The translations under genes were made by a program, and so were the position numbers. Shown in pieces: positions 1-64,000 of a stretch of 64,000 nucleotides of DNA. The notes under the pieces were generated by a model. The model searched no databases. It saw nothing but the letters and a program-made list of their open reading frames with translations, and was not told where the DNA came from. Each line of letters begins with the position of its first letter. Position 1 is the stretch's first letter. Source of the DNA: an uncultured Oscillospiraceae bacterium (lineage in GTDB: Bacteria; Bacillota; Clostridia; Oscillospirales; Oscillospiraceae); contig CANRHH010000010.1 in assembly GCA_947630375.1 (NCBI GenBank), positions 1 through 64,000 of the forward strand, in the 5' to 3' direction.

Positions 1-2
1 AC

Positions 3-51
3 AAAAAACAACACCGGGGTACTGTTTCTTGCAGTCCTCGGTGTTGTTTTT
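3..51 (-). terminator. Terminator downstream of tRNA-Pro
   Basis: Long inverted repeat (AAAAAACAACACCG pairing with CGGTGTTGTTTTTT) that on the minus strand ends in a T run, just after the tRNA. It is nearly symmetric, so it could also stop transcription from the other side. Confidence 0.8.
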
Positions 52-79
52 TCTGGGCCGTTTTGCTACAGCCCCACGC

Positions 80-155
80 TGGTCGGAGTGGCGAGACTTG
101 AACTCGCGGCCTCGTGGTCCCGAACCACGCGCGCTACCGGCTGCGCTACACCCCG
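80..155 (-). tRNA. tRNA-Pro (anticodon CGG)
   Basis: Read on the minus strand this is a 76-nt cloverleaf. The acceptor stem CGGGGTG pairs with CACTCCG with one G-U pair. The anticodon stem CGTGG/CCACG holds the loop TTCGGGA, giving anticodon CGG. The T stem GCGAG/CTCGC carries TTCAAGT, the discriminator is A, and CCA is encoded. It decodes CCG proline codons. A perfectly spaced promoter lies 29 bp upstream and a terminator follows, so it is a single-gene transcription unit. Confidence 0.95.
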
Positions 156-183
156 ATGAGATCTGTTCCTTAGCAGCTTTATT

Positions 184-212
184 ATTATAATAACCTAAAG
201 GGTTCTTGTCAA
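184..212 (-). promoter_or_regulatory. Sigma-A promoter of tRNA-Pro
   Basis: On the minus strand TTGACA (207-212) and TATAAT (184-189) are separated by exactly 17 bp. Both hexamers are perfect consensus, as expected for a stable RNA gene. Confidence 0.9.
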
Positions 213-275
213 GAAAAAAGTTCGCGCATAGGCCCAAACCGGCTCCCATATAATGTGGGGCAGGGGGTGTGTGCT

Positions 276-1118
276 TTGAAAAATTACAAGGCGTTAGCCG
301 CTGCCGCGTTTTTTTTCGCGCTGAGCGCCGCGAAATGTCTGTATCCCGAACCGGCGGCCGGGATCCGGCAGCGGGCGCTGGAACTGCTTGGACACCGGGA
401 GAGCCATACGGAGATGCTCCAGACGCTTGGCCGTATGCTGACAGAGGGAGGGCTGGGGGAGGAGCTGTTAGAGGCCCTGGGCCGATCGAGGGTGGATAAA
501 AAGGACGGACAGGCAGAGGTTCGGGAGGAGAATCCGGTGGAGGCGCTGGATTTGACGCCGTTTTCCCAAGGGTATTCGGGACTGCTGGAGCGCGTGATGG
601 GGAGCGGAGCCGCGGCGGCCGCTATGGCGGAACCGATGCCGGAAGCGGTAAGCGCCTTTTTGGAAGCGCAGAAGAAATACGAGCAGGAGGGCTATCCGCT
701 GCCGGATAAGGTCCGGACAGACATGCCCGAGCTCCCTTTTCCATACGGGCAGCCGGTGGCCGGGGTGGATTCTTCCGGCTTTGGCTACCGGGTCCACCCC
801 ATACAAGGGGTCGTGAAATTCCATTACGGCACGGATTTTGCCGCTGACGCCGGGGTGGATGTGCTGGCCTTTGCCGACGGCTGTGTGACTGCGGCCGGAA
901 CCAGTCCCGGCTACGGAAACTATCTCATTTTAGAGCATGAGGACGGGTTTTCCAGCCTGTATGCCCATTTGAGCGCCTTTCTCGCCCAGGAGGGGGAGAC
1001 GGTGGTCCAGGGACAGGCCATAGCCCGGGTAGGTCAGACCGGCTACGCCACCGGTCCGCATCTGCATTTTGAACTGCTGCAAAACGGAGAGTACCTGAAT
1101 CCGGAGTATTATCTATGA
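276..1118 (+). CDS. M23 (LytM-type) peptidase-domain membrane protein, SpoIVFA-like
   Basis: About 280 residues: an N-terminal hydrophobic segment (about 5-22), a charged linker, and a C-terminal LytM/M23 domain from about residue 155. The domain keeps the whole M23 metal and catalytic set: H183-YGT-D187, H231 (YAHL), and H262-L-H264. I chose the TTG at 276 because GGGGG sits about 8 nt upstream; an in-frame GTG at 255 lies almost on a TATAAT (249-254). The gene overlaps an M50 protease by 4 bp. In Bacillus that pairing is SpoIVFA-SpoIVFB, where the LytM protein holds the protease in check until pro-sigma-K is cleaved. The SpoIVFA role here is inferred from context; the intact active site would also allow a real endopeptidase. 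Confidence 0.75.
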   Translation: MKNYKALAAAAFFFALSAAKCLYPEPAAGIRQRALELLGHRESHTEMLQTLGRMLTEGGLGEELLEALGRSRVDKKDGQAEVREENPVEALDLTPFSQGYSGLLERVMGSGAAAAAMAEPMPEAVSAFLEAQKKYEQEGYPLPDKVRTDMPELPFPYGQPVAGVDSSGFGYRVHPIQGVVKFHYGTDFAADAGVDVLAFADGCVTAAGTSPGYGNYLILEHEDGFSSLYAHLSAFLAQEGETVVQGQAIARVGQTGYATGPHLHFELLQNGEYLNPEYYL

Positions 1119-1720
1119 AACGAAAAAAGTGGACAGTCAGTGCCGGAGCCGTACTCCTTTGGGCGCTGGTTTATTATATGGGGGAAATGCCGGCCCTGCT
1201 GGCCGTGCTGCTGCCCGCCGCAGTGCATGAATTGGGACATGTGGCGGCCCTGCGGCTGCTGGGGCTGCACATAGACGGATTTCGGATCGAGCTGAGGGGC
1301 TTCTGCATTGGATATGGGGGCTATACCGGCGCCATGGGTCACATTCTGGCCGCGGCCTGCGGCCCCCTGGCAGGGCTCTGGTATGCCTGGGCGGCCTCCT
1401 GGCTCGGGAACCGGCTGGGCAGCGACTGGCTCTGCCTGACGGCAGGGGTGAGCCTGCTGCTGACCCTGTTCAATCTGCTGCCGGCCCTGCCTCTGGACGG
1501 GGGGCGGATCCTGGGCCATTTGGCCATTGCCCTGTTTGGGGAGAAAAAGGGGACGCTTGTGACAGAGGGGATCAGCCTGGCCGTGGGCTCCCTGCTGCTG
1601 TCAGCCGGGGTCTGGGAGATGCTCCACGGCGCCGGCGCCGGTCTGGCTCTTGTGGCGGTATGGATGCTGCTGTATCAGGACTGTGAGCAGGGACTTGTAA
1701 AAGAGCGTGAAATATTGTAA
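1115..1720 (+). CDS. spoIVFB: M50 site-2 protease, SpoIVFB-like
   Basis: A 201-residue polytopic membrane protein. It has the zinc motif H38-E-L-G-H42 inside a hydrophobic segment and the third-ligand motif N120-LLPALPLDGG near residue 128, the arrangement of short site-2 proteases. SpoIVFB cleaves pro-sigma-K in the mother cell during sporulation. The ATGA overlap with the LytM-domain gene indicates translational coupling. The length is shorter than B. subtilis SpoIVFB (about 288), and no C-terminal CBS domain is present, so substrate regulation may differ. A second M50 protein lies at 23433; this one is the better SpoIVFB candidate because of its neighbour. Confidence 0.78.
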   Translation: MKRKKWTVSAGAVLLWALVYYMGEMPALLAVLLPAAVHELGHVAALRLLGLHIDGFRIELRGFCIGYGGYTGAMGHILAAACGPLAGLWYAWAASWLGNRLGSDWLCLTAGVSLLLTLFNLLPALPLDGGRILGHLAIALFGEKKGTLVTEGISLAVGSLLLSAGVWEMLHGAGAGLALVAVWMLLYQDCEQGLVKEREIL

Positions 1721-1758
1721 AATGTTCTCATTCTAAGCTATAGACCGGAGAGGGTACC

Positions 1759-3594
1759 ATGGATAAAAGGCTCGAAAGGATTCTGCCCAAGGTGCAGAAA
1801 CCGGCCAGATATGTGGGCGGGGAGTACAACCAGATCATCAAAGACAAGTCCGCGGTGGAGCTTCGCCTGGCTTTTTGCTTCCCGGATACGTATGAGATCG
1901 GCATGTCCAATCTGGGCATGAGCATCTTATACCATGTGATGAACTCCCTGGACTTTGTCTGGTGCGAAAGAGTGTTCGCCCCCTGGGGGGATATGTATAC
2001 GGAGATGAAGAAGGCGGGGCTGCCCCTCTATGCGCTGGAGAGCGGGGACAGCCTGTCGGAATTTGATGCGCTGGCCTTCTCCGTGGGCTATGAGATGGCC
2101 TATACCACGGTGCTGGACATGCTGGACATGGCCGGGCTACCGCTCCGCTCGGCGGACAGACCCGCTTTGCCGCCCCTGGTCTTTGCCGGGGGGACGGCGG
2201 CGGTGAACCCGGAGCCCATGGCCCCCTTTATGGATCTATTTGTGATCGGCGAGGGGGAGGAGATGAACAATGAGCTTCTCTGCCTCCTGCGCCAGGCAAA
2301 GCGGGAGGGCTGGAGCAAGCGGGATTTCCTGCGACAGGCCGCCCAAATCCAGGGGGTCTATGTCCCCAGCCTGTATGAGCCGGTCTACGGGGCGGATGGA
2401 GCGCTCCTCTCGGTCCAACGGCAGGAGGGGGCGCCGGAACGGGTGACCAAGCGGATCGTGCAGGATTTTGACGCGGCGCCCTATCCGGTCAAGCCCATTG
2501 TCCCCTCTACGGAAGTGGTCCACGACCGGGTGAGTCTGGAGCTGTTCCGGGGCTGTGTCCGTGGCTGCCGATTCTGCCAGGCCGGGTATGTGTACCGGCC
2601 CATCCGGGCCAAAAAGCCGGAGACGCTGATCCGGCAGGGGATCGAGGCCCTGAAAAACACCGGCTGCGAGGATGTGACGCTCCTGTCCCTCAGCAGCAGC
2701 GATTACCGCCATTTGGGGGAGCTTTGCGACGGGCTGCTGGACTACTGTGAGAGCCGGAGCATCGGCCTGTCTCTGCCCTCCCTTAGGGCGGACAACTTCT
2801 CCATGGAGCTGATGGAAAAGCTCCAAAAGGTGCGCAAAAGTGGGCTCACCTTCGCGGTAGAGGGCGGGAGCCAGCGGCTCCGGGACGCCATCAACAAAAA
2901 TGTCACCGAGGAGGATCTGCTGCACACCTGCCGGATCGCCTTTGAGGGCGGCTGGAACAGCGTGAAGCTCTATTACATGCTGGGCCTGCCCACCGAAACG
3001 GACGAGGATATCCTGGGCATCGCCGAGATGGCCAATCAGGTGCTGCACTGCTGGCGGCAATACGCCAGGAACAAGAACCGGGGTGTAAAGATCACCATTT
3101 CCACCTCCTGCTTTATCCCCAAACCCCACAGTCCCTTCCAATGGGAGGCCCAGGTGAGCATAGAGGAGTATCTGCGGCGGGTGAATCTGCTGCGATCCGC
3201 CATTACCGCCCGAAATGTGACCTACAATTGGCACGACGCGGAGACCAGCCTCATCGAGGCGGTCCTCTCCCGGGGGGACCGGCGGGTGGCAGATGTGATC
3301 GAGGAGGTCTGGCGCCGGGGCGGGCGTCTGGACGCCTGGAGCGATTATTTCTCCTTCGGCCGGTGGACGGAGGCCTTCAAGGTCTGCGGACTGGACCCGG
3401 CGTTTTACGCCAATCGGGAGATCCCCGCCGACGCGGTCCTTCCCTGGGATATCATTGATGTGGGAGTGCGCAAGGAGCATCTGCTCCGGGAGCGGGAAAA
3501 GTGCTATGTCTCCCAGCTGTCGCCGGACTGCCGGAAGCAGTGCGCCGCTTGCGGGGCGGCCAGACTTCTGAAGGAGGGACGCTGCGATGGATAA
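1759..3594 (+). CDS. B12-binding-domain radical SAM protein (TIGR03960-type)
   Basis: A 611-residue protein with an N-terminal cobalamin-binding-like region and a central radical SAM domain. The cluster motif GCVRGCRFC (CxxxCxxC) is near residue 270, followed by QAGYVYRP. The C-terminus adds a Cys-rich tail (CRKQCAACGAA) that could bind a second metal centre. It is followed, with an 8-bp overlap, by its family partner DUF2344, the standard pair TIGR03960/TIGR03936. The reaction is not established; a role in RNA or ribosome-associated modification is often suspected from neighbourhoods, and rplS is nearby here. GGAGAGG precedes the ATG. Confidence 0.88.
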   Translation: MDKRLERILPKVQKPARYVGGEYNQIIKDKSAVELRLAFCFPDTYEIGMSNLGMSILYHVMNSLDFVWCERVFAPWGDMYTEMKKAGLPLYALESGDSLSEFDALAFSVGYEMAYTTVLDMLDMAGLPLRSADRPALPPLVFAGGTAAVNPEPMAPFMDLFVIGEGEEMNNELLCLLRQAKREGWSKRDFLRQAAQIQGVYVPSLYEPVYGADGALLSVQRQEGAPERVTKRIVQDFDAAPYPVKPIVPSTEVVHDRVSLELFRGCVRGCRFCQAGYVYRPIRAKKPETLIRQGIEALKNTGCEDVTLLSLSSSDYRHLGELCDGLLDYCESRSIGLSLPSLRADNFSMELMEKLQKVRKSGLTFAVEGGSQRLRDAINKNVTEEDLLHTCRIAFEGGWNSVKLYYMLGLPTETDEDILGIAEMANQVLHCWRQYARNKNRGVKITISTSCFIPKPHSPFQWEAQVSIEEYLRRVNLLRSAITARNVTYNWHDAETSLIEAVLSRGDRRVADVIEEVWRRGGRLDAWSDYFSFGRWTEAFKVCGLDPAFYANREIPADAVLPWDIIDVGVRKEHLLREREKCYVSQLSPDCRKQCAACGAARLLKEGRCDG

Positions 3595-4246
3595 GCTGCG
3601 CCTGCGTTTTGAAAAAACCGGCCGGGCCGTATATATCTCCCATCTGGACCTGATGCGCACCATGCAGAGGGCTTTTTCCCGGGCGGGACTGGCTCTGAAA
3701 TACTCCGAGGGTTTTAACCCCCATCCGCTGCTGTCTATTCTGCTGCCCCTGCCCGTCGGGATGGGGAGCGTCTGTGAGCTGATGGACTTTCGCCTCCGGG
3801 AGGAGACAGACCTGGCGGTGCTGCCTGAACGGCTGACAGCGGTGCTGCCGGAGGGGATCCGCGTAACCGAGGCATACGAACAGAAGCGCAAGAGCGTGGA
3901 TCTGAAATGGCTGGCCGTGGAGGGGATCTTTGCGTACGACACCCGGGACGCCGGGCAGATGGCCCGGGAATTAGAGTTCTTTTTTGCCCAGGAGGCCATT
4001 TCCGTTCTGCGCAAGACCAAGCGAGGGATGGGTCAGTCGAACATTCGCCCGGCTATTCGGGAGATAAACTTCCGGCCGGAAGAGGGGCAAGTGCGGTTAT
4101 ACGCCGTGCTCTCCGCCCAGGAGCCCACCCTGAATCCGGAGCTTCTGGCGGAGGCCCTGCGGCAGTTAGAGCAGGCGCTTGCGCCGGACTTTGCCAGGTT
4201 TACCCGCCTGGAGACCTACGATGCCCAGATGCAGATCTACAGATGA
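3587..4246 (+). CDS. Radical-SAM-linked protein, DUF2344 (TIGR03936)
   Basis: A 219-residue protein beginning MDKLRLRFEKTGRAVYISHLD and containing GLALKYSEGFNPHPLLS, both typical of the DUF2344 family. It has no catalytic motif I recognise. It overlaps the upstream radical SAM gene by 8 bp, so the two are co-translated and probably form a complex or act in sequence. In other genomes the two domains are sometimes fused. Function unknown. Confidence 0.88.
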   Translation: MDKLRLRFEKTGRAVYISHLDLMRTMQRAFSRAGLALKYSEGFNPHPLLSILLPLPVGMGSVCELMDFRLREETDLAVLPERLTAVLPEGIRVTEAYEQKRKSVDLKWLAVEGIFAYDTRDAGQMARELEFFFAQEAISVLRKTKRGMGQSNIRPAIREINFRPEEGQVRLYAVLSAQEPTLNPELLAEALRQLEQALAPDFARFTRLETYDAQMQIYR

Positions 4247-4259
4247 GGAGGAGAGAAAA

Positions 4260-5321
4260 ATGAAGCGGATCGCTTTCTTTCAGGAGGACCTGCAGACCGG
4301 CGGGATCCAGAAATCCATCATCAATCTGCTGCGGAACCTGGATTATGACAGGCTCCAGGTAGATTTGTATCTGTCCCGGCCCGGCGAGGCGGAGGGCATT
4401 GCTTTCCCGGAGAAGCTGGGGATCAAATATCTGAAGCCGGTGCCCAGGCTTTACTCCTTCCTGCCTTTTGATGTGAGCATGAAGCTTGCCCGGCCATCCT
4501 TCCCGGACTGCACGCCCTATGATCTGGCGGTGGACTTTAACTCCTATCAATTCTCCTGCGCATCCGGGGCATTGTCTGTTCCGGCAAAGAAACGGGTGAT
4601 GTGGGTACACAACGATGTAGAGATTAAGCTGCAAAACGAGTGGAAATACCGGGTGCTCTGGCATTTCTTCAAGGGAAAATTCAAATACTACGACGGCTTT
4701 GTCTGTGTATCCCAGGCCCTGATCGAGCCTTTCCAACGGGCCTCCGGCGTGAGCGGCAAATCGTTCCGGGTCATCCAGAATTATATTGACACAGCCGAGA
4801 TCCGATCAAAAATGGAGGCGGAACCGGAGGACCTTATGTTGGACGAGGACTGCGTCAACTTCGTGGCTCTGGGCCGGCTTTGCCACCAAAAGGGCTATGA
4901 CCTTATGCTGGACTTGTTCGCGCAGGCTTGTGCCAAACGGGAAGATCTGCGCCTGTACATTCTGGGGGACGGGCCTGACCGGGAGATCCTGGAGAAAAAA
5001 GCCGGAGAGCTGGGGTTGAACGGCAAGGTGTTTTTCCTGGGAAATCAGACGAACCCCTATTGCTACATGAAGAAAATGGACGCCTTTATCTCTACCTCCC
5101 GCTATGAGGGGCAGCCGCTGAATGTCATGGAGGCAATGACCGTTGGGCTGCCGCTGTACTGCTCGAAAAATCTGGAAAAGTACACTGAGGGCCTGCGCGG
5201 GATCGACGACTTGGCCGCCGCACTGGCTGTTGCTGGCAAAAGGGAAAAATATCCGGACGATTTGTCCGCCTATAACGGAAAAATTCTGCGCGCTATAGAG
5301 GCTATGGCGGAAGAAAATTAA
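4260..5321 (+). CDS. GT4-family glycosyltransferase
   Basis: 353 residues. The N-terminal half starts MKRIAFFQEDLQTGGIQKSI with the GG loop of GT-B enzymes. The C-terminal half has the nucleotide-sugar part: VALGRLCHQKGYDLML, YILGDGPDREILE, and the E-x7-E motif SRYEGQPLNVMEAMTVGLP. It would transfer a sugar from an activated donor during synthesis of a surface polysaccharide. I chose the ATG at 4260 because GGAGGAG lies just upstream; a longer frame from 4179 overlaps DUF2344 in an unlikely reading. The next genes for ligase and GT2 enzymes suggest a shared pathway, although rplS interrupts them. Confidence 0.85.
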   Translation: MKRIAFFQEDLQTGGIQKSIINLLRNLDYDRLQVDLYLSRPGEAEGIAFPEKLGIKYLKPVPRLYSFLPFDVSMKLARPSFPDCTPYDLAVDFNSYQFSCASGALSVPAKKRVMWVHNDVEIKLQNEWKYRVLWHFFKGKFKYYDGFVCVSQALIEPFQRASGVSGKSFRVIQNYIDTAEIRSKMEAEPEDLMLDEDCVNFVALGRLCHQKGYDLMLDLFAQACAKREDLRLYILGDGPDREILEKKAGELGLNGKVFFLGNQTNPYCYMKKMDAFISTSRYEGQPLNVMEAMTVGLPLYCSKNLEKYTEGLRGIDDLAAALAVAGKREKYPDDLSAYNGKILRAIEAMAEEN

Positions 5322-5349
5322 AAAAGTACAAAATATTGGGAAAAAACTC

Positions 5350-5378
5350 TTGCAAAGCAGCGCCTTTTGTGTTATCAT
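5350..5378 (+). promoter_or_regulatory. Promoter of rplS with about 95-nt leader
   Basis: TTGCAA (5350-5355), 17 bp, TATCAT (5373-5378). The leader to 5480 is GC-rich and self-complementary around 5410-5455, where an L19 autoregulatory leader would be expected in Firmicutes. I could not match it to the Rfam L19 leader by eye. Confidence 0.7.
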
Positions 5379-5480
5379 ATCAAAGCTTCGCGGGCATGTT
5401 TCCGCGCGATAAAAACGGCGGTCCGCTGCCGCGGCGAGGGCCCTCCGGTATGAACGTCTGTGTGAAGAAAGGATTAGACT

Positions 5481-5822
5481 ATGAATCTGATCGAACGGCT
5501 CAATGAGCAGTACATGAAGAAAGAGCTGCCCGAGATGAACGTGGGCGACACGGTTCGCGTCCTCGTTCTGGTCAAGGAGGGCAACCGGGAGCGCACCCAG
5601 GCTTTCGAGGGCATCATCATTGCCAAGAAGCATGGCGGCATCAACGAGACCATCACGGTCCGCCGCATTTCCTACGGCGTAGGTTGCGAGAAGGTTTTCC
5701 CTGTGCACTCTCCCTCCATCGTCTCCGTCACCACGGTCCGCCGCGGCAAGGTCCGCCGGGCAAAGCTGTATTACCTGCGCGACCGCGTGGGCAAGAAGGC
5801 CAAGGTCAAGGAGCGCATCTGA
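5481..5822 (+). CDS. rplS: 50S ribosomal protein L19
   Basis: 113 residues, full length for L19. It contains the family signatures [23 protein letters not shown] and [18 protein letters not shown]. It sits at the interface of the two ribosomal subunits. It has its own promoter and an intrinsic terminator 12 bp downstream, so it forms a single-gene unit. It is not next to trmD/rimM, its usual partners, although lepB, rbgA and rnhB, which accompany rplS in Bacillus, lie only 4 kb downstream. The SD AAAGGA is upstream of the ATG. Confidence 0.98.
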
Positions 5823-5833
5823 TTTGGGTACTG

Positions 5834-5860
5834 AAAAAGGCGCCGCAACGGCGCCTTTTT
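5834..5860 (+). terminator. rplS terminator
   Basis: AAAAAGGCGCCG loop CAAC then CGGCGCCTTTTT: a GC-rich stem followed by five T. Confidence 0.92.
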
Positions 5861-5868
5861 CATATTTC

Positions 5869-5897
5869 TTTACAATTTATCAAAGAACTGTTATACT
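5869..5897 (+). promoter_or_regulatory. Promoter of the O-antigen-ligase-like operon
   Basis: TTTACA (5869-5874), 17 bp, TATACT (5892-5897), 34 bp before the GTG start. Confidence 0.75.
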
Positions 5898-5930
5898 CAT
5901 GCTGTACAGAACTTTCTTCGGAGGTGTGCT

Positions 5931-7382
5931 GTGAGACAAGAAGGGATAAGAGCCTATCTGCGGGACAACTGGCTTGTGTGGCTGATCGCTGCGCAGCCTT
6001 TGCTGGATGTGCTGGCTTTTTGGAGGCAGGATTCTGTGGCGACGGTGGCGGGGTATATCCGGCTCCTCATTATGGTAGCGCTGCCGCTGGTACTGCTTTT
6101 CAGGCTGAAGAAAAAGAGAAATTTCATCCTGGCCATGGCGGCTATCGGCGTTTTTTGTGCGCTGCATGCTGCCAACTGTGTGAGACTGGGATATATCAAC
6201 GCTTTCTATGATATTTCCTATATGGCAAAGGTGGCCCAAATGCCGATCCTTGCCGTATGCTTTGTGTATTTCATCCGGGATGAGGGGATGAAAAAGCAGA
6301 CTGTCAGCGGCGTGACGGCCGCGGCGGTCATCACGGTGGCCGCCTTTGCAGCCGCCGTGCTCACCGGGACTTCCACCCCTACCTACAGCGAGGGTTTCGG
6401 ACTCAGCGGCTGGGTCCCGGAGGATAACCGCTGCGCCAACAGCATTTTGTATGTGACGTTGTCCACCTTCTCGGTCTATATGGCAGCCAAGTCCCAAAAT
6501 AAACTTGCCAACATTTTAGTGCCGGCAGCGGTGACCTTTCTGCTCATTATTAACGGTACCAAGGCCTGCTACCTGGGCTTGTTTGCCATTTTGTTCGCTT
6601 ATGCCGCTTTTCTGATCTTAGAAAAACCCATTCTCCGGAAAAAGATTCGCTGGCTGCCGCTGGCGGTGCTGGTGTGCCTGATCGTGGTCTCTGTGCTGGT
6701 GTATCCCATCTCGCCCCGGGCTAAAGAGGATGCCGCCATGTCGGCGGTCTCCGGCGCTCTTCAGGGAGAGATCGAAGCGGCGGCCGAGGCCCTGGGCTAC
6801 GATTTGAACGCCATGACACTGGAGGAGAAGATAAACACCCCGGAAATTTTCGATATTTTTGCCCACTATTATTCCGCCTACATGACCGACGGGGTCCCGG
6901 ACCTGTTTGACCGCTTCGGTTATGAGCCGGTGTTCCGCTATTTTAAAATGAGCACCCATGTGAGCCGCCTAATCGACACCCGGCAGATCAAGCTCTGCTA
7001 CTCGCACCTGGTCTGGCAGCAGGGGGACGCTTTGACGAAGCTTTTAGGCTTTGAGATATCCCAGATTGGAACAGACGGAAGCCGGGATCTGGAAAATGAC
7101 TGGCCTGCCCTTTTCTACTTCTACGGTTATCTGGGGCTGGCTCTCTATGCGGGCTTTGTTCTGTTCTTCCTCTTCCTGGTGCTCAAACGCCTGATCCAGG
7201 ATTTCAAAGGCAGCTTTACCCTCTTTAATTTCTGCCTCTTTGTGTGCCTGCTCCTCCAGATCGGCCTGGCCCAGTTCTCGGGAGCGGTGCTTCGGCGGCC
7301 CAATGTATCCATCTATCTGGCGCTGGTGCTGGCCCTGATCTATTATCAGACGGTCTGTCTGCCAGTGGAGAAGCGGGCATGA
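5931..7382 (+). CDS. O-antigen ligase/polymerase-like membrane protein
   Basis: 483 residues with about ten hydrophobic segments and one large soluble loop (about residues 265-390) before the last membrane segments, the layout of Wzy/WaaL-type proteins. Such proteins join or polymerise lipid-linked glycans on the outer face of the membrane. The GTG start is preceded by GGAGGTG. The stop codon overlaps the start of a GT2 glycosyltransferase by 4 bp, which supports a role in surface-glycan assembly. Sequence conservation in this family is low, so the call rests on topology and context. Confidence 0.7.
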   Translation: MRQEGIRAYLRDNWLVWLIAAQPLLDVLAFWRQDSVATVAGYIRLLIMVALPLVLLFRLKKKRNFILAMAAIGVFCALHAANCVRLGYINAFYDISYMAKVAQMPILAVCFVYFIRDEGMKKQTVSGVTAAAVITVAAFAAAVLTGTSTPTYSEGFGLSGWVPEDNRCANSILYVTLSTFSVYMAAKSQNKLANILVPAAVTFLLIINGTKACYLGLFAILFAYAAFLILEKPILRKKIRWLPLAVLVCLIVVSVLVYPISPRAKEDAAMSAVSGALQGEIEAAAEALGYDLNAMTLEEKINTPEIFDIFAHYYSAYMTDGVPDLFDRFGYEPVFRYFKMSTHVSRLIDTRQIKLCYSHLVWQQGDALTKLLGFEISQIGTDGSRDLENDWPALFYFYGYLGLALYAGFVLFFLFLVLKRLIQDFKGSFTLFNFCLFVCLLLQIGLAQFSGAVLRRPNVSIYLALVLALIYYQTVCLPVEKRA

Positions 7383-8317
7383 AGCTCAGTATCATTGTGC
7401 CTGTCTACAACGCGGAGGCATTTCTCCGGCCCTGTCTGGACTCCCTGATAAACCAGACCATTGGGGATTATGAGATCATCCTGATCAACGACGGCTCCAC
7501 AGACGGTTCCCTGGCCATTTTAGATGAGTATCAACAACGCTTTCCGGATAAGATTCGGGTGGAGACTGTTGCAAACGGCGGCCAGGGCCGGGCCAGAAAC
7601 ATCGGCCTGCGCATGGCCCGGGGGGACTATCTGGGCTTTGTGGACAGTGACGACTGGATCGACCCGCATATGTATGAAAAGCTGCTGTCCGCCGCAGAAG
7701 AGGCGGGAGCGGATCTGGCCCAGTGTGACCGGTTCGATTGCTGGCCGGACGGGCGGTGCGTGTACAAGGATATGACCGGCTATCAGGGCAAGATGGCCAT
7801 TGACACGGCGGTGTGGAACAAGTTGATCAAACGCTCTGCGGCGGAGGGGATCACCTTTTTCGAGGGGCTCTGGTATGAGGACATGGCCTATGTAGTGGGC
7901 CTGGTGCTGCGCACGGAACAGATCGTCAATGTGCGGGAAGGGCTGTATTTTTACCGCTGCGGCCATACCTCCACCATGAACAACAACAACGCCCGGAAAA
8001 ATCTGGATATGATCCAGGTCCTGGAGCGCCTGAAGGGCCCCATGCTGGAGGCCGGGAAGCAGGACAGTTTTGAGGAACTGATCATCAACCATCTGCTGTT
8101 GGACACGATCAAACGGGTGGCCGCGCAGGATGGCCCGGACAGAGAGCCGGTTTTGAGGGAACTGCGCGTCTATGTACGGCGCAGCATCCCCCATTTGCTT
8201 CGCTGCGAGAGCTTCCGGCGGGAGAGCCGCAACCGGCAGATCGTGATGTTTCTGAATTATCACGGCCTGGAGCGGCTGGGCCTCTTGCTCCTGCGCATAA
8301 AAGAAAAGTTAGGATAA
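7379..8317 (+). CDS. GT2-family glycosyltransferase
   Basis: 312 residues, GT-A fold. LSIIVPVYNAEAFLRPCLDSL is the N-terminal nucleotide-binding strand, GFVDSDDWID the metal-binding DxD-like motif, and LWYEDMAY the catalytic-base region. It probably adds a sugar to a lipid-linked precursor. The ATG overlaps the upstream TGA (ATGA), so I reject longer in-frame starts within the membrane-protein gene. It is clearly related to the GT2 enzyme encoded convergently at 8355-9359. Confidence 0.88.
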   Translation: MKLSIIVPVYNAEAFLRPCLDSLINQTIGDYEIILINDGSTDGSLAILDEYQQRFPDKIRVETVANGGQGRARNIGLRMARGDYLGFVDSDDWIDPHMYEKLLSAAEEAGADLAQCDRFDCWPDGRCVYKDMTGYQGKMAIDTAVWNKLIKRSAAEGITFFEGLWYEDMAYVVGLVLRTEQIVNVREGLYFYRCGHTSTMNNNNARKNLDMIQVLERLKGPMLEAGKQDSFEELIINHLLLDTIKRVAAQDGPDREPVLRELRVYVRRSIPHLLRCESFRRESRNRQIVMFLNYHGLERLGLLLLRIKEKLG

Positions 8318-8322
8318 AAATT

Positions 8323-8351
8323 CACCGCCTGCAAGCAGCAGGCGGTGTTTT
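8323..8351. terminator. Bidirectional terminator between convergent GT2 genes
   Basis: CACCGCCTGC loop AAGCA then GCAGGCGGTG, with A-rich left and T-rich right flanks. It serves both converging genes. Confidence 0.85.
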
Positions 8352-8354
8352 GAT

Positions 8355-9359
8355 TCAGGTTTCTTTGCGTCTGACAAGGTTGTTCAGGCGCATGATCAGG
8401 TTCAAAGCCAGATATTGCCGTCGCTCGATAAAATGGAGCAGGAGCTTGTATTTCGCGGGGATCGCGCGGACATAGGCGTTTTCCCGGTAGTTGGGGAACT
8501 TTTCCACAAAGTCCTGCCGGAGCTTTTCCTGCACGTCACTGCGCCGGTCCAGCAGATTGACCCGGGTGGTAGCGGTCAGCAATTGATGGTAAAAGGCCAT
8601 GTATTCCAGCTGGGGAAGATACTTTTCATAGCTACCCTGGGCTTTATAGTAGTTCAGCGTCATGTCCATGGCGGTGATGATCTCTAAATTGCGCTGGATG
8701 CTCCGGGCACTGGAGTTGGCATTGGTAATGGAACCTGTGCGAAGCAGATAATAATACCAGATCTCTGGGACATAAAAGAGCTTCTTCGCATGGAGATACA
8801 GGCGGGGCGTGGTCGCCAAGTCTTCAAACCAGAGCCTGTCCGGAAAACGGATCCTCGTTTCTTCAAAGAGACTGCGCCTAATCATACGGCAGCAGGCCGT
8901 GGGGCTCTCATGCAGGAGTTCCGGCCAATCCTCTAAGGAGAAGGCGCCGGCAGGCCGGTGGAGAACGTCATCATTCATGACCCGGCCGCTCTCTGTAACG
9001 GTCCGGCTGTCAAAAAAGAAAATATCCACGTCCTGCTCCAGCAGCGCCAGCATCTTTGGGACGGCGTCCGGCGCCAAATAGTCATCGCTGTCCTGGAAAA
9101 GGACATAGTCACCCCGGGCCAGTTCGATCCCCGTATTCCGGGCGTGCCCCAGGCCGCCGTTGGGAGTCCGCACCGTGCGCACGAGCTGCGGATAACGCGC
9201 CGCATAATCCAGGCAGATGGAGGAGGACGCGTCTGTGGACCCGTCGTCCACCACTACGAGTTCATACCCTTCCTGCTGCGGATAGATCAAAGAGTCCAGG
9301 CATCTGGCAAGGTATTTTTCCACATTATACACGGGGACAATGATGCTCAACTTCAGCAT
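8355..9359 (-). CDS. GT2-family glycosyltransferase
   Basis: 334 residues with LSIIVPVYNVEKYLARCLDSL, a DxD-like LFQDSDDYL, and LWFEDLATTP. I start at the ATG at 9359 because GGGAGG lies about 10 nt upstream and the GT2 fold begins immediately; a longer frame from 9419 adds a tail with no family match. It is one of four minus-strand genes in the first 46 kb. It ends at the shared terminator with its plus-strand paralogue, which suggests duplication and inversion or independent acquisition of glycan genes. Confidence 0.86.
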   Translation of the reverse strand: MLKLSIIVPVYNVEKYLARCLDSLIYPQQEGYELVVVDDGSTDASSSICLDYAARYPQLVRTVRTPNGGLGHARNTGIELARGDYVLFQDSDDYLAPDAVPKMLALLEQDVDIFFFDSRTVTESGRVMNDDVLHRPAGAFSLEDWPELLHESPTACCRMIRRSLFEETRIRFPDRLWFEDLATTPRLYLHAKKLFYVPEIWYYYLLRTGSITNANSSARSIQRNLEIITAMDMTLNYYKAQGSYEKYLPQLEYMAFYHQLLTATTRVNLLDRRSDVQEKLRQDFVEKFPNYRENAYVRAIPAKYKLLLHFIERRQYLALNLIMRLNNLVRRKET

Positions 9360-9458
9360 AAGCGGCTCGCCTCCCTCAAGTAATAGGTCCATTTTAGCAC
9401 AGACTCTGCCCCAGTTCAAGGGCCAAAGGGAAACGGCCGAAGTTTTGGCGGAAAACAG

Positions 9459-9488
9459 TTGCCTTTAGGGGACCATATGGTGTATAAT
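9459..9488 (+). promoter_or_regulatory. Promoter of the lepB-rbgA-rnhB-yraN operon
   Basis: TTGCCT (9459-9464), 18 bp, TATAAT (9483-9488). It lies inside a longer in-frame reading of lepB, which is why the start at 9531 is preferred. Confidence 0.75.
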
Positions 9489-9530
9489 AATTTGAAATGG
9501 GAAATATTCTTCTCAAAGAAGGGAAACGGT

Positions 9531-10118
9531 ATGAGCAAAAGCGACAGGCGAAAGAAGGACACAGAGAAAAACGCGCTCCCGCAGGATACGCTGGCCCGGA
9601 AGGAAATTTATGACTGGATCCAGTGCCTGCTGACGGCGCTGGTGGTCTGTGTGCTTATTTTCATTTATTTTATACGCGTCATCGATGTGAGCGGTACTTC
9701 CATGCTGCCGACTCTGAACAATGGGGATAAGATGCTGGTGTCCGATCTGTTTTATAAGCCCAGGGCCGGGGATGTGGTGGTTTTCCGGGCGGAGGACTAT
9801 GACCCGAACAAGGCTCTGGTGAAGCGGGTCATTGCCACGGAAAACCAGACGGTCAATATCGACTTCGATCACGGGATCGTCTACGTAGACGGAGAAGCGA
9901 TCGAGGAGGACTATATCAACAGCCCCACCACCACCAAGTTGGATTTTATCGGGCCGCAGACAGTCCCCGAAGGTTGTGTATTCGTTTTAGGGGACAACCG
10001 GGACAAGTCTACCGACAGCCGGAAAAGTGAGATCGGCATGGTGGACGAGCGGCTGATTTTAGGCAAGGTGTATCTGGTGATCTTCCCGCTGGACGGCTTC
10101 AGGTGGGTGCATGGATGA
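9531..10118 (+). CDS. lepB: Signal peptidase I
   Basis: 195 residues. An N-terminal transmembrane anchor (about 31-50) is followed by the S26 catalytic domain: Ser57 in SGTSMLP, Lys98 in ALVKRV, and box E GDNRDKSTDSR (154-164). It removes signal peptides from secreted proteins on the outer face of the membrane. The start with AAGGGA upstream fits the promoter at 9459-9488. It heads an operon with rbgA, rnhB and yraN, the same set as in Bacillus (sipS/ylqF/rnhB). Confidence 0.95.
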   Translation: MSKSDRRKKDTEKNALPQDTLARKEIYDWIQCLLTALVVCVLIFIYFIRVIDVSGTSMLPTLNNGDKMLVSDLFYKPRAGDVVVFRAEDYDPNKALVKRVIATENQTVNIDFDHGIVYVDGEAIEEDYINSPTTTKLDFIGPQTVPEGCVFVLGDNRDKSTDSRKSEIGMVDERLILGKVYLVIFPLDGFRWVHG

Positions 10119-10990
10119 GCGAGACCGGCGGTGAAAAAATGAACATCCAGTGGTTCCCCGGCCATATGACCAAGGCCCTGCGGATGATCGAGGAAAATTT
10201 AAAGCTGGTGGACGCGGTGTGCGAGATTGCGGATGCGCGTATTCCCCGTGCCAGCCGCAACCCGGAGCTGGACCGGCTCTCTGCCGGAAAGCCCAGGCTG
10301 GTCATTCTCAACCGGGTGGATTTGGCCGACCCGGCGCTGACGGCCCGGTGGCGCAAGGCGCTGGAGAACCAGGGCTGCACTGTGCTGGAGACAGACGCCA
10401 GAAGCGGCAAAGGAATGGGGGGCTTTGTCCCCGCTTTGCGCCGCCTGCTGGCGGACAAGCTGCGGGAATATGAGGCCAAGGGTCAGGCGGGCCGCCCTCT
10501 GCGTGTGCTGATAGCCGGGATCCCCAATGTGGGAAAATCCACCTTTATCAACAGGGTAGCGGGGCGGAAGGCCGCCCAGGCCGGGGATAAGCCCGGCGTC
10601 ACCCGGGGAAAACAGTGGATCACGGTGGACCGGGGGCTGGAGCTGCTGGATACCCCGGGTGTTCTGTGGCCCAAGTTTGAGAGCCAGGAAGTGGGAGAGC
10701 TGCTGGCTGTCACCAATGCCATCAAGGCGGAAGTGCTGGACAAGGAGACGCTGGGCGCTAATTTTATGCTGCGCCTGGCCCGGCTCTATCCCCAGGCCCT
10801 GGAGGCGCGGTATCATATTCACCCGGAGCCGGGGCAAAACGGCTTTGAGCTGCTGGAGCTGGCGGCCAAAAAAAGAGGCTTCCTGCTGGGCAAAGGGGAG
10901 TATGATCTGGAGCGCATGGCCAACACCCTGCTGGGTGAGTATCACGACGGCAAGTTAGGCCGTCTGACCTTGGAGGCGCCCGATGCCTGA
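10115..10990 (+). CDS. rbgA: Ribosome biogenesis GTPase RbgA (YlqF)
   Basis: About 291 residues of a circularly permuted GTPase. The G4 motif NRVD comes before G1 (GIPNVGKST) and G3 (DTPG). The family hallmark NIQWFPGHMTKA is at the N-terminus. It assists late 50S assembly. The ATG at 10115 overlaps the lepB stop (ATGA); the family start corresponds to the ATG at 10139, so the first eight residues may not be made. The 3' end overlaps rnhB by 8 bp. Confidence 0.95.
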   Translation: MSETGGEKMNIQWFPGHMTKALRMIEENLKLVDAVCEIADARIPRASRNPELDRLSAGKPRLVILNRVDLADPALTARWRKALENQGCTVLETDARSGKGMGGFVPALRRLLADKLREYEAKGQAGRPLRVLIAGIPNVGKSTFINRVAGRKAAQAGDKPGVTRGKQWITVDRGLELLDTPGVLWPKFESQEVGELLAVTNAIKAEVLDKETLGANFMLRLARLYPQALEARYHIHPEPGQNGFELLELAAKKRGFLLGKGEYDLERMANTLLGEYHDGKLGRLTLEAPDA

Positions 10991-11582
10991 TCTGTGGAGC
11001 CTGGAAAACGAAATATATGCTTCGGGCGTCAGGCTGCTGTGCGGCGTGGACGAGGCCGGCCGGGGGCCCTTGGCGGGGCCTGTATGCGCCGCCGCGGTGA
11101 TCCTGCCCCGGGGGCTGGAGATCCCCGGCCTGAACGACTCCAAGCAGCTCTCGGAAAAAAAGCGGGAGGCGCTCTTCGCCCGCATTACGGAAAAAGCCCT
11201 GGACTACGGCATTGCCTTTGCCCAGGTGGAGGAAATAGAGGCATTGAATATTTTGGGGGCCACCTTTCTGGCCATGAACAGGGCCATCGAGCAGCTGCGG
11301 CTGGTCCCGGAGCTGGCGCTGATCGACGGGAACCGGAACAGCGGCATAAAGGTGCCAAGCCGCTGTGTGGTAAAAGGGGACGCCTGCTGTGCCGATATCG
11401 CGGCGGCCTCTATTCTGGCCAAGGTAAGCCGGGACCGGCTCATGCTCCAGTTGGCGGAGCAGTACCCCCAGTATCATTTTGAGCAGCACAAGGGTTACGG
11501 AACCAAGCTCCATTATGAGGCCCTGCGGACCTATGGCCCCTCTCCGGCGCACCGGCCCAGCTTTCTGCGGAGGATGCATTGA
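10983..11582 (+). CDS. rnhB: Ribonuclease HII
   Basis: 199 residues. It has the RNase HII signature GVDEAGRGPLAGPV (acidic D23, E24), LIDGN and GDACCADIAAASI, and the C-terminal KGYGTKLHYEAL and GPSPAHRPSF motifs. It nicks RNA/DNA hybrids and single ribonucleotides. It overlaps both neighbours, so it is translated as part of the lepB operon. Confidence 0.97.
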   Translation: MPDLWSLENEIYASGVRLLCGVDEAGRGPLAGPVCAAAVILPRGLEIPGLNDSKQLSEKKREALFARITEKALDYGIAFAQVEEIEALNILGATFLAMNRAIEQLRLVPELALIDGNRNSGIKVPSRCVVKGDACCADIAAASILAKVSRDRLMLQLAEQYPQYHFEQHKGYGTKLHYEALRTYGPSPAHRPSFLRRMH

Positions 11583-11941
11583 TGGACGCCCGGATGCTGG
11601 GGCGCTGGGGCGAGGAGCAGGCGGCGGCTTTTCTGCGCCGGAAAGGTTACCGGATCGTGGGAATGAATTTCCGCTGCCGGATGGGAGAGATCGACCTGAT
11701 CGCCGAAAAAGGGGACATATTGGTTTTTGCGGAGGTCAAGCTGCGCAAAAACGCCTCCTTTGCCCAGGCCAGGGAGTTTGTCACCCAGTCCAAACAGGAG
11801 CGGATCAAAGCCACGGCGGCGTTCTGGCTCTCCGGCCGGCAGAGCCGGCTTCAGCCCCGCTTTGATGTGATCGAGATTTACGCGCCCCGGGGTCCGGAAG
11901 GTCCGGTGCGCCTGGAGCAGATCGAGGACGCCTTTCAGTAA
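11582..11941 (+). CDS. YraN-family (UPF0102) endonuclease-like protein
   Basis: 119 residues with the family pattern GRWGEEQAAAFLRRKGYRIVGMNFR, GEIDLIAEKGDILVFAEVK. The conserved E, D and ExK are those of a restriction-endonuclease-like fold. Its natural substrate is not established. The ATG at 11582 shares one base with the rnhB stop, and GGAGG lies just upstream; a TTG three bases earlier is less likely. It is the last gene of the lepB operon. Confidence 0.9.
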   Translation: MDARMLGRWGEEQAAAFLRRKGYRIVGMNFRCRMGEIDLIAEKGDILVFAEVKLRKNASFAQAREFVTQSKQERIKATAAFWLSGRQSRLQPRFDVIEIYAPRGPEGPVRLEQIEDAFQ

Positions 11942-11982
11942 AACTATGTACTCCCGGGCCTAAGGGCCCGGAAGTGAAGTGC

Positions 11983-12159
11983 TCAGCAGGTGCCCCGGGG
12001 GCAGAAGGTGGAGCAATAGGTTTCGCCCTTGGTGACGGCGTTTTCGTTCTGGACGCTGATGTGATTGGCGCTGCAATGGCAGTCGACGGTGTTGTACTTG
12101 CAGCTGGTCACGTCACAGCCCACGCCGGGGTTGGGTTCCTGGATTTTCTTGCCGCTCAT
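11983..12159 (-). CDS. DUF1540 small cysteine-rich protein
   Basis: 58 residues. It has the DUF1540 pattern GCDVTSCKYNTVDCHCSANHI, then VQNENAV, and TYCSTFC at the C-terminus: seven cysteines, presumably metal-binding. AGGAGGT sits 7 nt upstream of the ATG at 12159. The family is common in spore-forming Clostridia, and its function is unknown. A GC-rich hairpin lies just beyond the stop (11952-11972), with no strong T run. The gene is opposite in strand to both neighbours. Confidence 0.9.
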   Translation of the reverse strand: MSGKKIQEPNPGVGCDVTSCKYNTVDCHCSANHISVQNENAVTKGETYCSTFCPRGTC

Positions 12160-12258
12160 GATCGTACCTCCTGATATGATTTGAAAGCCTGTTCAGGCAA
12201 CTCTTATTCTTTGAAAAAAACGGCGCATTATTCCCGGCCGGATGGATGGTAGAAGCAA

Positions 12259-12948
12259 ATGGCCCTTTACGCGATCGGAGATACGCATTTGTCCCTGGCA
12301 GCCGCCAAACCCATGGATGTGTTCGGCGAAAAATGGCAGGGCTATGAGGATAAGCTGAAAAACGGCTTTGCCGCCCTGGGGCCGGAGGACGTCTGTGTCC
12401 TCTGCGGGGATCTGAGCTGGGGAATGGGGCTGGAGGAGGCCCGGGAAGATTTCCTTTTTCTGGATTCCCTGCCCGGAAAAAAGCTCATTGTGAAGGGAAA
12501 CCACGATTATTGGTGGAGCACGGCTTCCAAGGCCAAGCGTTTTTTTCTGGAAAACGGCATTACAAGCATAGATATTCTCTACAACAATTGCTTTTTCTAC
12601 GGGGAGCACGCCCTGTGCGGGACCCGGGGCTGGTTCTATGAGGAGGAAAAAGGCGGAGAGCATGATAAAAAAATCATGCGCCGGGAAGTGATGCGCCTGG
12701 AAGCCTCTCTGAAAGCGGCGGGGGAGAGGGAAAAGCTTGTGTTTCTCCACTACCCGCCGGTATATCTGCACTATCAGTGCCCGGAGATCCTGGCCCTGCT
12801 GAAGGAGCACCGGGTGCGCCTGTGCTGCTACGGGCACATTCACGGCCGGGGCTGTGCCGCCGCCTTTAAAGGCTGGCGGGACGGGACGGAATTTCAATTG
12901 GTGTCGGCAGACTGGCTGGATTTTAAACCTATGAAGCTTTTAGACTGA
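12259..12948 (+). CDS. Calcineurin-like metallophosphoesterase
   Basis: 229 residues with all five metallophosphoesterase motifs in order: GDTH, GDLSW, KGNHD, HYPP and GHIHG. This gives a two-metal phosphoesterase of the YkuE/serine-threonine phosphatase superfamily; the substrate cannot be read from sequence. A possible promoter TTGAAA-18-TATTCT (12181-12210) lies upstream and contains the palindrome GCCTGTTCAGGC (12187-12198). The ribosome site is weak. Confidence 0.9.
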   Translation: MALYAIGDTHLSLAAAKPMDVFGEKWQGYEDKLKNGFAALGPEDVCVLCGDLSWGMGLEEAREDFLFLDSLPGKKLIVKGNHDYWWSTASKAKRFFLENGITSIDILYNNCFFYGEHALCGTRGWFYEEEKGGEHDKKIMRREVMRLEASLKAAGEREKLVFLHYPPVYLHYQCPEILALLKEHRVRLCCYGHIHGRGCAAAFKGWRDGTEFQLVSADWLDFKPMKLLD

Positions 12949-12984
12949 AAAGGGAATAATTCCCGGATTGTTCATTTATTTTCC

Positions 12985-13013
12985 TTGATTTTGGAGCGAA
13001 TGTCTGGTATTAT
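12985..13013 (+). promoter_or_regulatory. Promoter of tig-clpP
   Basis: TTGATT (12985-12990), 17 bp, TATTAT (13008-13013), 48 bp before the trigger-factor ATG. Confidence 0.75.
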
Positions 13014-13060
13014 GATATGGCTTGCGTTTTGAGTTATACACATACAGGAGGAAAGAGATC

Positions 13061-14383
13061 ATGATCGTCAAGAACGTAGAAAAGAAAGAAAAAAATACCG
13101 CCTTTTTTCAGGTAGAGGCCGATCCGGCGGAGTTTGAGGCCGCCGTCAACGGCGCTTATCTGAAAAACAAGCGCAATATATATATCCCCGGCTTCCGCAA
13201 AGGCAAAGCCCCCCGCACGGTGGTGGAGGGCATGTACGGCGCCGAGGTGTTCTATCAGGACGCGATGGATGAGCTGGCCCCCAAGGCCTATGACTTCGGT
13301 GTGGCCGAGGCTGAGTTGAAGGTGGTGGGCACGCCCGCTATCGCCGACGTGAATGTGACCGAGGAGCGGAGCCTGGTGTATACCTTCTCCGTGTCCCTGT
13401 ATCCGGAAGTCACGCTGGGCCAGTACAAGGGTCTGGAGGCGGAAAAGAAGGTGACCCAGGTCACGGAAGAGGAGCTGCAGGACGAGATGGACAACATCCG
13501 CCGCCGCAACGCCCGCATGATCGACGTGGATGACCGGCCGGCCCAGATGGGAGACACCGCCAACATCGATTTTGACGGCTACCTGAACGGGGAGCGCTTT
13601 GACGGCGGCAAGGCCGAGGGTTATTCTCTGGAGCTGGGCTCCAACTCCTTTGTGCCCGGCTTTGAGGAGCAGATCGTCGGGATGCAGGTCGGCGAAGAGA
13701 AGGATATTGACGTGACTTTCCCCGAGAACTATGTGCAGGATCTGGCTGGAAAGGCTGTGGTCTTCAAGATCAAGCTCAACGGCCTGACCTATCCAGAGCT
13801 GCCGGACCTGGACGACGAGTTTGCCAAGGATATCTCCGAGTTCGACACGCTGGACGAGTACAAGGCGGACCTGCGCGCCTCCATCCAGAAGCGCTATGAT
13901 GACCAGGCGGACGCCCAGTTCCGTTCTGACATCATGCGCCAGGCGGCAGACAATATGACCGCTGAGATCCCCCAAGTCATGATCGAAGAGAAGGTGGAGG
14001 AGCTGGTGCGCAACTATGCGGCCAACTTCGGCGTCACCGACCGGAATATGACTCTGGAAGAGCTGATCAAGCTCCTGGGGATCGACGAGGACTCCATGAA
14101 CCAGACCATTCGCCCGGGCGCCGAGTTCCAGGTGAAGACCGAGCTGCTGCTGGATGCGGTGGTCAAGGCCGAGGACATTCAGGTCAGTGATGAGGAGCTG
14201 GAGGAGTATCTCAAATCCATCGCGGAGAGCGTCAACGCCACGCCCGAGGACATCAAGAACTACTACGGCACAGACTTTGTGGCCGAGGAGAAGAAAAAGG
14301 AGAAGGCCACGGCCCTTATCATGGAGAGCGCCGTCGCCGCCGCTCCTAAAGCGGAGGCCGCAGCGGAGGACAAGGCTGAATAA
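13061..14383 (+). CDS. tig: Trigger factor
   Basis: 440 residues, full length. The N-terminal ribosome-binding signature is PGFRKGKAPR, the middle FKBP-type domain runs about 150-240 (GDTANIDFDGYLNGERFDGG), and the C-terminal chaperone arms follow. It binds nascent chains at the ribosome exit. AGGAGG precedes the ATG at 13061, so an upstream in-frame start at 13022 is not needed. The final 40 residues are rich in Ala, Lys and Glu. It is followed by clpP, clpX, lon and ysxC, a conserved quality-control cluster. Confidence 0.97.
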   Translation: MIVKNVEKKEKNTAFFQVEADPAEFEAAVNGAYLKNKRNIYIPGFRKGKAPRTVVEGMYGAEVFYQDAMDELAPKAYDFGVAEAELKVVGTPAIADVNVTEERSLVYTFSVSLYPEVTLGQYKGLEAEKKVTQVTEEELQDEMDNIRRRNARMIDVDDRPAQMGDTANIDFDGYLNGERFDGGKAEGYSLELGSNSFVPGFEEQIVGMQVGEEKDIDVTFPENYVQDLAGKAVVFKIKLNGLTYPELPDLDDEFAKDISEFDTLDEYKADLRASIQKRYDDQADAQFRSDIMRQAADNMTAEIPQVMIEEKVEELVRNYAANFGVTDRNMTLEELIKLLGIDEDSMNQTIRPGAEFQVKTELLLDAVVKAEDIQVSDEELEEYLKSIAESVNATPEDIKNYYGTDFVAEEKKKEKATALIMESAVAAAPKAEAAAEDKAE

Positions 14384-14444
14384 TTTTCCAGGGATAAGGA
14401 TATGCTCTTTTGGATGCTGATATTTTAAAGGAGTGTGTAATACA

Positions 14445-15026
14445 ATGAGTTTGGTACCTTATGTTGTGGAGCAGACCAGCCGGGGAGAGCGTTCGTATGA
14501 CATTTTTTCCCGTCTGCTGAATGACCGGATCGTGATGCTGTCCGAAGAAGTGAACGACACCACGGCCAGCCTGGTGGTGGCCCAGCTGCTGTACCTGGAG
14601 GCGCAGGACCCGGACAAAGACATACAGTTTTATATCAACAGCCCCGGAGGCAGCGTAACAGCCGGTATGGCCATCTATGACACCATGCAGTACATCAAGT
14701 GCGACGTGTCTACGATCTGCGTGGGCATGGCGGCCAGCATGGGCGCCTTCCTTCTGTCCAGCGGCGCCAAGGGCAAGCGGATCGCCCTGCCCAATGCGGA
14801 GATCATGATCCACCAGCCCTCTGCCGGCACCCAGGGCCAGATCACCGACATGGCCATCCACCTGAAGCGGCTGGAGACCATCAAGGAGAGGCTGAACCAC
14901 ATCCTGGCCGAAAATACCGGCAAACCCTATGAAGAGATCGCCGCCGCCTGCGAGCGGGACAATTTCATGTCTGCCGAGGAGGCCCAGGCCTTCGGCCTGA
15001 TCGACAAAGTCATCTACAAGCGCTGA
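14445..15026 (+). CDS. clpP: ATP-dependent Clp protease proteolytic subunit
   Basis: 193 residues with the serine protease triad visible: S98 in [11 protein letters not shown]123 in MIHQPSAG, D172 in ERDNFM. It forms the tetradecameric chamber fed by ClpX. AAAGGAG lies 11 nt before the ATG at 14445; the GTG at 14433 abuts the SD and is rejected. A terminator-like hairpin separates it from clpX. Confidence 0.97.
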
Positions 15027-15040
15027 AAAGCAACCGTCAG

Positions 15041-15067
15041 AGGGGGAACAAGGCTGTTCCCCCTTTT
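15041..15067 (+). terminator. Terminator-like hairpin between clpP and clpX
   Basis: GGGGGAACA loop AGG then the matching CTGTTCCCCC followed by TTTT. It would uncouple or attenuate clpX from tig-clpP. Confidence 0.8.
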
Positions 15068-15115
15068 GACAAATAACATATTTCCTGGCGCCCCCGCGCC
15101 GGAACGGAGTGTATC

Positions 15116-16366
15116 ATGGCAAGAAATGAAGACAGGCGGAGCATTCGCTGCTCCTTCTGCGGCAAGCCCCAGTCCCTGGTGAACCGGTTGATCGCCGGCA
15201 ATGGCAGCTATATCTGCGACGACTGTGTGCGGATGTGCATGAGCATCATCGACGACGGCCCCCTGCCCCAGCAGGTGGAGGGCTATGACGGGCTGCCTCT
15301 GGTTTTGGAGAAGCTTCCCAAGCCTATGCAGATCAAGGCCAATCTGGACGAATATGTGATCGGCCAGGAACGGGCCAAGATCGTGCTGGCCGTGGCGGTG
15401 TATAACCACTATAAGCGCATTCTGCACTCGGCCAAGGAGGAAGTGGAGCTGCAAAAGAGCAACATTCTGCTGATCGGGCCCACCGGCAGCGGCAAGACGC
15501 TCTTTGCCCAGACCATGGCCAAAATGCTGGACGTACCCTTTGCCATTGCCGATGCCACGACGCTCACCGAGGCGGGCTATGTGGGCGAGGATGTGGAAAA
15601 TGTGATCCTGAAGCTGCTCCAGGCCGCGGACTTTGATGTGGAGCGGGCCCAGCGGGGCATTATCTATATCGACGAGATCGACAAGATCGCCCGCAAGAGC
15701 GAGAATACCTCCATCACCCGGGATGTGTCCGGCGAAGGGGTGCAGCAGGCGCTGTTAAAGCTACTGGAGGGGACCATTGCCAATGTGCCGCCCCAGGGCG
15801 GGCGCAAGCACCCCCACCAGGAGTTCATCCATGTGGATACCACCAACATCCTCTTTATCTGCGGCGGCGCTTTCGACGGCCTGGATAAGATCATCGAGAA
15901 GCGGATCAACCGCAAGTCCATGGGCTTCGGCGCGGATATTGCCAGCAGCAGCGAGCGGGATTTAGGGGAAATCTTTGCCCAGGTGCAGCAGCATGATCTG
16001 CTGAAGTTCGGCATCATTCCGGAGTTGGTGGGCCGGCTGCCGGTGGTGGCCTCCCTGGATTCTCTCAAGCGGGAGGATCTGGTGCGGATCCTGACCGAGC
16101 CGAAAAACTCCATGGCAAAGCAATATAAAGCCCTGATGTCCTATGACGGGGTGGAGCTGCAGTTTGAGCCGGAGGCGCTGGAAGCCGTGGCCGACAAGGC
16201 CATTGAAATGAAGATCGGGGCCCGGGGCCTGCGCAGCGTGATGGAGAAGATCATGACCAACATCATGTACACGGTGCCCTCAGACCCCACCGCAAAGAAG
16301 GTAACTGTTACAGTGGACTGCGTCCGAAACGGGACGGAGCCTGCCGTCAGCCATATCAACGACTGA
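15116..16366 (+). CDS. clpX: ATP-dependent Clp protease ATP-binding subunit ClpX
   Basis: 416 residues. The N-terminal zinc finger has C12, C15, C34 and C37. The AAA+ core has Walker A GPTGSGKT, Walker [11 protein letters not shown], and the [10 protein letters not shown] and [10 protein letters not shown] sensor regions. It unfolds substrates for ClpP. GGAGTG precedes the ATG. No sigma-A promoter is obvious in the 89-bp gap, so expression may depend on read-through of the hairpin after clpP. Confidence 0.98.
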
Positions 16367-16383
16367 CGGTTTTTGAGGAACAT

Positions 16384-18789
16384 ATGATGGCAGAGAAAGA
16401 CAAAAGCGAAGCGGTTTTACTGCCGCTGCTGGCCCTGCGGGGGCTGTGCGTATTTCCGGGAATGCTCCTGACCTTTGATGTGGAGCGCCCGGCATCCATC
16501 GCGTCGGTGGATCTGGCAGTAAAAACCAACCAATTGATTTTCCTGGCCGCCCAGAAGGAACTGACGGCAGAACTGCCGGATGCCAGCGGGGTCTATGCTA
16601 TAGGGACCGTCTGCCGCATCAAACAGCAGCTGCGCCAGCCCAGAGGCGGCGCCTGCCGGGTGATGGTCGAGGGCCTGTACCGGGGCAGGGCGGAGGTCAT
16701 ATGGCCGGATCCGAAGGGGTATACGGCTCAGGTGCGCCCGCTGGCGGATGAGCCGGAGCGGGTGAGCGGGGTAAAAATGCAGGCGCTGCTGCGCAACTGC
16801 ATGACCCTGTTTGAAAGCTATCTGCGTATGGCCCCGGATATGCTCACCGAGCAGATCCTGAACGTGTTGGCCCGGCCGGAGCCCTCCTATGTGGCCGATT
16901 ACATCGCCCAGAATGTGCGCTTCTCGCTGGAAGATAAGCAGAAGCTGCTGGAGGCGCTTCGCCCCAGCAAGCGCCTGGCCCTGCTGGGAAGCCTGCTCAG
17001 CCGGGAGATCAGCATCCTGACGGTGGAAAAGGAGATCAGTGAGGCCACCCAGGAGCAGATGAACCGGAACCAGCGGGAATACTATCTCCGGGAGGAGATG
17101 AAGGCCATTCAGGCCGAGCTGGGGGACGAGAGCGCCTATGACGATGTGGACGAGTACCGCCGGAAGATCGAAGCGCTGCCGGTGACCGGGGAAGTCCGGG
17201 AGAAGCTGCTGAAGGAAGTGGGCCGGCTGGCCAAACAGCCCTTCGGTTCCTCCGAGGCGGCGGTGCTGCGGGGGTATCTGGATGTGTGCCTGGAGATCCC
17301 CTGGGGCAAAAAGACAAAAGAGACCATCGACCTGGAAAAGGCCCGCAAGATCCTGGATGAGGACCATTACGGCCTGGAAAAGGTAAAAGAGAGGGTGCTG
17401 GAGTATCTGGCTGTCAAGCAGCTGTCCCCGGAGATCAAGGGCGGGCTGCTGTGTCTGATCGGGCCTCCGGGCACCGGTAAAACCAGCATCGCCATGAGCA
17501 TCGCCCGGGCCACCAACCGGAAATTGGTGCGCCTGTCTTTAGGCGGCGTCCACGATGAGGCGGAGATCCGGGGCCATCGGAAGACGTACATCGGCTCTAT
17601 GCCCGGCCGGCTGATCAACGGGATCATCCAGGCGGGCAGTTGCAACCCCCTCATGGTGCTGGACGAGATCGACAAGCTGGGTACGGACTACCGGGGAGAT
17701 CCCTCCGCGGCCTTGCTGGAGGCTTTGGACGGGGAACAGAACAGCAGCTTCCGGGATCACTTTCTGGAGCTTCCCTTTGATCTGTCAGAGGTTTTCTTTA
17801 TCACCACCGCCAACACCAGAGACACCATCCCCCGGCCTCTGCTGGACCGGATGGAGGTCATCGAGCTGGGGAGCTATACCGATGAAGAGAAGCTCCAGAT
17901 CGCCAAGCGCCATCTGCTGCCCAAGCAGCGGAAGAAACACGGCCTGAAGGCCAGCCAGCTCCGGGTGGACGATGCGGCCATCCGGGAGATCATCCGCAGT
18001 TACACCCGGGAATCCGGCGTGCGTCTGCTGGAGCGGGAGCTGGCCGGGGTCTGCCGGAAAGCGGCAGGCGGCATCGCTGGCGGCGAATACAAGAGCCTGT
18101 CCGTCCGGGCCGGGAAGTTAGAGCCCCTGCTGGGGCCGGCCAAGTACAAGCCGGAACAGCACCGCCTGCGGGACGAGGTGGGCCTGGTCCGCGGTCTGGC
18201 CTGGACCGCCGTGGGCGGCGAGGTGCTGGATGTGGAAGTGGCGGTCATGGACGGCAGCGGCAAGCTGGAGCTCACGGGCAACTTGGGAGACGTGATGAAG
18301 GAGTCTGCCCGGGCAGCCGTCAGCTACATTCGCAGCCAGGCCAAATCCTTAGGCGTGGACCCGGACTTTTATAAAACAAAGGATATACATATCCACTTCC
18401 CGGAGGGAGCCGTGCCGAAGGACGGGCCCTCCGCGGGGATCACGGTCTTTATGGCGGTGCTCTCCGCGCTCACCGGCGCGCCCGCCAGAAGCGATGTGGC
18501 TATGACAGGGGAGATCACCATCCGGGGCCGGGTGCTTCCTATCGGCGGCCTGCGGGAAAAGACCATGGCGGCTCTGCGGGCCGGGGTAAAAACGGTCATC
18601 ATCCCCGCGGAAAATGAGCCGGACCTGGCCGAGATCGACCAGACTGTCCGCCGCCGGCTGAACTTTGTACCGACAGATCATGTGGAAAAGGTGCTGGATG
18701 TGGCCCTGTTGCGTCAGGGGGAACCGAAGGAACAGCTGCTCCAGCTCCCCGGCGGTAAGGGCGCCGAGCGCCCTCTGGTCCGGCAGTAA
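16384..18789 (+). CDS. lon: ATP-dependent Lon protease
   Basis: 801 residues, normal for LonA. The N-terminal substrate-binding domain starts [16 protein letters not shown], the AAA+ module has GPPGTGKT and the proteolytic domain follows. The Ser-Lys dyad is S683 (PKDGPSAG) and K726 (GGLREK), 43 residues apart as in E. coli Lon. It lies 17 bp after clpX, so the two are likely co-transcribed. Two ATGs (16384, 16387) are possible starts. Confidence 0.98.
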
Positions 18790-18800
18790 AAGGGTGGAAG

Positions 18801-19391
18801 ATGGCTTCTCTCAATGTCAATCAAGTGGAATTTGTCCGTTCTGCCGCCAGCAGCGGGCAGTTTATCCGCAGCTCGGTCCCGGCGGTGGTTTTTGCCGGGA
18901 AGTCCAATGTGGGCAAATCCTCGGTGATCAACCGGCTGCTGAACCGGAAAAATTTTGCCCGGGTCAGCGCTTCGCCGGGGAAGACCGCCCATGTGAACTA
19001 TTTCCTCATAGACGGGAAGCTCTATTTTGTGGACTTGCCCGGTTACGGCTATGCCAAGGTCCCCCAGAGCGAAAAGGAACGCTGGGGCCGGCTGATGGAG
19101 GCGTTCTTTGCCGGGGAGGGGCTGTTTGACTTAGGCGTGCTGATCGTGGACAGCCGTCATAAGCCCACGGCGGACGACGGCACCATGGCCGAGTGGTTCA
19201 AAGCCAGCGGCTACCGCCTGGTCGTGGCTGCCAACAAGCTGGACAAGCTCAAAAAGAGCGAGATCGAGCCCAATCTGCGCTGCGTTCGGGAGACCCTGGA
19301 CCTGGGGGAGGAGACCCGGATCATTCCCTTTTCCGCTGAGACCGGCCAGGGGCGCAATGAGTTGATGGCTGAAATCTTAAAATTGCTGTGA
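18801..19391 (+). CDS. ysxC: Ribosome biogenesis GTPase YsxC/EngB
   Basis: 196 residues. G1 is GKSNVGKSS, G3 DLPGYGYAKV, G4 NKLDKL, and G5 FSAETGQG, the TrmE-Era-like EngB pattern. It is needed for 50S assembly. Its place directly after lon matches Bacillus (clpX-lonB-lonA-ysxC). A terminator follows immediately. Confidence 0.97.
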   Translation: MASLNVNQVEFVRSAASSGQFIRSSVPAVVFAGKSNVGKSSVINRLLNRKNFARVSASPGKTAHVNYFLIDGKLYFVDLPGYGYAKVPQSEKERWGRLMEAFFAGEGLFDLGVLIVDSRHKPTADDGTMAEWFKASGYRLVVAANKLDKLKKSEIEPNLRCVRETLDLGEETRIIPFSAETGQGRNELMAEILKLL

Positions 19392-19418
19392 AAAAAGCTC
19401 CTTAACCGGAGCTTTTTT
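19391..19418 (+). terminator. ysxC terminator
   Basis: AAAAAAGCTCC, loop TTAACC, GGAGCTTTTTT. Confidence 0.9.
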
Positions 19419-19440
19419 CATGAAATTTTTGTTTTTTGGC

Positions 19441-19470
19441 GCAACCAGTGCGGAAAATTCCTGTCTATAT
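19441..19470 (+). promoter_or_regulatory. Candidate ECF-sigma promoter (autoregulatory)
   Basis: GCAACC (19441-19446), 16 bp, then GTCTATAT (19463-19470). This has the AAC-core -35 and GTC-type -10 of ECF promoters, not the sigma-A hexamers. The same GCAACC-N16-GTCT layout lies upstream of the solute-binding gene on the minus strand (23328-23358). Confidence 0.65.
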
Positions 19471-19498
19471 AAGTAGAACTATGAACGGAGGAACAGCG

Positions 19499-20050
19499 AT
19501 GGACGACGCCGGAATCGTGGATCTGTATTGGCAGCGCTCGGAACGGGCCATAGAGGAGACAGAACGCAAATACGGCCCCTACTGCCGGACGATCGCCTAT
19601 AACATCCTGCATGACGCGGAAGACACCGAAGAGTGTGTGGATGACACCTGGATGGGGGCCTGGAGCTCCATGCCGGACAAACGCCCGGCCCGGCTCTCGG
19701 CCTTCTTGGGGCGGATCACCCGCAACCTGGCTCTGAACCAGATCGCCCGGCAGAACAGCCGGCGGCGGGGCGGGGGAGAGCTGCCGCTGGCCCTGGAGGA
19801 GCTGGGAGACTGCGTGCCCGCCGCCTTTGATTTAGAGGAGGAGTTGGAGGCAAAAGAGCTGGCAGAAAAGCTGCAGCGCTTTATTTCCGGCCTGCCGAGG
19901 ACCCAGCGCCGGGTGTTTTTAGGGCGTTATTACTATCTGCTCTCTATCGAAGAGCTGGCGGCCCGCTCCGGCTTCAGCCGGAGCAAGGTCAAGAGTATGC
20001 TCTTTCGGATGCGGCAAAAGCTGCTGGCATATTTGGAGGTGAGCGCATGA
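19499..20050 (+). CDS. ECF-type RNA polymerase sigma factor
   Basis: 183 residues. Region 2 (YGPYCRTIAYNILHDAEDTEECVDDTWMGAW) and region 4 (LPRTQRRVFLGRYYYLLSIEELAARSGFSRSKVKSMLFRMRQKL) are joined by a short linker, with no region 3. The ATG at 19499 has GGAGGAA upstream. The stop overlaps the next gene by 4 bp, so sigma factor and partner are coupled. The motif at 19441-19470 suggests autoregulation. A second, related sigma/partner pair lies at 55469-56999. Confidence 0.92.
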   Translation: MDDAGIVDLYWQRSERAIEETERKYGPYCRTIAYNILHDAEDTEECVDDTWMGAWSSMPDKRPARLSAFLGRITRNLALNQIARQNSRRRGGGELPLALEELGDCVPAAFDLEEELEAKELAEKLQRFISGLPRTQRRVFLGRYYYLLSIEELAARSGFSRSKVKSMLFRMRQKLLAYLEVSA

Positions 20051-21075
20051 AGAAGGGGGCCTGGACGCTGCTGCGGGCTATGAGTGCCGCGGCGGAGGCA
20101 GATCTGCTGGACGCGGAGAAGGCCCTGGGCCTGCTGGATGCCCGGCCCGCCGCGATCCTCCGCCGCAGGAAGATCCTGCGGACCGCGCTGCTGGCGGCGA
20201 TCCTCTCCGCCCTGTTCGTAGGCACGGCCTACGCGGCCTGGCGGATCGAACTGGGCCAGAAGCTGCTCCCCAGCGCGGTGGTGGGGGAGATCGGAGTCCC
20301 GCCCACGGAGACGGCGGAGCAGAAATACTACCTGACAGATTACGGCTTTACCGATTCCCCGGAAGCCCGGGCCAGCCAGGAGATGTGGGACTATTATTGG
20401 TCATATACGGAGCGCCGGGGCCAGGAGTGTCTGGACTGGGGCCTGAGCTACTACGATTGGCTGGAAGAAGACGGGGACTGGTATACGGGCGACCCGGAGC
20501 TGGAGGCTCTGCATACGATCTATCAGGCCCAGAACCGGGAGATGGCGGAGAAGTTCCTGGAGATCCGGGACCGCTACGGCCTGAAGCTGCACAGCCAGGA
20601 GATCGTCAGCCCCAGCCAGGAGGAATTTTACGCCCTCTCGGGGGTGGAACCCTTCTGCTTTCCGCCTTCTGGAGACGAGACGGTGCCATGCAAGAGGATC
20701 TATGAGGACGGCAGCTTTATATTGGAGGGTACTCTGGAGACGGAGGACCAGAGGCAGTTTCTCTTCTCCCTGACCCGGAGCCTCTCCGGCGTACTGCCGG
20801 CGGCCAGCCTGATGATAGAGAACCCGGAGGGGTACGAACAGTGGGAGACCGTCAACCGCTTTGGCAACGGTCTGTCCCTGGCCCTGCGCAGCCGTTACCC
20901 GGACCCCGGCGCGTTGACGGACAACGTGCCGGAGGTGGATCGTCTGCTGATCTTCTTCGAAGGGGAGGGCGTCAGCGTGACGCTGACGGTCGGGCCTACG
21001 TTAGAGTGCCTGAGCCGTGAGGACGCGGAGACCCTGGCGGACTGCTTTGACTTTGAAGCGGCCTGCGGAAAATAA
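20047..21075 (+). CDS. Single-pass membrane protein, putative anti-sigma factor
   Basis: 342 residues: a short cytoplasmic part (about 1-42), one transmembrane helix (about 43-62, LRTALLAAILSALFVGTAYA), and a large outer domain rich in acidic and aromatic residues. It has no zinc HxxxCxxC motif, so it is not a classical ZAS anti-sigma. The role is inferred from the ATGA overlap with the sigma gene. The segment KILRTALLAAI closely matches KVLRTALIAAA in the partner protein at 55469-56425, so the two are probably paralogues. The outer domain, which would sense the signal, is not recognisable. Confidence 0.75.
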   Translation: MKKGAWTLLRAMSAAAEADLLDAEKALGLLDARPAAILRRRKILRTALLAAILSALFVGTAYAAWRIELGQKLLPSAVVGEIGVPPTETAEQKYYLTDYGFTDSPEARASQEMWDYYWSYTERRGQECLDWGLSYYDWLEEDGDWYTGDPELEALHTIYQAQNREMAEKFLEIRDRYGLKLHSQEIVSPSQEEFYALSGVEPFCFPPSGDETVPCKRIYEDGSFILEGTLETEDQRQFLFSLTRSLSGVLPAASLMIENPEGYEQWETVNRFGNGLSLALRSRYPDPGALTDNVPEVDRLLIFFEGEGVSVTLTVGPTLECLSREDAETLADCFDFEAACGK

Positions 21076-21079
21076 CAAA

Positions 21080-21116
21080 AGCACCCGGGCCGGGTTAGGC
21101 ACGGGTGCTGTCTTTA
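21080..21116. terminator. Terminator between convergent genes
   Basis: AGCACCCG and CGGGTGCT form the stem; the right side runs into GTCTTT. It ends the sigma operon and overlaps the stop of the convergent solute-binding gene. Confidence 0.7.
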
Positions 21117-23288
21117 TTGCTGCTCCGCCATGTAGAGGCTCACGCGGGACTGGATGGCCCGGGCTGTCTCCTCGGCGGAACGCTGACCGTTTAAGTAAGC
21201 CCCCGCCTCGCTGCGGACGATCTGATCGATCTGGGCGTCGTAGCGCCGCACGGTGCACGTTGTATCAATATGGGCCAGGTGCTTGTCGATATACGCCTCG
21301 AAGCTCTCTTTGGTGATGCCCCGCTCGGCCAGCATACTGTCGTCATACTCGTTCAGGTGCTCGGCGGCGAGCGCCTCCCGCTGCTCCCGGTGCAGCGGTA
21401 CGCCGTGGTAATCTCCGTCGGTGTAGAGGCTCTTGATAAATTCCCAGCACAACTCCTTGCGCCCCGAGAGGGAGCAGATGCCCAGACCTGCATAGGCCTC
21501 CGCCACGGGCCCCAGCTCCGGCAGGCCCACCAGGCACTGCTCCTCCCAGAGGGGATCGGGAAAGCTGGAAAAGGGGGCGTCGCTGTTGAAGATCAGAAGG
21601 GCGTTATTTTCCGCCGGGTCCCAGGCCACCCTGTTGGCTTCGTTGGCCCCCAAACCGGCACAGGCCCGGCTGCGGTCCTTGACGGCCCGGAGCAGGTGGA
21701 GAAAATAGTCCGAGTCAAAGGCGCAGGCGCCCGCGCTCCAGTCCACCAGCTTGTCCCCGGACAGGGACACCAGCATGGACAGCAGGTCCTCGCTGAAGGT
21801 GGCGTCCACCAAGAGACAGGAGGCCCGGCTGCTTTGCGCCAGCTTCTCCTCCAGAGCTTCCCAGGTCCAGCCCGCCGGGTCCGGGCCCAACTCAGACGCG
21901 CTGCCGCAGCAGGTGTACGAAGTTACGCCCAGCACCGCCTCGTACAGCTTCCCGTCCATCTCAAAGGCGGACAGGAGAGGCATATTCAGCTTTTCCAGGA
22001 GCGCCGGTTCCCTCGCCAGCCAGGGCTTCAGATCCTCCAGCAGTCCCCGCCGGGCCAGAAGCCCCACGGAGAAGAGATTGGTGTTTCGCACATAGTACAG
22101 AGCCGAAAAATCGAACAGGTCCGGCGCGCTGCCGGAGGCGATGTCCGTCAGCAGCCGGGTCTCCGGGAGCTGCTCGTCCCCGCCCTGAGCGCTGTAATCC
22201 CGCAGCTGGACGGGGCAGTCCGGGTGGGCCCGGTTCCAGGCGCCAAGAGCCCCTTCCAGAGCGATGGAGGTGTCCTGGCTGTTCAGCGTGGCCAGCACCA
22301 GGGGTCCCGAGGCAGAGAGATCCAGGTCTGCCTTTTGCAGCTGCATCAGACAGCCGGGCTCCATGGCGCCGGTCCGGCCCAGACAGAGAAAACCCTCCGT
22401 GCCCATCTCCAGCACTGCGCCGCCGATGATGCCCATCCGGTCCCAGGTCAGGATGCGCGTCAGCGTCCCGCTGTCCCAGTCGTAGCCGTAGAGGGCGCTG
22501 CCGTCCGAAAGATACAGGCTAAAGCGCTCCCCGCCGCTGTAGAGCCGGGTCACGCTCTCCTCTACCTCCCGCTGCTCGCCTAAGGTCCCGTCAGCGGCAA
22601 TCGTCTGGAGCATATATCCGCCCGCCTCCTCCGGCGTGCCCAAGACCGGCTGCCCGCTGGGCAGAAGGGCCAGGGTGGCCCCACCTTCCACAGGCACGCT
22701 GAACAGGGGACGGGAGACGTCCTCCGGCCGGACAGCGCATAGGCTCCCGGAACCGACAATATACAGCATGCCGCCGGAGCTCTGGAGAAATTGGGGCCAG
22801 AAATCCTCCGGCCAGCCCTCGCCGACCAGCTCCATGCGGCGGAGCTCCCGCCCCTCTGCATCCAGCTCTGACAGCATAAAAAAGGCCGCTTCGGGCCCGC
22901 CCTCGTGCTCCTCGATGCGGCTGCTCAGGGCGTAGAGCTGCCCATCCGCAAAGCACAGGGATTCGATGCTCTCCTTTGTCCAGGATCGGAGCAGCCTGGG
23001 CCCGCTCCCGTCCCGCGCTGCCCGGAAGAGTTTCCAGCCCTCCTGGTCGCTGCCGGCAAAATAGACGCTGTCTCCGCCGTCGATCAGGCAGTCCGCCATC
23101 CAGGCCGCCGTGCCGTCGATGACCCGGGCGGCGTAGACCGCCTCTGCCCCTTCCTGGTGCGCGGCGCTGACGGGCTTGGACACGGCCAACTTTTCCCCGG
23201 TGTCCGCCGCCGGCCGGTCCCGGAACCGGGCAAAAGCCAGAGAGCCCAACAGGCACAGAGACAGAAACAGCAAAAACCATCTTTTCAT
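21114..23288 (-). CDS. Extracellular solute-binding protein with N-terminal propeller-like domain
   Basis: 724 residues. A signal peptide (KRWFLLFLSLCLLGSLAFA) with no lipobox Cys is followed by about 300 residues of repeating beta-strand units (for example GGDSVYFAGSDQEGWKLFRA, DGQLYALSSRI, GGMLYIVGSGSLCAV) that look like a beta-propeller. The C-terminal about 390 residues resemble a family 1 solute-binding protein (LATLNSQDTSIALEGALGAWNRAHPDCPV; DIASGSAPDLFDFSAL; WTWEALEEKLAQ). No permease or ATPase gene is nearby. AAGGAGG precedes the ATG. Its upstream region carries the same ECF-type motif as the sigma gene at 19499, so I infer it belongs to that regulon. Confidence 0.75.
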   Translation of the reverse strand: MKRWFLLFLSLCLLGSLAFARFRDRPAADTGEKLAVSKPVSAAHQEGAEAVYAARVIDGTAAWMADCLIDGGDSVYFAGSDQEGWKLFRAARDGSGPRLLRSWTKESIESLCFADGQLYALSSRIEEHEGGPEAAFFMLSELDAEGRELRRMELVGEGWPEDFWPQFLQSSGGMLYIVGSGSLCAVRPEDVSRPLFSVPVEGGATLALLPSGQPVLGTPEEAGGYMLQTIAADGTLGEQREVEESVTRLYSGGERFSLYLSDGSALYGYDWDSGTLTRILTWDRMGIIGGAVLEMGTEGFLCLGRTGAMEPGCLMQLQKADLDLSASGPLVLATLNSQDTSIALEGALGAWNRAHPDCPVQLRDYSAQGGDEQLPETRLLTDIASGSAPDLFDFSALYYVRNTNLFSVGLLARRGLLEDLKPWLAREPALLEKLNMPLLSAFEMDGKLYEAVLGVTSYTCCGSASELGPDPAGWTWEALEEKLAQSSRASCLLVDATFSEDLLSMLVSLSGDKLVDWSAGACAFDSDYFLHLLRAVKDRSRACAGLGANEANRVAWDPAENNALLIFNSDAPFSSFPDPLWEEQCLVGLPELGPVAEAYAGLGICSLSGRKELCWEFIKSLYTDGDYHGVPLHREQREALAAEHLNEYDDSMLAERGITKESFEAYIDKHLAHIDTTCTVRRYDAQIDQIVRSEAGAYLNGQRSAEETARAIQSRVSLYMAEQQ

Positions 23289-23327
23289 CCGAAAACCTCC
23301 TTATCCGGGGCAGATCGCCCCTCTGCC

Positions 23328-23358
23328 ATTAAAGACAGCAAAACCGGCCCCCGGTTGC
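23328..23358 (-). promoter_or_regulatory. Candidate ECF promoter of the solute-binding gene
   Basis: On the minus strand GCAACC (23353-23358), 16 bp, GTCTTTAAT (23328-23336), ending 40 bp before the ATG. Same hexamer and spacing as 19441-19470. No sigma-A promoter is evident here. Confidence 0.6.
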
Positions 23359-23389
23359 GATAGGCAAAGAAGAAAATTCTCGCCCGCTC

Positions 23390-23418
23390 TTGTAATTAGC
23401 GGTGGTTTCTGGTAAAAT
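23390..23418 (+). promoter_or_regulatory. Promoter of the M50-scpA-scpB operon
   Basis: TTGTAA (23390-23395), 17 bp, TAAAAT (23413-23418). Transcription would start only about 8-10 nt before the annotated ATG. Confidence 0.65.
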
Positions 23419-23432
23419 AAAAATGAACTATT

Positions 23433-24134
23433 ATGGGGGTGAGTGACATCAACGCGGTGCGGGAGATATGGGACGGTTTTGATTTCACCTATATCCTCGG
23501 CCTTTTGCAGGGGATCATCCCATCCCTGCTGTGTATCACCCTCCATGAACTGAGCCACGGCTATGTGGCCTACCGGCTGGGAGACGATACCGCCAAAAGA
23601 GCCGGCCGCCTGACGCTGAATCCCATCAAGCATCTGGACCCTATGGGCCTTTTGATGATGCTGGTGTTCCACGTGGGCTGGGCCAAGCCTGTGCCGGTGA
23701 ATATGATGCGGTTTAAAAACCCCAAACAGGGCATGGCGATCACAGCCCTGGCCGGGCCGGTGAGCAACCTGATCATCACCGCCGTTTTTCTTTTCCTGTA
23801 TGGCGCGGCTTACTTTTTCCTGGGAACCAGCGCGGTGGGCAGCTATCTGCTGCAAATGCTGGCACTGACCGCTTATATGAGTTTGGGGCTGGCGGTGTTC
23901 AATCTTCTGCCTGTGCCGCCGCTGGACGGGTCCAAGGTCCTGTTTTCCCTGATGAGCAACGAGAGCTATTATAAGCTGATGCGCTATGAGCGCTATGGCT
24001 CTATCGTGATGCTGCTGTTGGTGGCCTCCGGGGCGCTGGGCCGGCCCCTTTCCGCGCTGATCTCCGCTGTTTTCGATGCCCTTTTTCCCATCGCCCAATG
24101 GGCGGCGGAGTTGGCGCTGCACCTATTTTTTTGA
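23433..24134 (+). CDS. Site-2 protease family (M50) membrane protein
   Basis: 233 residues. HELSH lies in an N-terminal hydrophobic segment and NLLPVPPLDGSK near residue 165, with several other membrane segments: the compact S2P type with unknown substrate. Family members commonly sit directly before scpA in Firmicutes, as here. The start is uncertain: the ATG at 23433 has almost no leader and no SD; GTG at 23439 or 23457 (after GGGGGTGA) would give shorter proteins without losing conserved parts. Confidence 0.88.
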   Translation: MGVSDINAVREIWDGFDFTYILGLLQGIIPSLLCITLHELSHGYVAYRLGDDTAKRAGRLTLNPIKHLDPMGLLMMLVFHVGWAKPVPVNMMRFKNPKQGMAITALAGPVSNLIITAVFLFLYGAAYFFLGTSAVGSYLLQMLALTAYMSLGLAVFNLLPVPPLDGSKVLFSLMSNESYYKLMRYERYGSIVMLLLVASGALGRPLSALISAVFDALFPIAQWAAELALHLFF

Positions 24135-24150
24135 TATTTCCGGGTGACGA

Positions 24151-24936
24151 ATGGAAAATCCCAGCTTTTTCTTGGAAGGCATCGTCAGGGAAAAAAATGA
24201 GATGCAGGACTTTGAGGGCCCTTTGAGCCTCATCCTGATGCTGCTGCAAAAAAATAAAATAGAGATCCGGAATCTGCGGATCTCCGAGATCCTGGACCAA
24301 TACCTGGAGTATCTGGACCGTATGCAAAGTATGGATCTGGAGATCGCCAGTGAGTTTGTGCAGATGGCGGCCCATCTGCTCTACATCAAGACCAGGACCC
24401 TGCTCTCTGCGGAGGAAGAGGTCTCCGAGTTAGAGGTTTTGATGGCCTCGCTGGAGCAGCTCAAATGCAGGGATCTGTTCGCGGCCATCCAAAAAATAAC
24501 GCCGGAGCTGAAAACGGCTTCCGAGCAGGGGCTGCTGTACTATGCCAAGCTTCCGGAACCGCTGCCGAAAGCGGCAAAGGAATACGCTTACCGGCATGAG
24601 CCGGTGGATCTGCTGCGGGCGCTGTACGGCCTCTATGTCCGGGGGGCCAGAACGCCGGAACCGGAGCTGAGCTTCATCTCCGCGATCCCGGGGCGCATCG
24701 TCTACAGTGTGCGGGACAAGAGCCGGCAGCTTTTGGACAGGCTGCGCAGTGGCCCGGCTTCGCTGGAGGCGCTCTACGCGGCCTGCTGCTCCCGTTCGGA
24801 GATCGTGGCCACCTTTGTGTCCATTTTGGAGCTGTGCTCCCTGGGCAATGTATATATCCACCGGCCGGACGGCGTATGGACCGTGGAATTTTCCGGCGGG
24901 AATGTGGATGAAATCATGGAAAAGATTATAGAATAA
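24151..24936 (+). CDS. scpA: Segregation and condensation protein A
   Basis: 261 residues, the kleisin of the bacterial SMC complex. The N-terminal family motif is DFEGPLSLILMLLQKNKIEI, then EFVQMAAHLLYIKTRTLL; the C-terminal winged helix that binds the SMC head follows. It bridges Smc and ScpB for chromosome compaction and segregation. It starts 16 bp after the M50 gene and is followed by scpB. Confidence 0.96.
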   Translation: MENPSFFLEGIVREKNEMQDFEGPLSLILMLLQKNKIEIRNLRISEILDQYLEYLDRMQSMDLEIASEFVQMAAHLLYIKTRTLLSAEEEVSELEVLMASLEQLKCRDLFAAIQKITPELKTASEQGLLYYAKLPEPLPKAAKEYAYRHEPVDLLRALYGLYVRGARTPEPELSFISAIPGRIVYSVRDKSRQLLDRLRSGPASLEALYAACCSRSEIVATFVSILELCSLGNVYIHRPDGVWTVEFSGGNVDEIMEKIIE

Positions 24937-24952
24937 AGCTTCAGAGGGCAAT

Positions 24953-25558
24953 ATGACTGAACTATCCGCGGCCGTGGAGGCCATTCTGTTTGCCGCCGGG
25001 GACAGTGTGCCGGTGGCCCGCCTCTCTCTGGTGCTGGAGCGGAGCGAGGAAGAGATCCTCTCCGCGGCAGAGGCGCTGGCGAAGGAATACGAAGAGCAGG
25101 GGCGGGGGATCCGCCTGCTGCGGCTGGACAAAAAGCTCCAGCTCTGTTCCGCGCCTGCCTTTGCCTCCCTGATATCCAAGGTGCTGGAGCAGAGAAAACC
25201 GCCGGTCCTCTCCCAGCCGGCCCTGGAGACGCTGGCAATCACCGCCTATTTTCAGCCGGTGACCAGGGCTTATATCGACCAGGTCCGAGGGGTGGACAGC
25301 TCGTATACCGTCAGCGTCCTGCTGGAACGGGGGCTGATCGAGCCCTGCGGTAAGCTGGAGGCCCCGGGGCGGCCTACTGTCTTTCGGACAACGGATGTGT
25401 TCCTGCGCACCATGGGCATCCAGGAGTTGTCCCAGCTGCCGCCGCTGCCGGAGATCACCGGCAGTGAGGGCTTGGAAAAACTGCAAAAACAGATCGAAAA
25501 ACTGCAAGATCCGGAGAACAGCGAACAGATGGCACTCAGTGAAGTCGTCAAGGGGTGA
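24953..25558 (+). CDS. scpB: Segregation and condensation protein B
   Basis: 201 residues with two winged-helix domains: AAVEAILFAAGDSVPVARL at the N-terminus and LSQPALETLAITAYFQPVTRAYIDQVRGVDSSYTVSVLLERGLI with GRPTVFRTTDVFLRTMG in the second. It dimerises on ScpA in the SMC complex. The stop is 3 bp from the next start. Confidence 0.97.
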   Translation: MTELSAAVEAILFAAGDSVPVARLSLVLERSEEEILSAAEALAKEYEEQGRGIRLLRLDKKLQLCSAPAFASLISKVLEQRKPPVLSQPALETLAITAYFQPVTRAYIDQVRGVDSSYTVSVLLERGLIEPCGKLEAPGRPTVFRTTDVFLRTMGIQELSQLPPLPEITGSEGLEKLQKQIEKLQDPENSEQMALSEVVKG

Positions 25559-25561
25559 TGA

Positions 25562-26302
25562 TTGTTGACTGGATGGATTATAATAGGCGTGATCGTGCTG
25601 CTGATCGCCGGGCTGATGTCGATCCCCATCGGGGTGGACGTCGGCTATGAAGGCGGCCAGTTTCGCGCCTCGGCCAAGGTCTGCGGGATCCTGCTGCAGC
25701 TTTTCCCCAAAAAGCCCACAGAGGGGGAGCCAAAGCCGAAAAAAGAGAAAAAACCCAAACCTATCAAGAAGAAAAAGAACCCGCCGGGAGAGGCGGCGGC
25801 CCCCAAGAAAAAGCGGAAGCTCAGCTTCAGCAAGGACGAGATCCTCTCCCTGCTGCGCAAGGTGCTCAAGAGCTTCGGACGTTTTGGCCGGGCCTTCCGG
25901 GTGGACCGGTTCCTGCTGGATTATACCGCGGCGGGGGAGGATCCCTATAACACGGCCATGACCTACGCCTATGTGAACACGGCGCTCTCCAGCCTGGCCC
26001 CGCTCTGTGTCAAACGTTTTAAGGTGAAGGATTGCCGGGTCCATACGGATGTGGATTTTACGGCGGATAAGATGAAGCTGGACTTCAGCCTGGCGATCAG
26101 CCTCCGGATCGGAAAAATTTTCAGCCTGGTCTTCTCCATAGGCTTTGCCGCCGTGGGGATGCTGCTCCGAAACAAGCTCCGGCTTGCCAAGGAAAAACGC
26201 GCAAACAAGAAAAACGGGACCGCGGATGCGGACCAGATCATAGAAATAGAGACCGTACAAGAAAACATACAGGAAGAGGAAAGGATGGACGCAAATGGAT
26301 AA
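25562..26302 (+). CDS. DUF2953 membrane-anchored protein (YtfI-like)
   Basis: 246 residues: an N-terminal membrane helix (3-20), a very basic low-complexity stretch (about 55-85: KPKKEKKPKPIKKKKNPPG), then the DUF2953 body with RFRVKDCRVHTDVDFTADKMKL-like signature residues. The start is TTG at 25562 or 25565 after AAGGGGTGATG. It overlaps ytfJ/gerW by 8 bp. The ytfI-ytfJ pairing is conserved in spore formers. Function unknown, probably sporulation-related by association. Confidence 0.85.
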   Translation: MLTGWIIIGVIVLLIAGLMSIPIGVDVGYEGGQFRASAKVCGILLQLFPKKPTEGEPKPKKEKKPKPIKKKKNPPGEAAAPKKKRKLSFSKDEILSLLRKVLKSFGRFGRAFRVDRFLLDYTAAGEDPYNTAMTYAYVNTALSSLAPLCVKRFKVKDCRVHTDVDFTADKMKLDFSLAISLRIGKIFSLVFSIGFAAVGMLLRNKLRLAKEKRANKKNGTADADQIIEIETVQENIQEEERMDANG

Positions 26303-26684
26303 CAACAACCCTATCGGCGAACTCATGCAGACTACGATGGAGAATGTGAAGAACATTCTTCGGGTGGATACCGTTGTCGGTGAGCCTATTTATACGCCTG
26401 ACGGCATTACACTGGTGCCCATCTCCAAAATCAGCGTGGGCTTCGGCGGCGGCGGCGTTGAACTGGGCGGCAAAGGCCAGGCCGGTTCCAAGGGCTATGG
26501 CGGCGGCAATGCCACCGGCGTGAAGATCGACCCCATTGGTTTTCTGGTCATCAAAGAGGGGACGGTCCGCATGATCAATATCACGCCTCCCGCCAGCAAC
26601 ACCGTGGACCGGATCATTGACATGGTGCCCCAGGTCATTGACCGGGTGGACAGTTTTATTGCCAAGCAGAAGGAAGGAAAATAA
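26295..26684 (+). CDS. gerW: GerW-family (YtfJ) sporulation protein
   Basis: 129 residues. Typical pattern: MQTTMENVKNILRVDTVVGEPI, PDGITLVPISKISVGFGGGG, a Gly-rich segment, then GVKIDPIGFLVI. GerW is a forespore protein needed for normal L-alanine germination response in Bacillus. Translationally coupled to the DUF2953 gene. Confidence 0.92.
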   Translation: MDNNNPIGELMQTTMENVKNILRVDTVVGEPIYTPDGITLVPISKISVGFGGGGVELGGKGQAGSKGYGGGNATGVKIDPIGFLVIKEGTVRMINITPPASNTVDRIIDMVPQVIDRVDSFIAKQKEGK

Positions 26685-26696
26685 TTCCGGGAGCTA

Positions 26697-27818
26697 TTGC
26701 GCGCGGAACGGTCCATAATAAGCACTGCCCAAAAAAATAGGGTGGTGCTTATTATTAAGAAATGGATATTTGCCAATTTAGCCCTTTTCCTGCTGTTGGG
26801 GCTGTGCCCGGCCGCCCAGTCCGCGGAGGAACCCTCTGTCAGCGCCCACAGCGCGATTCTGATGCACAGTGGGGGAGAAGTGGTCTACGAAAAAGCGGCC
26901 GATGAGCGCGCGCTGATCGCCAGCACGACAAAGATCATGACCGCCATTGTGGCTATTGAGAATCTGGATCCGGAACAGACCGTGGAGATCCGGCCGGAGT
27001 TTTGCGCGGTGGAGGGCTCTTCCATGTACCTGGTCCCCGGGGAGCGCTATACCGTCCGGGAACTGCTGACCGGGCTGCTGCTGGCCTCCGGCAATGACGC
27101 GGCCCTGGCCCTGGCCTATGCCGCAGCGGGGAGCGAGGAGGCTTTCGCCGCGCTTATGAACCGGAAGGTGGAGGAGCTGGGCCTGGAAAACAGCCGCTTT
27201 GCCAACCCCCACGGCCTTAACGCCGAGGGGCATTACTCCACTGCCAGGGACCTGGCGCGGCTCATGGACCACTGTATGCAAAACGAGCTCTTTGCCTCCC
27301 TCGCCGGTCTGCGCAGCTCTACCGTGAAAGAGCAGACTTATGTTAACCACAACAAGCTTTTGGACAGCTGCCCCGGCTGTATCGGCGGGAAGACCGGCTA
27401 TACGGAGCGGGCGGGCCGCTGCCTGGTAAGCTGTTGTGAACGGGAAGGGACCCGGTTTATTTGCGTGACGCTCTCTGCGCCGGACGACTGGAACGACCAC
27501 CAGAAACTCTACGACTGGGCCTTCGCGCACTATGCCGACCGGCTGGTGACCGAAGGGATCGCTTTTGAAGTGCCCGTGGTCTCCGGTGAGACGGAGAAGG
27601 TACGGGTAGAGCCGGAAGAGTTAAGGCTCTTTCTGCCCAGATCCGCCCAGCTGCGCCTGGAGGCAGAGCTGCCGTTCTTCGTGTTTGCCCCGGTACGGGC
27701 GGGGGACCCGGCGGGAACAGCCAGCCTGTGGCTGGATGGAGAAAAAGTGGGCGAGACCCGCCTGTTTTACACGGAGGACGTGGCGCAAAAGATGCGAACA
27801 AGGACAACGGGATCATGA
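26697..27818 (+). CDS. dacF: D-alanyl-D-alanine carboxypeptidase (DacF-type)
   Basis: About 373 residues from the TTG at 26697. Signal peptide (IFANLALFLLLGLCPAAQSA), then the peptidase S11 domain with S76-TT-K79, S131-G-N133 and K233-T-G235, and a C-terminal beta domain. It trims the pentapeptide of peptidoglycan. The start is unsure: TTG 26697 follows GGGAG by 3-4 bp, while GTG codons at 26742/26745 lie inside a 16-bp hairpin. Both keep the signal peptide. DacF is a forespore enzyme in Bacillus; the next-door gerW fits. Overlaps rluB by 4 bp. Confidence 0.92.
   Translation: MRAERSIISTAQKNRVVLIIKKWIFANLALFLLLGLCPAAQSAEEPSVSAHSAILMHSGGEVVYEKAADERALIASTTKIMTAIVAIENLDPEQTVEIRPEFCAVEGSSMYLVPGERYTVRELLTGLLLASGNDAALALAYAAAGSEEAFAALMNRKVEELGLENSRFANPHGLNAEGHYSTARDLARLMDHCMQNELFASLAGLRSSTVKEQTYVNHNKLLDSCPGCIGGKTGYTERAGRCLVSCCEREGTRFICVTLSAPDDWNDHQKLYDWAFAHYADRLVTEGIAFEVPVVSGETEKVRVEPEELRLFLPRSAQLRLEAELPFFVFAPVRAGDPAGTASLWLDGEKVGETRLFYTEDVAQKMRTRTTGS
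26715..26755 (+). promoter_or_regulatory. Long hairpin over the dacF start region
   Basis: Arms 26715-26730 and 26740-26755 pair over 16 bp (two G-U) around the loop AAAAAAATA. The right arm contains both candidate GTG start codons. There is no T run after it, so it is not a usual terminator. Confidence 0.6.
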
Positions 27819-28522
27819 AGGAACGACTGCAAAAACTGATCTCCGCTGCGGGGCTCATGTCCCGCCGGGCGGCCGAGGAGGAGATTGCCGCCGGACACGT
27901 GCTTGTCAACGGCGAGACGGCCCGCCTGGGAGACCGGGCGGACCCGGAGACAGACGCTATTGTCATAAACGGCCGGCCTCTGCCGCGCCGGGAGAAAAAG
28001 CTGTACATAATGCTCAACAAGCCAAAGGGCACAGTCACCACCCTGCGGGATGAGAAGGGCCGCCGGAATGTGACGGAGCTGGTCAAGGACCTGGGGACCC
28101 GGGTCTATCCCGCCGGCCGGCTGGATATGTACTCCGAGGGGCTGTTGGTCCTGACCAACGACGGGGAATTTGCCAATCGGCTGACCCACCCCTCCGCCAA
28201 CTTCGGCAAAACTTATCACACCTGGGTGCAGGGAGAACAGATCGAAGAAAAGCTTCCTCTGCTGCGGCGTCCTATGGAACTGGACGGCGCCGTTACCCGG
28301 CCTGCCCAGGCGGAGATCCTGGCCCGCTTCGACCGGGGGGCAGTTCTGGAGATCACCATTTTTGAGGGCAAAAACCGGCAGATACGCCGTATGTGCGAAC
28401 AGGCGGGTCTGAAGGTCACGAGGCTTCTGCGGGTCCGGGAAGGGCCTCTGGAGCTCGGGGAGCTGAAAAGCGGCGCCTGGCGGCCTCTCACAGAGGACGA
28501 GATAAGGCAGGTGCTCTCATGA
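27815..28522 (+). CDS. rluB: Pseudouridine synthase RluB/RsuA family
   Basis: 235 residues. An S4 RNA-binding domain (ERLQKLISAAGLMSRRAAEEEIAAGHVLVNG) precedes the catalytic domain with YIMLNKPKG, the catalytic-Asp motif GRLDMYSEGLLVLTNDG, and EGKNRQIRRMCEQAG. It modifies 23S rRNA (RluB position) or, less likely, 16S rRNA. The ATG overlaps the dacF stop and the stop overlaps the next ATG. Confidence 0.93.
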   Translation: MKERLQKLISAAGLMSRRAAEEEIAAGHVLVNGETARLGDRADPETDAIVINGRPLPRREKKLYIMLNKPKGTVTTLRDEKGRRNVTELVKDLGTRVYPAGRLDMYSEGLLVLTNDGEFANRLTHPSANFGKTYHTWVQGEQIEEKLPLLRRPMELDGAVTRPAQAEILARFDRGAVLEITIFEGKNRQIRRMCEQAGLKVTRLLRVREGPLELGELKSGAWRPLTEDEIRQVLS

Positions 28523-29757
28523 GGGCGGATTTAGTGGTCATTGGCGGCGGCGCGGCCGGCATGATGTGCGCCCTGACAGCGGCGGAGCGTGGGATAGATA
28601 CGCTCCTCTTAGAGCCGAACCGGCAGCTGGGAAGAAAACTGCGCATCACCGGCAAGGGCCGCTGTAATATCACCAACAACTGTGATGTCAAAACCTTTAT
28701 GGCCCATATTCCCGGGGACGGGCGCTTTCTCTACAGCGCGGTGAACCGGTTCTCCCCGGCGGATGTGATCGCTTTTTTTGAAAACAGAGGGCTCCCGTTG
28801 AAAACCGAGCGGGGGAACAGGGCCTTTCCCCGGTCCGACAATGCCAACGATGTGGCCGGGCTGCTTACGAAACTCTGCGCCCAGGCTGGGGTGCGTGTGC
28901 TGCACACAGCGGCCGAAAAGATCCTGACAGAGGACGGCGCGGTGACCGGTGTCAGGACCGGAGAGGGGCCGGTCAGCTGCCGGGCGGCGGCGCTTTGTAC
29001 CGGCGGCCTGTCCTATCCGCTCACCGGCTCCACCGGGGCTGGGTATCGCTTTGCCCGGGAACTGGGGCATTCTGTCACGCCCCTCAGGCCCTCTCTGGTC
29101 CCTTTGGAGAGCCCGGATCCGGCTTGCGGACAGATGCAGGGCTTCGCGCCAAAAAATGTGGTCCTCTCTGCTTACGAGGACGATAAGCTGATTTTCCGGG
29201 AGCAGGGGGAGATGCTGTTCACCCATTTCGGGGTTTCCGGCCCACTGGTGCTCTCTGCCAGCGCTCACATGCGCCGCTGGGGGCAGGCAAAGTACCGGCT
29301 GGAGATCGACCTGAAGCCGGCGCTGGACGAGAAAACGCTGGACGCGCGCCTGCTGCGGGATTTTGAAAAATATGCCAACCGGGCGTTCAAAAACGCCCTG
29401 ACAGACTTGGCCGGCCGGGCCATGATCCCGGTGCTGGTGGAGCGTTCCGGTATTCCCGGGGATATCAAGGTCCACGAGATCACCCGGACCCATAGGCAAA
29501 ATCTGCTGCGGCTGTTCAAAGCCTTTCCCGTGCCTGTCTCCGCTCCCAGACCCATAGACGAGGCCATCGTCACTGCCGGAGGGATCTGCACAAAAGAGGT
29601 CGATCCGCGGACAATGGGATCCAAGCTGGTGCGGGGGCTGTATTTTGCCGGGGAAGTACTGGATCTGGACGCTTACACCGGCGGCTTTAATCTGCAAATC
29701 GCCTGGTCCACAGGCTATGTGGCCGGGAAATCCATCTTAAAGGAAGAATTTCCATGA
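28519..29757 (+). CDS. NAD(P)/FAD-dependent oxidoreductase, HI0933/BaiN family
   Basis: 412 residues. The N-terminal Rossmann motif is DLVVIGGGAAGMMCAL; then GRKLRITGKGRCNITNN and the C-terminal FAD motif GLYFAGEVLDLDAYTGGFNLQIAWSTG. This widespread flavoprotein family has no firmly assigned substrate; some members are proposed to reduce bile-acid intermediates, but that cannot be inferred here. The start at 28519 overlaps the rluB stop (ATGA), and cmk starts within its last codons: a tightly coupled series. Confidence 0.9.
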   Translation: MRADLVVIGGGAAGMMCALTAAERGIDTLLLEPNRQLGRKLRITGKGRCNITNNCDVKTFMAHIPGDGRFLYSAVNRFSPADVIAFFENRGLPLKTERGNRAFPRSDNANDVAGLLTKLCAQAGVRVLHTAAEKILTEDGAVTGVRTGEGPVSCRAAALCTGGLSYPLTGSTGAGYRFARELGHSVTPLRPSLVPLESPDPACGQMQGFAPKNVVLSAYEDDKLIFREQGEMLFTHFGVSGPLVLSASAHMRRWGQAKYRLEIDLKPALDEKTLDARLLRDFEKYANRAFKNALTDLAGRAMIPVLVERSGIPGDIKVHEITRTHRQNLLRLFKAFPVPVSAPRPIDEAIVTAGGICTKEVDPRTMGSKLVRGLYFAGEVLDLDAYTGGFNLQIAWSTGYVAGKSILKEEFP

Positions 29758-30446
29758 AGAAAAATGTCGCTATTGCCATTGACGGGCCCTCCGGGGCCGG
29801 GAAAAGTACCCTGGCCCGGCGCTGTGCCGCCTGCTTTGGCCTGATCTATGTAGACACCGGGGCCATTTACCGGACCGTGGGCCTGGCGGCTTACCGCCGC
29901 AGGGTGGACCGGAAGGACGAGGCCGCCGTGTCCAGGCTGCTCCCGGAGCTGAAGATCCGGATGGATTACGATGAGAAAGGGGAGCAGCGGATGGTTCTGG
30001 ATGGGGAGGACGTGTCCGCCGCGATCCGGGAGCCGGAGATCTCTCTATGCGCTTCCGATGTGTCTGCCCTGCCGGCTGTGCGGGCCTTTCTGCTGGATAT
30101 GCAACGGAAGATGGCCCGGGAACACAGCGTGATCATGGACGGACGGGATATCGGGACGGTCGTTTTGCCCCGGGCGGAGCTGAAGATCTTTCTGACAGCC
30201 AGTCCCCAGGCCCGGGCCCACCGCCGGATGCTGGAGCTGCAGGCCAAAGGCCACCAGGTGAGCTATGATCAGGTCCTGCAGGATATCCAGTACCGGGACG
30301 CCCAGGACAGCGGCCGCTCTGCCGCGCCTCTGAAGGCGGCGGAGGACGCCGTCCATGTGGACACCAGTGAGCTGAACTTTGAAGAGAGCTTTCAGCTGCT
30401 CCGGGACCTGATCCATAAGCGGCTGGGGCTGGAGGAAAAGGCATGA
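29754..30446 (+). CDS. cmk: Cytidylate kinase
   Basis: 230 residues. P-loop GPSGAGKST, CMP-binding VDTGAIYRTVGL, and GRDIGTVVLPRAELKIFLTAS. It phosphorylates CMP/dCMP with ATP. It overlaps both neighbours by 4 bp. cmk directly upstream of the IspH/S1 gene is the usual order in Clostridia. Confidence 0.97.
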   Translation: MKKNVAIAIDGPSGAGKSTLARRCAACFGLIYVDTGAIYRTVGLAAYRRRVDRKDEAAVSRLLPELKIRMDYDEKGEQRMVLDGEDVSAAIREPEISLCASDVSALPAVRAFLLDMQRKMAREHSVIMDGRDIGTVVLPRAELKIFLTASPQARAHRRMLELQAKGHQVSYDQVLQDIQYRDAQDSGRSAAPLKAAEDAVHVDTSELNFEESFQLLRDLIHKRLGLEEKA

Positions 30447-32512
30447 GAGAGCTGAAGGTCGCAAAAAGTGCTGGCTTCTGTTTCGGCGTCAGCCGCTCGG
30501 TGGAGCTGGCGGAAAAGCTGCTGGCGGAAGGGCCCTGCTGCAGCTATGGAGAACTGATCCACAACCGGCAGCTGGTGCAGGCCTTAGAGGCAAAGGGGCT
30601 GCGGGTGGTGGAATCCCCGGAGGAGCTGCACCCGGGGGAAAAAGTCATCCTTCGGGCCCATGGCATTTCCCGGGAAGTTTTCGGAAAAATCGAGAAAACC
30701 GGCGCCCTGATCACCGACGCCACCTGCCCGAAAGTCAAGGCCATTCACACCATCGTCAGCCGGGCCGAGGCGGAAGGGCGCTTCGTGATCATCATCGGGA
30801 TGCGGCACCATCCGGAGGTGGAGGCCATCTGCGGCTGGTGCGGAGAACATGAAGTGTTCGAAAATCCCGAAGAATTGGCCGAATGGCTGGACTGTAGGGA
30901 GGATTTTTGGAAAAAACCCCTAACAGTCGTCGCCCAAACGACCCAGACCCACCATAATTTTACCGAATGTTGTGAGATCATAAAAAAAAGATGTACAAAT
31001 TCAAAAATATCTGATACAATATGTTTTGCTACATCTACCCGGCAGGAAGAGGCGGCCAGTTTGGCAGCGGCCTGTGACGCCATGGTGGTGATCGGCGGAA
31101 AGCACAGCGCAAACAGCCTGCATTTGGCCCAGATCTGCAGGGAGCGCTGTGCCAATGTCCAGTTCATTGAGGGTCCGGAGGAGCTGGATTTGGACAGGCT
31201 TTCTGCCGCGCAGACCGTGGGGCTCACAGCGGGGGCTTCCACGCCGGCGTGGATAATTAAGGAGGTAAGAAACAAAATGAGCGACGAGATCAAAGACGAG
31301 ATCAAAGTAGAAGAATCCCCGGTGGAGAAGGAACTGTCCTTCGATGAAATGCTGGAGGAGACTCTTAAAACTATATATAATGGGGATAAGGTGACAGGCA
31401 CCGTCGTGACCATCACCGGCACAGAGGTCAGTGTCGATCTGGGCGCCAAGTATTCCGGATTTATCCCCGCCGACGAGTTTACCGACGATGGCGCCAAGCT
31501 GGAAGACGCTGTTAAGATCGGCGACGAGATCGAGGCTGTAGTCGTCAGAGTCAACGATGTGGAAGGCACGGCCATGCTCTCCAAGAAGCGTCTGGATGCC
31601 GCCAAGATCTGGAGCGACGTGGAAGCCGCGGTGGAAGACGGGACCGTTATGGAAGGCGTCGTTACCGAGGTCAACAAGGGCGGCGTGGTAGTCAGCGTGA
31701 AGGGTGTGCGGGTGTTCGTCCCCGCCTCTCAGACCGATCTGCCCAGGGACGCGGATCTGACCCAGCTGTTGAAGAAGACCGTCCGTCTGCGCATCACCGA
31801 GGTCAACCGGGCCCGCAAGCGGGTCGTCGGCTCCATCCGCCGGGTGGCCCAGGCTGAGCGCCGCGCCAAGGTGGAGGCCATTTGGAACGAGATCGAGGTG
31901 GGCAAGCGGTATAATGGCGTGGTCAAATCCATGACCAGTTACGGCGCCTTTGTGGACATCGGCGGCATCGACGGTATGGTGCACGTATCTGAGCTGAGCT
32001 GGGGCCGGATCCACCAGCCCTCTGAAGTGCTCTCCGTGGGGGATGAGATCCAGGTCTATGTGATCAGCTTTGATAAAGAGAAGCGGAAGATCTCTCTGGG
32101 CTACAAGGATCCCAACGCCGACCCCTGGCTCCAGTTCACCAGCAAGTACAGCGTGGACAGCGTGGCTCAGGTGAAGATCGTCAAGCTCATGCCCTTCGGC
32201 GCTTTTGCGGAAGTGGTCCCCGGGATCGACGGCCTGATCCACATCAGCCAGATCGCCAACCGGCGCATTGCCAAGCCGGAAGAGGTCCTCTCTGTAGGCG
32301 ACGTGGTGGATGCCAAGATCACCGCGATCGATGAGGAGAAGCACAAGATCTCCCTCTCTATCCGCGCTCTGTCCGTGCCCGCCCCTGTCGCCCGGGCTCC
32401 CAAGGCGGAAGAGAAAGAGGAGGGTCCCCAGGAGGACGCTCTGGTGTATGAGGTCTCCGCAGACGGCCAGGCCACCGGTATCGCTCCGGAGGACGAGCCT
32501 GCCGAGGAATAA
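30443..32512 (+). CDS. ispH-rpsA: Bifunctional HMBPP reductase (IspH) / 30S ribosomal protein S1
   Basis: 689 residues. IspH occupies about 1-276, with the three Fe-S cysteines C13 (GFCFGV), C95 (DATCPKV), C194 (TICFATSTRQ) and TTQT. From residue 279 begins an S1 protein with an acidic leader and four S1 OB-fold repeats (about 310-380, 395-465, 480-550, 565-640), then an acidic tail. IspH makes IPP/DMAPP in the MEP pathway; S1 brings mRNA to the ribosome. This fusion is known in Clostridia. A strong SD (AAGGAGG, 31259-31265) 11 nt before the in-frame ATG at 31277 and a promoter-like sequence at 30992-31020 suggest that a separate 411-residue S1 is also made. Confidence 0.96.
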   Translation: MRELKVAKSAGFCFGVSRSVELAEKLLAEGPCCSYGELIHNRQLVQALEAKGLRVVESPEELHPGEKVILRAHGISREVFGKIEKTGALITDATCPKVKAIHTIVSRAEAEGRFVIIIGMRHHPEVEAICGWCGEHEVFENPEELAEWLDCREDFWKKPLTVVAQTTQTHHNFTECCEIIKKRCTNSKISDTICFATSTRQEEAASLAAACDAMVVIGGKHSANSLHLAQICRERCANVQFIEGPEELDLDRLSAAQTVGLTAGASTPAWIIKEVRNKMSDEIKDEIKVEESPVEKELSFDEMLEETLKTIYNGDKVTGTVVTITGTEVSVDLGAKYSGFIPADEFTDDGAKLEDAVKIGDEIEAVVVRVNDVEGTAMLSKKRLDAAKIWSDVEAAVEDGTVMEGVVTEVNKGGVVVSVKGVRVFVPASQTDLPRDADLTQLLKKTVRLRITEVNRARKRVVGSIRRVAQAERRAKVEAIWNEIEVGKRYNGVVKSMTSYGAFVDIGGIDGMVHVSELSWGRIHQPSEVLSVGDEIQVYVISFDKEKRKISLGYKDPNADPWLQFTSKYSVDSVAQVKIVKLMPFGAFAEVVPGIDGLIHISQIANRRIAKPEEVLSVGDVVDAKITAIDEEKHKISLSIRALSVPAPVARAPKAEEKEEGPQEDALVYEVSADGQATGIAPEDEPAEE
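30992..31020 (+). promoter_or_regulatory. Candidate internal promoter for S1 inside ispH
   Basis: TGTACA (30992-30997), 17 bp, TACAAT (31015-31020) in a conspicuously AT-rich patch (30975-31025) of an otherwise GC-rich gene. Confidence 0.5.
31259..31279 (+). promoter_or_regulatory. Internal ribosome-binding site and ATG for S1 alone
   Basis: AAGGAGG (31259-31265), 11 nt, ATG (31277-31279), in frame with the fusion (Met279). One of the strongest SD sequences in the window, although it lies inside a coding region. Confidence 0.7.
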
Positions 32513-32524
32513 GCCGAAAGAACC

Positions 32525-32558
32525 AAAAACCTGCTGGTAATATACCGGCAGGTTTTTT
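32525..32558 (+). terminator. ispH-rpsA terminator
   Basis: AAAAACCTGC...GCAGGTTTTTT with the inner TGGTA/TACC pairs. It also faces the convergent gene at 32574. Confidence 0.88.
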
Positions 32559-32573
32559 GCGCCTTTGTGCCCC

Positions 32574-33008
32574 TTATAAATACGGACGGATGTCTATGAC
32601 CAGCTGTTCCTCCAGGTTTATGAGCCGTTTGGCGATGTCCTTGGCCTCCTCGCTGGCAGCCTTATACTGGTTCAGGTAGCGGTTCAGGCTTTTTATTCCC
32701 ATATTGCAGCCGTCGGTCATCAGGTCCGCAATGGTCTTGTCGGAATCGTCCATCCCCAGCTTCAGGTTTGTTTTGATCCAGGACATGCCCTTGGCAAGGG
32801 GGTCAGCCTCTTTGCCTTCGTCGCAGTATGACGCCAGAAGGGACCGGACTTCTGCCTGGAGCTTTTCGTGCTCCCGTCGGCAGTTCTCCAGAAACTTTTG
32901 CAGGGACCGGCTGTTGACGGAATCCGACACTTCCTCAATAGAGGCAATGCCCATTTTGATCCCGGCGTCGCATTCCCGCAGCAGCTTTATGGTATCTTGT
33001 TCGATCAT
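32574..33008 (-). CDS. Predicted four-helix-bundle protein (DUF2383/ferritin-like)
   Basis: 144 residues, almost wholly alpha-helical, with no signal peptide. The pattern of helices around IKLLRECDAGIKMGIASIEEV, FLENCRREHEKLQAEVRSLL, WIKTNLKLGMDDSDKTIADLMTDGCNMG and LNRYLNQYKAASEEAKDIAKRLI resembles DUF2383/PA2169-type bundles; I cannot confirm metal ligands. AAGGAG precedes the ATG at 33008; a longer frame to 33137 overlaps the tgt promoter and is rejected. Function unknown. Confidence 0.75.
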   Translation of the reverse strand: MIEQDTIKLLRECDAGIKMGIASIEEVSDSVNSRSLQKFLENCRREHEKLQAEVRSLLASYCDEGKEADPLAKGMSWIKTNLKLGMDDSDKTIADLMTDGCNMGIKSLNRYLNQYKAASEEAKDIAKRLINLEEQLVIDIRPYL

Positions 33009-33087
33009 GTTTTTTCTCCTTCGCTTGAATATCTGGTTTTTAGTATCTGCCGCTTTTGCGGTCTTATGCGTATAGGCCGATTCAGCC

Positions 33088-33116
33088 TTGAAATTATGGG
33101 CAGGTTGGGGTATACT
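33088..33116 (+). promoter_or_regulatory. Promoter of tgt
   Basis: TTGAAA (33088-33093), 17 bp, TATACT (33111-33116). Confidence 0.85.
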
Positions 33117-33151
33117 CTCCGTGAGGTATCCATTCACAAGGGGAGAAAAAC

Positions 33152-34282
33152 GTGTTTAAGCTGATTACAGAAGAGGGGCACGCCCGCCGGGGCGAATTTG
33201 ACACGCCGCATGGAACCGTTCAAACGCCGGTTTTCATGAACGTGGGGACCCAGGGAGCCATCAAAGGGGCCATTTCCGCAGGGGATCTGAAAACATTGGG
33301 CTGCCAGGTGGAGCTGTCCAACACCTACCATCTCCATGTGCGGCCGGGGGACGGCCTCATCAAGGAGCTGGGAGGTCTGCATAAGTTCATGGGCTGGGAC
33401 GGGCCTATCCTTACAGACAGCGGCGGATTTCAGATCTTTTCTCTTGCAAAGCTTCGCAGCATCACAGAGGAGGGTGTGCAATTCAACTCCCATGTGGACG
33501 GCCGGCGTATTTTTATGGGACCGGAGGAGAGTATGCGCATCCAGGTCAATCTGGGCTCTGACATCGCCATGGCCTTCGATGAATGCGTGAAAATCCCGTC
33601 TCCCAAGGACTATGTGGCCCGCTCCTGTGACCGGACCTACCGCTGGCTCCAGCGATGCAAAAAGGCTTTGGCCGCGTACAACAACGAGGAGGACGCCGTG
33701 AACCCGGGCCAGATGCTCTTCGGTATCAACCAGGGAGCCGTGTTCCACGATCTGCGGGTGGAGCATATGAAGAGGATCGCCGAGCTGGATCTGCCGGGTT
33801 ACGCCATAGGCGGCTTGGCAGTGGGGGAGACCCACCAGGAAATGTACGATACCATCTCGGTTTTGGATGAATATATGCCCAAGGACAAGCCCCGCTATTT
33901 AATGGGCGTAGGAACGCCGGGAAATATTTTGGAGGGCGTTTCCAGAGGCGTTGATTTCTTTGACTGTGTCATGCCCGCCCGAAACGGGCGCCACGGGCAT
34001 CTCTTTACCTGGCAGGGGATCCTCAACATCAAAAACGAAAAATACGCCCGTGATGACGGGCCTATCGATCCCGCCTGTGACTGCCCGGTATGCCGGCGGT
34101 ACTCCAGAGCCTATTTACGGCACCTTTTCAAGGCCGAGGAGATGCTGGCCATGCGCTTCGCTGTGTCACATAATCTGTATTTTTATAACAGCCTGATAAA
34201 ACGGGTGAGGGACAGCCTGGAGGCTGGTACTTTTGACAGCTTCCGCCGAAAGTACACAGAAATTTTGGACAAACGCATATAA
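33152..34282 (+). CDS. tgt: tRNA-guanine transglycosylase
   Basis: 376 residues. SNTYHLHVRPGDGLIKELGG, LTDSGGFQIFSL with the catalytic Asp, FGINQGAV, GGLAVGE, and the zinc site CDCPVCRRYSRAYLRHL. It swaps guanine-34 for preQ1 in queuosine tRNAs. GTG start with AGGGGAG upstream. It is followed by yajC, as in many bacteria; queA is not in the window. Confidence 0.97.
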   Translation: MFKLITEEGHARRGEFDTPHGTVQTPVFMNVGTQGAIKGAISAGDLKTLGCQVELSNTYHLHVRPGDGLIKELGGLHKFMGWDGPILTDSGGFQIFSLAKLRSITEEGVQFNSHVDGRRIFMGPEESMRIQVNLGSDIAMAFDECVKIPSPKDYVARSCDRTYRWLQRCKKALAAYNNEEDAVNPGQMLFGINQGAVFHDLRVEHMKRIAELDLPGYAIGGLAVGETHQEMYDTISVLDEYMPKDKPRYLMGVGTPGNILEGVSRGVDFFDCVMPARNGRHGHLFTWQGILNIKNEKYARDDGPIDPACDCPVCRRYSRAYLRHLFKAEEMLAMRFAVSHNLYFYNSLIKRVRDSLEAGTFDSFRRKYTEILDKRI

Positions 34283-34287
34283 CCATC

Positions 34288-34316
34288 TTGAAATTACAAG
34301 GCAAAGCATGTATAAT
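34288..34316 (+). promoter_or_regulatory. Promoter of yajC
   Basis: TTGAAA (34288-34293), 17 bp, TATAAT (34311-34316): near consensus, directly after the tgt stop. Confidence 0.88.
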
Positions 34317-34349
34317 ATAAATATATTTTGTTTGGAGGTATTCCCCGTT

Positions 34350-34688
34350 ATGACTTTACTGCTCACGACTGATGCCAGCATGGCAGGAGGCGGCACTTCG
34401 ATGATCTTGATGCTCGTCCTGATGTTTGCCGTTTTCTATTTTTTTATAATCCGTCCCGAGAATAAGAGAAAAAAGAAAACCGAGGAAATGCGCAGCTCCC
34501 TCAGCATTGGGGATGAGATCGTCACCATCGGCGGCATAACCGGCAAGATCGTACAGGTCACAGAGGACACTATTACCTTCGAGACCGGCGAAGACCGGGT
34601 CCGTATCCAGACAAAGAAGTGGGCCGTTTCCACCACCGCCAAGATGGAGGCCGCCGAAGCCGAGGCCAAGGGCAAGAAACGCAAATAA
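34350..34688 (+). CDS. yajC: Preprotein translocase subunit YajC
   Basis: 112 residues: one membrane helix (about 15-34, MILMLVLMFAVFYFFIIRP), then the basic RPENKRKKKTEEMRSSL and the GDEIVTIGGITGKI fold. It associates with SecDF. GGAGG lies 11 nt before the ATG at 34350; the longer frame from 34233 contains the promoter. The C-terminus is rich in Ala, Glu and Lys. Confidence 0.95.
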   Translation: MTLLLTTDASMAGGGTSMILMLVLMFAVFYFFIIRPENKRKKKTEEMRSSLSIGDEIVTIGGITGKIVQVTEDTITFETGEDRVRIQTKKWAVSTTAKMEAAEAEAKGKKRK

Positions 34689-34712
34689 GATCAAAATCAT
34701 ATAAATTTGCAG

Positions 34713-34741
34713 AGGGAAGCCGCTGTTGCGGCTTCCTTTTT
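34713..34741 (+). terminator. yajC terminator
   Basis: GGAAGCCG, loop CTGTTG, CGGCTTCC, TTTTT. Confidence 0.92.
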
Positions 34742-34748
34742 ATGTATG

Positions 34749-34801
34749 AAACCTCTCCCGGCTTAATAGAATGTACCAACATTCTCATGCGGGAGGGGTT
34801 T
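34749..34801 (+). promoter_or_regulatory. Structured leader masking the SD of the TIGR04086 gene
   Basis: AAACCTCTCCCG (34749-34760) pairs with CGGGAGGGGTTT (34790-34801; one G-U), and AGAATGT/ACATTCT (34768-34785) forms a nested hairpin. The SD GGGAGGGG lies in the right arm, 1 nt before the start codon. Confidence 0.65.
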
Positions 34802-34802
34802 T

Positions 34803-35231
34803 ATGTCTTTTTCAAGTGTTGCAGAGCGATGGGATCTGCGTTTTCTTTTGCGGGCTTTGGCAGCCTGGGCCATATCGGCGCTGTTTTTTCTGCTGATTGC
34901 CTCTCTGATCGTCAGCAAGAGCAGTATAGGCGCCGGAGAACTCGGTTACGTAAGCTCCGGCATCAGCTTCGCGGCGGCTGTCTGCGCCGGACACTTTGCC
35001 GGGAGAACATTAAAGGGCAGTGGAATATACACGGGCCTTTTGACCGCCGCGCTTCTCTCGGTCGTGTTGCTGACCGTCGGCTTTCTGATAGAGGGCCCGG
35101 CCATTGAATCCTCCGGGGTTTTGAGTATTGTGACCTTTAGCTTTTCCGGCTGCCTGGTGGGCGCCGTCTTCTTCGGCGGCAAAAAGGGGAAGGGAAAGAA
35201 GACCCGCTTTTCCCCAAAAAGCAGGCATTAG
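34803..35231 (+). CDS. TIGR04086-family membrane protein
   Basis: 142 residues with four predicted membrane helices and a basic C-terminal tail (GGKKGKGKKTRFSPKSRH). The Gly-rich helices (GYVSSGISFAAAVCAGHFAGR) match the small TIGR04086 family often found after yajC in Clostridia. Function unknown. Its SD is within a predicted stem, which points to translational control. Confidence 0.8.
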   Translation: MSFSSVAERWDLRFLLRALAAWAISALFFLLIASLIVSKSSIGAGELGYVSSGISFAAAVCAGHFAGRTLKGSGIYTGLLTAALLSVVLLTVGFLIEGPAIESSGVLSIVTFSFSGCLVGAVFFGGKKGKGKKTRFSPKSRH

Positions 35232-35489
35232 GCCAGCGTTGACATAAATGCAGGCATAAATTTAAAAAATGGGCAAAAAAATTTTTCACAATATCTTGCG
35301 CCCGCCTGCTAAAATGCCAAAAATAATTACAAGAGCTTGGGCTGCTCGGTAACAAGTGTTAACATAAATGAAAAAAATTCTGTTTTTTTTGTTAAAAAAG
35401 GGCTTGATTATTTTGCTGATTTGTAATATATTGTTACTAACAAATGATTATGTCAATCAAAAAGTTATTTCCCGCCGGAGGGAGCTCCC
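35232..35489 (+). repeat. AT-rich intergenic region with a near-identical 13-bp direct repeat
   Basis: 258 bp without a gene. GTTGACATAAATG (35238-35250) and GTTAACATAAATG (35358-35370) match at 12 of 13 positions, 120 bp apart. The region is far more AT-rich than its neighbours. Confidence 0.6.
35404..35443 (+). promoter_or_regulatory. Promoter with a palindrome at the start site
   Basis: TTGATT (35404-35409), 17 bp, TATATT (35427-35432). Overlapping the -10 end and expected +1 is the palindrome TTGTTA-C-TAACAA (35431-35443), placed like a repressor operator. Confidence 0.65.
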
Positions 35490-35990
35490 ATGAGCGGGGG
35501 CGGAGACAAGCGGCAGGGCAGAACGGAAAGGCTTTTGATCTTCACAGCTTTTGTGGCCGGTTCCACGGTGTGCCAATGGATCTTAAAAGGGGAGACGCCC
35601 CTTGACGGATTCTTCCCGCTGGCCTGGCTCTATGCTCTGCTCCTTGGCGCAACGGCCGTGTTGGCGGCTTCCATGCTTGGGATCGCGCTGCTGCCCATCT
35701 GCGCGTTTATGTTGGGCGGTTTGACCGGCCGCTGCTCGGCACTCTTCGTGAGCGCTTGGCTGAGCGGGGCCGCGCCGGACCCAAAGGGCCTGATCTTCAG
35801 CGCCGTTGCCGTGCCGCTGTTCTTTATGATCGCCGTCCAGGGGATGCGCAGCTCCCAGCTGCTGGGCGCCATGCTTGACAACTGCGCTGCTGCCGTCCGG
35901 GCCCAATATCACAGAACTTACCTCTCCGTAGCTGTCGCCGCAGCGGCCGGGGCAGCAGCCGTCTATTGGATCTTGGGCATATACAGATAG
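35490..35990 (+). CDS. Five-helix membrane protein of unknown family (SpoIIM-like by position)
   Basis: 166 residues with five hydrophobic segments (about 14-32, 41-62, 66-90, 99-118, 144-164) and no signature motif I recognise. In Bacillus and many Clostridia, spoIIM, a five-helix membrane protein of engulfment, lies next to xerD, so this could be a short, diverged SpoIIM; sequence alone does not show it. GGAGGGAG precedes the ATG. Confidence 0.6.
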   Translation: MSGGGDKRQGRTERLLIFTAFVAGSTVCQWILKGETPLDGFFPLAWLYALLLGATAVLAASMLGIALLPICAFMLGGLTGRCSALFVSAWLSGAAPDPKGLIFSAVAVPLFFMIAVQGMRSSQLLGAMLDNCAAAVRAQYHRTYLSVAVAAAAGAAAVYWILGIYR

Positions 35991-36016
35991 ATTACCAGGA
36001 AAGAAGGGCGTTTTAC

Positions 36017-36907
36017 TTGCAAAATTCTCAGTGTATGGAGCTATACGAGAAGTATCTCAGAGAGGAGAAAAAGGCATCCAACAATACCCTTAGCTCTTAT
36101 CTCCGGGATATTCGCCAGCTTTGCGAGTATCTGGACGCCTATACAGGCGCGACGCTGACGACCGTCCGCCACGAAGAGCTTGCCGAATACATTGCCTGGC
36201 TTAAAAGCCATGGAAAGTCGGCGGCGACGGTGTCCCGGGTCATCGCCTCCTTCAAAAACTTTTACTCTTTTCTGTGCATCCGCCAGATCGTGGAGGAAAA
36301 CCCGGCCACCGGTCTGGTATCTGAAAAGGCAGAGCATAAGCTGCCGCAGATCCTGACCAGCAAAGAGGTGGAGCTTCTGCTGGAGCAGCCGGAGTGTGTG
36401 GATGCCAAGGGATATCGAGACAAGGCCATGCTGGAGCTCTTGTATGCCACGGGTATCCGCGTGACAGAGCTGATCGACCTGAATATAAGCGATGCGAATA
36501 TTGCCGCCGGGGTCATTCGCTGCCACAGCCGGAACAAAGAGCGTTTCATCCCCATGTATCCCGCTGCCATCAAAGCTTTGAGCGAGTACATAAGCAAGGT
36601 AAGACCCCATATGATCGCCGTTCCGGACGAGCCCGCGCTGTTCGTCAATGTCTCGGGAGAGCGGATGTCCCGCCAGGGCTTTTGGAAGATCATCAAATTT
36701 TATCAGAAAAAGGCCAAGATCGAGAAGGATATCACGCCCCACACGCTGCGCCACTCCTTTGCGGCGCATCTGCTGGAAAACGGCGCCGACATTCACGCTA
36801 TCCAGGAGATGCTGGGCCACGCGGATATCTCTTCCACCCAGGTCTATTCCCAGCTGGTAAAAAAACAGTTGAAAGACGTGTACAACAAGGCTCACCCCAG
36901 GGCCTGA
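36017..36907 (+). CDS. xerD: Tyrosine recombinase XerD
   Basis: 296 residues from TTG at 36017 (AAGAAGGG upstream); ATG at 36035 would also suit the family. The N-terminal SAM-like core-binding domain is followed by the catalytic set R148 (TGIRVTEL), K174, H242-xx-R245 (HTLRHSFAAH), H268 (LGHADI) and Y277. Xer recombinases resolve chromosome dimers at dif. A second Xer-type gene with a dif-like site next to it lies 10 kb downstream (46643). A terminator follows. Confidence 0.92.
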   Translation: MQNSQCMELYEKYLREEKKASNNTLSSYLRDIRQLCEYLDAYTGATLTTVRHEELAEYIAWLKSHGKSAATVSRVIASFKNFYSFLCIRQIVEENPATGLVSEKAEHKLPQILTSKEVELLLEQPECVDAKGYRDKAMLELLYATGIRVTELIDLNISDANIAAGVIRCHSRNKERFIPMYPAAIKALSEYISKVRPHMIAVPDEPALFVNVSGERMSRQGFWKIIKFYQKKAKIEKDITPHTLRHSFAAHLLENGADIHAIQEMLGHADISSTQVYSQLVKKQLKDVYNKAHPRA

Positions 36908-36926
36908 AACCACCGGATCCTTACAG

Positions 36927-36970
36927 ACGCGGCGTGGGTTTTCCAAACCGGATGACCCACGCCGCGTTTT
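36927..36970 (+). terminator. xerD terminator
   Basis: ACGCGGCGTGGG (36927-36938) and CCCACGCCGCGT (36956-36967) form a perfect 12-bp stem with a 17-nt loop, then TTT. Confidence 0.88.
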
Positions 36971-36998
36971 CCGGCAGGGGCGTGTCCGTAATTTTCTG

Positions 36999-37027
36999 TT
37001 GCGATAAATGTCCGGGTATGATAGAAT
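36999..37027 (+). promoter_or_regulatory. Promoter of ruvCAB
   Basis: TTGCGA (36999-37004), 17 bp, TAGAAT (37022-37027). No LexA box seen nearby. Confidence 0.75.
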
Positions 37028-37045
37028 AAAGCAGGATGTGATAAA

Positions 37046-37558
37046 ATGCGGATTTTAGGGATCGATCCCGGTGTCGCAACGATCGGATTTGGCGTGCTCG
37101 AATCTGAGCAGAACCGGCACAGGCTCATTCAGTGCGGCGTGATCAGCACCCCGGCCCATACGCCGCTCTCTGCCCGGTTGGAGCAGATATACGGCGATAT
37201 GCGCCAGTTGATCGAGCTGTTTAAGCCTGACGCGGCCTCTATTGAGGAGCTCTTTTTTAACACAAACATCACCACCGGCATCGCCGTGGCCCACGGCCGG
37301 GGCGTAATCCTGTTGGCCTGTCAGCAGGCGGGGCTGAAAATTTATGAGTATACGCCCCTGCAGGTAAAGCAGGCGGTCGTGGGCTATGGACGGGCAGAAA
37401 AGGCCCAGGTGATGGATATGGTCCGCCGGATCTGCGCCCTGCCGGCGCCTCCGAAGCCGGATGACGCGGCGGACGCGGTAGCGCTGGCCCTGTGCCACGC
37501 CCGCAGTGCCACATCCTTGCTCTACAGAGGAGAAAATGAAGCATGTTCTACCATATAG
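37046..37558 (+). CDS. ruvC: Holliday junction endonuclease RuvC
   Basis: 170 residues with the four acidic residues D7 (GIDPG), E67 (IEELFF), D140 and D143 (PDDAADAVALALCHA). It resolves Holliday junctions bound by RuvAB. Overlaps ruvA by 16 bp. Confidence 0.97.
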   Translation: MRILGIDPGVATIGFGVLESEQNRHRLIQCGVISTPAHTPLSARLEQIYGDMRQLIELFKPDAASIEELFFNTNITTGIAVAHGRGVILLACQQAGLKIYEYTPLQVKQAVVGYGRAEKAQVMDMVRRICALPAPPKPDDAADAVALALCHARSATSLLYRGENEACSTI

Positions 37559-38145
37559 AAGGCACGGTGACAGAATTAGAGCCCAACTTAGTGGTGCTGG
37601 ACTGTGGGGGAGTGGGCTATGCCCTGAATGCCACCGGAAACACTGTGTCGCAGGTAAAGTTAGGGGAGAGAAAGAGGCTCTACGTGTCAGAGTCCATCGG
37701 GGAGACCAATTTTGATCTTTACGGCTTTGCCTCCAAGAGCGAAAAGCGCTGCTTTGAAATGCTGATTGCGGTCTCCGGTATCGGGCCAAAGGCTGCGCTC
37801 TCTATTTTATCCTACAATACGCCGGAGAGCCTGGCGCTGGCCATTATGAACAACGACGAAAAGGCCCTGACGGTGGCCCCCGGCATTGGGAAGAAAATTG
37901 CCCAGCGGGTGATCCTGGAGCTGAAGGATAAGGTGCGCAAGGAGATGTCCGGCACAGAGCCGGCGGTCCTGGCGCCAGCTGCCACGGCGCCCGCCGCGGA
38001 CGGGAATCTGGGCGACGCTATGGCTGCCCTGACCGTCCTGGGCTACAGCAGCGCGGAGGTGGCGCCGGTCCTGAAAAGCTTGGATCTGGCCGGGCTGAGC
38101 GCGGAGCAGATCATAAAAGCCGTCTTACGGCAAATGGTAAAGTGA
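37543..38145 (+). CDS. ruvA: Holliday junction branch migration protein RuvA
   Basis: 200 residues. OB domain ([26 protein letters not shown]), helix-hairpin-helix region ([42 protein letters not shown]), Ala-rich linker, and a C-terminal RuvB-contact domain ([15 protein letters not shown]). It binds four-way junctions. Confidence 0.97.
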
Positions 38146-38158
38146 CAGGAGCTGTCCT

Positions 38159-39196
38159 ATGAGCATCAATTTTTCCGATCCGGGCGATGAAATCCTCACC
38201 ACGGCGGCCAGTCTGCCGGAGGACAGCGCGGAAGGCTCTCTTAGGCCCCGCACCCTTACCGAATACATCGGGCAGGAAAAGGCCAAAGAAAATTTGAGCA
38301 TCTTTATCAGCGCCGCCAAGCTCCGGGGCGAACCCCTGGACCATGTGCTGCTCCACGGCCCCCCGGGCCTGGGCAAGACTACGCTGGCCGCCATCATCGC
38401 CAACGAGATGGGGGTCAATATCCGCATTACCTCCGGGCCGGCCATTGAAAAGCCCGGGGATTTGGTGGCCATGCTTACCAACCTCAACGAGGGGGACGTG
38501 CTCTTTGTAGACGAGATTCATCGCCTGAACCGGGCCTATGAGGAGATCCTCTATCCGGCCATGGAGGATTACGCCATCGACATTATTTTGGGGAAAGGCC
38601 CCTCTGCCAACTCTCTGCACCTGGATCTGCCCCATTTCACTCTCATCGGCGCCACCACCCGCTCCGGCCAGCTGACAGCCCCTCTGCGGGACCGGTTTGG
38701 CGTTTCTCTGCGGCTGGAGCTGTATACCCCCGAAGAGCTCAAACGCATTGTGGAGCGTTCTGCGGGCATTTTAGGCGTAGATATCGAAGCGGACGGAGCC
38801 TATGAGATCGCCTCCCGGTCCAGAGGGACTCCCCGCATTGCCAACCGTCTTTTGAGGCGGGTGCGGGATTATGCCCAGGTCCGGGCCGGCGGCGTGATCA
38901 CAAAGCCGGTTGCCGATCAGGCTCTGTCCAGCCTGGAGGTGGATAAACAGGGGCTGGACGCGCTGGACCGGCGCATGCTGCGCAGTATCATCGAGTTCTA
39001 TAACGGAGGCCCTGTCGGGCTGGAAACGCTGGCGGCGACCATCAATGAGGAGGCCGTCACCCTGGAAGATATGTATGAGCCGTATTTGCTGCAAACCGGC
39101 TTTCTCACCCGCACTCCCCGGGGCCGCTGTGTCACCAGAAAGGCATATGAGCATTTAGGGATCGCCTACATGGGTCAACAGCAGATGGACTTATAG
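38159..39196 (+). CDS. ruvB: Holliday junction helicase RuvB
   Basis: 345 residues. Family start [18 protein letters not shown], Walker A GPPGLGKT, Walker [27 protein letters not shown] and the C-terminal winged helix ([13 protein letters not shown]). AAA+ motor of branch migration, last gene of ruvCAB. Confidence 0.98.
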
Positions 39197-39237
39197 ACAA
39201 AAACAAAAAAATTTTTGAAATTCCTTTAAAAAATCTA

Positions 39238-39265
39238 TTGACTTTATACAATGATGTTGTATAAT
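39238..39265 (+). promoter_or_regulatory. sigH promoter overlapped by a perfect palindrome
   Basis: TTGACT (39238-39243), 16 bp, TATAAT (39260-39265). TTATACAA (39244-39251), five bases TGATG, TTGTATAA (39257-39264) fills the spacer and -10, an ideal site for a dimeric repressor. Confidence 0.75.
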
Positions 39266-39300
39266 ACAAGGTGTATATTTGGATAAAATATTCGAGTATT

Positions 39301-39918
39301 ATGTTCGACTACGCAGGATTAAGTGATACGGAGCTGCAGCGGCTGGCCACCGAGGGGGACCGCCTGGCAGAAGAGACTTTGGCAGAGCGGTATTTCCGGC
39401 TGGTCCGTATGTGCGCAAGGCCTCTGTTCCTCGCCGGGGGAGACAGTGAAGATCTCATTCAGGAGGGGATGTTTGGCCTCCTCTCCGCGATCCGGCAGTT
39501 CAGCCCGGAGGCGGGTACTTCCTTTCACACATTTGCAGAGCATTGTATACGGTCGCGGCTTTTGTCCGCTGTAAAATCCGCATCCCGGTTGAAGCATTTT
39601 CCGCTGAACGGCGGTATGTCCCTTGAGCAACTCTCAGAAGATCCCAAAACGCAGTTATCGGTTACTCCGGAAGTTTTTCGGCGCAGCCCTGAGGAATTGG
39701 TTCTGGCCAGAGAGAGCAAGGAAGAACTTTATACCCTTTTTGTACAGTGTTTGTCTCCGCTGGAAACAAAGGTATTTGATTTATATCTGGAGGGCCTGTC
39801 CTATCGGGAAATTGCGGACAGGCTTGGCAAAACCTCCAAATCGGTGGACAGCACGGTGCAAAGGATCAGGCGCAAGTTAGCGCGAAACACCAATCCAGGC
39901 GAAATCAGCGTGAGCTGA
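39301..39918 (+). CDS. sigH: RNA polymerase sigma-H (Spo0H)
   Basis: 205 residues. It tracks B. subtilis SigH through region 2 (RMCARPLFLAGGDSEDLIQEGMFGLLSAIRQF, then SFHTFAEHCIRSRLLSAVKSASRLKHFPLN) and region 4 (SPLETKVFDLYLEGLSYREIADRLGKTSKSVDSTVQRIRRKL). SigH starts the stationary-phase/sporulation programme. The ATG at 39301 has a weak ribosome site (only CGAG); a GTG at 39271 is on the predicted transcription start. Weak translation plus the operator-like palindrome suggest tight control. Confidence 0.9.
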   Translation: MFDYAGLSDTELQRLATEGDRLAEETLAERYFRLVRMCARPLFLAGGDSEDLIQEGMFGLLSAIRQFSPEAGTSFHTFAEHCIRSRLLSAVKSASRLKHFPLNGGMSLEQLSEDPKTQLSVTPEVFRRSPEELVLARESKEELYTLFVQCLSPLETKVFDLYLEGLSYREIADRLGKTSKSVDSTVQRIRRKLARNTNPGEISVS

Positions 39919-39966
39919 TCGCAAATACAGCCGATAACGGCGCATTATCAAAAGAGAGGATCAAAA

Positions 39967-40245
39967 ATGTACCAAGACAAGACCTTAGTATGCAAAGAGT
40001 GCGGCAAGGAGTTTATCTTCTCCGCCGGTGAGCAGGAATTTTACGCGGAGCGCGGCTTCCAGAATGAGCCCCAGCGCTGCAAGGCCTGCCGGGATGCTCG
40101 CAAGAACGCGGCCCGCGGTCCCCGTGAGTTCTTCACCGCTGTCTGCGCTGCCTGCGGCGGAGAGGCCAAGGTTCCCTTCGAGCCCAAGTCTGATCGCCCT
40201 GTCTATTGCAGCGAGTGCTTTGCGAAGATGAGAGAGCAGGCCTGA
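39967..40245 (+). CDS. Small zinc-ribbon protein (CxxC repeat)
   Basis: 92 residues with four CxxC pairs: CKECGKEF, CKACRDAR, CAACGGEAKVPFEP, CSECF. This is the 'probable zinc-ribbon' type (zf-trcl) small protein common in Firmicutes. No enzyme motif. AGAGAGGA lies upstream, 49 bp after sigH; a terminator follows. Function unknown. Confidence 0.85.
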   Translation: MYQDKTLVCKECGKEFIFSAGEQEFYAERGFQNEPQRCKACRDARKNAARGPREFFTAVCAACGGEAKVPFEPKSDRPVYCSECFAKMREQA

Positions 40246-40258
40246 ACCTGTGTCTGCC

Positions 40259-40295
40259 ATGAAAAATGGGGCGCTTGCAGCGTCCCATTTTTCAT
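40259..40295 (+). terminator. Terminator after the zinc-ribbon gene
   Basis: ATGAAAAATGGG pairs with CCCATTTTTCAT around GCGCTTGCAGCGT, which forms its own small stem. Confidence 0.85.
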
Positions 40296-40322
40296 AGAAC
40301 GCTTTAGAAAGGTGGATAAACC

Positions 40323-40523
40323 ATGGAAATCACAAGAGAGACCCGTATTTCTGAAATCGTTGAGAACTGCCCCCAGGCCATGCCCGCGTTTATGGCCATC
40401 GGTATGCACTGCATGGGCTGTGCCATGGCCAGCGGTGAGACCCTGGAAGAGGCCTGCGCCGCTCATGGGGTAGACCCGGATGAGTTCTTAGTGGAGCTCA
40501 AGGCGTTCCTTCTGACGGTTTGA
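40323..40523 (+). CDS. DUF1858-domain protein
   Basis: 66 residues, just the domain: ETRISEIVENCPQAMPAFMAIGMHCMGCAMASGETLEEACAAHGVDPDEFL. The CxGC-like pair (CMGC) and the first Cys are typical of DUF1858, often linked to hybrid-cluster or sulfur/redox proteins. Stand-alone copies are frequent in anaerobes. AAAGGTGG precedes the ATG. Confidence 0.9.
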   Translation: MEITRETRISEIVENCPQAMPAFMAIGMHCMGCAMASGETLEEACAAHGVDPDEFLVELKAFLLTV

Positions 40524-40571
40524 CAGAGGGAAGATCCAAAGGCAGGCTGCTTGGCAGCCTGGCGGAAAGGA

Positions 40572-40603
40572 TATAAATGCCGGTCTTTTGACCGGCATTT
40601 ATA
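40572..40603 (+). terminator. Perfect 14-bp hairpin upstream of trmK
   Basis: TATAAATGCCGGTC (40572-40585), loop TTTT, GACCGGCATTTATA (40590-40603). No T run follows, so it may be a processing or stability element, not a true terminator; it ends 12 nt before the trmK ATG. Confidence 0.55.
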
Positions 40604-40615
40604 ATAGGATCAGAT

Positions 40616-41314
40616 ATGAATAACAGACTGGAGCGCATTTTAAGCTATATAAAAGACGGTACCGGGGTGATCGACGTAGGGACGGATCACGGCCTCCTCC
40701 CGGCGGCGCTTGCCTGCCGGGGCTATGCCGGGAACATTTTGGCCTCCGATATCCGAAGCGGGCCGCTGGAAGCCGCGGTGCGCACGGCAAAGGCTGCCGG
40801 AGTGGACGGCAGGGTCCGGTTTCTGCTCTGTGACGGGCTGGACCTCTGCCCGCCTGAAGACGTGGACACCATTGTTATCGCCGGCATGGGGGGAGACACG
40901 ATCTGCGGGATCCTGGACCGGGCCGAGTGGTGCATGGACAGGCGATACACCCTGATCCTCCAGCCCATGACCCGCCCGGAGGTGCTTCGGTATTGGCTGG
41001 TGTACAATGAGTTTGCAATAACCGCTGAGGACCTGGTGGAGGACGGGAAGGAGATCTATCAGATCTTCACGGCCCGTTTCGGCGGCGTGACAAGGCTTTC
41101 CGACGGGGAGCTCTTTACTGGCAACTATGCGGCGGTCCGAAAAAATCCCCTGTTTCCGGCGTTCCTGCAGAGTCAGATCCGGCGCTTTGAAAAAGCGAAG
41201 GCCGGGCTTAGCGAAGCCGGCCATGCCCCTGCCGGCCGTCTGGAGCTCATAGAGACGATCCTGGATCAGTTGAAGGAGATGGAAAATTATGAGAACCGTT
41301 CAAGAGATCTTTGA
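40616..41314 (+). CDS. trmK: tRNA (adenine-22-N1)-methyltransferase
   Basis: 232 residues. SAM-binding VIDVGTDHGLLPAALA, SDIRSGPLEAA, VIAGMGGDTICGIL and LILQPMTRPEVLRYWL are TrmK signatures. It makes m1A22 in certain tRNAs. It overlaps the Nif3-like gene by 26 bp; trmK and Nif3 are adjacent in most Firmicutes. AGGAT upstream is a modest SD. Confidence 0.95.
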   Translation: MNNRLERILSYIKDGTGVIDVGTDHGLLPAALACRGYAGNILASDIRSGPLEAAVRTAKAAGVDGRVRFLLCDGLDLCPPEDVDTIVIAGMGGDTICGILDRAEWCMDRRYTLILQPMTRPEVLRYWLVYNEFAITAEDLVEDGKEIYQIFTARFGGVTRLSDGELFTGNYAAVRKNPLFPAFLQSQIRRFEKAKAGLSEAGHAPAGRLELIETILDQLKEMENYENRSRDL

Positions 41315-42056
41315 CTTTTTGTGCCGGCTGGCCCCTTTGGAGCTGCAGACGGATTTTGACAATGCCGGCTTTCTCCTGGGACGGGCCGGCGCTCCGGTTG
41401 ACCGGGCGCTTCTCGCCCTGGATATCACGCCGGAGGTCATCCAGGAGGCCGGAGAGAAGCAGGTACAGCTGATCGTCTCGCACCACCCGCTGATTTTCGG
41501 CGGAGGATTGAAGGCGGTCACCGATACAAGCGGGGCGGAAAAGCTGCTGCGCCTGGCGGAGCTCGGTATCGCCGTGGTATCCATGCACACCAATCTGGAC
41601 ATTGCCCAGGGCGGCGTGAACGACGTGCTCATAGAGCTGCTGGGGGCCAAGGCGGAGGACAGTCTGGACGCTTACGGCTGCGGCCGGATCGGTACGCTGG
41701 AAGAACCTATGCCGTTTGACTGCTTCCTGGCCCGCTGCCGGGAGCGGCTGCAGACCAAGGGCCTGCGGTATGTAGATGCTGGCCGGGAGGTGCGGCGTCT
41801 GGCGGTCATGGGCGGCTCCGGCGGCAGCTCCATAGAGGACGCGGTAAAGAAGGGCTGCGATACCTATGTGACGGCCGATATCAAGTATAACCAGTTCCTG
41901 CAGGCGAAAGAGTTGGGGCTGAACCTTATCGACGGGGACCACTTCTGCACGGAGAACCCGGTCATGTCCCGGCTGGCCGAAGAATTGCGCGCGGGGTTTG
42001 CGGACGTGGAATTTCTTTTGTCCCAACGGCACAGTCAGGTAGCTTCCTTTGCCTGA
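41289..42056 (+). CDS. Nif3-like dinuclear metal-centre protein
   Basis: 255 residues, the short form without the central PII-like insert. Family motifs: DFDNAGFLLGR, LIVSHHPLIFGG (two metal-binding His), AVVSMHTNLDIAQGGVND, and DGDHFCTENPV. It forms a hexamer with two metals per subunit; substrate unknown, GTP cyclohydrolase I type 2 has been proposed for relatives. Coupled to trmK. Confidence 0.93.
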   Translation: MRTVQEIFDFLCRLAPLELQTDFDNAGFLLGRAGAPVDRALLALDITPEVIQEAGEKQVQLIVSHHPLIFGGGLKAVTDTSGAEKLLRLAELGIAVVSMHTNLDIAQGGVNDVLIELLGAKAEDSLDAYGCGRIGTLEEPMPFDCFLARCRERLQTKGLRYVDAGREVRRLAVMGGSGGSSIEDAVKKGCDTYVTADIKYNQFLQAKELGLNLIDGDHFCTENPVMSRLAEELRAGFADVEFLLSQRHSQVASFA

Positions 42057-42074
42057 ACAGCCCGGCATAAACGA

Positions 42075-42129
42075 CCTTCGCTCTTCATAGACTCGTACAA
42101 ACGAGGACATGAGAGCGAAGGCTTTTTTA
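42075..42129 (+). terminator. Terminator after the Nif3-like gene
   Basis: A long interrupted stem (CCTTCGCTCT... and ...AGAGCGAAGG, inner ACTCGT/ACGAGG) followed by CTTTTTTAT. Confidence 0.88.
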
Positions 42130-42190
42130 TGCCTCCCGGGCTCAGAGCAACAAAACAACATGCCGTTTGCGGCAGAATGGAGAAGCTATG

Positions 42191-43669
42191 ATGACGGACA
42201 CCAACATTTATCAGGAACTTGCCGCCCGCACCGGCGGAGCGCTCATGCTCGGCGTTGTCGGCCCTGTACGGACGGGAAAGTCCACTTTTATCAAGCGCTT
42301 TATGGAGACGCTTGTTATTCCGCAGATTGAGAACACCTATATGCGCGAACGCGCCAAGGATGAGCTGCCGCAAAGTGGGTCCGGCCGGACGATCATGACT
42401 GCCGAGCCGAAGTTCATCCCGGAGGACGCGGTGTCTATCCAGTTAGGGGAGGGAACAGAGATATCTGTGCGCCTGGTGGACTGCGTGGGGTACATGGTGG
42501 ACGGCGCGGTGGGCCAGCAGGAAGATGGCCAGGAGCGCCTTGTGACGACTCCCTGGTTCGACCATGAGGTCACCATGACAGAGGCTGCGGAAAAAGGGAC
42601 CTATAAGGTGATCGCCGAGCACTCGACCATCGGCATCGTGCTCACGACCGACGGCACCGTCTGCGACATTCCGCGGGAGAAATATCTGGCCCCTGAAGAG
42701 CGGGTGATCCGGGAGCTGCAAAGCATCGGCAAGCCGTTTGTGGTCCTGCTCAACAGCGCCTATCCGGATTCTGATTTTGCCCAGGAGACGGCCCAGGAAA
42801 TCTCCCGGCAGTACGGTGTAAGCTGCATCCCCGTCAATTGCCTGCAGCTGCGGGAGGAAGATATCAACAACATTATGGGGGATCTGCTGCAGGAGTTCCC
42901 GCTGAAATCCATCGGCGTTTTTCTGCCGGAGTGGCTGGACGCGCTGCCGGAGGAAAACGAGCTGAAAAACGAGATGTATGCCGCTGTTTTGGAGGCCTGC
43001 GCAAGCGCGGAGAAAATCAGAGACTGTTATGCGGCCGCGGAGGTCCTGGCCGGATATGAAAAGGTCAGCGGCGCCTCTGTGACCAAAAGCGACCTGGGCA
43101 CTGGGGCGATCTCCATGGAGCTGTGCCTGCCCCGGGCTCTCTACTACAGCACCATAAGCCGGCAGACCGGTATTCAGATCAACAACGACGGGGATCTGAT
43201 CGCTACGCTCACGGAGATGAGCGCGGTCAAAGCCGATTATGACAAGATCCGGTCAGCCCTGGAGGCCGTGCGGAGCACGGGCTATGGCGTCGTGATGCCC
43301 GATTCTTCCCAGATGCATTTGGAGGAGCCGCAGATCGTGCGCCAGGGAGGGAAATATTCAGTCCGCCTGAAGGCCAGCGCCCCCGCCATCCACATGCTCA
43401 TGACCAATATCGAGACGGAAGTGACCCCGGCCATCGGCGGGGAGAGCGCTTCCGAGGATATCATCAATTTCCTGCTCCAGGGCTTTGACGGGGATGTGAA
43501 CCGGATCTGGCAGTCCAATATTTTCGGGAAATCGCTCAATGATATTGCGGAGGAAGGGCTTGCCTCCAAGATAGAATCCCTGCCTGAAAACGCCAGACTG
43601 AAGCTCCAGCAGACTCTGCAGAGGATCATCAACGAAGGAAGCGGGGGCCTGATCTGTATTCTGCTGTAA
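42191..43669 (+). CDS. spoIVA: Stage IV sporulation protein A
   Basis: 492 residues, the same length as B. subtilis SpoIVA. The N-terminal ATPase domain has the P-loop GPVRTGKST and LVDCVGYMVDGA; the C-terminal end GSGGLICILL matches the family. SpoIVA polymerises with ATP hydrolysis on the forespore surface to make the coat base. The second ATG (42191) gives the better SD spacing (GGAG, 8 nt); 42188 is also possible. I see no clear sigma-E promoter in the 60 bp after the terminator. Confidence 0.97.
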   Translation: MTDTNIYQELAARTGGALMLGVVGPVRTGKSTFIKRFMETLVIPQIENTYMRERAKDELPQSGSGRTIMTAEPKFIPEDAVSIQLGEGTEISVRLVDCVGYMVDGAVGQQEDGQERLVTTPWFDHEVTMTEAAEKGTYKVIAEHSTIGIVLTTDGTVCDIPREKYLAPEERVIRELQSIGKPFVVLLNSAYPDSDFAQETAQEISRQYGVSCIPVNCLQLREEDINNIMGDLLQEFPLKSIGVFLPEWLDALPEENELKNEMYAAVLEACASAEKIRDCYAAAEVLAGYEKVSGASVTKSDLGTGAISMELCLPRALYYSTISRQTGIQINNDGDLIATLTEMSAVKADYDKIRSALEAVRSTGYGVVMPDSSQMHLEEPQIVRQGGKYSVRLKASAPAIHMLMTNIETEVTPAIGGESASEDIINFLLQGFDGDVNRIWQSNIFGKSLNDIAEEGLASKIESLPENARLKLQQTLQRIINEGSGGLICILL

Positions 43670-43692
43670 AGCCGGAGACAGAGCTGCTTTTC

Positions 43693-43721
43693 TTGACGAA
43701 AGGCCCGGGAACATATATAAT
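43693..43721 (+). promoter_or_regulatory. Promoter of cwlD
   Basis: TTGACG (43693-43698), 17 bp, TATAAT (43716-43721): a sigma-A-type promoter for a gene that in Bacillus is sporulation-controlled. Confidence 0.82.
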
Positions 43722-43737
43722 AAAAGAGGTCCAAGGT

Positions 43738-44457
43738 ATGTTTTTGACCCTTAAACTCAACCGGAATCTGAGCTTTCCGGCGCTGGTGTTTTTCCTTTTA
43801 GCCGCCGGCCTGTCTGTCCTGCTGGTCCACAATCTGACCGGCGGGCAGACAGTGGCCGCCCAGACGCAGGCGCCCCGGCTGGTCATTGACGCGGGGCACG
43901 GCGGCGTGGACGGAGGGGCCATCTCCATAGGCGGCGCCAAGGAGAGCCATATTAACCTGGACATTGCCCTGCGGATGGAGAAGCTGGCCCAGTTCTATGG
44001 CTGTGATCCGCTGATGACCCGCCGGGAGGACCGGGGGGCGATGGATTACGGGGCAGGGGAGTACAGTGAGCACCGGGAGCTTGTCCGGCGTTCGGAACTG
44101 GCAAACGCTGTGCCGGACAGTGTTCTGATCAGCGTACACCAGAATAATTATCCCACGGCGCAGCCCAAAGGGGCCCAGGTGCTCTATGCCCCGGGAGAGG
44201 ACAGCCGGGCTCTGGGCCTGCTGGCTCAATCCAATTTGATCCGGTTTTTAGACCCCGACAACCGGCGTGTTGCTACCCCGGGCGGCAATATTTATCTGCT
44301 CACCCATGCCGCCGGTCCGGCCATCTTAGTGGAGTGCGGCTTTATGTCCAACTTTGAGGAGCTGGAAAAGCTGCTGAAGGCGGACTACCAAATCTCCCTG
44401 GCGGCGGTTTTGACGGGAACTTATTTCCAGTATGTGCACGGTGTAAGCCTTACATAA
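43738..44457 (+). CDS. cwlD: N-acetylmuramoyl-L-alanine amidase CwlD
   Basis: 239 residues: N-terminal membrane anchor (about 11-31), then amidase_3 with zinc ligands in LVIDAGHGGVDGG, KESHINLDIAL, SVHQNN and the catalytic VECGFMSN. CwlD starts muramic-delta-lactam formation in spore cortex. The ATG at 43738 follows a sigma-A-type promoter; radA comes next with a short gap. Confidence 0.92.
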   Translation: MFLTLKLNRNLSFPALVFFLLAAGLSVLLVHNLTGGQTVAAQTQAPRLVIDAGHGGVDGGAISIGGAKESHINLDIALRMEKLAQFYGCDPLMTRREDRGAMDYGAGEYSEHRELVRRSELANAVPDSVLISVHQNNYPTAQPKGAQVLYAPGEDSRALGLLAQSNLIRFLDPDNRRVATPGGNIYLLTHAAGPAILVECGFMSNFEELEKLLKADYQISLAAVLTGTYFQYVHGVSLT

Positions 44458-44480
44458 ACAAACGAAAGACGGAGCTGACA

Positions 44481-45866
44481 ATGGCAAACAGACAGAAAAC
44501 CATCTATTGTTGCAGCGAATGCGGCCATGAGACCGCCAATTGGGCAGGGAAGTGCCCCTCCTGCGGCGCGTGGAATACTTTAAAAGAGCTCAGGCTGGAG
44601 CCGGGGACAAAACGCAAAGGCACTGCCGCCGGGGCCGGGGAACGGAGCTCTTTCAACGCAAGGCCCAAGCGGCTCTCCGAGCTGGATATGGAATCGGAGA
44701 TCCGCTTCTCTACCGGGTTTTCCGAGTTGGACCGGGTCCTGGGCGGCGGCGCCGTGGTAGGGTCTCTGGTGCTGGTCGGCGGCGCGCCGGGCATTGGAAA
44801 ATCCACGTTACTGCTGCAAATGTGCGGCCTGGCCGGGGAGAAGAGAAGGATCCTCTATGTCACCGGTGAGGAGAGTGAGCGGCAGCTGAAGCTCAGGGCC
44901 ACCCGACTCTCGGTAGACAACCGGGAGCTGTATGTCTTAGCAGAGACGGATATCAACAGCATCCTGGCCTGTGTTGATGAGCTGAAGCCGGATATTGTCA
45001 TTATGGACTCTGTGCAGACCATTGCCGACGCTGAGCTGGGAGCCGTCCCCGGCAGTGTCAGCCAGGTCCGGGAGTGCACCATGCGGATCATGCGCGCCAC
45101 CAAGGAAAAGGGGCTGACGGTATTCATTGTCGGGCATGTCACCAAGGAGGGCAGTATTGCCGGCCCGAAGATCTTGGAGCATATGGTGGACTGCGTGCTC
45201 TATTTTGAGGGGGAAAGCAGCACCAGCTTCCGGATTCTGCGCGCGGCAAAAAACCGGTTCGGCTCTACCAATGAGATCGGCGTGTTTGAAATGGCGGACA
45301 GGGGCCTCCGCTGCGTGGAAAATCCCTCGGAGATGCTGTTGGCCGGCCGGCCGGAGAACAGCCCCGGCACCTGCGTGGCCTGTGTCATGGAGGGGACTCG
45401 GCCCATTTTAGCGGAAGTGCAGGCCCTGGTGACCCCTTCAAATTACAACGCGGCCCGCCGGAGCAACGGCCTGGATTATAATCGCTGCGCTATGCTGCTG
45501 GCCGTGCTGGAGAAGCGGGGCGGTATGCCCGTAGGAGGCTGCGACGCCTATATCAACGTGATCGGCGGCCTGTTTTTGGACGAACCGGCGGCAGATCTGG
45601 CCACCGTGCTGGCCGTGGCCTCCAGCTTTCTGGACAGGCCCTTAGGAGGCGATCTGGCCGCCATCGGCGAAGTGGGCCTCTCCGGCGAGATCCGGAATGT
45701 CAGCGTACTGAACCAGCGCTTGTCCGAAACCGCCCGTCTCGGCTTCAAACGCTGTGTGATCCCGGCCCATGTGCGGGACGATCTGGGGCATTTCGACGGG
45801 CTCCAGCTGATCCCGGTGAAGAATGTGGGCGAGGCCATCGGGGCCGTGCTTGGGAAGAAGAAATGA
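44481..45866 (+). CDS. radA: DNA repair protein RadA
   Basis: 461 residues. Zinc finger C11-xx-C14 and C25-xx-C28, RecA-like core with Walker A GGAPGIGKST, the RadA-specific KNRFGST motif, and a C-terminal Lon-protease-like domain (GDLAAIGEVGLSGEIR). It promotes branch migration in recombination. The stop overlaps the next ATG. Confidence 0.97.
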   Translation: MANRQKTIYCCSECGHETANWAGKCPSCGAWNTLKELRLEPGTKRKGTAAGAGERSSFNARPKRLSELDMESEIRFSTGFSELDRVLGGGAVVGSLVLVGGAPGIGKSTLLLQMCGLAGEKRRILYVTGEESERQLKLRATRLSVDNRELYVLAETDINSILACVDELKPDIVIMDSVQTIADAELGAVPGSVSQVRECTMRIMRATKEKGLTVFIVGHVTKEGSIAGPKILEHMVDCVLYFEGESSTSFRILRAAKNRFGSTNEIGVFEMADRGLRCVENPSEMLLAGRPENSPGTCVACVMEGTRPILAEVQALVTPSNYNAARRSNGLDYNRCAMLLAVLEKRGGMPVGGCDAYINVIGGLFLDEPAADLATVLAVASSFLDRPLGGDLAAIGEVGLSGEIRNVSVLNQRLSETARLGFKRCVIPAHVRDDLGHFDGLQLIPVKNVGEAIGAVLGKKK

Positions 45867-46624
45867 GCGGCTTTGTAGAGCTGCCCAATCTGCCCAATCA
45901 TACAGATACGCTGCTTATTGGCGAAAAATATGCGGAATATTTTGATTTTCCCCTAAAAAAGCTGCATATAAAGGTTCTATATGTTCCTGATAATCCACTT
46001 ATTGACCCCCGCCTCGCCGGGCATGCGGACCTGTCGGTTTTTCACGCGGGAGGGGAGAGGCTGTATCTGGCACCGTCTCTGAAAGGCACAGAGCTGTACG
46101 CGAAGCTGCTGAAATTAGGGGCGGATCCTGTTATTCCGGCGATCCGCCAGGGAAAAGAATACCCGGACGACGTGCAGCTCAACGCCTGCGCGGCGGGCAG
46201 CCGGCTGATTTATGCGCCCCGCAGATCCGCAGAGGAAATTGTTGATTATTTCACAAACAAATGGAGGACTATGCCCATGATCAGCAGGCAAGGGTATGCC
46301 AAATGTTCCGTCTGTGTGGTGGACGAGCGGTCGATCATTACCTCTGACCCCGGTCTTGCCGCCGTGGCAGATACCAACGGGCTTCAGGTACTGCGGATCC
46401 GGCCGGGGTTTATCACGCTGCCGGGCTTTGCCTGTGGGTTTATCGGCGGCGCGGCCTTCCGGCTATCCCGGGATCAGATTGCCTTTACGGGCCGGCTGGA
46501 TAGACATCCTGATCAGGAAAAGATCCTGGATTTCCTGCGGACCAGGGGTTTTGACCCGGTTTTTCTGACAGACCGGGACCTGTTTGATGTGGGCGGCGCT
46601 GTGCCGCTGACAGAAAAGGAATAA
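45863..46624 (+). CDS. DUF6873-type (GME-fold) protein
   Basis: 253 residues. Pattern recalls the DUF6873 family predicted to have the guanidino-group-modifying-enzyme fold: VPDNPLIDPRLAGHADLSVFH, YAKCSVCVVDERSIITSD, LPGFACGFIGGAAFRL and RDLFDVGGAVPL. Possible active-site residues are the His of GHADLS, C and D/E residues, but no reaction is known. It overlaps radA by 4 bp, an arrangement worth comparing elsewhere. Confidence 0.7.
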   Translation: MSGFVELPNLPNHTDTLLIGEKYAEYFDFPLKKLHIKVLYVPDNPLIDPRLAGHADLSVFHAGGERLYLAPSLKGTELYAKLLKLGADPVIPAIRQGKEYPDDVQLNACAAGSRLIYAPRRSAEEIVDYFTNKWRTMPMISRQGYAKCSVCVVDERSIITSDPGLAAVADTNGLQVLRIRPGFITLPGFACGFIGGAAFRLSRDQIAFTGRLDRHPDQEKILDFLRTRGFDPVFLTDRDLFDVGGAVPLTEKE

Positions 46625-46656
46625 GACCGGAGCAATCCGGCCTTATTCCTTTTCTT
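46616..46656. terminator. Bidirectional terminator, radA operon / xerC
   Basis: AGGAATAAGACCGGA, loop GCAA, TCCGGCCTTATTCCT, then TTTT. It serves both convergent units and overlaps the end of the recombinase gene. Confidence 0.88.
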
Positions 46657-47659
46657 TTTGTTCTTCTTCGATTTCTGCCCGGGTTTTGCGCCCGATGGGG
46701 TTTGCCATGGCCGCCTCATGAAGGGAGGCGTTGTCCAGATGGGTATAGATCTGCGTGGTGTTCAGGTTGCTGTGGCCCAGCACTTCCTGGAGAGCCCGGG
46801 TATCCACGCCGTTTTTCAGCATCAAAGTGGCCGCTGTATGCCGCAGCTTATGGGGAGAATAACGGGTGCTGTCCAGCCCGGCCTGCTTCAGCTTTTTTTC
46901 CACCATTTTCTGCACGCCCCGGACGCCGATGCGCCGGTTGTCCCGGCTGATAAAGAGGGCGTTTTTGTCCTCCGGGGCGATCTTTTCGCTGTCCCGGACC
47001 GCCAGATAGTCGTCGATCGCCTCCCGGCAGCCCTCGGCAAAGTATATGACGCGCTCTTTATTGCCTTTGCCCAGCACCCGCAGATGGTCCTCATAAATGT
47101 CCGTCAGGTTCAGAGAGACAAGCTCGGAGATCCGCAGACCGCAGGACAGGAACAGCATCAGAATACAGTAATCCCGCAGGGCAAAGGGGCCGTCACAGGC
47201 TGCCAGCAGCCGCTCGCACTCGGCTTCCTCCAGATATTTTGGCAGCGAGGCTTGGCGCTTCGGCATGTCAAGTTCTTGACAAACATTATGATCCAACAAA
47301 TGCCTCTTGGCGGTAAGATAGTTAAAAAAGGATTTGACAGACGACGTGCGCCGGCAGCGGCTGGCCGCGGAGAGCGCGTTGGAGGAATTTTGCATCTCCG
47401 GAGAGAATGACTGATACCGGTAGAGCTCCTCGATCCGCGTGGCGCGGATGAAATCAATATCCACGTTGGTGATGTCTATCTCGTTAAACGGCGTGCCGGG
47501 ATCCACCAGATGTCGGCGCCGCTTGAGATAGCGAAACAGGATTTTCAGATCCAGATAGTATCCGGTGACGGTTTTATCCGAGTGTCCGCGCACGGTGGAG
47601 TGATATTCCAGAAATTCCATGAGAATGTCCGGCGCATCTGTAATTTGGTCCAGATTCAA
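46643..47659 (-). CDS. xerC: Xer-type tyrosine recombinase (XerC-like)
   Basis: 338 residues, longer than usual XerC (about 300). N-terminal core-binding domain (MEFLEYHSTVRGHSDKTVTGYYLDLKILFRYLK) and the complete catalytic set R176 (CGLRISELV), K198, H270-xx-R273 (HKLRHTAAT), H296 (LGHSNLNTTQ), Y305. AAAGGAG precedes the ATG. A 28-bp dif-like site lies 35 bp upstream of its start codon. It could be the XerC partner of xerD at 36017, or a stand-alone recombinase with its own site, as in streptococcal XerS/difSL. There is no cargo or element around it. Confidence 0.85.
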   Translation of the reverse strand: MNLDQITDAPDILMEFLEYHSTVRGHSDKTVTGYYLDLKILFRYLKRRRHLVDPGTPFNEIDITNVDIDFIRATRIEELYRYQSFSPEMQNSSNALSAASRCRRTSSVKSFFNYLTAKRHLLDHNVCQELDMPKRQASLPKYLEEAECERLLAACDGPFALRDYCILMLFLSCGLRISELVSLNLTDIYEDHLRVLGKGNKERVIYFAEGCREAIDDYLAVRDSEKIAPEDKNALFISRDNRRIGVRGVQKMVEKKLKQAGLDSTRYSPHKLRHTAATLMLKNGVDTRALQEVLGHSNLNTTQIYTHLDNASLHEAAMANPIGRKTRAEIEEEQKEKE

Positions 47660-47694
47660 GAGATGGCTCCTTTCTTAAAAAACGGCCTGCATGA

Positions 47695-47722
47695 AGTTCG
47701 CTTAATTGATATTATGCGAACC
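47695..47722. other. dif: dif-like Xer recombination site
   Basis: 28 bp: left arm AGTTCGCTTAA (47695-47705), centre TTGATA, right arm TTATGCGAACC (47712-47722). The arms are inverted copies at 9 of 11 positions. The 11-6-11 layout and TTATG..AAC half-site match known dif sites; on the minus strand the arm GGTTCGCATAA differs from the E. coli XerC arm GGTGCGCATAA at one position. Confidence 0.72.
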
Positions 47723-47734
47723 AAAATTTTTTTA

Positions 47735-47766
47735 AGGTACCGGGGGAGCTTTCCGTCCCCCGGTAC
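47735..47766 (-). terminator. Terminator-like hairpin after the P-type ATPase-like gene
   Basis: GGTACCGGGGGA and TCCCCCGGTACC form a perfect 12-bp stem with an 8-nt loop; on the minus strand TTAAAAAAATTTT follows, an imperfect tail. Confidence 0.65.
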
Positions 47767-47787
47767 CGGCTGTTTCCCACGCTGCCG

Positions 47788-49476
47788 TCAACGGCCCATC
47801 TTATATTGGATGGATTTCGCAAGCGATTCATTGGTGACCCGGATAGAATTTAAAATCGTCGCCACAGCGGCCACCATATCAATAAAAATGGCAAACCAGA
47901 TGTTGCAGTAACCAATGATGCTCAGGAAAATCAGGATGGCTTTTACCACAAAGGCAAACACGGCATTCTCCACGGCCACTTCCCGCACTCTGTGGCAAAC
48001 CTGGAGAGAAAACGGGATGTTCACAATATACTGCGGCAGCGTGATGGCGTCGGCGTATTTCGCCTTCCGGCTCACCCGCATATCCACTTCAGCCTCGCTA
48101 TGTGACTCGATACCGCTGGAGTAAATGTACATGATGTGGTTTTGAGCCCCTTTGCTCAGTTCCCCGAGGATGTGGAGCTTTTTGGCGGTATCGCATTCTC
48201 CGTAGAACTCGGAAAAATCCAACTCCTCCGCCAGGCGCTGGGTCTCTTCCCTGCTGTCTTCCGTCAGCAGCACACATCTTTTCACGCCCACATCCCGCAT
48301 GGCGGGCGCCAGATCCACCGCGTCGTCGTTCAGCTCGGTGGAGATCACGATCTTGCCCACATAACGGTCAGAGAGCGTCATGTAAAAGGCCTGCCCCACC
48401 TCATCCGGACTCTGGGGCACATAGATCCCTCTTTCCGCAAAAAGCTCTCCCGTGGCCAGAATGACCCGGACATCCCCGATCATGAGCCGCACGCCCCGGC
48501 CGGGAATTTCTGCGAAGTCGCGGATCAGCTCCAGCTTATATTCCTGCTTGTAGGCGCTGCCGATGGCCTTGGCAACGGGCTGCTCTGAATAATAAACGGC
48601 GTGGGCGGCAAAATTCATAAAGGTATCCCCGTCGATCACATCCGACTGGATGGATACGATTTTCGGGTTGGAGTCCGAGAAGATCCCCGCCTTGTCGAAA
48701 ACGACGGTATTCGCCTGCCCGGCGTCTTCCATCACCTTCGCGCTGTTGTACAGTACCCCTTGCTGAGCGCTGTAGCACAGGCCGACGATCCCGGTCAGCG
48801 GCATGGCTACAACGACGGACATCGGCGTGGCGATCAGGATAATGGTGATCGCCCGATGGATAGACACCGTATAGGAAAACGGGAGCACAAAAGGCGCGCC
48901 GACGGCGTACACCACGGCAAAAATCATGGCCAGCTTCAGGATGGATCCGGCGCTGGAGCGCATCGTAGCCTCAATGCCCATGGTCCCCACCTGTTTATCC
49001 TTAAGGATCTCGGTCATTTTGCCTATGGTCTCTTCATCCTGATAGCGCAGCAACTCCGCGGCAGATTTCCTGGTCCGGTCATCCGCATAGGCGATCAGGA
49101 GGAGCCCGATCTGGTACAGAATGATCAGCGCGGCCCCTTCAGAGGCAAAGCCTATGGCGTAAGAGACAGCCGCAACCAGTACGACAACAAGCGGGGTGGC
49201 AAAATAATCCCGTTCCTCCACTGCCTGCAGCCCCGCCAGGACAAGATCATATCCCGCCACAGCGGCTGCCAGGATCAGAAGCAGCACATATAAGATGCCG
49301 GTGAGCCTGGTAATCAGCGCGACCGCAAAAATGACAGTGGCAACCACCAGGCGGATGACAAGAACAGGATTGAAAAGAGCCGCCTCTTTACCAGAGCTGG
49401 GACGGGGGCTGATTTTCGGGCTGTGTTGGGAGCTCTTGGCAGCATGTCTGCTTTTGACATGCTCGTTTTTCTTCAT
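47788..49476 (-). CDS. Degenerate P-type ATPase-like membrane protein
   Basis: 562 residues with P1B-ATPase architecture but damaged key motifs. Kept: paired N-terminal helices, the actuator remnant, D261 in DKAGI (normally DKTGT), SEQP at 297-300 (normally SEHP), PGRGV at 325-329. Changed: the membrane metal motif is ATPMSVVVAMP (216-226; normally ATPCPL), and the hinge GDGxND is absent; the equivalent region reads MYIYSSGIESHSEAE. No N-terminal metal-binding domain. It is full length with no frameshift, so it looks selected as a non-pumping relative. AGGAGGT precedes the ATG at 49476. It follows the aldolase gene on the same strand with no terminator between. Confidence 0.75.
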   Translation of the reverse strand: MKKNEHVKSRHAAKSSQHSPKISPRPSSGKEAALFNPVLVIRLVVATVIFAVALITRLTGILYVLLLILAAAVAGYDLVLAGLQAVEERDYFATPLVVVLVAAVSYAIGFASEGAALIILYQIGLLLIAYADDRTRKSAAELLRYQDEETIGKMTEILKDKQVGTMGIEATMRSSAGSILKLAMIFAVVYAVGAPFVLPFSYTVSIHRAITIILIATPMSVVVAMPLTGIVGLCYSAQQGVLYNSAKVMEDAGQANTVVFDKAGIFSDSNPKIVSIQSDVIDGDTFMNFAAHAVYYSEQPVAKAIGSAYKQEYKLELIRDFAEIPGRGVRLMIGDVRVILATGELFAERGIYVPQSPDEVGQAFYMTLSDRYVGKIVISTELNDDAVDLAPAMRDVGVKRCVLLTEDSREETQRLAEELDFSEFYGECDTAKKLHILGELSKGAQNHIMYIYSSGIESHSEAEVDMRVSRKAKYADAITLPQYIVNIPFSLQVCHRVREVAVENAVFAFVVKAILIFLSIIGYCNIWFAIFIDMVAAVATILNSIRVTNESLAKSIQYKMGR

Positions 49477-49520
49477 TTTGCCACCTCCTGCTTTCTGTCT
49501 CTCTAAGGTTTTGAAGTCAA

Positions 49521-50456
49521 TCAAGCCTTCCCATCGCAGCCAAGGACATCGACGATCTTATGCTTGACCATTTCCTTGATGGCCTCGCGGGCCGGCCCAA
49601 GATACTGGCGCGGGTCAAAGTGGTCAGGGTGCTCGTTGAAATACTTACGGATGCTGGCGGTCATAGCCAGGCGCAGATCAGAGTCGATATTGATCTTGCA
49701 TACGGCCTTCCGGGCGGCCTCCCGCAGCTGGTCCTCGGGAACGCCGATGGCGCCGGGCATGTTGCCGCCGTTTTCGTTGATGATCCTTACAAATTCCTGC
49801 GGAACGGAAGAGGACCCATGCAGCACGATCGGGAAACCGGGCAGACACTTCTCCACCTCTTCCAGAATGTCCAGACGGAGCTGGGGCTTGGTGCCGGGCT
49901 TGAATTTATAGGCGCCGTGAGAGGTGCCGATGGCGATCGCCAGCGAGTCGCAGCCGGTGCGGCTGACGAACTCCTGCACGTCATCCGGGCGGGTATAGGA
50001 GCTGTCCTCGGCAGAGACATTGACCTCGTCCTCAATGCCGGCCAGGGTGCCCAGCTCGGCCTCGACCACCACGCCGTGGTCATGGGCGTACTCCACCACC
50101 TGGCGGGTCAGAGCGATGTTTTCCTCAAAGGGCTTGGAGGAGGCGTCGATCATGACGGAGGTAAAGCCGCCGTCGATGCAGGACTTGCAGAGCTCAAAGC
50201 TGCTGCCGTGATCCAGGTGCAGCGCGATGGGCAACCCTGTCTCGATCACAGCCGCTTCCACCAGCTTGATCAGATAGGTGTGGTTGGCATAGGCCCGGGC
50301 CCCTTTGGAAACCTGGAGGATCAGGGGCGCGTTGAGTTCCTTGGCGGCCTCAGTGATGCCCTGCACGATCTCCATGTTATTCACGTTGAAAGCACCGATG
50401 GCGTATCCGCCGGCATAAGCTTTCTCGAACATTTCTTTTGTTGTTACCAATGGCAT
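49521..50456 (-). CDS. fba: Class II fructose-1,6-bisphosphate aldolase
   Basis: 311 residues. Pattern of class II FBA: AIGAFNVNNMEIVQGI, LHLDHGSSFELCKSCIDGGFTSVMIDAS (zinc His, catalytic Asp), EAELGTLAGIED, TSHGAYKF, and LPGFPIVLHGSSSVP. It cleaves fructose-1,6-bisphosphate. The ATG at 50456 follows GGGAG. Divergent from the phosphofructokinase gene, so two consecutive glycolytic steps share one 157-bp control region. Confidence 0.95.
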   Translation of the reverse strand: MPLVTTKEMFEKAYAGGYAIGAFNVNNMEIVQGITEAAKELNAPLILQVSKGARAYANHTYLIKLVEAAVIETGLPIALHLDHGSSFELCKSCIDGGFTSVMIDASSKPFEENIALTRQVVEYAHDHGVVVEAELGTLAGIEDEVNVSAEDSSYTRPDDVQEFVSRTGCDSLAIAIGTSHGAYKFKPGTKPQLRLDILEEVEKCLPGFPIVLHGSSSVPQEFVRIINENGGNMPGAIGVPEDQLREAARKAVCKINIDSDLRLAMTASIRKYFNEHPDHFDPRQYLGPAREAIKEMVKHKIVDVLGCDGKA

Positions 50457-50484
50457 TTTTGTCTTCTCCCTCATAATTTTCTGG

Positions 50485-50515
50485 AAATTTGTACATTTAG
50501 CACATTTACAAATTT
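50485..50515. promoter_or_regulatory. Inverted repeat in the fba leader
   Basis: AAATTTGT (50485-50492) and ACAAATTT (50508-50515) flank two direct copies of ACATTT. It lies between the fba promoter and start codon: possible operator or leader hairpin. Confidence 0.55.
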
Positions 50516-50523
50516 ACGATAAT

Positions 50524-50552
50524 ATTATATCCTCAAACCATACCATAATCAA
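50524..50552 (-). promoter_or_regulatory. Promoter of fba
   Basis: Minus strand TTGATT (50547-50552), 17 bp, TATAAT (50524-50529). Confidence 0.82.
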
Positions 50553-50613
50553 TACTTACATTTCACAAAAGCGCTAAAAATTTTTTTACTTTTTTTATGG
50601 AGGCACAGATCTC

Positions 50614-51855
50614 ATGAACGAAAAACTCATCGGCTCCTGCATCTTCGGCCAGTCCGGCGGCCCTACCGCGGTCATCAACGCCAGCGCTTACGGCGTCATT
50701 AAGACGGCCCTGGAGGCGCCGGAAATCACCAAGGTCTACGGCGCGGCTCACGGTATCCGTGGCGTCCTGGACGACAAGCTGTATGTCATGGATGAAGAGG
50801 ACCCCGCGGAGCTGAAGCTCCTGCTGAACACCCCCTCTTCCGAGCTTGGCTCCTGCCGGTATAAGATCGCGGACCCGGAGGTGGACGACACCGATTATAA
50901 GCGCATTTTGGAGATCTTCAAGAAATACAATGTGCGCTACTTCTTCTATAACGGCGGCAACGACTCGATGGATACCTGCAACAAGATCAGCCGCTATATG
51001 GAGTCTGTCGGGTATACTTGCCGCGTGATGGGCGTTCCCAAGACCATTGACAACGACCTCTTCGGCACCGACCACTGCCCCGGCTTTGCCAGCGCCGCCA
51101 AATATATCGCCACCTCCTGCATGGAGATCAATAAGGATGCCCGGGTCTATGACAATGGCATGATCACCATCGTGGAGATCATGGGCCGTCACGCCGGCTG
51201 GCTGGCCGCCAGCGCCGCTCTGGCCACTGCATTCGGCTCCGGCCCGGACCTGATCTATCTGCCCGAGTGCGATTTCAGCATGGAGAAATTCCTGGCCGAT
51301 GTGGACAAGGTCTACAAGGCCAACGGCAAAGTGCTGGTGGCCGTCTCCGAGGGCATCCACTATGCCGACGGCAGCTTTGTCTCTGAAGCGAAAACCTCCG
51401 CTACCGACGGATTCGGTCATGCCCAGCTGGGCGGCCTGGCCGCGATGCTGGCCGAGACAGTCAAAAAGCACACCGGTGCCAAGGTCCGGGGCATTGAGCT
51501 GAGCCTTCTGCAGCGCTGCGGCGCTCACCTGGCCTCTGCCACGGATATCAATGAGGCCTTCGGCGCGGGCCAGGAGGCTGTTAAGCAGGCCATTTCCGGT
51601 GTCACCGGCCAGATGGTGGCCTTCAAGCGGGAGACCGTGGACGGGAAATATGCCTGCAAGATGGAGCTGCTTCCCCTCTCCTCAGTGGCAAATTACGAGA
51701 AGAAAGTCCCGCTGGAGTGGATCAACGAGGAGCAGAACGGGCTCAAGAGCGCGTTTATCGACTATGTACTGCCCCTTATCCAGGGCGAGCCGGAGCTGCC
51801 GCTGGAGCAGTCCCTTCCCCGCTATGCGAGGCTGAAAAAGGTCTTGGCCAAATAA
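50614..51855 (+). CDS. pfp: Pyrophosphate-dependent 6-phosphofructokinase
   Basis: 413 residues. GQSGGPTAVINAS, then GGNDSMDT (114-121) and PKTIDND (142-148). Asp after GGN and Lys in PKTIDND, in place of the Gly residues of ATP-PFK, indicate use of pyrophosphate. IMGRHAGWLAA follows. It interconverts fructose-6-P and fructose-1,6-bisP, reversibly. GGAGG lies 10 nt before the ATG. I see no convincing promoter hexamers for it in the shared region with fba. Confidence 0.93.
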   Translation: MNEKLIGSCIFGQSGGPTAVINASAYGVIKTALEAPEITKVYGAAHGIRGVLDDKLYVMDEEDPAELKLLLNTPSSELGSCRYKIADPEVDDTDYKRILEIFKKYNVRYFFYNGGNDSMDTCNKISRYMESVGYTCRVMGVPKTIDNDLFGTDHCPGFASAAKYIATSCMEINKDARVYDNGMITIVEIMGRHAGWLAASAALATAFGSGPDLIYLPECDFSMEKFLADVDKVYKANGKVLVAVSEGIHYADGSFVSEAKTSATDGFGHAQLGGLAAMLAETVKKHTGAKVRGIELSLLQRCGAHLASATDINEAFGAGQEAVKQAISGVTGQMVAFKRETVDGKYACKMELLPLSSVANYEKKVPLEWINEEQNGLKSAFIDYVLPLIQGEPELPLEQSLPRYARLKKVLAK

Positions 51856-51870
51856 AAACATGTCTGACAG

Positions 51871-51894
51871 GCGCGCCCTTCGGGGCGCGCTTTT
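51871..51894 (+). terminator. pfp terminator
   Basis: GCGCGCCC, loop TTCG, GGGCGCGC, TTTT. Confidence 0.92.
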
Positions 51895-51917
51895 GCGTGT
51901 CGACTTCGTCGACACGC
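51895..51917. repeat. Second hairpin with TTCG loop after pfp
   Basis: GCGTGTCGA and TCGACACGC around CTTCG, abutting the first terminator and 16 bp from the stop of the convergent VWA gene; it may protect that mRNA's 3' end. Confidence 0.6.
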
Positions 51918-51933
51918 TGGTGTTCCGGGACTT

Positions 51934-53649
51934 TTATAGATTTCGGATCTGATTTTGAATAAGGGTCCCCACTGTGTCGGCCAGCTTGTCCAGAGATTGG
52001 ATCCGGGCAAAATCCCGGCCGTAAACCTGCTTGGCCGAGGGCAGATCTTCATCCTCCCCTGTAAAAACGCAGATGACAGAGATGCCGTCCGCCCGGGCCA
52101 GACGGACCTCATAGGCGGTGTCTCTCAAGCCCGCCTGCTTCTCATAGAGCACCAGCTCCCCTTCCCTGCCCCCGGGCATTTTTTTGATGTCGTTGGGCTT
52201 GACATCGGAGAGGATGATCAAAATTTTGTGCTCATAGGGCGAACGGTTCATCAGGTGATGGGCCGCCCGGATGGCCAGGCCGTCCCGGTTGCAGCCGTTG
52301 GAGACGTACTCAAAAATTTTCTCATTGCACCGGGGCTCGTTATAGTCCCGGAAGACCCGGAGAATGGTGTACCCTGTCATGGAGCAAAAGGACATCACCC
52401 GGCAGGGGATCCCGCAGCGGGTCAGCGCCTTGGCGATGATATATCCCTGGCCGGAGACGGTTTCCTGGCGGTTTTTCTGGGAGGTGGAGGCATCCAGCAA
52501 GATATCGACAGACAGATCCCCCATATCCCCGTTTTCATTTTTAATAAAGACCCGGTTGTCATCTAAAGTGACCGCCCGCCAGACAGTTCCCCCATTGATG
52601 CGCCCAGCGTTGGACTTGACCGGGGCCGGGTGCAGATACAGCAGCACGGAGTTTTGGATCTTCCCTGCCAATTTGCCAATACAGGTCCGGTTCTGGGCCA
52701 AATTATCCTGGTATACCTGCCGGTTGCGGGCGATCTGGGCCGCTTCCCGGTTCTTTTGCAGGGACTCAAAGGCGTTCTGGATCTGCCATGGGACGGGCTC
52801 CCCTTTGGTAAAATGCATATGGCAGCTGGCGTGGTTGCCGGTACAGAGCGTTTTTTCAAGCTCCATGGTCTGCCAGGGGGAAAACAGGGCTTTGCCGTAT
52901 TTCTCCGTCATAAAGACGCGCAGTTCCTCCGCGCTCATCTTTGTGCGGATCTCCTCCCGGCCGTCCCGCCCGTCGGTCCCGGCGCCGCCATAGGCGTTTC
53001 CGGCCCGGTACAGAAAACTGATCCCGAATTTGTGGTACCGGGTCTTGCCTTTTCCGGTCTGCCGGCGCTTAAGGGAGAACCAGGGGCCCTTCTTCTCCCG
53101 TTTCCGCTCCTCGATGCTGATCTGGAACCAGCGTGTAAAGAGCTCCTTGGCCCGGCTGACGATCTCCTCCGTGCTCAGCTCCGGGGAAAATTCCAGCTCG
53201 TCCAGCAGCTTCTGATCGTAGCGGCCCAGGTTTGGCTCCTGGCCCAGGACACGCCTGTAGTGACCCAGCGCCATGCACTCGAACAGGCGGTAATCGTCCG
53301 GCGGCAGGCGGCTGTATGCCTCCGTCATGGCCTCCGCATAGGCCCGGCGCAAAGGGCCCAGAGCCGGGCGCTGGGGCAGCTCCCGCTGGAAAACGCAGTT
53401 TTCCAGCCCCAGCCACAGCAGGCCCTCGTAGACTTCTCCGTCCTCATACTGGTCAAAAGCGGCGAAAAGGCTTTGCAGCTGGGCATAATCATAGTGCTTG
53501 CGGGCGGCGCCGATGATGCAGTTCATATACAGCTCCGCCAGCCCTTCCTGATCATAAGCCCTGAAATCCGGCGTAAAGCTGTAGTCCCCCGCCGCATTCC
53601 AGATGATGTTGGCTGCCCGCTTGCCTTGCAGCTCACTGACCCCGGTCAT
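51934..53649 (-). CDS. VWA-domain protein (CobT/NorD-like) partner of a MoxR ATPase
   Basis: 571 residues. The C-terminal von Willebrand A domain begins near residue 380 with the complete MIDAS DxSxS motif D386-A-S388-T-S390; ILIILSDVKPND holds the later metal-binding Asp. The N-terminal 370 residues are helical, basic and unassigned. It overlaps the AAA+ gene by 4 bp. Such MoxR-VWA pairs (NorQ/NorD, CbbQ/CbbO, BchI/BchD types) insert metals into or remodel a client protein. No known client (nor, cbb, chelatase) is nearby. Confidence 0.85.
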   Translation of the reverse strand: MTGVSELQGKRAANIIWNAAGDYSFTPDFRAYDQEGLAELYMNCIIGAARKHYDYAQLQSLFAAFDQYEDGEVYEGLLWLGLENCVFQRELPQRPALGPLRRAYAEAMTEAYSRLPPDDYRLFECMALGHYRRVLGQEPNLGRYDQKLLDELEFSPELSTEEIVSRAKELFTRWFQISIEERKREKKGPWFSLKRRQTGKGKTRYHKFGISFLYRAGNAYGGAGTDGRDGREEIRTKMSAEELRVFMTEKYGKALFSPWQTMELEKTLCTGNHASCHMHFTKGEPVPWQIQNAFESLQKNREAAQIARNRQVYQDNLAQNRTCIGKLAGKIQNSVLLYLHPAPVKSNAGRINGGTVWRAVTLDDNRVFIKNENGDMGDLSVDILLDASTSQKNRQETVSGQGYIIAKALTRCGIPCRVMSFCSMTGYTILRVFRDYNEPRCNEKIFEYVSNGCNRDGLAIRAAHHLMNRSPYEHKILIILSDVKPNDIKKMPGGREGELVLYEKQAGLRDTAYEVRLARADGISVICVFTGEDEDLPSAKQVYGRDFARIQSLDKLADTVGTLIQNQIRNL

Positions 53650-54557
53650 AACTGAAACAGTTCCCCAGCCGTCAGTTCCGGAATGCGGGCGGCAATGATA
53701 TCGGCGACCAGCTGGCGCTCATAGTCGTCAAAGGATTTGTTGATAATGCCCATTTCCAGGGCCTGCGGCAGGGAGAGCCCGTTTTCCACCAGGGAAACCG
53801 CCGCGATAAGCCCTCGCAGGTCCAGCGCCTTGGTGGAGATCTCCGCGCTCTCGCACTTGGTCCGGATCTCCTGGAACAGCCCCGCCAGCTGTTGGACATA
53901 TTTGTCCTTCAGGCGGGGATACTGCGCTTTTAACAGCTTTTCCAGGCTTTCCTGGGAAATCAGCGGCATATTGATCACCATAAACCGGGAGGCCAGGGCC
54001 TCGTTGATTTCCCGGGTGCCCGCATAGCCATAGTTCATAGTGGCGATAAAGCGGGTACAGGGGGCCAGGCTGATGCGCTCATACCCCGGCACGTCGATGA
54101 TGCGGCGGAAGTCCAGCGTGGCATGGAGCACGGCCAGCGACTCGTTCTTGGCCATGTTGATCTCGTCCAGGACGCCAAATCCCCCGTATTCCGCACACTG
54201 AAAAATGGGCCCGTGCCGCAGAGTCACTTCCCCGTTTTTAAAGGTGTCCGTACCGATAAGCGAGGCGGCATCCGTATTCAGATAAAAAGAGATATCCCAG
54301 GCCGGCCTGCCGAACACGGCCGCCAGATTTTCTGCCAAAACATTTTTCCCGGTGGCCTTGGGCCCCACCAGGAGCAGGTTTTCCCCGGACAAAAGCGCGG
54401 TCAGCGCTTTCAGCCAGATGTCTTTTCCGTAATAATAGAATTTCGGCTTCGGTATTCTGTATATCTGATCCTCTGGGGCCGGATAACGGCTTCGAAAGGC
54501 CTCCACCTTTTCAAGCACAGACTCGTCGATCCCCTCGGCACGCAGAAAATCCAGCAT
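53646..54557 (-). CDS. MoxR-family AAA+ ATPase
   Basis: 303 residues. Walker A GPKATGKN (65-72), with Asn replacing the usual Ser/Thr after Lys as in CbbQ/NorQ-like members; Walker B GFGVLDEINMA (D131-E132), then FRRIIDVPGYERI and FIATMNYGYAGTREINEALASRF (sensor 1 and arginine finger). AGGAGGGG precedes the ATG at 54557. Translated just before the VWA protein, its likely partner. Confidence 0.9.
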   Translation of the reverse strand: MLDFLRAEGIDESVLEKVEAFRSRYPAPEDQIYRIPKPKFYYYGKDIWLKALTALLSGENLLLVGPKATGKNVLAENLAAVFGRPAWDISFYLNTDAASLIGTDTFKNGEVTLRHGPIFQCAEYGGFGVLDEINMAKNESLAVLHATLDFRRIIDVPGYERISLAPCTRFIATMNYGYAGTREINEALASRFMVINMPLISQESLEKLLKAQYPRLKDKYVQQLAGLFQEIRTKCESAEISTKALDLRGLIAAVSLVENGLSLPQALEMGIINKSFDDYERQLVADIIAARIPELTAGELFQL

Positions 54558-54590
54558 ATGGTTCCCCTCCTGTTTCCAGCTTCCTTTGTT

Positions 54591-54619
54591 ATTATACATT
54601 GTTATGTGAACTTTGTCAC
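54591..54619 (-). promoter_or_regulatory. Promoter of the MoxR-VWA operon
   Basis: Minus strand GTGACA (54614-54619), 17 bp, TATAAT (54591-54596). Confidence 0.75.
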
Positions 54620-54647
54620 CTAATTTCTTGAAAATTTAAGAACTATC

Positions 54648-54676
54648 TTGTCCGGGCGCCGCTGGGCGGGTATAAT
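54648..54676 (+). promoter_or_regulatory. Promoter of the C39-like gene
   Basis: TTGTCC (54648-54653), 17 bp, TATAAT (54671-54676), divergent from the MoxR promoter 29 bp away. Confidence 0.75.
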
Positions 54677-54699
54677 AAAAGAAAAAGGATGGGCCGCCT

Positions 54700-55392
54700 A
54701 TGACCGGGATACTGAAAAACGAATATATCCATGTTGCCAAGGATGGGACTCTCTCTTATGGGGGAAATCAGCTGTGGTCTGCCAGCGCCGCTGTCCGCCG
54801 GTGCGGCTGCGGCCCAGTGGCGGCGCTGGACACGGCGCTTTATCTCCTGCGCTCCCACGGCGGCGGAGGCCGGCTTCTGTCCGCTTTTTCCGGCCCGGGG
54901 CCGATCCCCCTGGCCGCTTATGACGCGCTTCTCCGGCAGCTGTGCAAAAGCCACTTCCCCATCGTTCCGCCCTTTGGGACCAATCCCACGGTCCTCACCT
55001 TGGGGCTGGACCGGCTGCTTGCCGGAGAGCAGATCCCTTTCACAGCCCATGTGTTCCCGGCCACCGGTAAAATGCAGGAGAGGATCTGGGCCTGCCTCCG
55101 AGAGGACTCCCCTGCCCTGCTGGCGATCGGGCAGAATTTCCCCCAGGTTTGGCAGAAAAACCGCCTCCCTTTTTACCGGCGCCGCCTGGACGGCAACTAT
55201 GCCGCCGCCTCCGGCGCAAAGGCACATTTTGTGGCCATCACCGGTATGGAGGAGGACTGGCTGCGGATCTCTTCCTGGGGAGAGGAATATTATGTTAACT
55301 ACAAGGAATGTCTCCGCTATGTGAAGAACCACAGCGCCAGCTTGCTCTGCGGCCTGATCTGTTGTGAGAAAAAGCGCCGCGCAGGCGGGTGA
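54700..55392 (+). CDS. Papain-like (C39-type) cysteine peptidase-like protein
   Basis: 230 residues, no signal peptide. CGCGPVAALDTALYL (Cys37 as nucleophile), AHFVAITGMEEDWLRISSWGEEYYVNY (His176, then the SSWG..Y motif where Asp/Asn would sit) match peptidase C39-like folds. The first 30 residues include WSASAAVRRCGCGP, consistent with a tight N-terminus. Substrate unknown; cytoplasmic by sequence. It is divergent from the MoxR-VWA operon, which may reflect a shared function. AAAGGATGGG precedes the ATG. Confidence 0.65.
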   Translation: MTGILKNEYIHVAKDGTLSYGGNQLWSASAAVRRCGCGPVAALDTALYLLRSHGGGGRLLSAFSGPGPIPLAAYDALLRQLCKSHFPIVPPFGTNPTVLTLGLDRLLAGEQIPFTAHVFPATGKMQERIWACLREDSPALLAIGQNFPQVWQKNRLPFYRRRLDGNYAAASGAKAHFVAITGMEEDWLRISSWGEEYYVNYKECLRYVKNHSASLLCGLICCEKKRRAGG

Positions 55393-55419
55393 AGCCCCTG
55401 CTCTTGTTCTCCATATGGC

Positions 55420-55460
55420 AAATAAAAATGTCTCTCAGTTTATGAGAGACATTTTTATTT
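55420..55460. terminator. Bidirectional terminator
   Basis: A perfect 18-bp stem (55420-55437 with 55443-55460) and loop GTTTA; A-rich start and T-rich end serve both convergent genes. Confidence 0.93.
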
Positions 55461-55468
55461 GTGCTGTT

Positions 55469-56425
55469 TTACCCCCGGCCCAGGGCCAAGATCGTGAAAT
55501 GATTGCCGTCGGGATCGTCGGGATTGACCCGATCGGTAAGGCCGGTCGCTGTGATCTCCAGATTTTCCGCGATCTTATGGAGCGTCTCACAGCTGAGCGT
55601 TCCGCTGACCCGCACCAGATAGCCTTCCTGCGTGTTGTAGCGCAGAACATAATTGGAATGCCAGAGAGGATTGTCGTCCAGCTTCTGGACCCAGTCCAGG
55701 TTGGTTTTGTCCTCCTGGATCCAGAGGGTCTGCCATTGCTCGTCTGTCTCATCCCGCAGGATCTGGATCCCGGAGCCGTCGTATCCCACCAGATAGTCTA
55801 TGTTGCAGAGCTCTGCCGGGCTGACCACCGCAATGTCAAAAGGAATGTCCCAGCCGTCATCGGCCTTAAAGGATACATACCAGTCTTCTGCCTCCTCTGC
55901 CAGTCCCGATTTCTGGAGCGCCTCTTTTGTCATAGCATCCCGTTTCTCCTGGTTCTCATCCGGTTCCAGCCACCCGCGCTCTCCCAACATCTCCGCTGCA
56001 TGATCCTTCAGAAAAGTATACAGGTCCCGGTTCGTACAGGGCATTTCTTCCGGCAGCTCCGGCAGCCACTGGGGCCGGAACACATAAAACGGACTCTCCG
56101 GCCCGGTTTCAAAGCGGAGGACCATGGAGGCATTATAGGTCATTTTCTGGGCTTCTTTATTCCCCATCACATGCCACTCATAAATCTGCGTCGAGCCCGG
56201 GGCGGTTTTTTCCGCGTTCATATGGTAGTAGGCCGCCGCGAAGGCGGTGATGGACATAAAGCAGGCGATGGCCGCCGCGATCAGCGCGGTCCGCAGCACC
56301 TTTCCCCCGGCCAGGACACGGGGCTTGGGCCGCCGGACCTTTTCCAGGGCCAGTTTCTTGATGCGCGCCGGATCCAGGCCCCCGTCTCCGGGCAGCTCCA
56401 GGTCCAGATCGTAGTTTTCAAACAT
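55469..56425 (-). CDS. Single-pass membrane protein, putative anti-sigma factor
   Basis: 318 residues: cytoplasmic part (about 1-45) rich in acidic then basic residues, one helix (about 46-64, TALIAAAIACFMSITAFAA), and a large extracytoplasmic domain (WYVSFKADDGWDIPFDIAVV; WQTLWIQEDKTNLDWVQKL). No zinc motif. SD AGGAG lies 9 nt before the ATG at 56425. It follows the sigma gene with a 13-bp gap. KVLRTALIAAA matches the partner protein at 20047, so both pairs probably arose by duplication. Confidence 0.72.
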   Translation of the reverse strand: MFENYDLDLELPGDGGLDPARIKKLALEKVRRPKPRVLAGGKVLRTALIAAAIACFMSITAFAAAYYHMNAEKTAPGSTQIYEWHVMGNKEAQKMTYNASMVLRFETGPESPFYVFRPQWLPELPEEMPCTNRDLYTFLKDHAAEMLGERGWLEPDENQEKRDAMTKEALQKSGLAEEAEDWYVSFKADDGWDIPFDIAVVSPAELCNIDYLVGYDGSGIQILRDETDEQWQTLWIQEDKTNLDWVQKLDDNPLWHSNYVLRYNTQEGYLVRVSGTLSCETLHKIAENLEITATGLTDRVNPDDPDGNHFTILALGRG

Positions 56426-56438
56426 GTCTGAAATTCTC

Positions 56439-56999
56439 CTATTCAAGGCAAAAACCCTCCTCTGTCAATACCTTCTGGAGCTTTTCCAGCCCCCGCCTCA
56501 GCTTGGTCCGGACGGTGTTCTCGTTGAGCTCCATCTGCCTGGCGATCTCTCCGATTTTCTGGCAGAGCCCGTACCGCCGGATAAAGACCGTCCGGTCCGG
56601 CTCCGGCAGATCGTCCAGAGCCCGGTGCAGCAGCGCTGCCTCTTCCGCCTGTGTCAGCTCCCGCTCCGGGTCTGACGTACTGACGAGCAGCAGATCCTCC
56701 TCCAGCGGCAGCTCCTGCCCCGCCTTGCGCAGAGCCTTTCTTGTCTTGTTCCGGGCCACGGTCCCCAGATAGCCCTTCAGCTTGCCGGGCCGCAGCTTGG
56801 CAGCATTCTCCCAGAGCACGTAAAAGCTGTCCGCTGCGATCTCCTCCAGGTCCTCCCGGCTCAGCGCGCCGCCGGCTGTATTAGCGGTTACGGCGCCCAC
56901 ATAAGCGCTGTAATGCTCGATGATCCGCTCATAGGCCCGCTCGTCTTTCCGCTTCAGGGCAGCTATCGCTTCCTCCTCGTCAAACCCTGTCCCTGCCAC
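56439..56999 (-). CDS. ECF-type RNA polymerase sigma factor
   Basis: 186 residues. Region 2 (AYERIIEHYSAYVGAVTANTAGGALSREDLEEIAADSFYVLWENA) and region 4 (LDDLPEPDRTVFIRRYGLCQKIGEIARQMELNENTVRTKLRRGLEKLQ). GTG start with AGGAGGTGGTC upstream. It is distinct from the sigma factor at 19499 in region 4, so it should read other promoters. Confidence 0.93.
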   Translation of the reverse strand: MAGTGFDEEEAIAALKRKDERAYERIIEHYSAYVGAVTANTAGGALSREDLEEIAADSFYVLWENAAKLRPGKLKGYLGTVARNKTRKALRKAGQELPLEEDLLLVSTSDPERELTQAEEAALLHRALDDLPEPDRTVFIRRYGLCQKIGEIARQMELNENTVRTKLRRGLEKLQKVLTEEGFCLE

Positions 57000-57047
57000 C
57001 TGACCACCTCCTTTTTCCTGTGTCCGGAATAGAAATGATTCCTTTCA

Positions 57048-57082
57048 CTTATAATAACCCACACCAGGGCGGTTTTGTTTCA
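57048..57082 (-). promoter_or_regulatory. Candidate promoter of the second sigma operon
   Basis: On the minus strand TGAAAC (57077-57082) lies 18 bp before GTTATTATAAG. TGAAAC is a common ECF -35; a sigma-A reading is not better. Confidence 0.35.
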
Positions 57083-57091
57083 CATTTGGAT

Positions 57092-57125
57092 AAAAAAAGA
57101 CGCTGTTTTTTCAGCGTCTTTTTTT
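57092..57125 (-). terminator. Terminator of the NUDIX gene
   Basis: AAAAAAAGACGCTG and CAGCGTCTTTTTTT form a perfect stem with loop TTTTTT; on the minus strand a run of T follows. Confidence 0.92.
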
Positions 57126-57706
57126 CAGCCGAAGATGCCTTTCAGGGCGATCTGGGTCCAGGTCTCCATATTGTCCCACTGGGTTTGCAGCTCGGGCAGC
57201 GTGTAAAAAGCGCCGGAGAGTTTCTCTGTCTCCCGGACGGAAACCTCCCCTTCCACTGCCATGGTGAAACAGAGGCCCAGATGCACACTGCCTACCTCGT
57301 TGCTGTCGTCGTTGATGACTCCGCGGGGTATGAGCTTCCCGGCTTTCTCCAGATATACTTCCTCGGTCAGTTCCCGCTCCAGGCCCCGGAGCAGCACCTT
57401 TTCCCGGTCCTTTTCGTCTACCGGGTTGATGTGCCCGCCGATCCCTACGGACAGCTTCCCGTGGAGCCGGGCTTCGCCTCCCTTGTTCAGACGCCGGGTG
57501 GCGAAGATCTCCTCCCCCCGGCAGAGCAGCACATAGGGGATGATCTGCCGGTAGCCCGGGTCCTCCTCTGCCATCGGACGAGGCAGAAACTCATGCTCGT
57601 CTACGATCAGCCGCAGTAATTCATCCGGGCTGCTGGTGATCAGCCCCACCCGGCCGCGGATATATTTTTGCAGTTTCTCCGTTTTGACAACCAGAACTTC
57701 TTCCAT
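57125..57706 (-). CDS. NUDIX-family hydrolase
   Basis: 193 residues. The NUDIX box GGHINPVDEKDREKVLLRGLERELTEEV has the REL-TEEV core but a longer lead-in than the standard GX5EX7REUXEEXGU. QIIPYVLLCRGEEIFATRRL and SVGIGGHIN resemble the phosphoesterase-type members often called with kinase or PDP names. The substrate cannot be inferred. AAGGAG precedes the ATG; it ends at its own terminator. Confidence 0.85.
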   Translation of the reverse strand: MEEVLVVKTEKLQKYIRGRVGLITSSPDELLRLIVDEHEFLPRPMAEEDPGYRQIIPYVLLCRGEEIFATRRLNKGGEARLHGKLSVGIGGHINPVDEKDREKVLLRGLERELTEEVYLEKAGKLIPRGVINDDSNEVGSVHLGLCFTMAVEGEVSVRETEKLSGAFYTLPELQTQWDNMETWTQIALKGIFG

Positions 57707-57723
57707 ATCTTCTCTCCTTCTTA

Positions 57724-57752
57724 TTGACGAAGCTTTCTCCTTCGTGTAAAAT
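57724..57752 (+). promoter_or_regulatory. Promoter of the lipase-like gene with an internal palindrome
   Basis: TTGACG (57724-57729), 17 bp, TAAAAT (57747-57752). ACGAAG (57727-57732) and CTTCGT (57740-57745) form an inverted repeat between the hexamers. Confidence 0.72.
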
Positions 57753-57799
57753 TATAACATAAAGCAAGATCATCATACCATAAAAGGGAGGGACTTTCC

Positions 57800-58738
57800 A
57801 TGCCCAATTTTCAGGATTTTTATTACAACTCCTGCACCGGCAAAAACCGTCTTCACGCCCGCAAGTGCGTCCCTGATGGGGTGCCCCGGGCGGTGGTACA
57901 AATCGCCCACGGCATTGCCGAGTATATCGACCGCTATGATCCTTTCATGGAATTTTTGGCTCAAAACGGCTTTGTGGCCGTGGGGAACGACCATCTGGGG
58001 CACGGCAAATCCATCCGCAACCCAGATGAGCAGGGCTTCTTTGCCGAGTCTATGGGCTGGAACTACGTGGTAGAGGATATGGACAATCTGCGCACCATGA
58101 TGCGCCGGGAGTATCCGGATCTGCCCTATATCTTCTTTGGCCACAGTATGGGCAGCTTTCTGACCCGGACCTATATCATCCAGCACCCGGAGAAATACGA
58201 TGCGGTGATCCTCAGCGGGACCGGGCACCAGAGCGCGCCCATGGTGGCGGCGGGCCTCGCCCTGTCCAGCGCGGCGGTAAAGCTCTACGGCCCTCATAAG
58301 ATCGGCAAGACCCTGAATGATATCTGCTTTGGGGCCTACAACAAGGGCTTTGAAAATCCCCGCACCCCCTTTGACTGGCTCAACCGGGACGAGGCCGAGG
58401 TGGACAAGTATATGAACGACCCGCTCTGCGGCTTTGTGGCCACGGTGAGCCTGTTTCGGGACATGATGGGCGGTATCAAATTCATCACCAGCCAGAAAAA
58501 TATCGACTCCATGAACAAAGAGCCGCCGGTGTATTTCATGTCCGGAGACGCGGACCCTGTCGGGGAAAACGGCAAGGGCGTGGAGCGGGCCTATAGGGCC
58601 TTCTGCGCCGCGGGATTGAAGGACGTGATGATGCGCCTCTACCCCGGCGGCCGCCATGAGATGCTCAACGAGATCAACAAACGGGAGGTCTACCAGGATG
58701 TGGTGGACTGGATCGACAGCAAAATGGCAAAGCTTTGA
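57800..58738 (+). CDS. Alpha/beta hydrolase, monoacylglycerol-lipase-like
   Basis: 312 residues, no signal peptide. VVQIAHGIAEYIDRYDPFMEFLAQNGFVAVGNDHLGHGKS is the oxyanion/early fold, FFGHSMGSFLTR the nucleophile elbow (Ser), SGDADPVGENGKGV carries the Asp and YPGGRHEMLNE the His. It resembles serine aminopeptidase S33/monoglyceride lipase proteins. AAGGGAGGG precedes the ATG. Confidence 0.9.
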   Translation: MPNFQDFYYNSCTGKNRLHARKCVPDGVPRAVVQIAHGIAEYIDRYDPFMEFLAQNGFVAVGNDHLGHGKSIRNPDEQGFFAESMGWNYVVEDMDNLRTMMRREYPDLPYIFFGHSMGSFLTRTYIIQHPEKYDAVILSGTGHQSAPMVAAGLALSSAAVKLYGPHKIGKTLNDICFGAYNKGFENPRTPFDWLNRDEAEVDKYMNDPLCGFVATVSLFRDMMGGIKFITSQKNIDSMNKEPPVYFMSGDADPVGENGKGVERAYRAFCAAGLKDVMMRLYPGGRHEMLNEINKREVYQDVVDWIDSKMAKL

Positions 58739-58742
58739 CAGC

Positions 58743-58779
58743 AAAAAAACTGCCTCCGTTTTTCGGAAGCAGTTTTTTG
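58743..58779. terminator. Bidirectional terminator
   Basis: AAAAAACTGC...GCAGTTTTTT with inner CCG/CGG pairing; between convergent genes. Confidence 0.88.
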
Positions 58780-58814
58780 TTGACCTTTCGGGTGGGCGTT
58801 CACCGCCGGGCCCT

Positions 58815-60575
58815 TCAAAAGATGACGTTCATATCCACGTAGCCGTTGATGCCGTCGATCACACCCCGGTCCGTAAACTGCCAGATGTCATAGCGGCTGC
58901 CAAAGGCGGGCAGCTTGTTATCGTTGGTGTAGCTGGCAAGCCACACAGTATACTGGGAAAAGCTGCTGTAGTCCAGGTTGTTTTTCATAAAGTACTCGCC
59001 GCTGTATACGCCGGCGGAATAGTTGCTGCTGTTGAGGATCGTCTCACAAAAGGCCCGGATGATCGCCGCCCTCTGCACGCGGTCCAGGTTATCCGCCCGG
59101 CCCTCCGGATAAAGGCCGGAATACTCCGTGTCATAGAAAACGGGGTAATCCAGGCTCACGCCGTTGAGCACATCCAGCGTGACGCTGGCCTCCTCCACAG
59201 CCTCCAGCTCACTGACCGCCGTGGAATAGAAATAGGCGCCTACCTTCAGGCCCGCCCGCTTGGCCTCGGTGAAATATTCGATCGTCCGGTTGTCGTAATA
59301 GATCGTACCGCTCTGCCAGGTGCGGCCTCCCACGCGGATGATGGCAAAGTCGATGCCCTGGGCCTTCACCGCCTGCCAATTGATATCCCCGTCATAATAG
59401 GAAACATCAATGCCGACAGAGCTGGCCCGGACGCCGTACTGATCGAAATAATAGATCCGTCCGTCGATTTTCTTCAGGCCCTTTACCGGGGTGCCGTCCG
59501 TGTCGTAGTAGTAGATGCTGCCGTTGATCTCCTGCCAGCCTGCCAGGCTCGCTTCGGCCTCGCTCATAATAGGCTCGGCATAAATGGCGTATTTCTCCAC
59601 CGGGGTGTTGTCCTCATTGAACAGGATCTCGCTGACATAATAGCCGCCGGCCGTCAGTTCAGACTCGGTCCCCTCCTCCGGCGTCTGGGGGATATAGAAA
59701 TAGATCCCATAGTCCAGCTGCCCGTCCTCGTCCTCGTCCACAGGCAGGACATTGCTCTCCTCCAAGCTGTCCCGGTAAAGCAGATAGCCGTTTTCCCCCA
59801 CATCATACGTGTAGGTATATGTCTGGTTCCCGTTCGCGTCCAAAACCGGGACTATCTCCCCCGCATACGCATTCTGGGGCGTTACCAGCTCTTCAGCCAC
59901 GGTCTCCGAGGGCGCGGTGTATTGGTCCTCCGTCTCCACCTCGTCCTGGGGCACATCCGTAAATTCTTTTACTTCCACATACTCGTCCACGTTTTCGATC
60001 CGTTCATAGACAAGCTGCTCCCGCACCGTGCAGGTGATAGCCTCTGCCGTCGCATACCCGGCGTGCTCCTGCATACGGATGCTGTACTCACCGCCGGCCA
60101 GCTGCACAAGATAGCAGCTGCCGTCGGTCAGCGTGTTGAAGTCATAGGTCTGGCCGTCCGGATAGCCCACTGATAAGGTGAAGGTCTCCCCGGTCACCGG
60201 CCTGCCCGCCTCGTCATAGACCGTGATATACAGATCCCGGTCGGCAGAACTGGCCCGCAGGCTGGTCTTTACAGCGTCCTGGGACGGCTGCGCCGCAGAG
60301 GGCGCCGGAGGGACCGTCGCAATAGGTGAGGCAAGCGGAAACGCAGGAGCGGCCGCCCCCTGGTTGACCGGCGGCGCGGTCTGCACGATCAGGCTCTCCG
60401 GCGTAGGCGCCGGGCCGCGCAGGCGGTAACCTATATCCTGGATTCCGGGCAGGACCACCGCCAGCGCAATCAAAAGGACCACGCACGGCGCCAGGATAAG
60501 TACGAATTTTCGATGCCCGGGATCCGCCAAGAAATGTTCGATTTTCTGCCACAGGGATCTGATTTTCAGCTTCAT
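58815..60575 (-). CDS. GH25 lysozyme with membrane anchor and cell-wall-binding repeats
   Basis: 586 residues. N-terminal membrane helix (about 24-43), Pro/Ala-rich linker, a beta-rich carboxypeptidase-regulatory-like domain (LYITVYDEAGRPVTGETFTLSVG; about 112-165), an acidic middle part, one or two choline-binding-type repeats (GWQEINGSIYYYDTDGTPVKGLKKIDGRIYYFDQYG), and a C-terminal GH25 domain starting GIDVSYYDGDINW with FYDTEYSGL as the catalytic DxE. It would cut muramyl bonds of peptidoglycan while tethered to the membrane. Confidence 0.88.
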   Translation of the reverse strand: MKLKIRSLWQKIEHFLADPGHRKFVLILAPCVVLLIALAVVLPGIQDIGYRLRGPAPTPESLIVQTAPPVNQGAAAPAFPLASPIATVPPAPSAAQPSQDAVKTSLRASSADRDLYITVYDEAGRPVTGETFTLSVGYPDGQTYDFNTLTDGSCYLVQLAGGEYSIRMQEHAGYATAEAITCTVREQLVYERIENVDEYVEVKEFTDVPQDEVETEDQYTAPSETVAEELVTPQNAYAGEIVPVLDANGNQTYTYTYDVGENGYLLYRDSLEESNVLPVDEDEDGQLDYGIYFYIPQTPEEGTESELTAGGYYVSEILFNEDNTPVEKYAIYAEPIMSEAEASLAGWQEINGSIYYYDTDGTPVKGLKKIDGRIYYFDQYGVRASSVGIDVSYYDGDINWQAVKAQGIDFAIIRVGGRTWQSGTIYYDNRTIEYFTEAKRAGLKVGAYFYSTAVSELEAVEEASVTLDVLNGVSLDYPVFYDTEYSGLYPEGRADNLDRVQRAAIIRAFCETILNSSNYSAGVYSGEYFMKNNLDYSSFSQYTVWLASYTNDNKLPAFGSRYDIWQFTDRGVIDGINGYVDMNVIF

Positions 60576-60658
60576 GGTTGCTCTCTCTTTTTATTTTTTG
60601 CCTGGCCGACATGAAAAAACGCATACAGGGCCGGGACCTGGAAAAAGTCAGTATCGAC

Positions 60659-60687
60659 ATCATACCGTATTTTACGCCAAATTGCAA
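60659..60687 (-). promoter_or_regulatory. Promoter of the GH25 gene
   Basis: Minus strand TTGCAA (60682-60687), 17 bp, TATGAT (60659-60664); leader of about 75 nt. Confidence 0.72.
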
Positions 60688-60707
60688 CTATTTTTATCCG
60701 AATTGTT

Positions 60708-61508
60708 CTATTTTCGCTTTTTCCTACAGAACAGACCTGCTCCGGCAGCAGAGAGCACCGCTGCTTCCGCAATGGAGAACAGCGGCCAGCGCCCGTCCCC
60801 CTCAAAACGCATTTGGCCGGCCCGAATCAACTGGCCCGTGGGCAGCAGATCATAGACAAACTCCAGGATCTTCCGTTTTGTACCGCCCACATACTCCGGG
60901 TTCGGCGACCCTTCCACGACTTCCATCGACTTATCGTCGCCCAAAATCAGCGTTGGGGGCGTCGTCTCCTTCCGGCTCAGCTGCTCATCCAGCAGGCTGC
61001 CCCCCAAAAGAGACAGCAGGACCAGCACCAGGGCCAGCGCCGCCCCGGCGGACCGGCGGCGGATGCAGGTGTTGATGCACACACAGACCGCTGCCACCGG
61101 CAGCACGGCCAGCAGACAGCAGAGCATCCCATACAGCAGCTCCCCTGCCCCCATCTCTACCGGCGCGACAAAAACGCAGCCGAGCCCCAGCAGGAAAAGC
61201 AGCGCCAGCAGAGCGAGCAGGACGCTGCCGGAGACGCAGGCCGCCATCCCGACCAGAAAAGCGTCATATTCCGGCCTCTCCCAGGGAGTTTGCTCCTGAA
61301 ACAGGCAGATAAAGACCGGGCAGATAAAATGCAGCATGGGTGCGGCGCCGAACACCAGCGCCTCCGGAGGACGGGAAGCGCCGCCGTTTATAAAATCAAA
61401 AAAAGAGAGCAGGGAGAGCAGCAGCACCCCGGCGGCGGAAAGCCAGAAAGCCGGGCTCTTCCGGAGCCGCGCAAAGGCGGCGGAAAAAGACTTTCCCGTT
61501 GTTGTCAC
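60708..61508 (-). CDS. ABC-2-like membrane protein without a visible ATPase
   Basis: 266 residues, about six hydrophobic segments with a soluble loop (about 180-222, SRKETTPPTLILGDDKSMEVVEGSPNPEYVGG) before the last helix, and a basic tail FCRKKRK. This layout resembles ABC-2-type permeases. No ATPase gene is adjacent. The only in-frame start, GTG at 61508, lies within its own GGAGGTG; a stop is two codons upstream. Either initiation is unusual or the gene has lost its proper 5' end. Confidence 0.6.
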   Translation of the reverse strand: MTTTGKSFSAAFARLRKSPAFWLSAAGVLLLSLLSFFDFINGGASRPPEALVFGAAPMLHFICPVFICLFQEQTPWERPEYDAFLVGMAACVSGSVLLALLALLFLLGLGCVFVAPVEMGAGELLYGMLCCLLAVLPVAAVCVCINTCIRRRSAGAALALVLVLLSLLGGSLLDEQLSRKETTPPTLILGDDKSMEVVEGSPNPEYVGGTKRKILEFVYDLLPTGQLIRAGQMRFEGDGRWPLFSIAEAAVLSAAGAGLFCRKKRK

Positions 61509-61545
61509 CTCCGTTCAAAACCGGGATCCATGTATTCTTGCTTAT

Positions 61546-61575
61546 ATGATACTACAAAAAGCGGCCCTTTGTCCA
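61546..61575 (-). promoter_or_regulatory. Candidate promoter of the ABC-2-like gene
   Basis: Minus strand TGGACA (61570-61575), 18 bp, TATCAT (61546-61551). Confidence 0.55.
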
Positions 61576-61603
61576 GTATAGCGCCTGAGCGCTCATCTGC
61601 CAT

Positions 61604-61640
61604 ACGAGAAAACACGCCCCTCCTTCCGGAGAGGCGTGTA
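61604..61640 (-). terminator. Terminator of the lipoprotein gene
   Basis: Minus strand ACACGCCTCTCC, loop GGAA, GGAGGGGCGTGT, then TTTCTCG. Confidence 0.88.
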
Positions 61641-61656
61641 ACAGAGTCTGGTTTCT

Positions 61657-62454
61657 TTAGGCGGCAGGGGTGATGGAGGTGATGTGGGTGTTGACGCCTT
61701 CATACCAATACAGGAAGCCTTCCACGTCCACCACATCGCCGGCGGCCAGCTCGCCAACAGCCGTGTAAACATCGCTGTCTGTCCCGGTCAGATAGACCTC
61801 TACGCAGAAGTCATAGCTGTTGCCGTTGGAGCTGACGGTGACATAGATATCGTCGCCCGGCTCGTCGTTCTTGTATTCCACCTTCTCGACTGTCAGGCCC
61901 TTGAAGCTGACCAGCTCATTCTGGTGCTCGATCAGCGCATCGGTCCCCAGCAGCTCGGTCACATCCACGGGCTCGGCCACAAAGCTGTCGCCCTCCAGAA
62001 GCTCAAAGGTGGCGTCGGTGATCTCCACCTCGCCGGACCACTCGGACTTATAACCGGTGACACGGATCTTGGCGCCGGGCACCAGGCTGGCAGCGTCTTC
62101 CTCGGCGCAGGCCATGTTGTAGATGAAGTACGCACCGTCGGGGCTCTGGGCATAGACGGTAATGGTATTGTCCCACCAAGACTGGGTGGCCTGCACATAG
62201 GTCTCCACCACGACTTCCGTGTCCACCGCGGCGGCCACATACTCCTCGTGGCTCATAACGGCGGGAGCGGCCTCCTCGGCCGGGGCCTCCTCGGCAGGGG
62301 CTTCTTCGGCGGGGGCTTCCGTGGCAGGGGCCTCGGCAGCGGCAGGGGCCTCAGTGGCGGCAGGGGCGGAACTGCCGGAGCAGCCGGCCAGGGCCAGCAC
62401 GCTGAGGGCCAGGATCAGCATAAGGGCTAAGAATTTGCAGGATGATCTTTTCAT
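61657..62454 (-). CDS. Secreted lipoprotein with Ala/Glu/Pro-rich linker and OB-fold-like domains
   Basis: 265 residues. Lipoprotein signal peptide ending LALAGCSGSS (lipobox LAGC), a linker of APAEE-type repeats (about 30-65), then two related beta-rich halves (VVETYVQATQSWWDNTITVYAQSPDGAYFIYNM; LVSFKGLTVEKVEYKNDEPGDDIYVTV) with KIRVTGYKSEW and VVDVEGFLYWY, which look like OB folds. Function unknown. AAGGAGG precedes the ATG; a longer frame from 62487 lacks a signal for it. Confidence 0.82.
   Translation of the reverse strand: MKRSSCKFLALMLILALSVLALAGCSGSSAPAATEAPAAAEAPATEAPAEEAPAEEAPAEEAAPAVMSHEEYVAAAVDTEVVVETYVQATQSWWDNTITVYAQSPDGAYFIYNMACAEEDAASLVPGAKIRVTGYKSEWSGEVEITDATFELLEGDSFVAEPVDVTELLGTDALIEHQNELVSFKGLTVEKVEYKNDEPGDDIYVTVSSNGNSYDFCVEVYLTGTDSDVYTAVGELAAGDVVDVEGFLYWYEGVNTHITSITPAA
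62270..62362 (-). repeat. Short tandem repeat coding for the APAEE-type linker
   Basis: Imperfect 12-15-bp units rich in GCC, GAG and GCG codons encode repeated A-P-A-E-E and A-A/T-E-A-P motifs. Copy number could vary between strains. Confidence 0.75.
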
Positions 62455-62492
62455 TTTATTATCCTCCTTTTGTGTCTCATAACACACTTGGT

Positions 62493-62521
62493 ACTATACA
62501 CCTATTTTCCGGGAAAATCAA
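62493..62521 (-). promoter_or_regulatory. Promoter of the lipoprotein gene
   Basis: Minus strand TTGATT (62516-62521), 17 bp, TATAGT (62493-62498). Confidence 0.75.
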
Positions 62522-62532
62522 TCGCTGAGCGG

Positions 62533-64000
62533 TTATTTTGCCGTTTTCTTTTTGACAGACCGCCAAACTACGGCGGCGCCCATCACCAGCCAGGCGGCTC
62601 CCAGCGCCCCTAACAGCAGCACCGATGCCATCGGCAGCGGCCCCAGGTCCTCCCGGGCAAGCGCGCCGCCGGTCTGGGCGGACAGCTGATCCAGATGGTA
62701 GAGAGAAGCCGTGTCGCTGTACAGCTTTTCAAGGTATGCCTCGTCCACCGTCTGCTTGCGCCGGACGGACTTGGTCACATCCTCGATCATCTGCCCGGCG
62801 GCGTCCCGCAGCGAGGCAGAGCCGTTGAAAACGGGGGTGACAAAGGTGTCCCCTGTGTGCTCCAGCAGCAGCCGGGTGGCCTGGATCTTGATATCATAGT
62901 GGAGCTCATTGTCCTCGCCGCCCCGGGCCAGATAGTCCTGATAGACCGGGTCCTGCTGGGCCATCAGTGTCACGGGCACATAGCCCTCGGTCTGGGCATA
63001 GGCGATCTGCACATCGTTGGTGAGCAGATACTGGGCAAAGAGCCAGGAGGCCAGGACCTCCTGAGGGTCGCTCTTGTTGAAGATACAGACGGAGGGGCCC
63101 TGGGAGATCATCACCGGATGCTCCGGATCCTCCTGGGGCACGGGATAGACCGCCGTCTCAAACTGCACCAGCTTATCCTCGCTGATGTCCACCAGCGGCG
63201 CGTCCGAGCCCATCCAGGTGGCCCCGGCGGTGGAGTCCACCGCGAAAACGCATTGGCCCGCATTGAGGAAGTTGGCCGGATAGCCGGAGATCTTGAAGGT
63301 GGAGAAAGCCCCGTTTTGAGTATGCCCGGCGATGGCAGACAGAATGTCCCGGGTCTCGTCGTTAAAAATCAGAATGTCCCCGTTGGGGCTGGAATAGCCC
63401 GCGTCCCGCTGCTTCAGCAGCTGGATCATCATATTGTCCGTGGATTTGTAGATGAAAGGCAGCAGCACATTCTGGCCGTTGAGCCTGAAGGTCCCATCGG
63501 CATTTTTGGCGGTGGCCGCCTCGGATACCTCCCACACAAAATCCCAGGTGAGCTGCTCCGGCAGCGTATATCCCAGGGTCTCCACAAAATCCTTGTTCAC
63601 ATAGCAGGCCTCTGTGGAGCGCATATAGGGAATGGCATAGTGTACGCCGCCGATCTTGCATTCCTCTAAAAACTGGGGCACCATTTCCTCCCGGCCAGGG
63701 GACGCGTACCGGAGTTCGGAGCCGCCCAGACCGTATTTCCCGTCGGAAAACAGCCCATCCAGGGGGACCACGCTGTTCTCCCCTGTCAGATAGGTGGCGA
63801 TATGGTCCGGGTAGGTGATGCAGACGTTGGGGGTCGTATTGGTGGAGATGTTGGTAATCACGTCATTGTAAATGCGGCCATAGTCGGTGTACAGACGCAG
63901 ATTGACAGTGATATTGGGATAGAGGGCCTGGAAATCGTCAATGGCCTTCTGATAGATCTGCACCTGGGTCACGTTGGTGTCGTTCTTGGCCCAGAAGCTG
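62533..64000 (-). CDS. Extracellular solute-binding protein with C-terminal membrane helix (5' end outside window)
   Basis: At least 489 residues; the reading frame stays open to the window edge (SFWAKNDTNVTQVQIYQKAI), so the N-terminus is missing. It matches family 1 solute-binding proteins: IYQKAIDDFQALYPNITVNLRLYTDYG, PNVCITYPDHIATYL, and TWDFVWEVSEAAT. Unusually the C-terminus has a transmembrane helix (about the last 35 residues, MASVLLLGALGAAWLVMGAAVVW) and the basic tail RSVKKKTAK. It may be membrane-tethered at its C-terminus. No transporter genes are visible on this side. Confidence 0.82.
   Translation of the reverse strand, partial: SFWAKNDTNVTQVQIYQKAIDDFQALYPNITVNLRLYTDYGRIYNDVITNISTNTTPNVCITYPDHIATYLTGENSVVPLDGLFSDGKYGLGGSELRYASPGREEMVPQFLEECKIGGVHYAIPYMRSTEACYVNKDFVETLGYTLPEQLTWDFVWEVSEAATAKNADGTFRLNGQNVLLPFIYKSTDNMMIQLLKQRDAGYSSPNGDILIFNDETRDILSAIAGHTQNGAFSTFKISGYPANFLNAGQCVFAVDSTAGATWMGSDAPLVDISEDKLVQFETAVYPVPQEDPEHPVMISQGPSVCIFNKSDPQEVLASWLFAQYLLTNDVQIAYAQTEGYVPVTLMAQQDPVYQDYLARGGEDNELHYDIKIQATRLLLEHTGDTFVTPVFNGSASLRDAAGQMIEDVTKSVRRKQTVDEAYLEKLYSDTASLYHLDQLSAQTGGALAREDLGPLPMASVLLLGALGAAWLVMGAAVVWRSVKKKTAK

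Follow-up and report, generated by a model that had tools for sequence, protein, structure and literature searches.

The window, by which we mean the whole stretch of 64,000 nucleotides analysed here, contains a 28-base inverted repeat beside a gene for a Xer-type recombinase, together with a separate xerD gene. A preliminary description of this DNA took the repeat to be a dif-like site placed next to its own recombinase gene. The features concerned, in order of position, are as follows.

35239..35456, three TTATGTNAA motifs (35239 minus strand, 35359 minus strand, 35448 plus strand), upstream of xerD around its presumed promoter; proposed lone XerD half-sites
35966..36907, plus strand, xerD gene encoding a classical XerD (TIGR02225, 338.0 bits; cut-off 329.6)
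46643..47659, minus strand, xer gene, 338 amino acids, TTG start; proposed sole recombinase from its residues, NCBIfam scores and tree
47695..47705, plus strand, dif arm 1, AGTTCGCTTAA, read directly; the arm closer to the xer gene, kept in the genus
47706..47711, no strand, 6-bp centre TTGATA, read directly; putative strand-exchange region
47712..47722, minus strand, dif arm 2, TTATGCGAACC (outward GGTTCGCATAA), read directly
47748, no strand, peak of the cumulative GC skew in the window, 26 bp beyond the site; inferred meeting point of the replichores

The 28-base site and the replication terminus

Direct reading of positions 47695–47722 gives a 28-base site of layout 11-6-11, AGTTCGCTTAA-TTGATA-TTATGCGAACC, with a mirror match between the arms at 9 of 11 positions, short of a perfect 11/11. 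This confirms the dif-like arrangement of inverted 11-bp arms around a 6-bp centre that had been described. The site lies upstream of the xer gene, and the coordinates likewise return the reported 35 bp (47660–47694) between it and the TTG start of the 338-residue frame. Arm 2, read outward as GGTTCGCATAA, agrees at 10 of 11 positions with what we take to be the E. coli XerC half-site, in keeping with the earlier remark that one arm is a single base away from it; the same arm also matches 8 of 9 positions of TTATGTNAAC, an XerD-type motif.

Allowing up to three mismatches, the 28-mer occurs once in its own assembly (64 contigs, 2,332,525 bases), which is the single copy that had been expected. 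A 24-mer pattern of the inner arms has one match in the window, at zero mismatches, and its shuffled control averaged 0.16 matches with up to three mismatches allowed. A B. subtilis-type dif pattern had no match within the 64-kb window at three mismatches. The skew is +0.072 to the left of the site and −0.045 to the right, with the cumulative peak at the site, so that neither this search nor the skew profile points to a better dif elsewhere in the window, an alternative that the preliminary description had raised.

Other genomes place the site similarly. In five that were chosen among site carriers for their long contigs and analysed over 38–40-kb stretches, the skew peak lies 46 bp (G131), 1,236 bp (G419), 845 bp (G221), 325 bp (G288) and 1,048 bp (G357) from the site; in a further genome (G096), 258 bp separate the site and the local skew peak. 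In G068, chosen as a single contig, the peak of a 40-kb stretch is 7.8 kb away. Across three single-contig genomes, the distance from dnaA to the site amounts to 46.9% (G131), 51.1% (G068) and 50.5% (G419) of the circle. We then compared titled Clostridia loci with and without a site, keeping 49 of 80 after dropping L182–L199 (except L185) and loci with flanks shorter than about 3 kb. A plus-to-minus skew switch was present at 21 of 26 loci with a site versus 3 of 23 without (Fisher P = 2.3e-6), and at one of these three (L167) a 10/11 site had escaped the rule. Five of the 26 carry a site and no switch, and 20 of the 49 loci have neither. In Clostridium jeddahtimonense (L142), where the gene coincides with the skew peak, relaxed rules returned no convincing palindrome. 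As a separate observation, one family gene (L345; G088 C1:675200-695199) lies where the skew turns from negative to positive, a position that is origin-like rather than terminus-like.

KOPS-like GGGNAGGG motifs in six regions point toward the site 31 times and away from it 8 times. We set this bias aside as evidence, because GC skew and gene strand alone can yield it. Its single copy and its place at the skew switch, together with the conservation and gene linkage described below, support the original proposal that a dif-like site here adjoins the gene for its own recombinase, and the 28-base site is very probably the chromosomal dif of the window bacterium.

Conservation of the site and its link to the gene

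Searched at E 1e-60, the window protein has a match in 82 of 99 genomes. The genus accounts for 61 genomes including the window's own: 46 have the gene, 15 have no gene match, and 44 have readable upstream DNA, one locus (L073, upstream region beyond the contig) and the fragments of G011 having been set aside. In G011, a genus-pattern match adjoins a gene fragment. All 44 readable loci carry the site upstream of the orthologous gene, with inner positions scoring 17–22 of 22, so the site is kept in close relatives, as had been anticipated. The genus pattern at two mismatches matched 15 genomes among the 99 relatives, and a backward control gave one match, in G085; the matches in G032 (C26) and G088 look like chance and were rejected.

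In 40 of the 44 genus loci the site starts 43–103 bp before the gene. Such spacing would fit an operator, that is, a palindrome that regulates the promoter of the recombinase gene and is no recombination site, and an inverted repeat suits a dimeric regulator. Loci beyond the genus bear on this reading. Other families of the order supplied 36 loci (counting L081 and L093, which have little or no upstream DNA), and 13 of them carry an 11/11 palindrome with an A/T-AA core within 1 kb upstream of the gene; controls yielded no perfect palindrome in the 36 gene bodies and none in 100 Markov resamples. Perfect dif-like sites also occur farther from the gene, at a distance of about 6.5 kb in G068, 6 kb in G096 and 1.2 kb in G097. 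When 16 same-order genomes were re-read over up to 20 kb, a perfect dif-like site was absent in 14 and present only in G096 and G097, and several of the 16 have the family gene away from any skew switch. Perfect palindromes in G072, and second ones in G096, G131 and L185, pass the rule and look terminator-like by judgement.

A gene-independent search of the class with one arm type (ATTATAC) found sites in 31 of 391 genomes, once in 30 of them and twice in G119, against none of 391 for the reversed pattern. Thirty of the 32 places were turned into loci, and in 24 of these the family gene is within 1.5 kb of the site, which is upstream in 21 and downstream in 3; in four of the 24 (L212–L214 and L223) the gene is partial, clipped by the end of the locus or contig. 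With the arm type fixed, the 6-bp centres differ among genomes. The second ATTATAC-arm site of G119 (L266 position 1828; C55) has the centre TTAATC and lies where there is no plus-to-minus skew switch. Titled genomes with perfect sites include Pseudoflavonifractor gallinarum, Clostridium hydrogeniformans, C. lacusfryxellense, an Acutalibacter, Gemmiger formicilis, Peptoniphilus gorbachii and Anaerococcus ihuae. Because sites also lie downstream of the gene (L212–L214, L149) or about 6 kb off (G068, G096), we reject an operator as the main role. It would also leave the link to the skew switch and the 47–51% distance from dnaA unexplained, and we consider it highly improbable; the two roles can coexist.

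Sites of this kind are found on phage contigs as well. Fifty-eight stretches of viral contigs (L230–L256 and L311–L341) have perfect 11-6-11 sites that fit five clostridial arm patterns, and the reversed control of one arm pattern gave none. Several of these sites adjoin terminase or portal genes. The family gene is present in three of the 58 stretches, which probably represent host DNA. No tyrosine recombinase match was found in 22 of the first 27 viral records, and no serine recombinase match in 21 of the 26 searched, records that are possibly fragments. The viral centres are mostly unlike the chromosomal centres found here; with centres mostly of their own, the action of a host enzyme on phage multimers fits better than integration at dif. 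In one viral contig (L250 position 347), the centre is the reverse complement of the chromosomal centre of G112, and integration at dif or a host flank is possible there.

Same-arm sites on phage contigs might also speak for a mobile-element remnant, in which gene and site were left by an element that integrated at the terminus. We ruled this out, at a probability close to nil, by the genus-wide presence of the site (44 of 44 readable loci), its usually single copy per genome and the phage centres, most of which differ from the chromosomal ones; the scarcity of the gene in phage stretches (3 of 58) also counts against it. Genus-type sites were absent from the viral contigs searched, and the window's own site therefore has no phage support.

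One recombinase or two

The xer gene had been called XerC-like. Its product is indeed related to XerC and XerD; it is not XerC by the NCBIfam cut-off (236.5 bits against 335.15). It likewise missed the cut-offs for XerD (211.1 against 329.6), XerS (144.6 against 267) and archaeal XerA (201.4 against 220). The XerC and XerD models both match all 26 aligned family members; the comparison with cut-offs concerns the window protein only. Across 26 aligned relatives, R176, K198, K201, H270, R273, H296 and Y305 are invariant, a set that presumably includes the catalytic residues of the recombinase. A structure model of the window protein has a mean pLDDT of 87.6 and a pTM of 0.69. Against known structures, the family profile scored 182.9 bits for XerD and 108.6 bits for XerH (5jjv), which also ranked below the XerA structure. 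The same profile matched chain 14 of PDB entry 9i5v over residues 1–302 (E 4e-47); this chain is labelled RaiA, and the label is apparently wrong.

In a tree of 37 rows, 30 family rows stand apart (100/100) from five reference XerC/XerD rows and two Clostridia XerD rows. Ten of 16 labelled comparison rows were left out of this tree (one Tepidanaerobacter, five Clostridia XerD and four integrases), and its rows include neither XerH nor XerL. The depth of the split is unsure, because long branches meet and the bootstrap is unsettled.

The arms themselves suggest how many proteins bind them. Classical dif sites have outer arm bases that are specific to the recombinase (PMC2731167). Across 32 distinct genus sites, picked on inner bases alone, 77 of 96 comparisons at the outer three positions are complementary; permutations of the outer positions gave a mean of 51.7 and a maximum of 69, and none of 20,000 reached 77. 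Collapsing the sites to 15 distinct outer pairs left 33 of 45 positions complementary, a value equalled by 2 of 20,000 permutations. Both permutation results ignore relatedness among sites. The outer bases thus mirror each other and change in concert, as expected for one protein on both arms. Symmetry and concerted change together suggest a single enzyme that would bind both.

Classical XerCD/dif offers a different account, in which the adjacent gene is a diverged XerC acting on one arm and the XerD encoded at 35966 acts on the other. A separate xerD had been noted in the window, and it stands: the product of 35966–36907 passes the NCBIfam XerD cut-off (338.0 against 329.6 bits), and the window genome and most of the genus retain XerD. 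One arm of the window site is a single base off the XerD-type motif TTATGTNAAC, and most genus sites share one asymmetry in their inner part, with CATAA on one side and CTTAA or CTAAA on the other.

The distribution of Xer genes argues against this account. Counted at E 1e-30 in 29 of 38 same-order genomes, with absences here and below judged on draft genomes, the family gene is the sole Xer-type match in 10; six more have no other Xer-type match above 126 bits. An XerD of at least 290 bits is present in 13 of the 29, and 16 have the family gene and no comparable XerD match. Five of the ten sole-match genomes have a perfect site beside the gene (G069, G070, G073, G074 and G090); in the other five (G063, G065, G072, G081 and G088) no site was found, the upstream DNA of G065 being scant. 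Seen from the sites, 7 of the 13 perfect same-order cases have XerD and 6 do not (G069, G070, G073, G074, G090 and G093), so sites are perfect both where XerD is present and where it is missing. The search of 13 titled genomes at E 1e-40 gave a single Xer match in each of two carriers of perfect sites, Peptoniphilus gorbachii and Anaerococcus ihuae, which again places perfect sites where XerD is missing; in Gemmiger formicilis and Ruminococcus FC2018 the family gene is accompanied by one match of about 140 bits. Six of the 13 carry XerD along with the family gene, two of the six showing additional, weaker matches, and Tepidanaerobacter, Sutcliffiella and Vibrio harveyi each have two Xer genes, outside the family.

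XerD may have sites of its own. The motif TTATGTNAA, which we take to be an XerD half-site, occurs six times in the window against 0.42 expected. Besides the three copies upstream of xerD, there are copies at 27338, 54602 and 55290. In an alignment of ten genus xerD loci (the window's own and the nine best XerD matches in the genus), two of the upstream footprints are kept in all ten and the third in seven, amid diverged flanks. The dif arms match the XerD motif at only 3–6 of 9 positions in six of the seven genomes in which both sites were read, whereas the copies upstream of xerD are retained, which also tells against XerCD use. The seventh is the window genome, with arms at 8 and 7 of 9. 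At other termini, TTATGTNAA is raised over expectation in G068 (3 against 0.68), L137 (9 against 2.92) and L140 (5 against 0.70), and near expectation in G131, G419, L121, L138, L142 and L174. Two papers cite work in which B. subtilis XerD unloads SMC at the terminus (PMC12322038, PMC13342612). By analogy, XerD, where present, may act mainly elsewhere, at lone half-sites and in SMC unloading near the terminus, and it may control its own operon.

The preliminary description left open whether the site has its own recombinase or is used by XerCD. Mirror arms that change in concert, and the lack of any second Xer-type match in 10 of 29 same-order genomes, favour its own recombinase over classical XerCD across the lineage; for the window genome itself, with its XerD and 9/11 site, XerCD use keeps some plausibility. 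We consider classical XerCD/dif an unlikely explanation overall. Our preferred reading, to which we assign a probability of about 0.75, is a Clostridia single-recombinase Xer/dif system, in which the family enzyme alone would bind both arms and resolve chromosome dimers. We consider it equally probable that the neighbouring enzyme works alone in the lineage, and somewhat less probable that it works alone in the window species.

In the single-recombinase system, the adjacent gene would supply a tyrosine recombinase, related to XerC and XerD and belonging to Clostridia, that acts alone on both near-symmetric arms. If a chromosome dimer formed during replication, its two sites would meet at the septum, and a tetramer of the one recombinase would cleave at both borders of the 6-bp centre and swap strands, so that the dimer is converted to monomers. 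Delivery and activation of the recombinase complex would probably fall to FtsK; its gamma domain was detected in 10 of 11 genomes, the window's own included. Binding, cleavage, control by FtsK and dimer resolution are all inferred from sequence.

As a tentative scenario that we rate somewhat below even odds, an enzyme related to XerC and XerD may, in Clostridia, have taken over both dif arms and come to resolve dimers alone. XerD, thereby freed, would have been kept for lone half-sites (at its own operon, in SMC unloading, or both) or lost, and phages may borrow the host enzyme for their multimers. If the single-recombinase reading holds, dimer resolution would rely on simpler machinery and a near-palindromic site in many gut Clostridia, and also in Anaerococcus, Peptoniphilus and some species of Clostridium. 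The site would then be a precise marker of the terminus in draft genomes, the enzyme a means of excising markers in anaerobes with one protein, and the lineage a natural test of the role of XerD once it is dispensable at dif.

Relation to known Xer systems

Dimer resolution by a single recombinase is described for streptococci and lactococci, epsilonproteobacteria, archaea and Legionellales (PMC5357621, PMC2731167, PMC9765430). The review counts Firmicutes as users of XerCD (PMC5357621), and XerCD-based profiles gave predicted dif sites for 97 of 100 Firmicutes but failed in C. perfringens, C. beijerinckii and Lactobacillus helveticus (PMC3025954). In the titles and abstract openings that we surveyed, which included few subscription journals, no Clostridia single-recombinase Xer system or gene-linked dif was described; some Clostridia sites may have been published before as ordinary dif, in which case only the one-recombinase reading would be new.

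The system proposed here resembles XerS/difSL of streptococci and lactococci in its one recombinase, gene-linked site and terminus position (PMC5357621, PMC2731167). However, difSL is atypical and 31 bp long (PMC5357621), and the window protein scores far below the XerS cut-off (144.6 bits against 267). XerH/difH of Helicobacter and Campylobacter likewise has one recombinase and a site that is linked to the gene in most species and lies near the skew peak, whereas difH has arms of the TATTGAAAAC..TTTTCAAA type (PMC2731167). Archaeal XerA/dif shares the single recombinase and the 28-bp site (PMC5357621; see also PMC2958812 and PMC3646895), but the window protein falls short of the XerA cut-off (201.4 bits against 220), and an FtsK gamma domain is present in the window genome. 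With XerCD/dif of B. subtilis and E. coli, the site has in common the 28-bp 11-6-11 layout, similar inner bases and the terminus position (PMC5357621, PMC2731167). By contrast, the classical outer arms are described as recombinase-specific, and those found here mirror each other and co-vary.

XerL/dif of Legionellales is similar as an order-wide single-recombinase system that homology searches had overlooked, and as one with a site mimic on a mobile element (PMC9765430). It belongs to another lineage, and XerL has been demonstrated experimentally (PMC9765430), whereas the Clostridia system is proposed from sequence.
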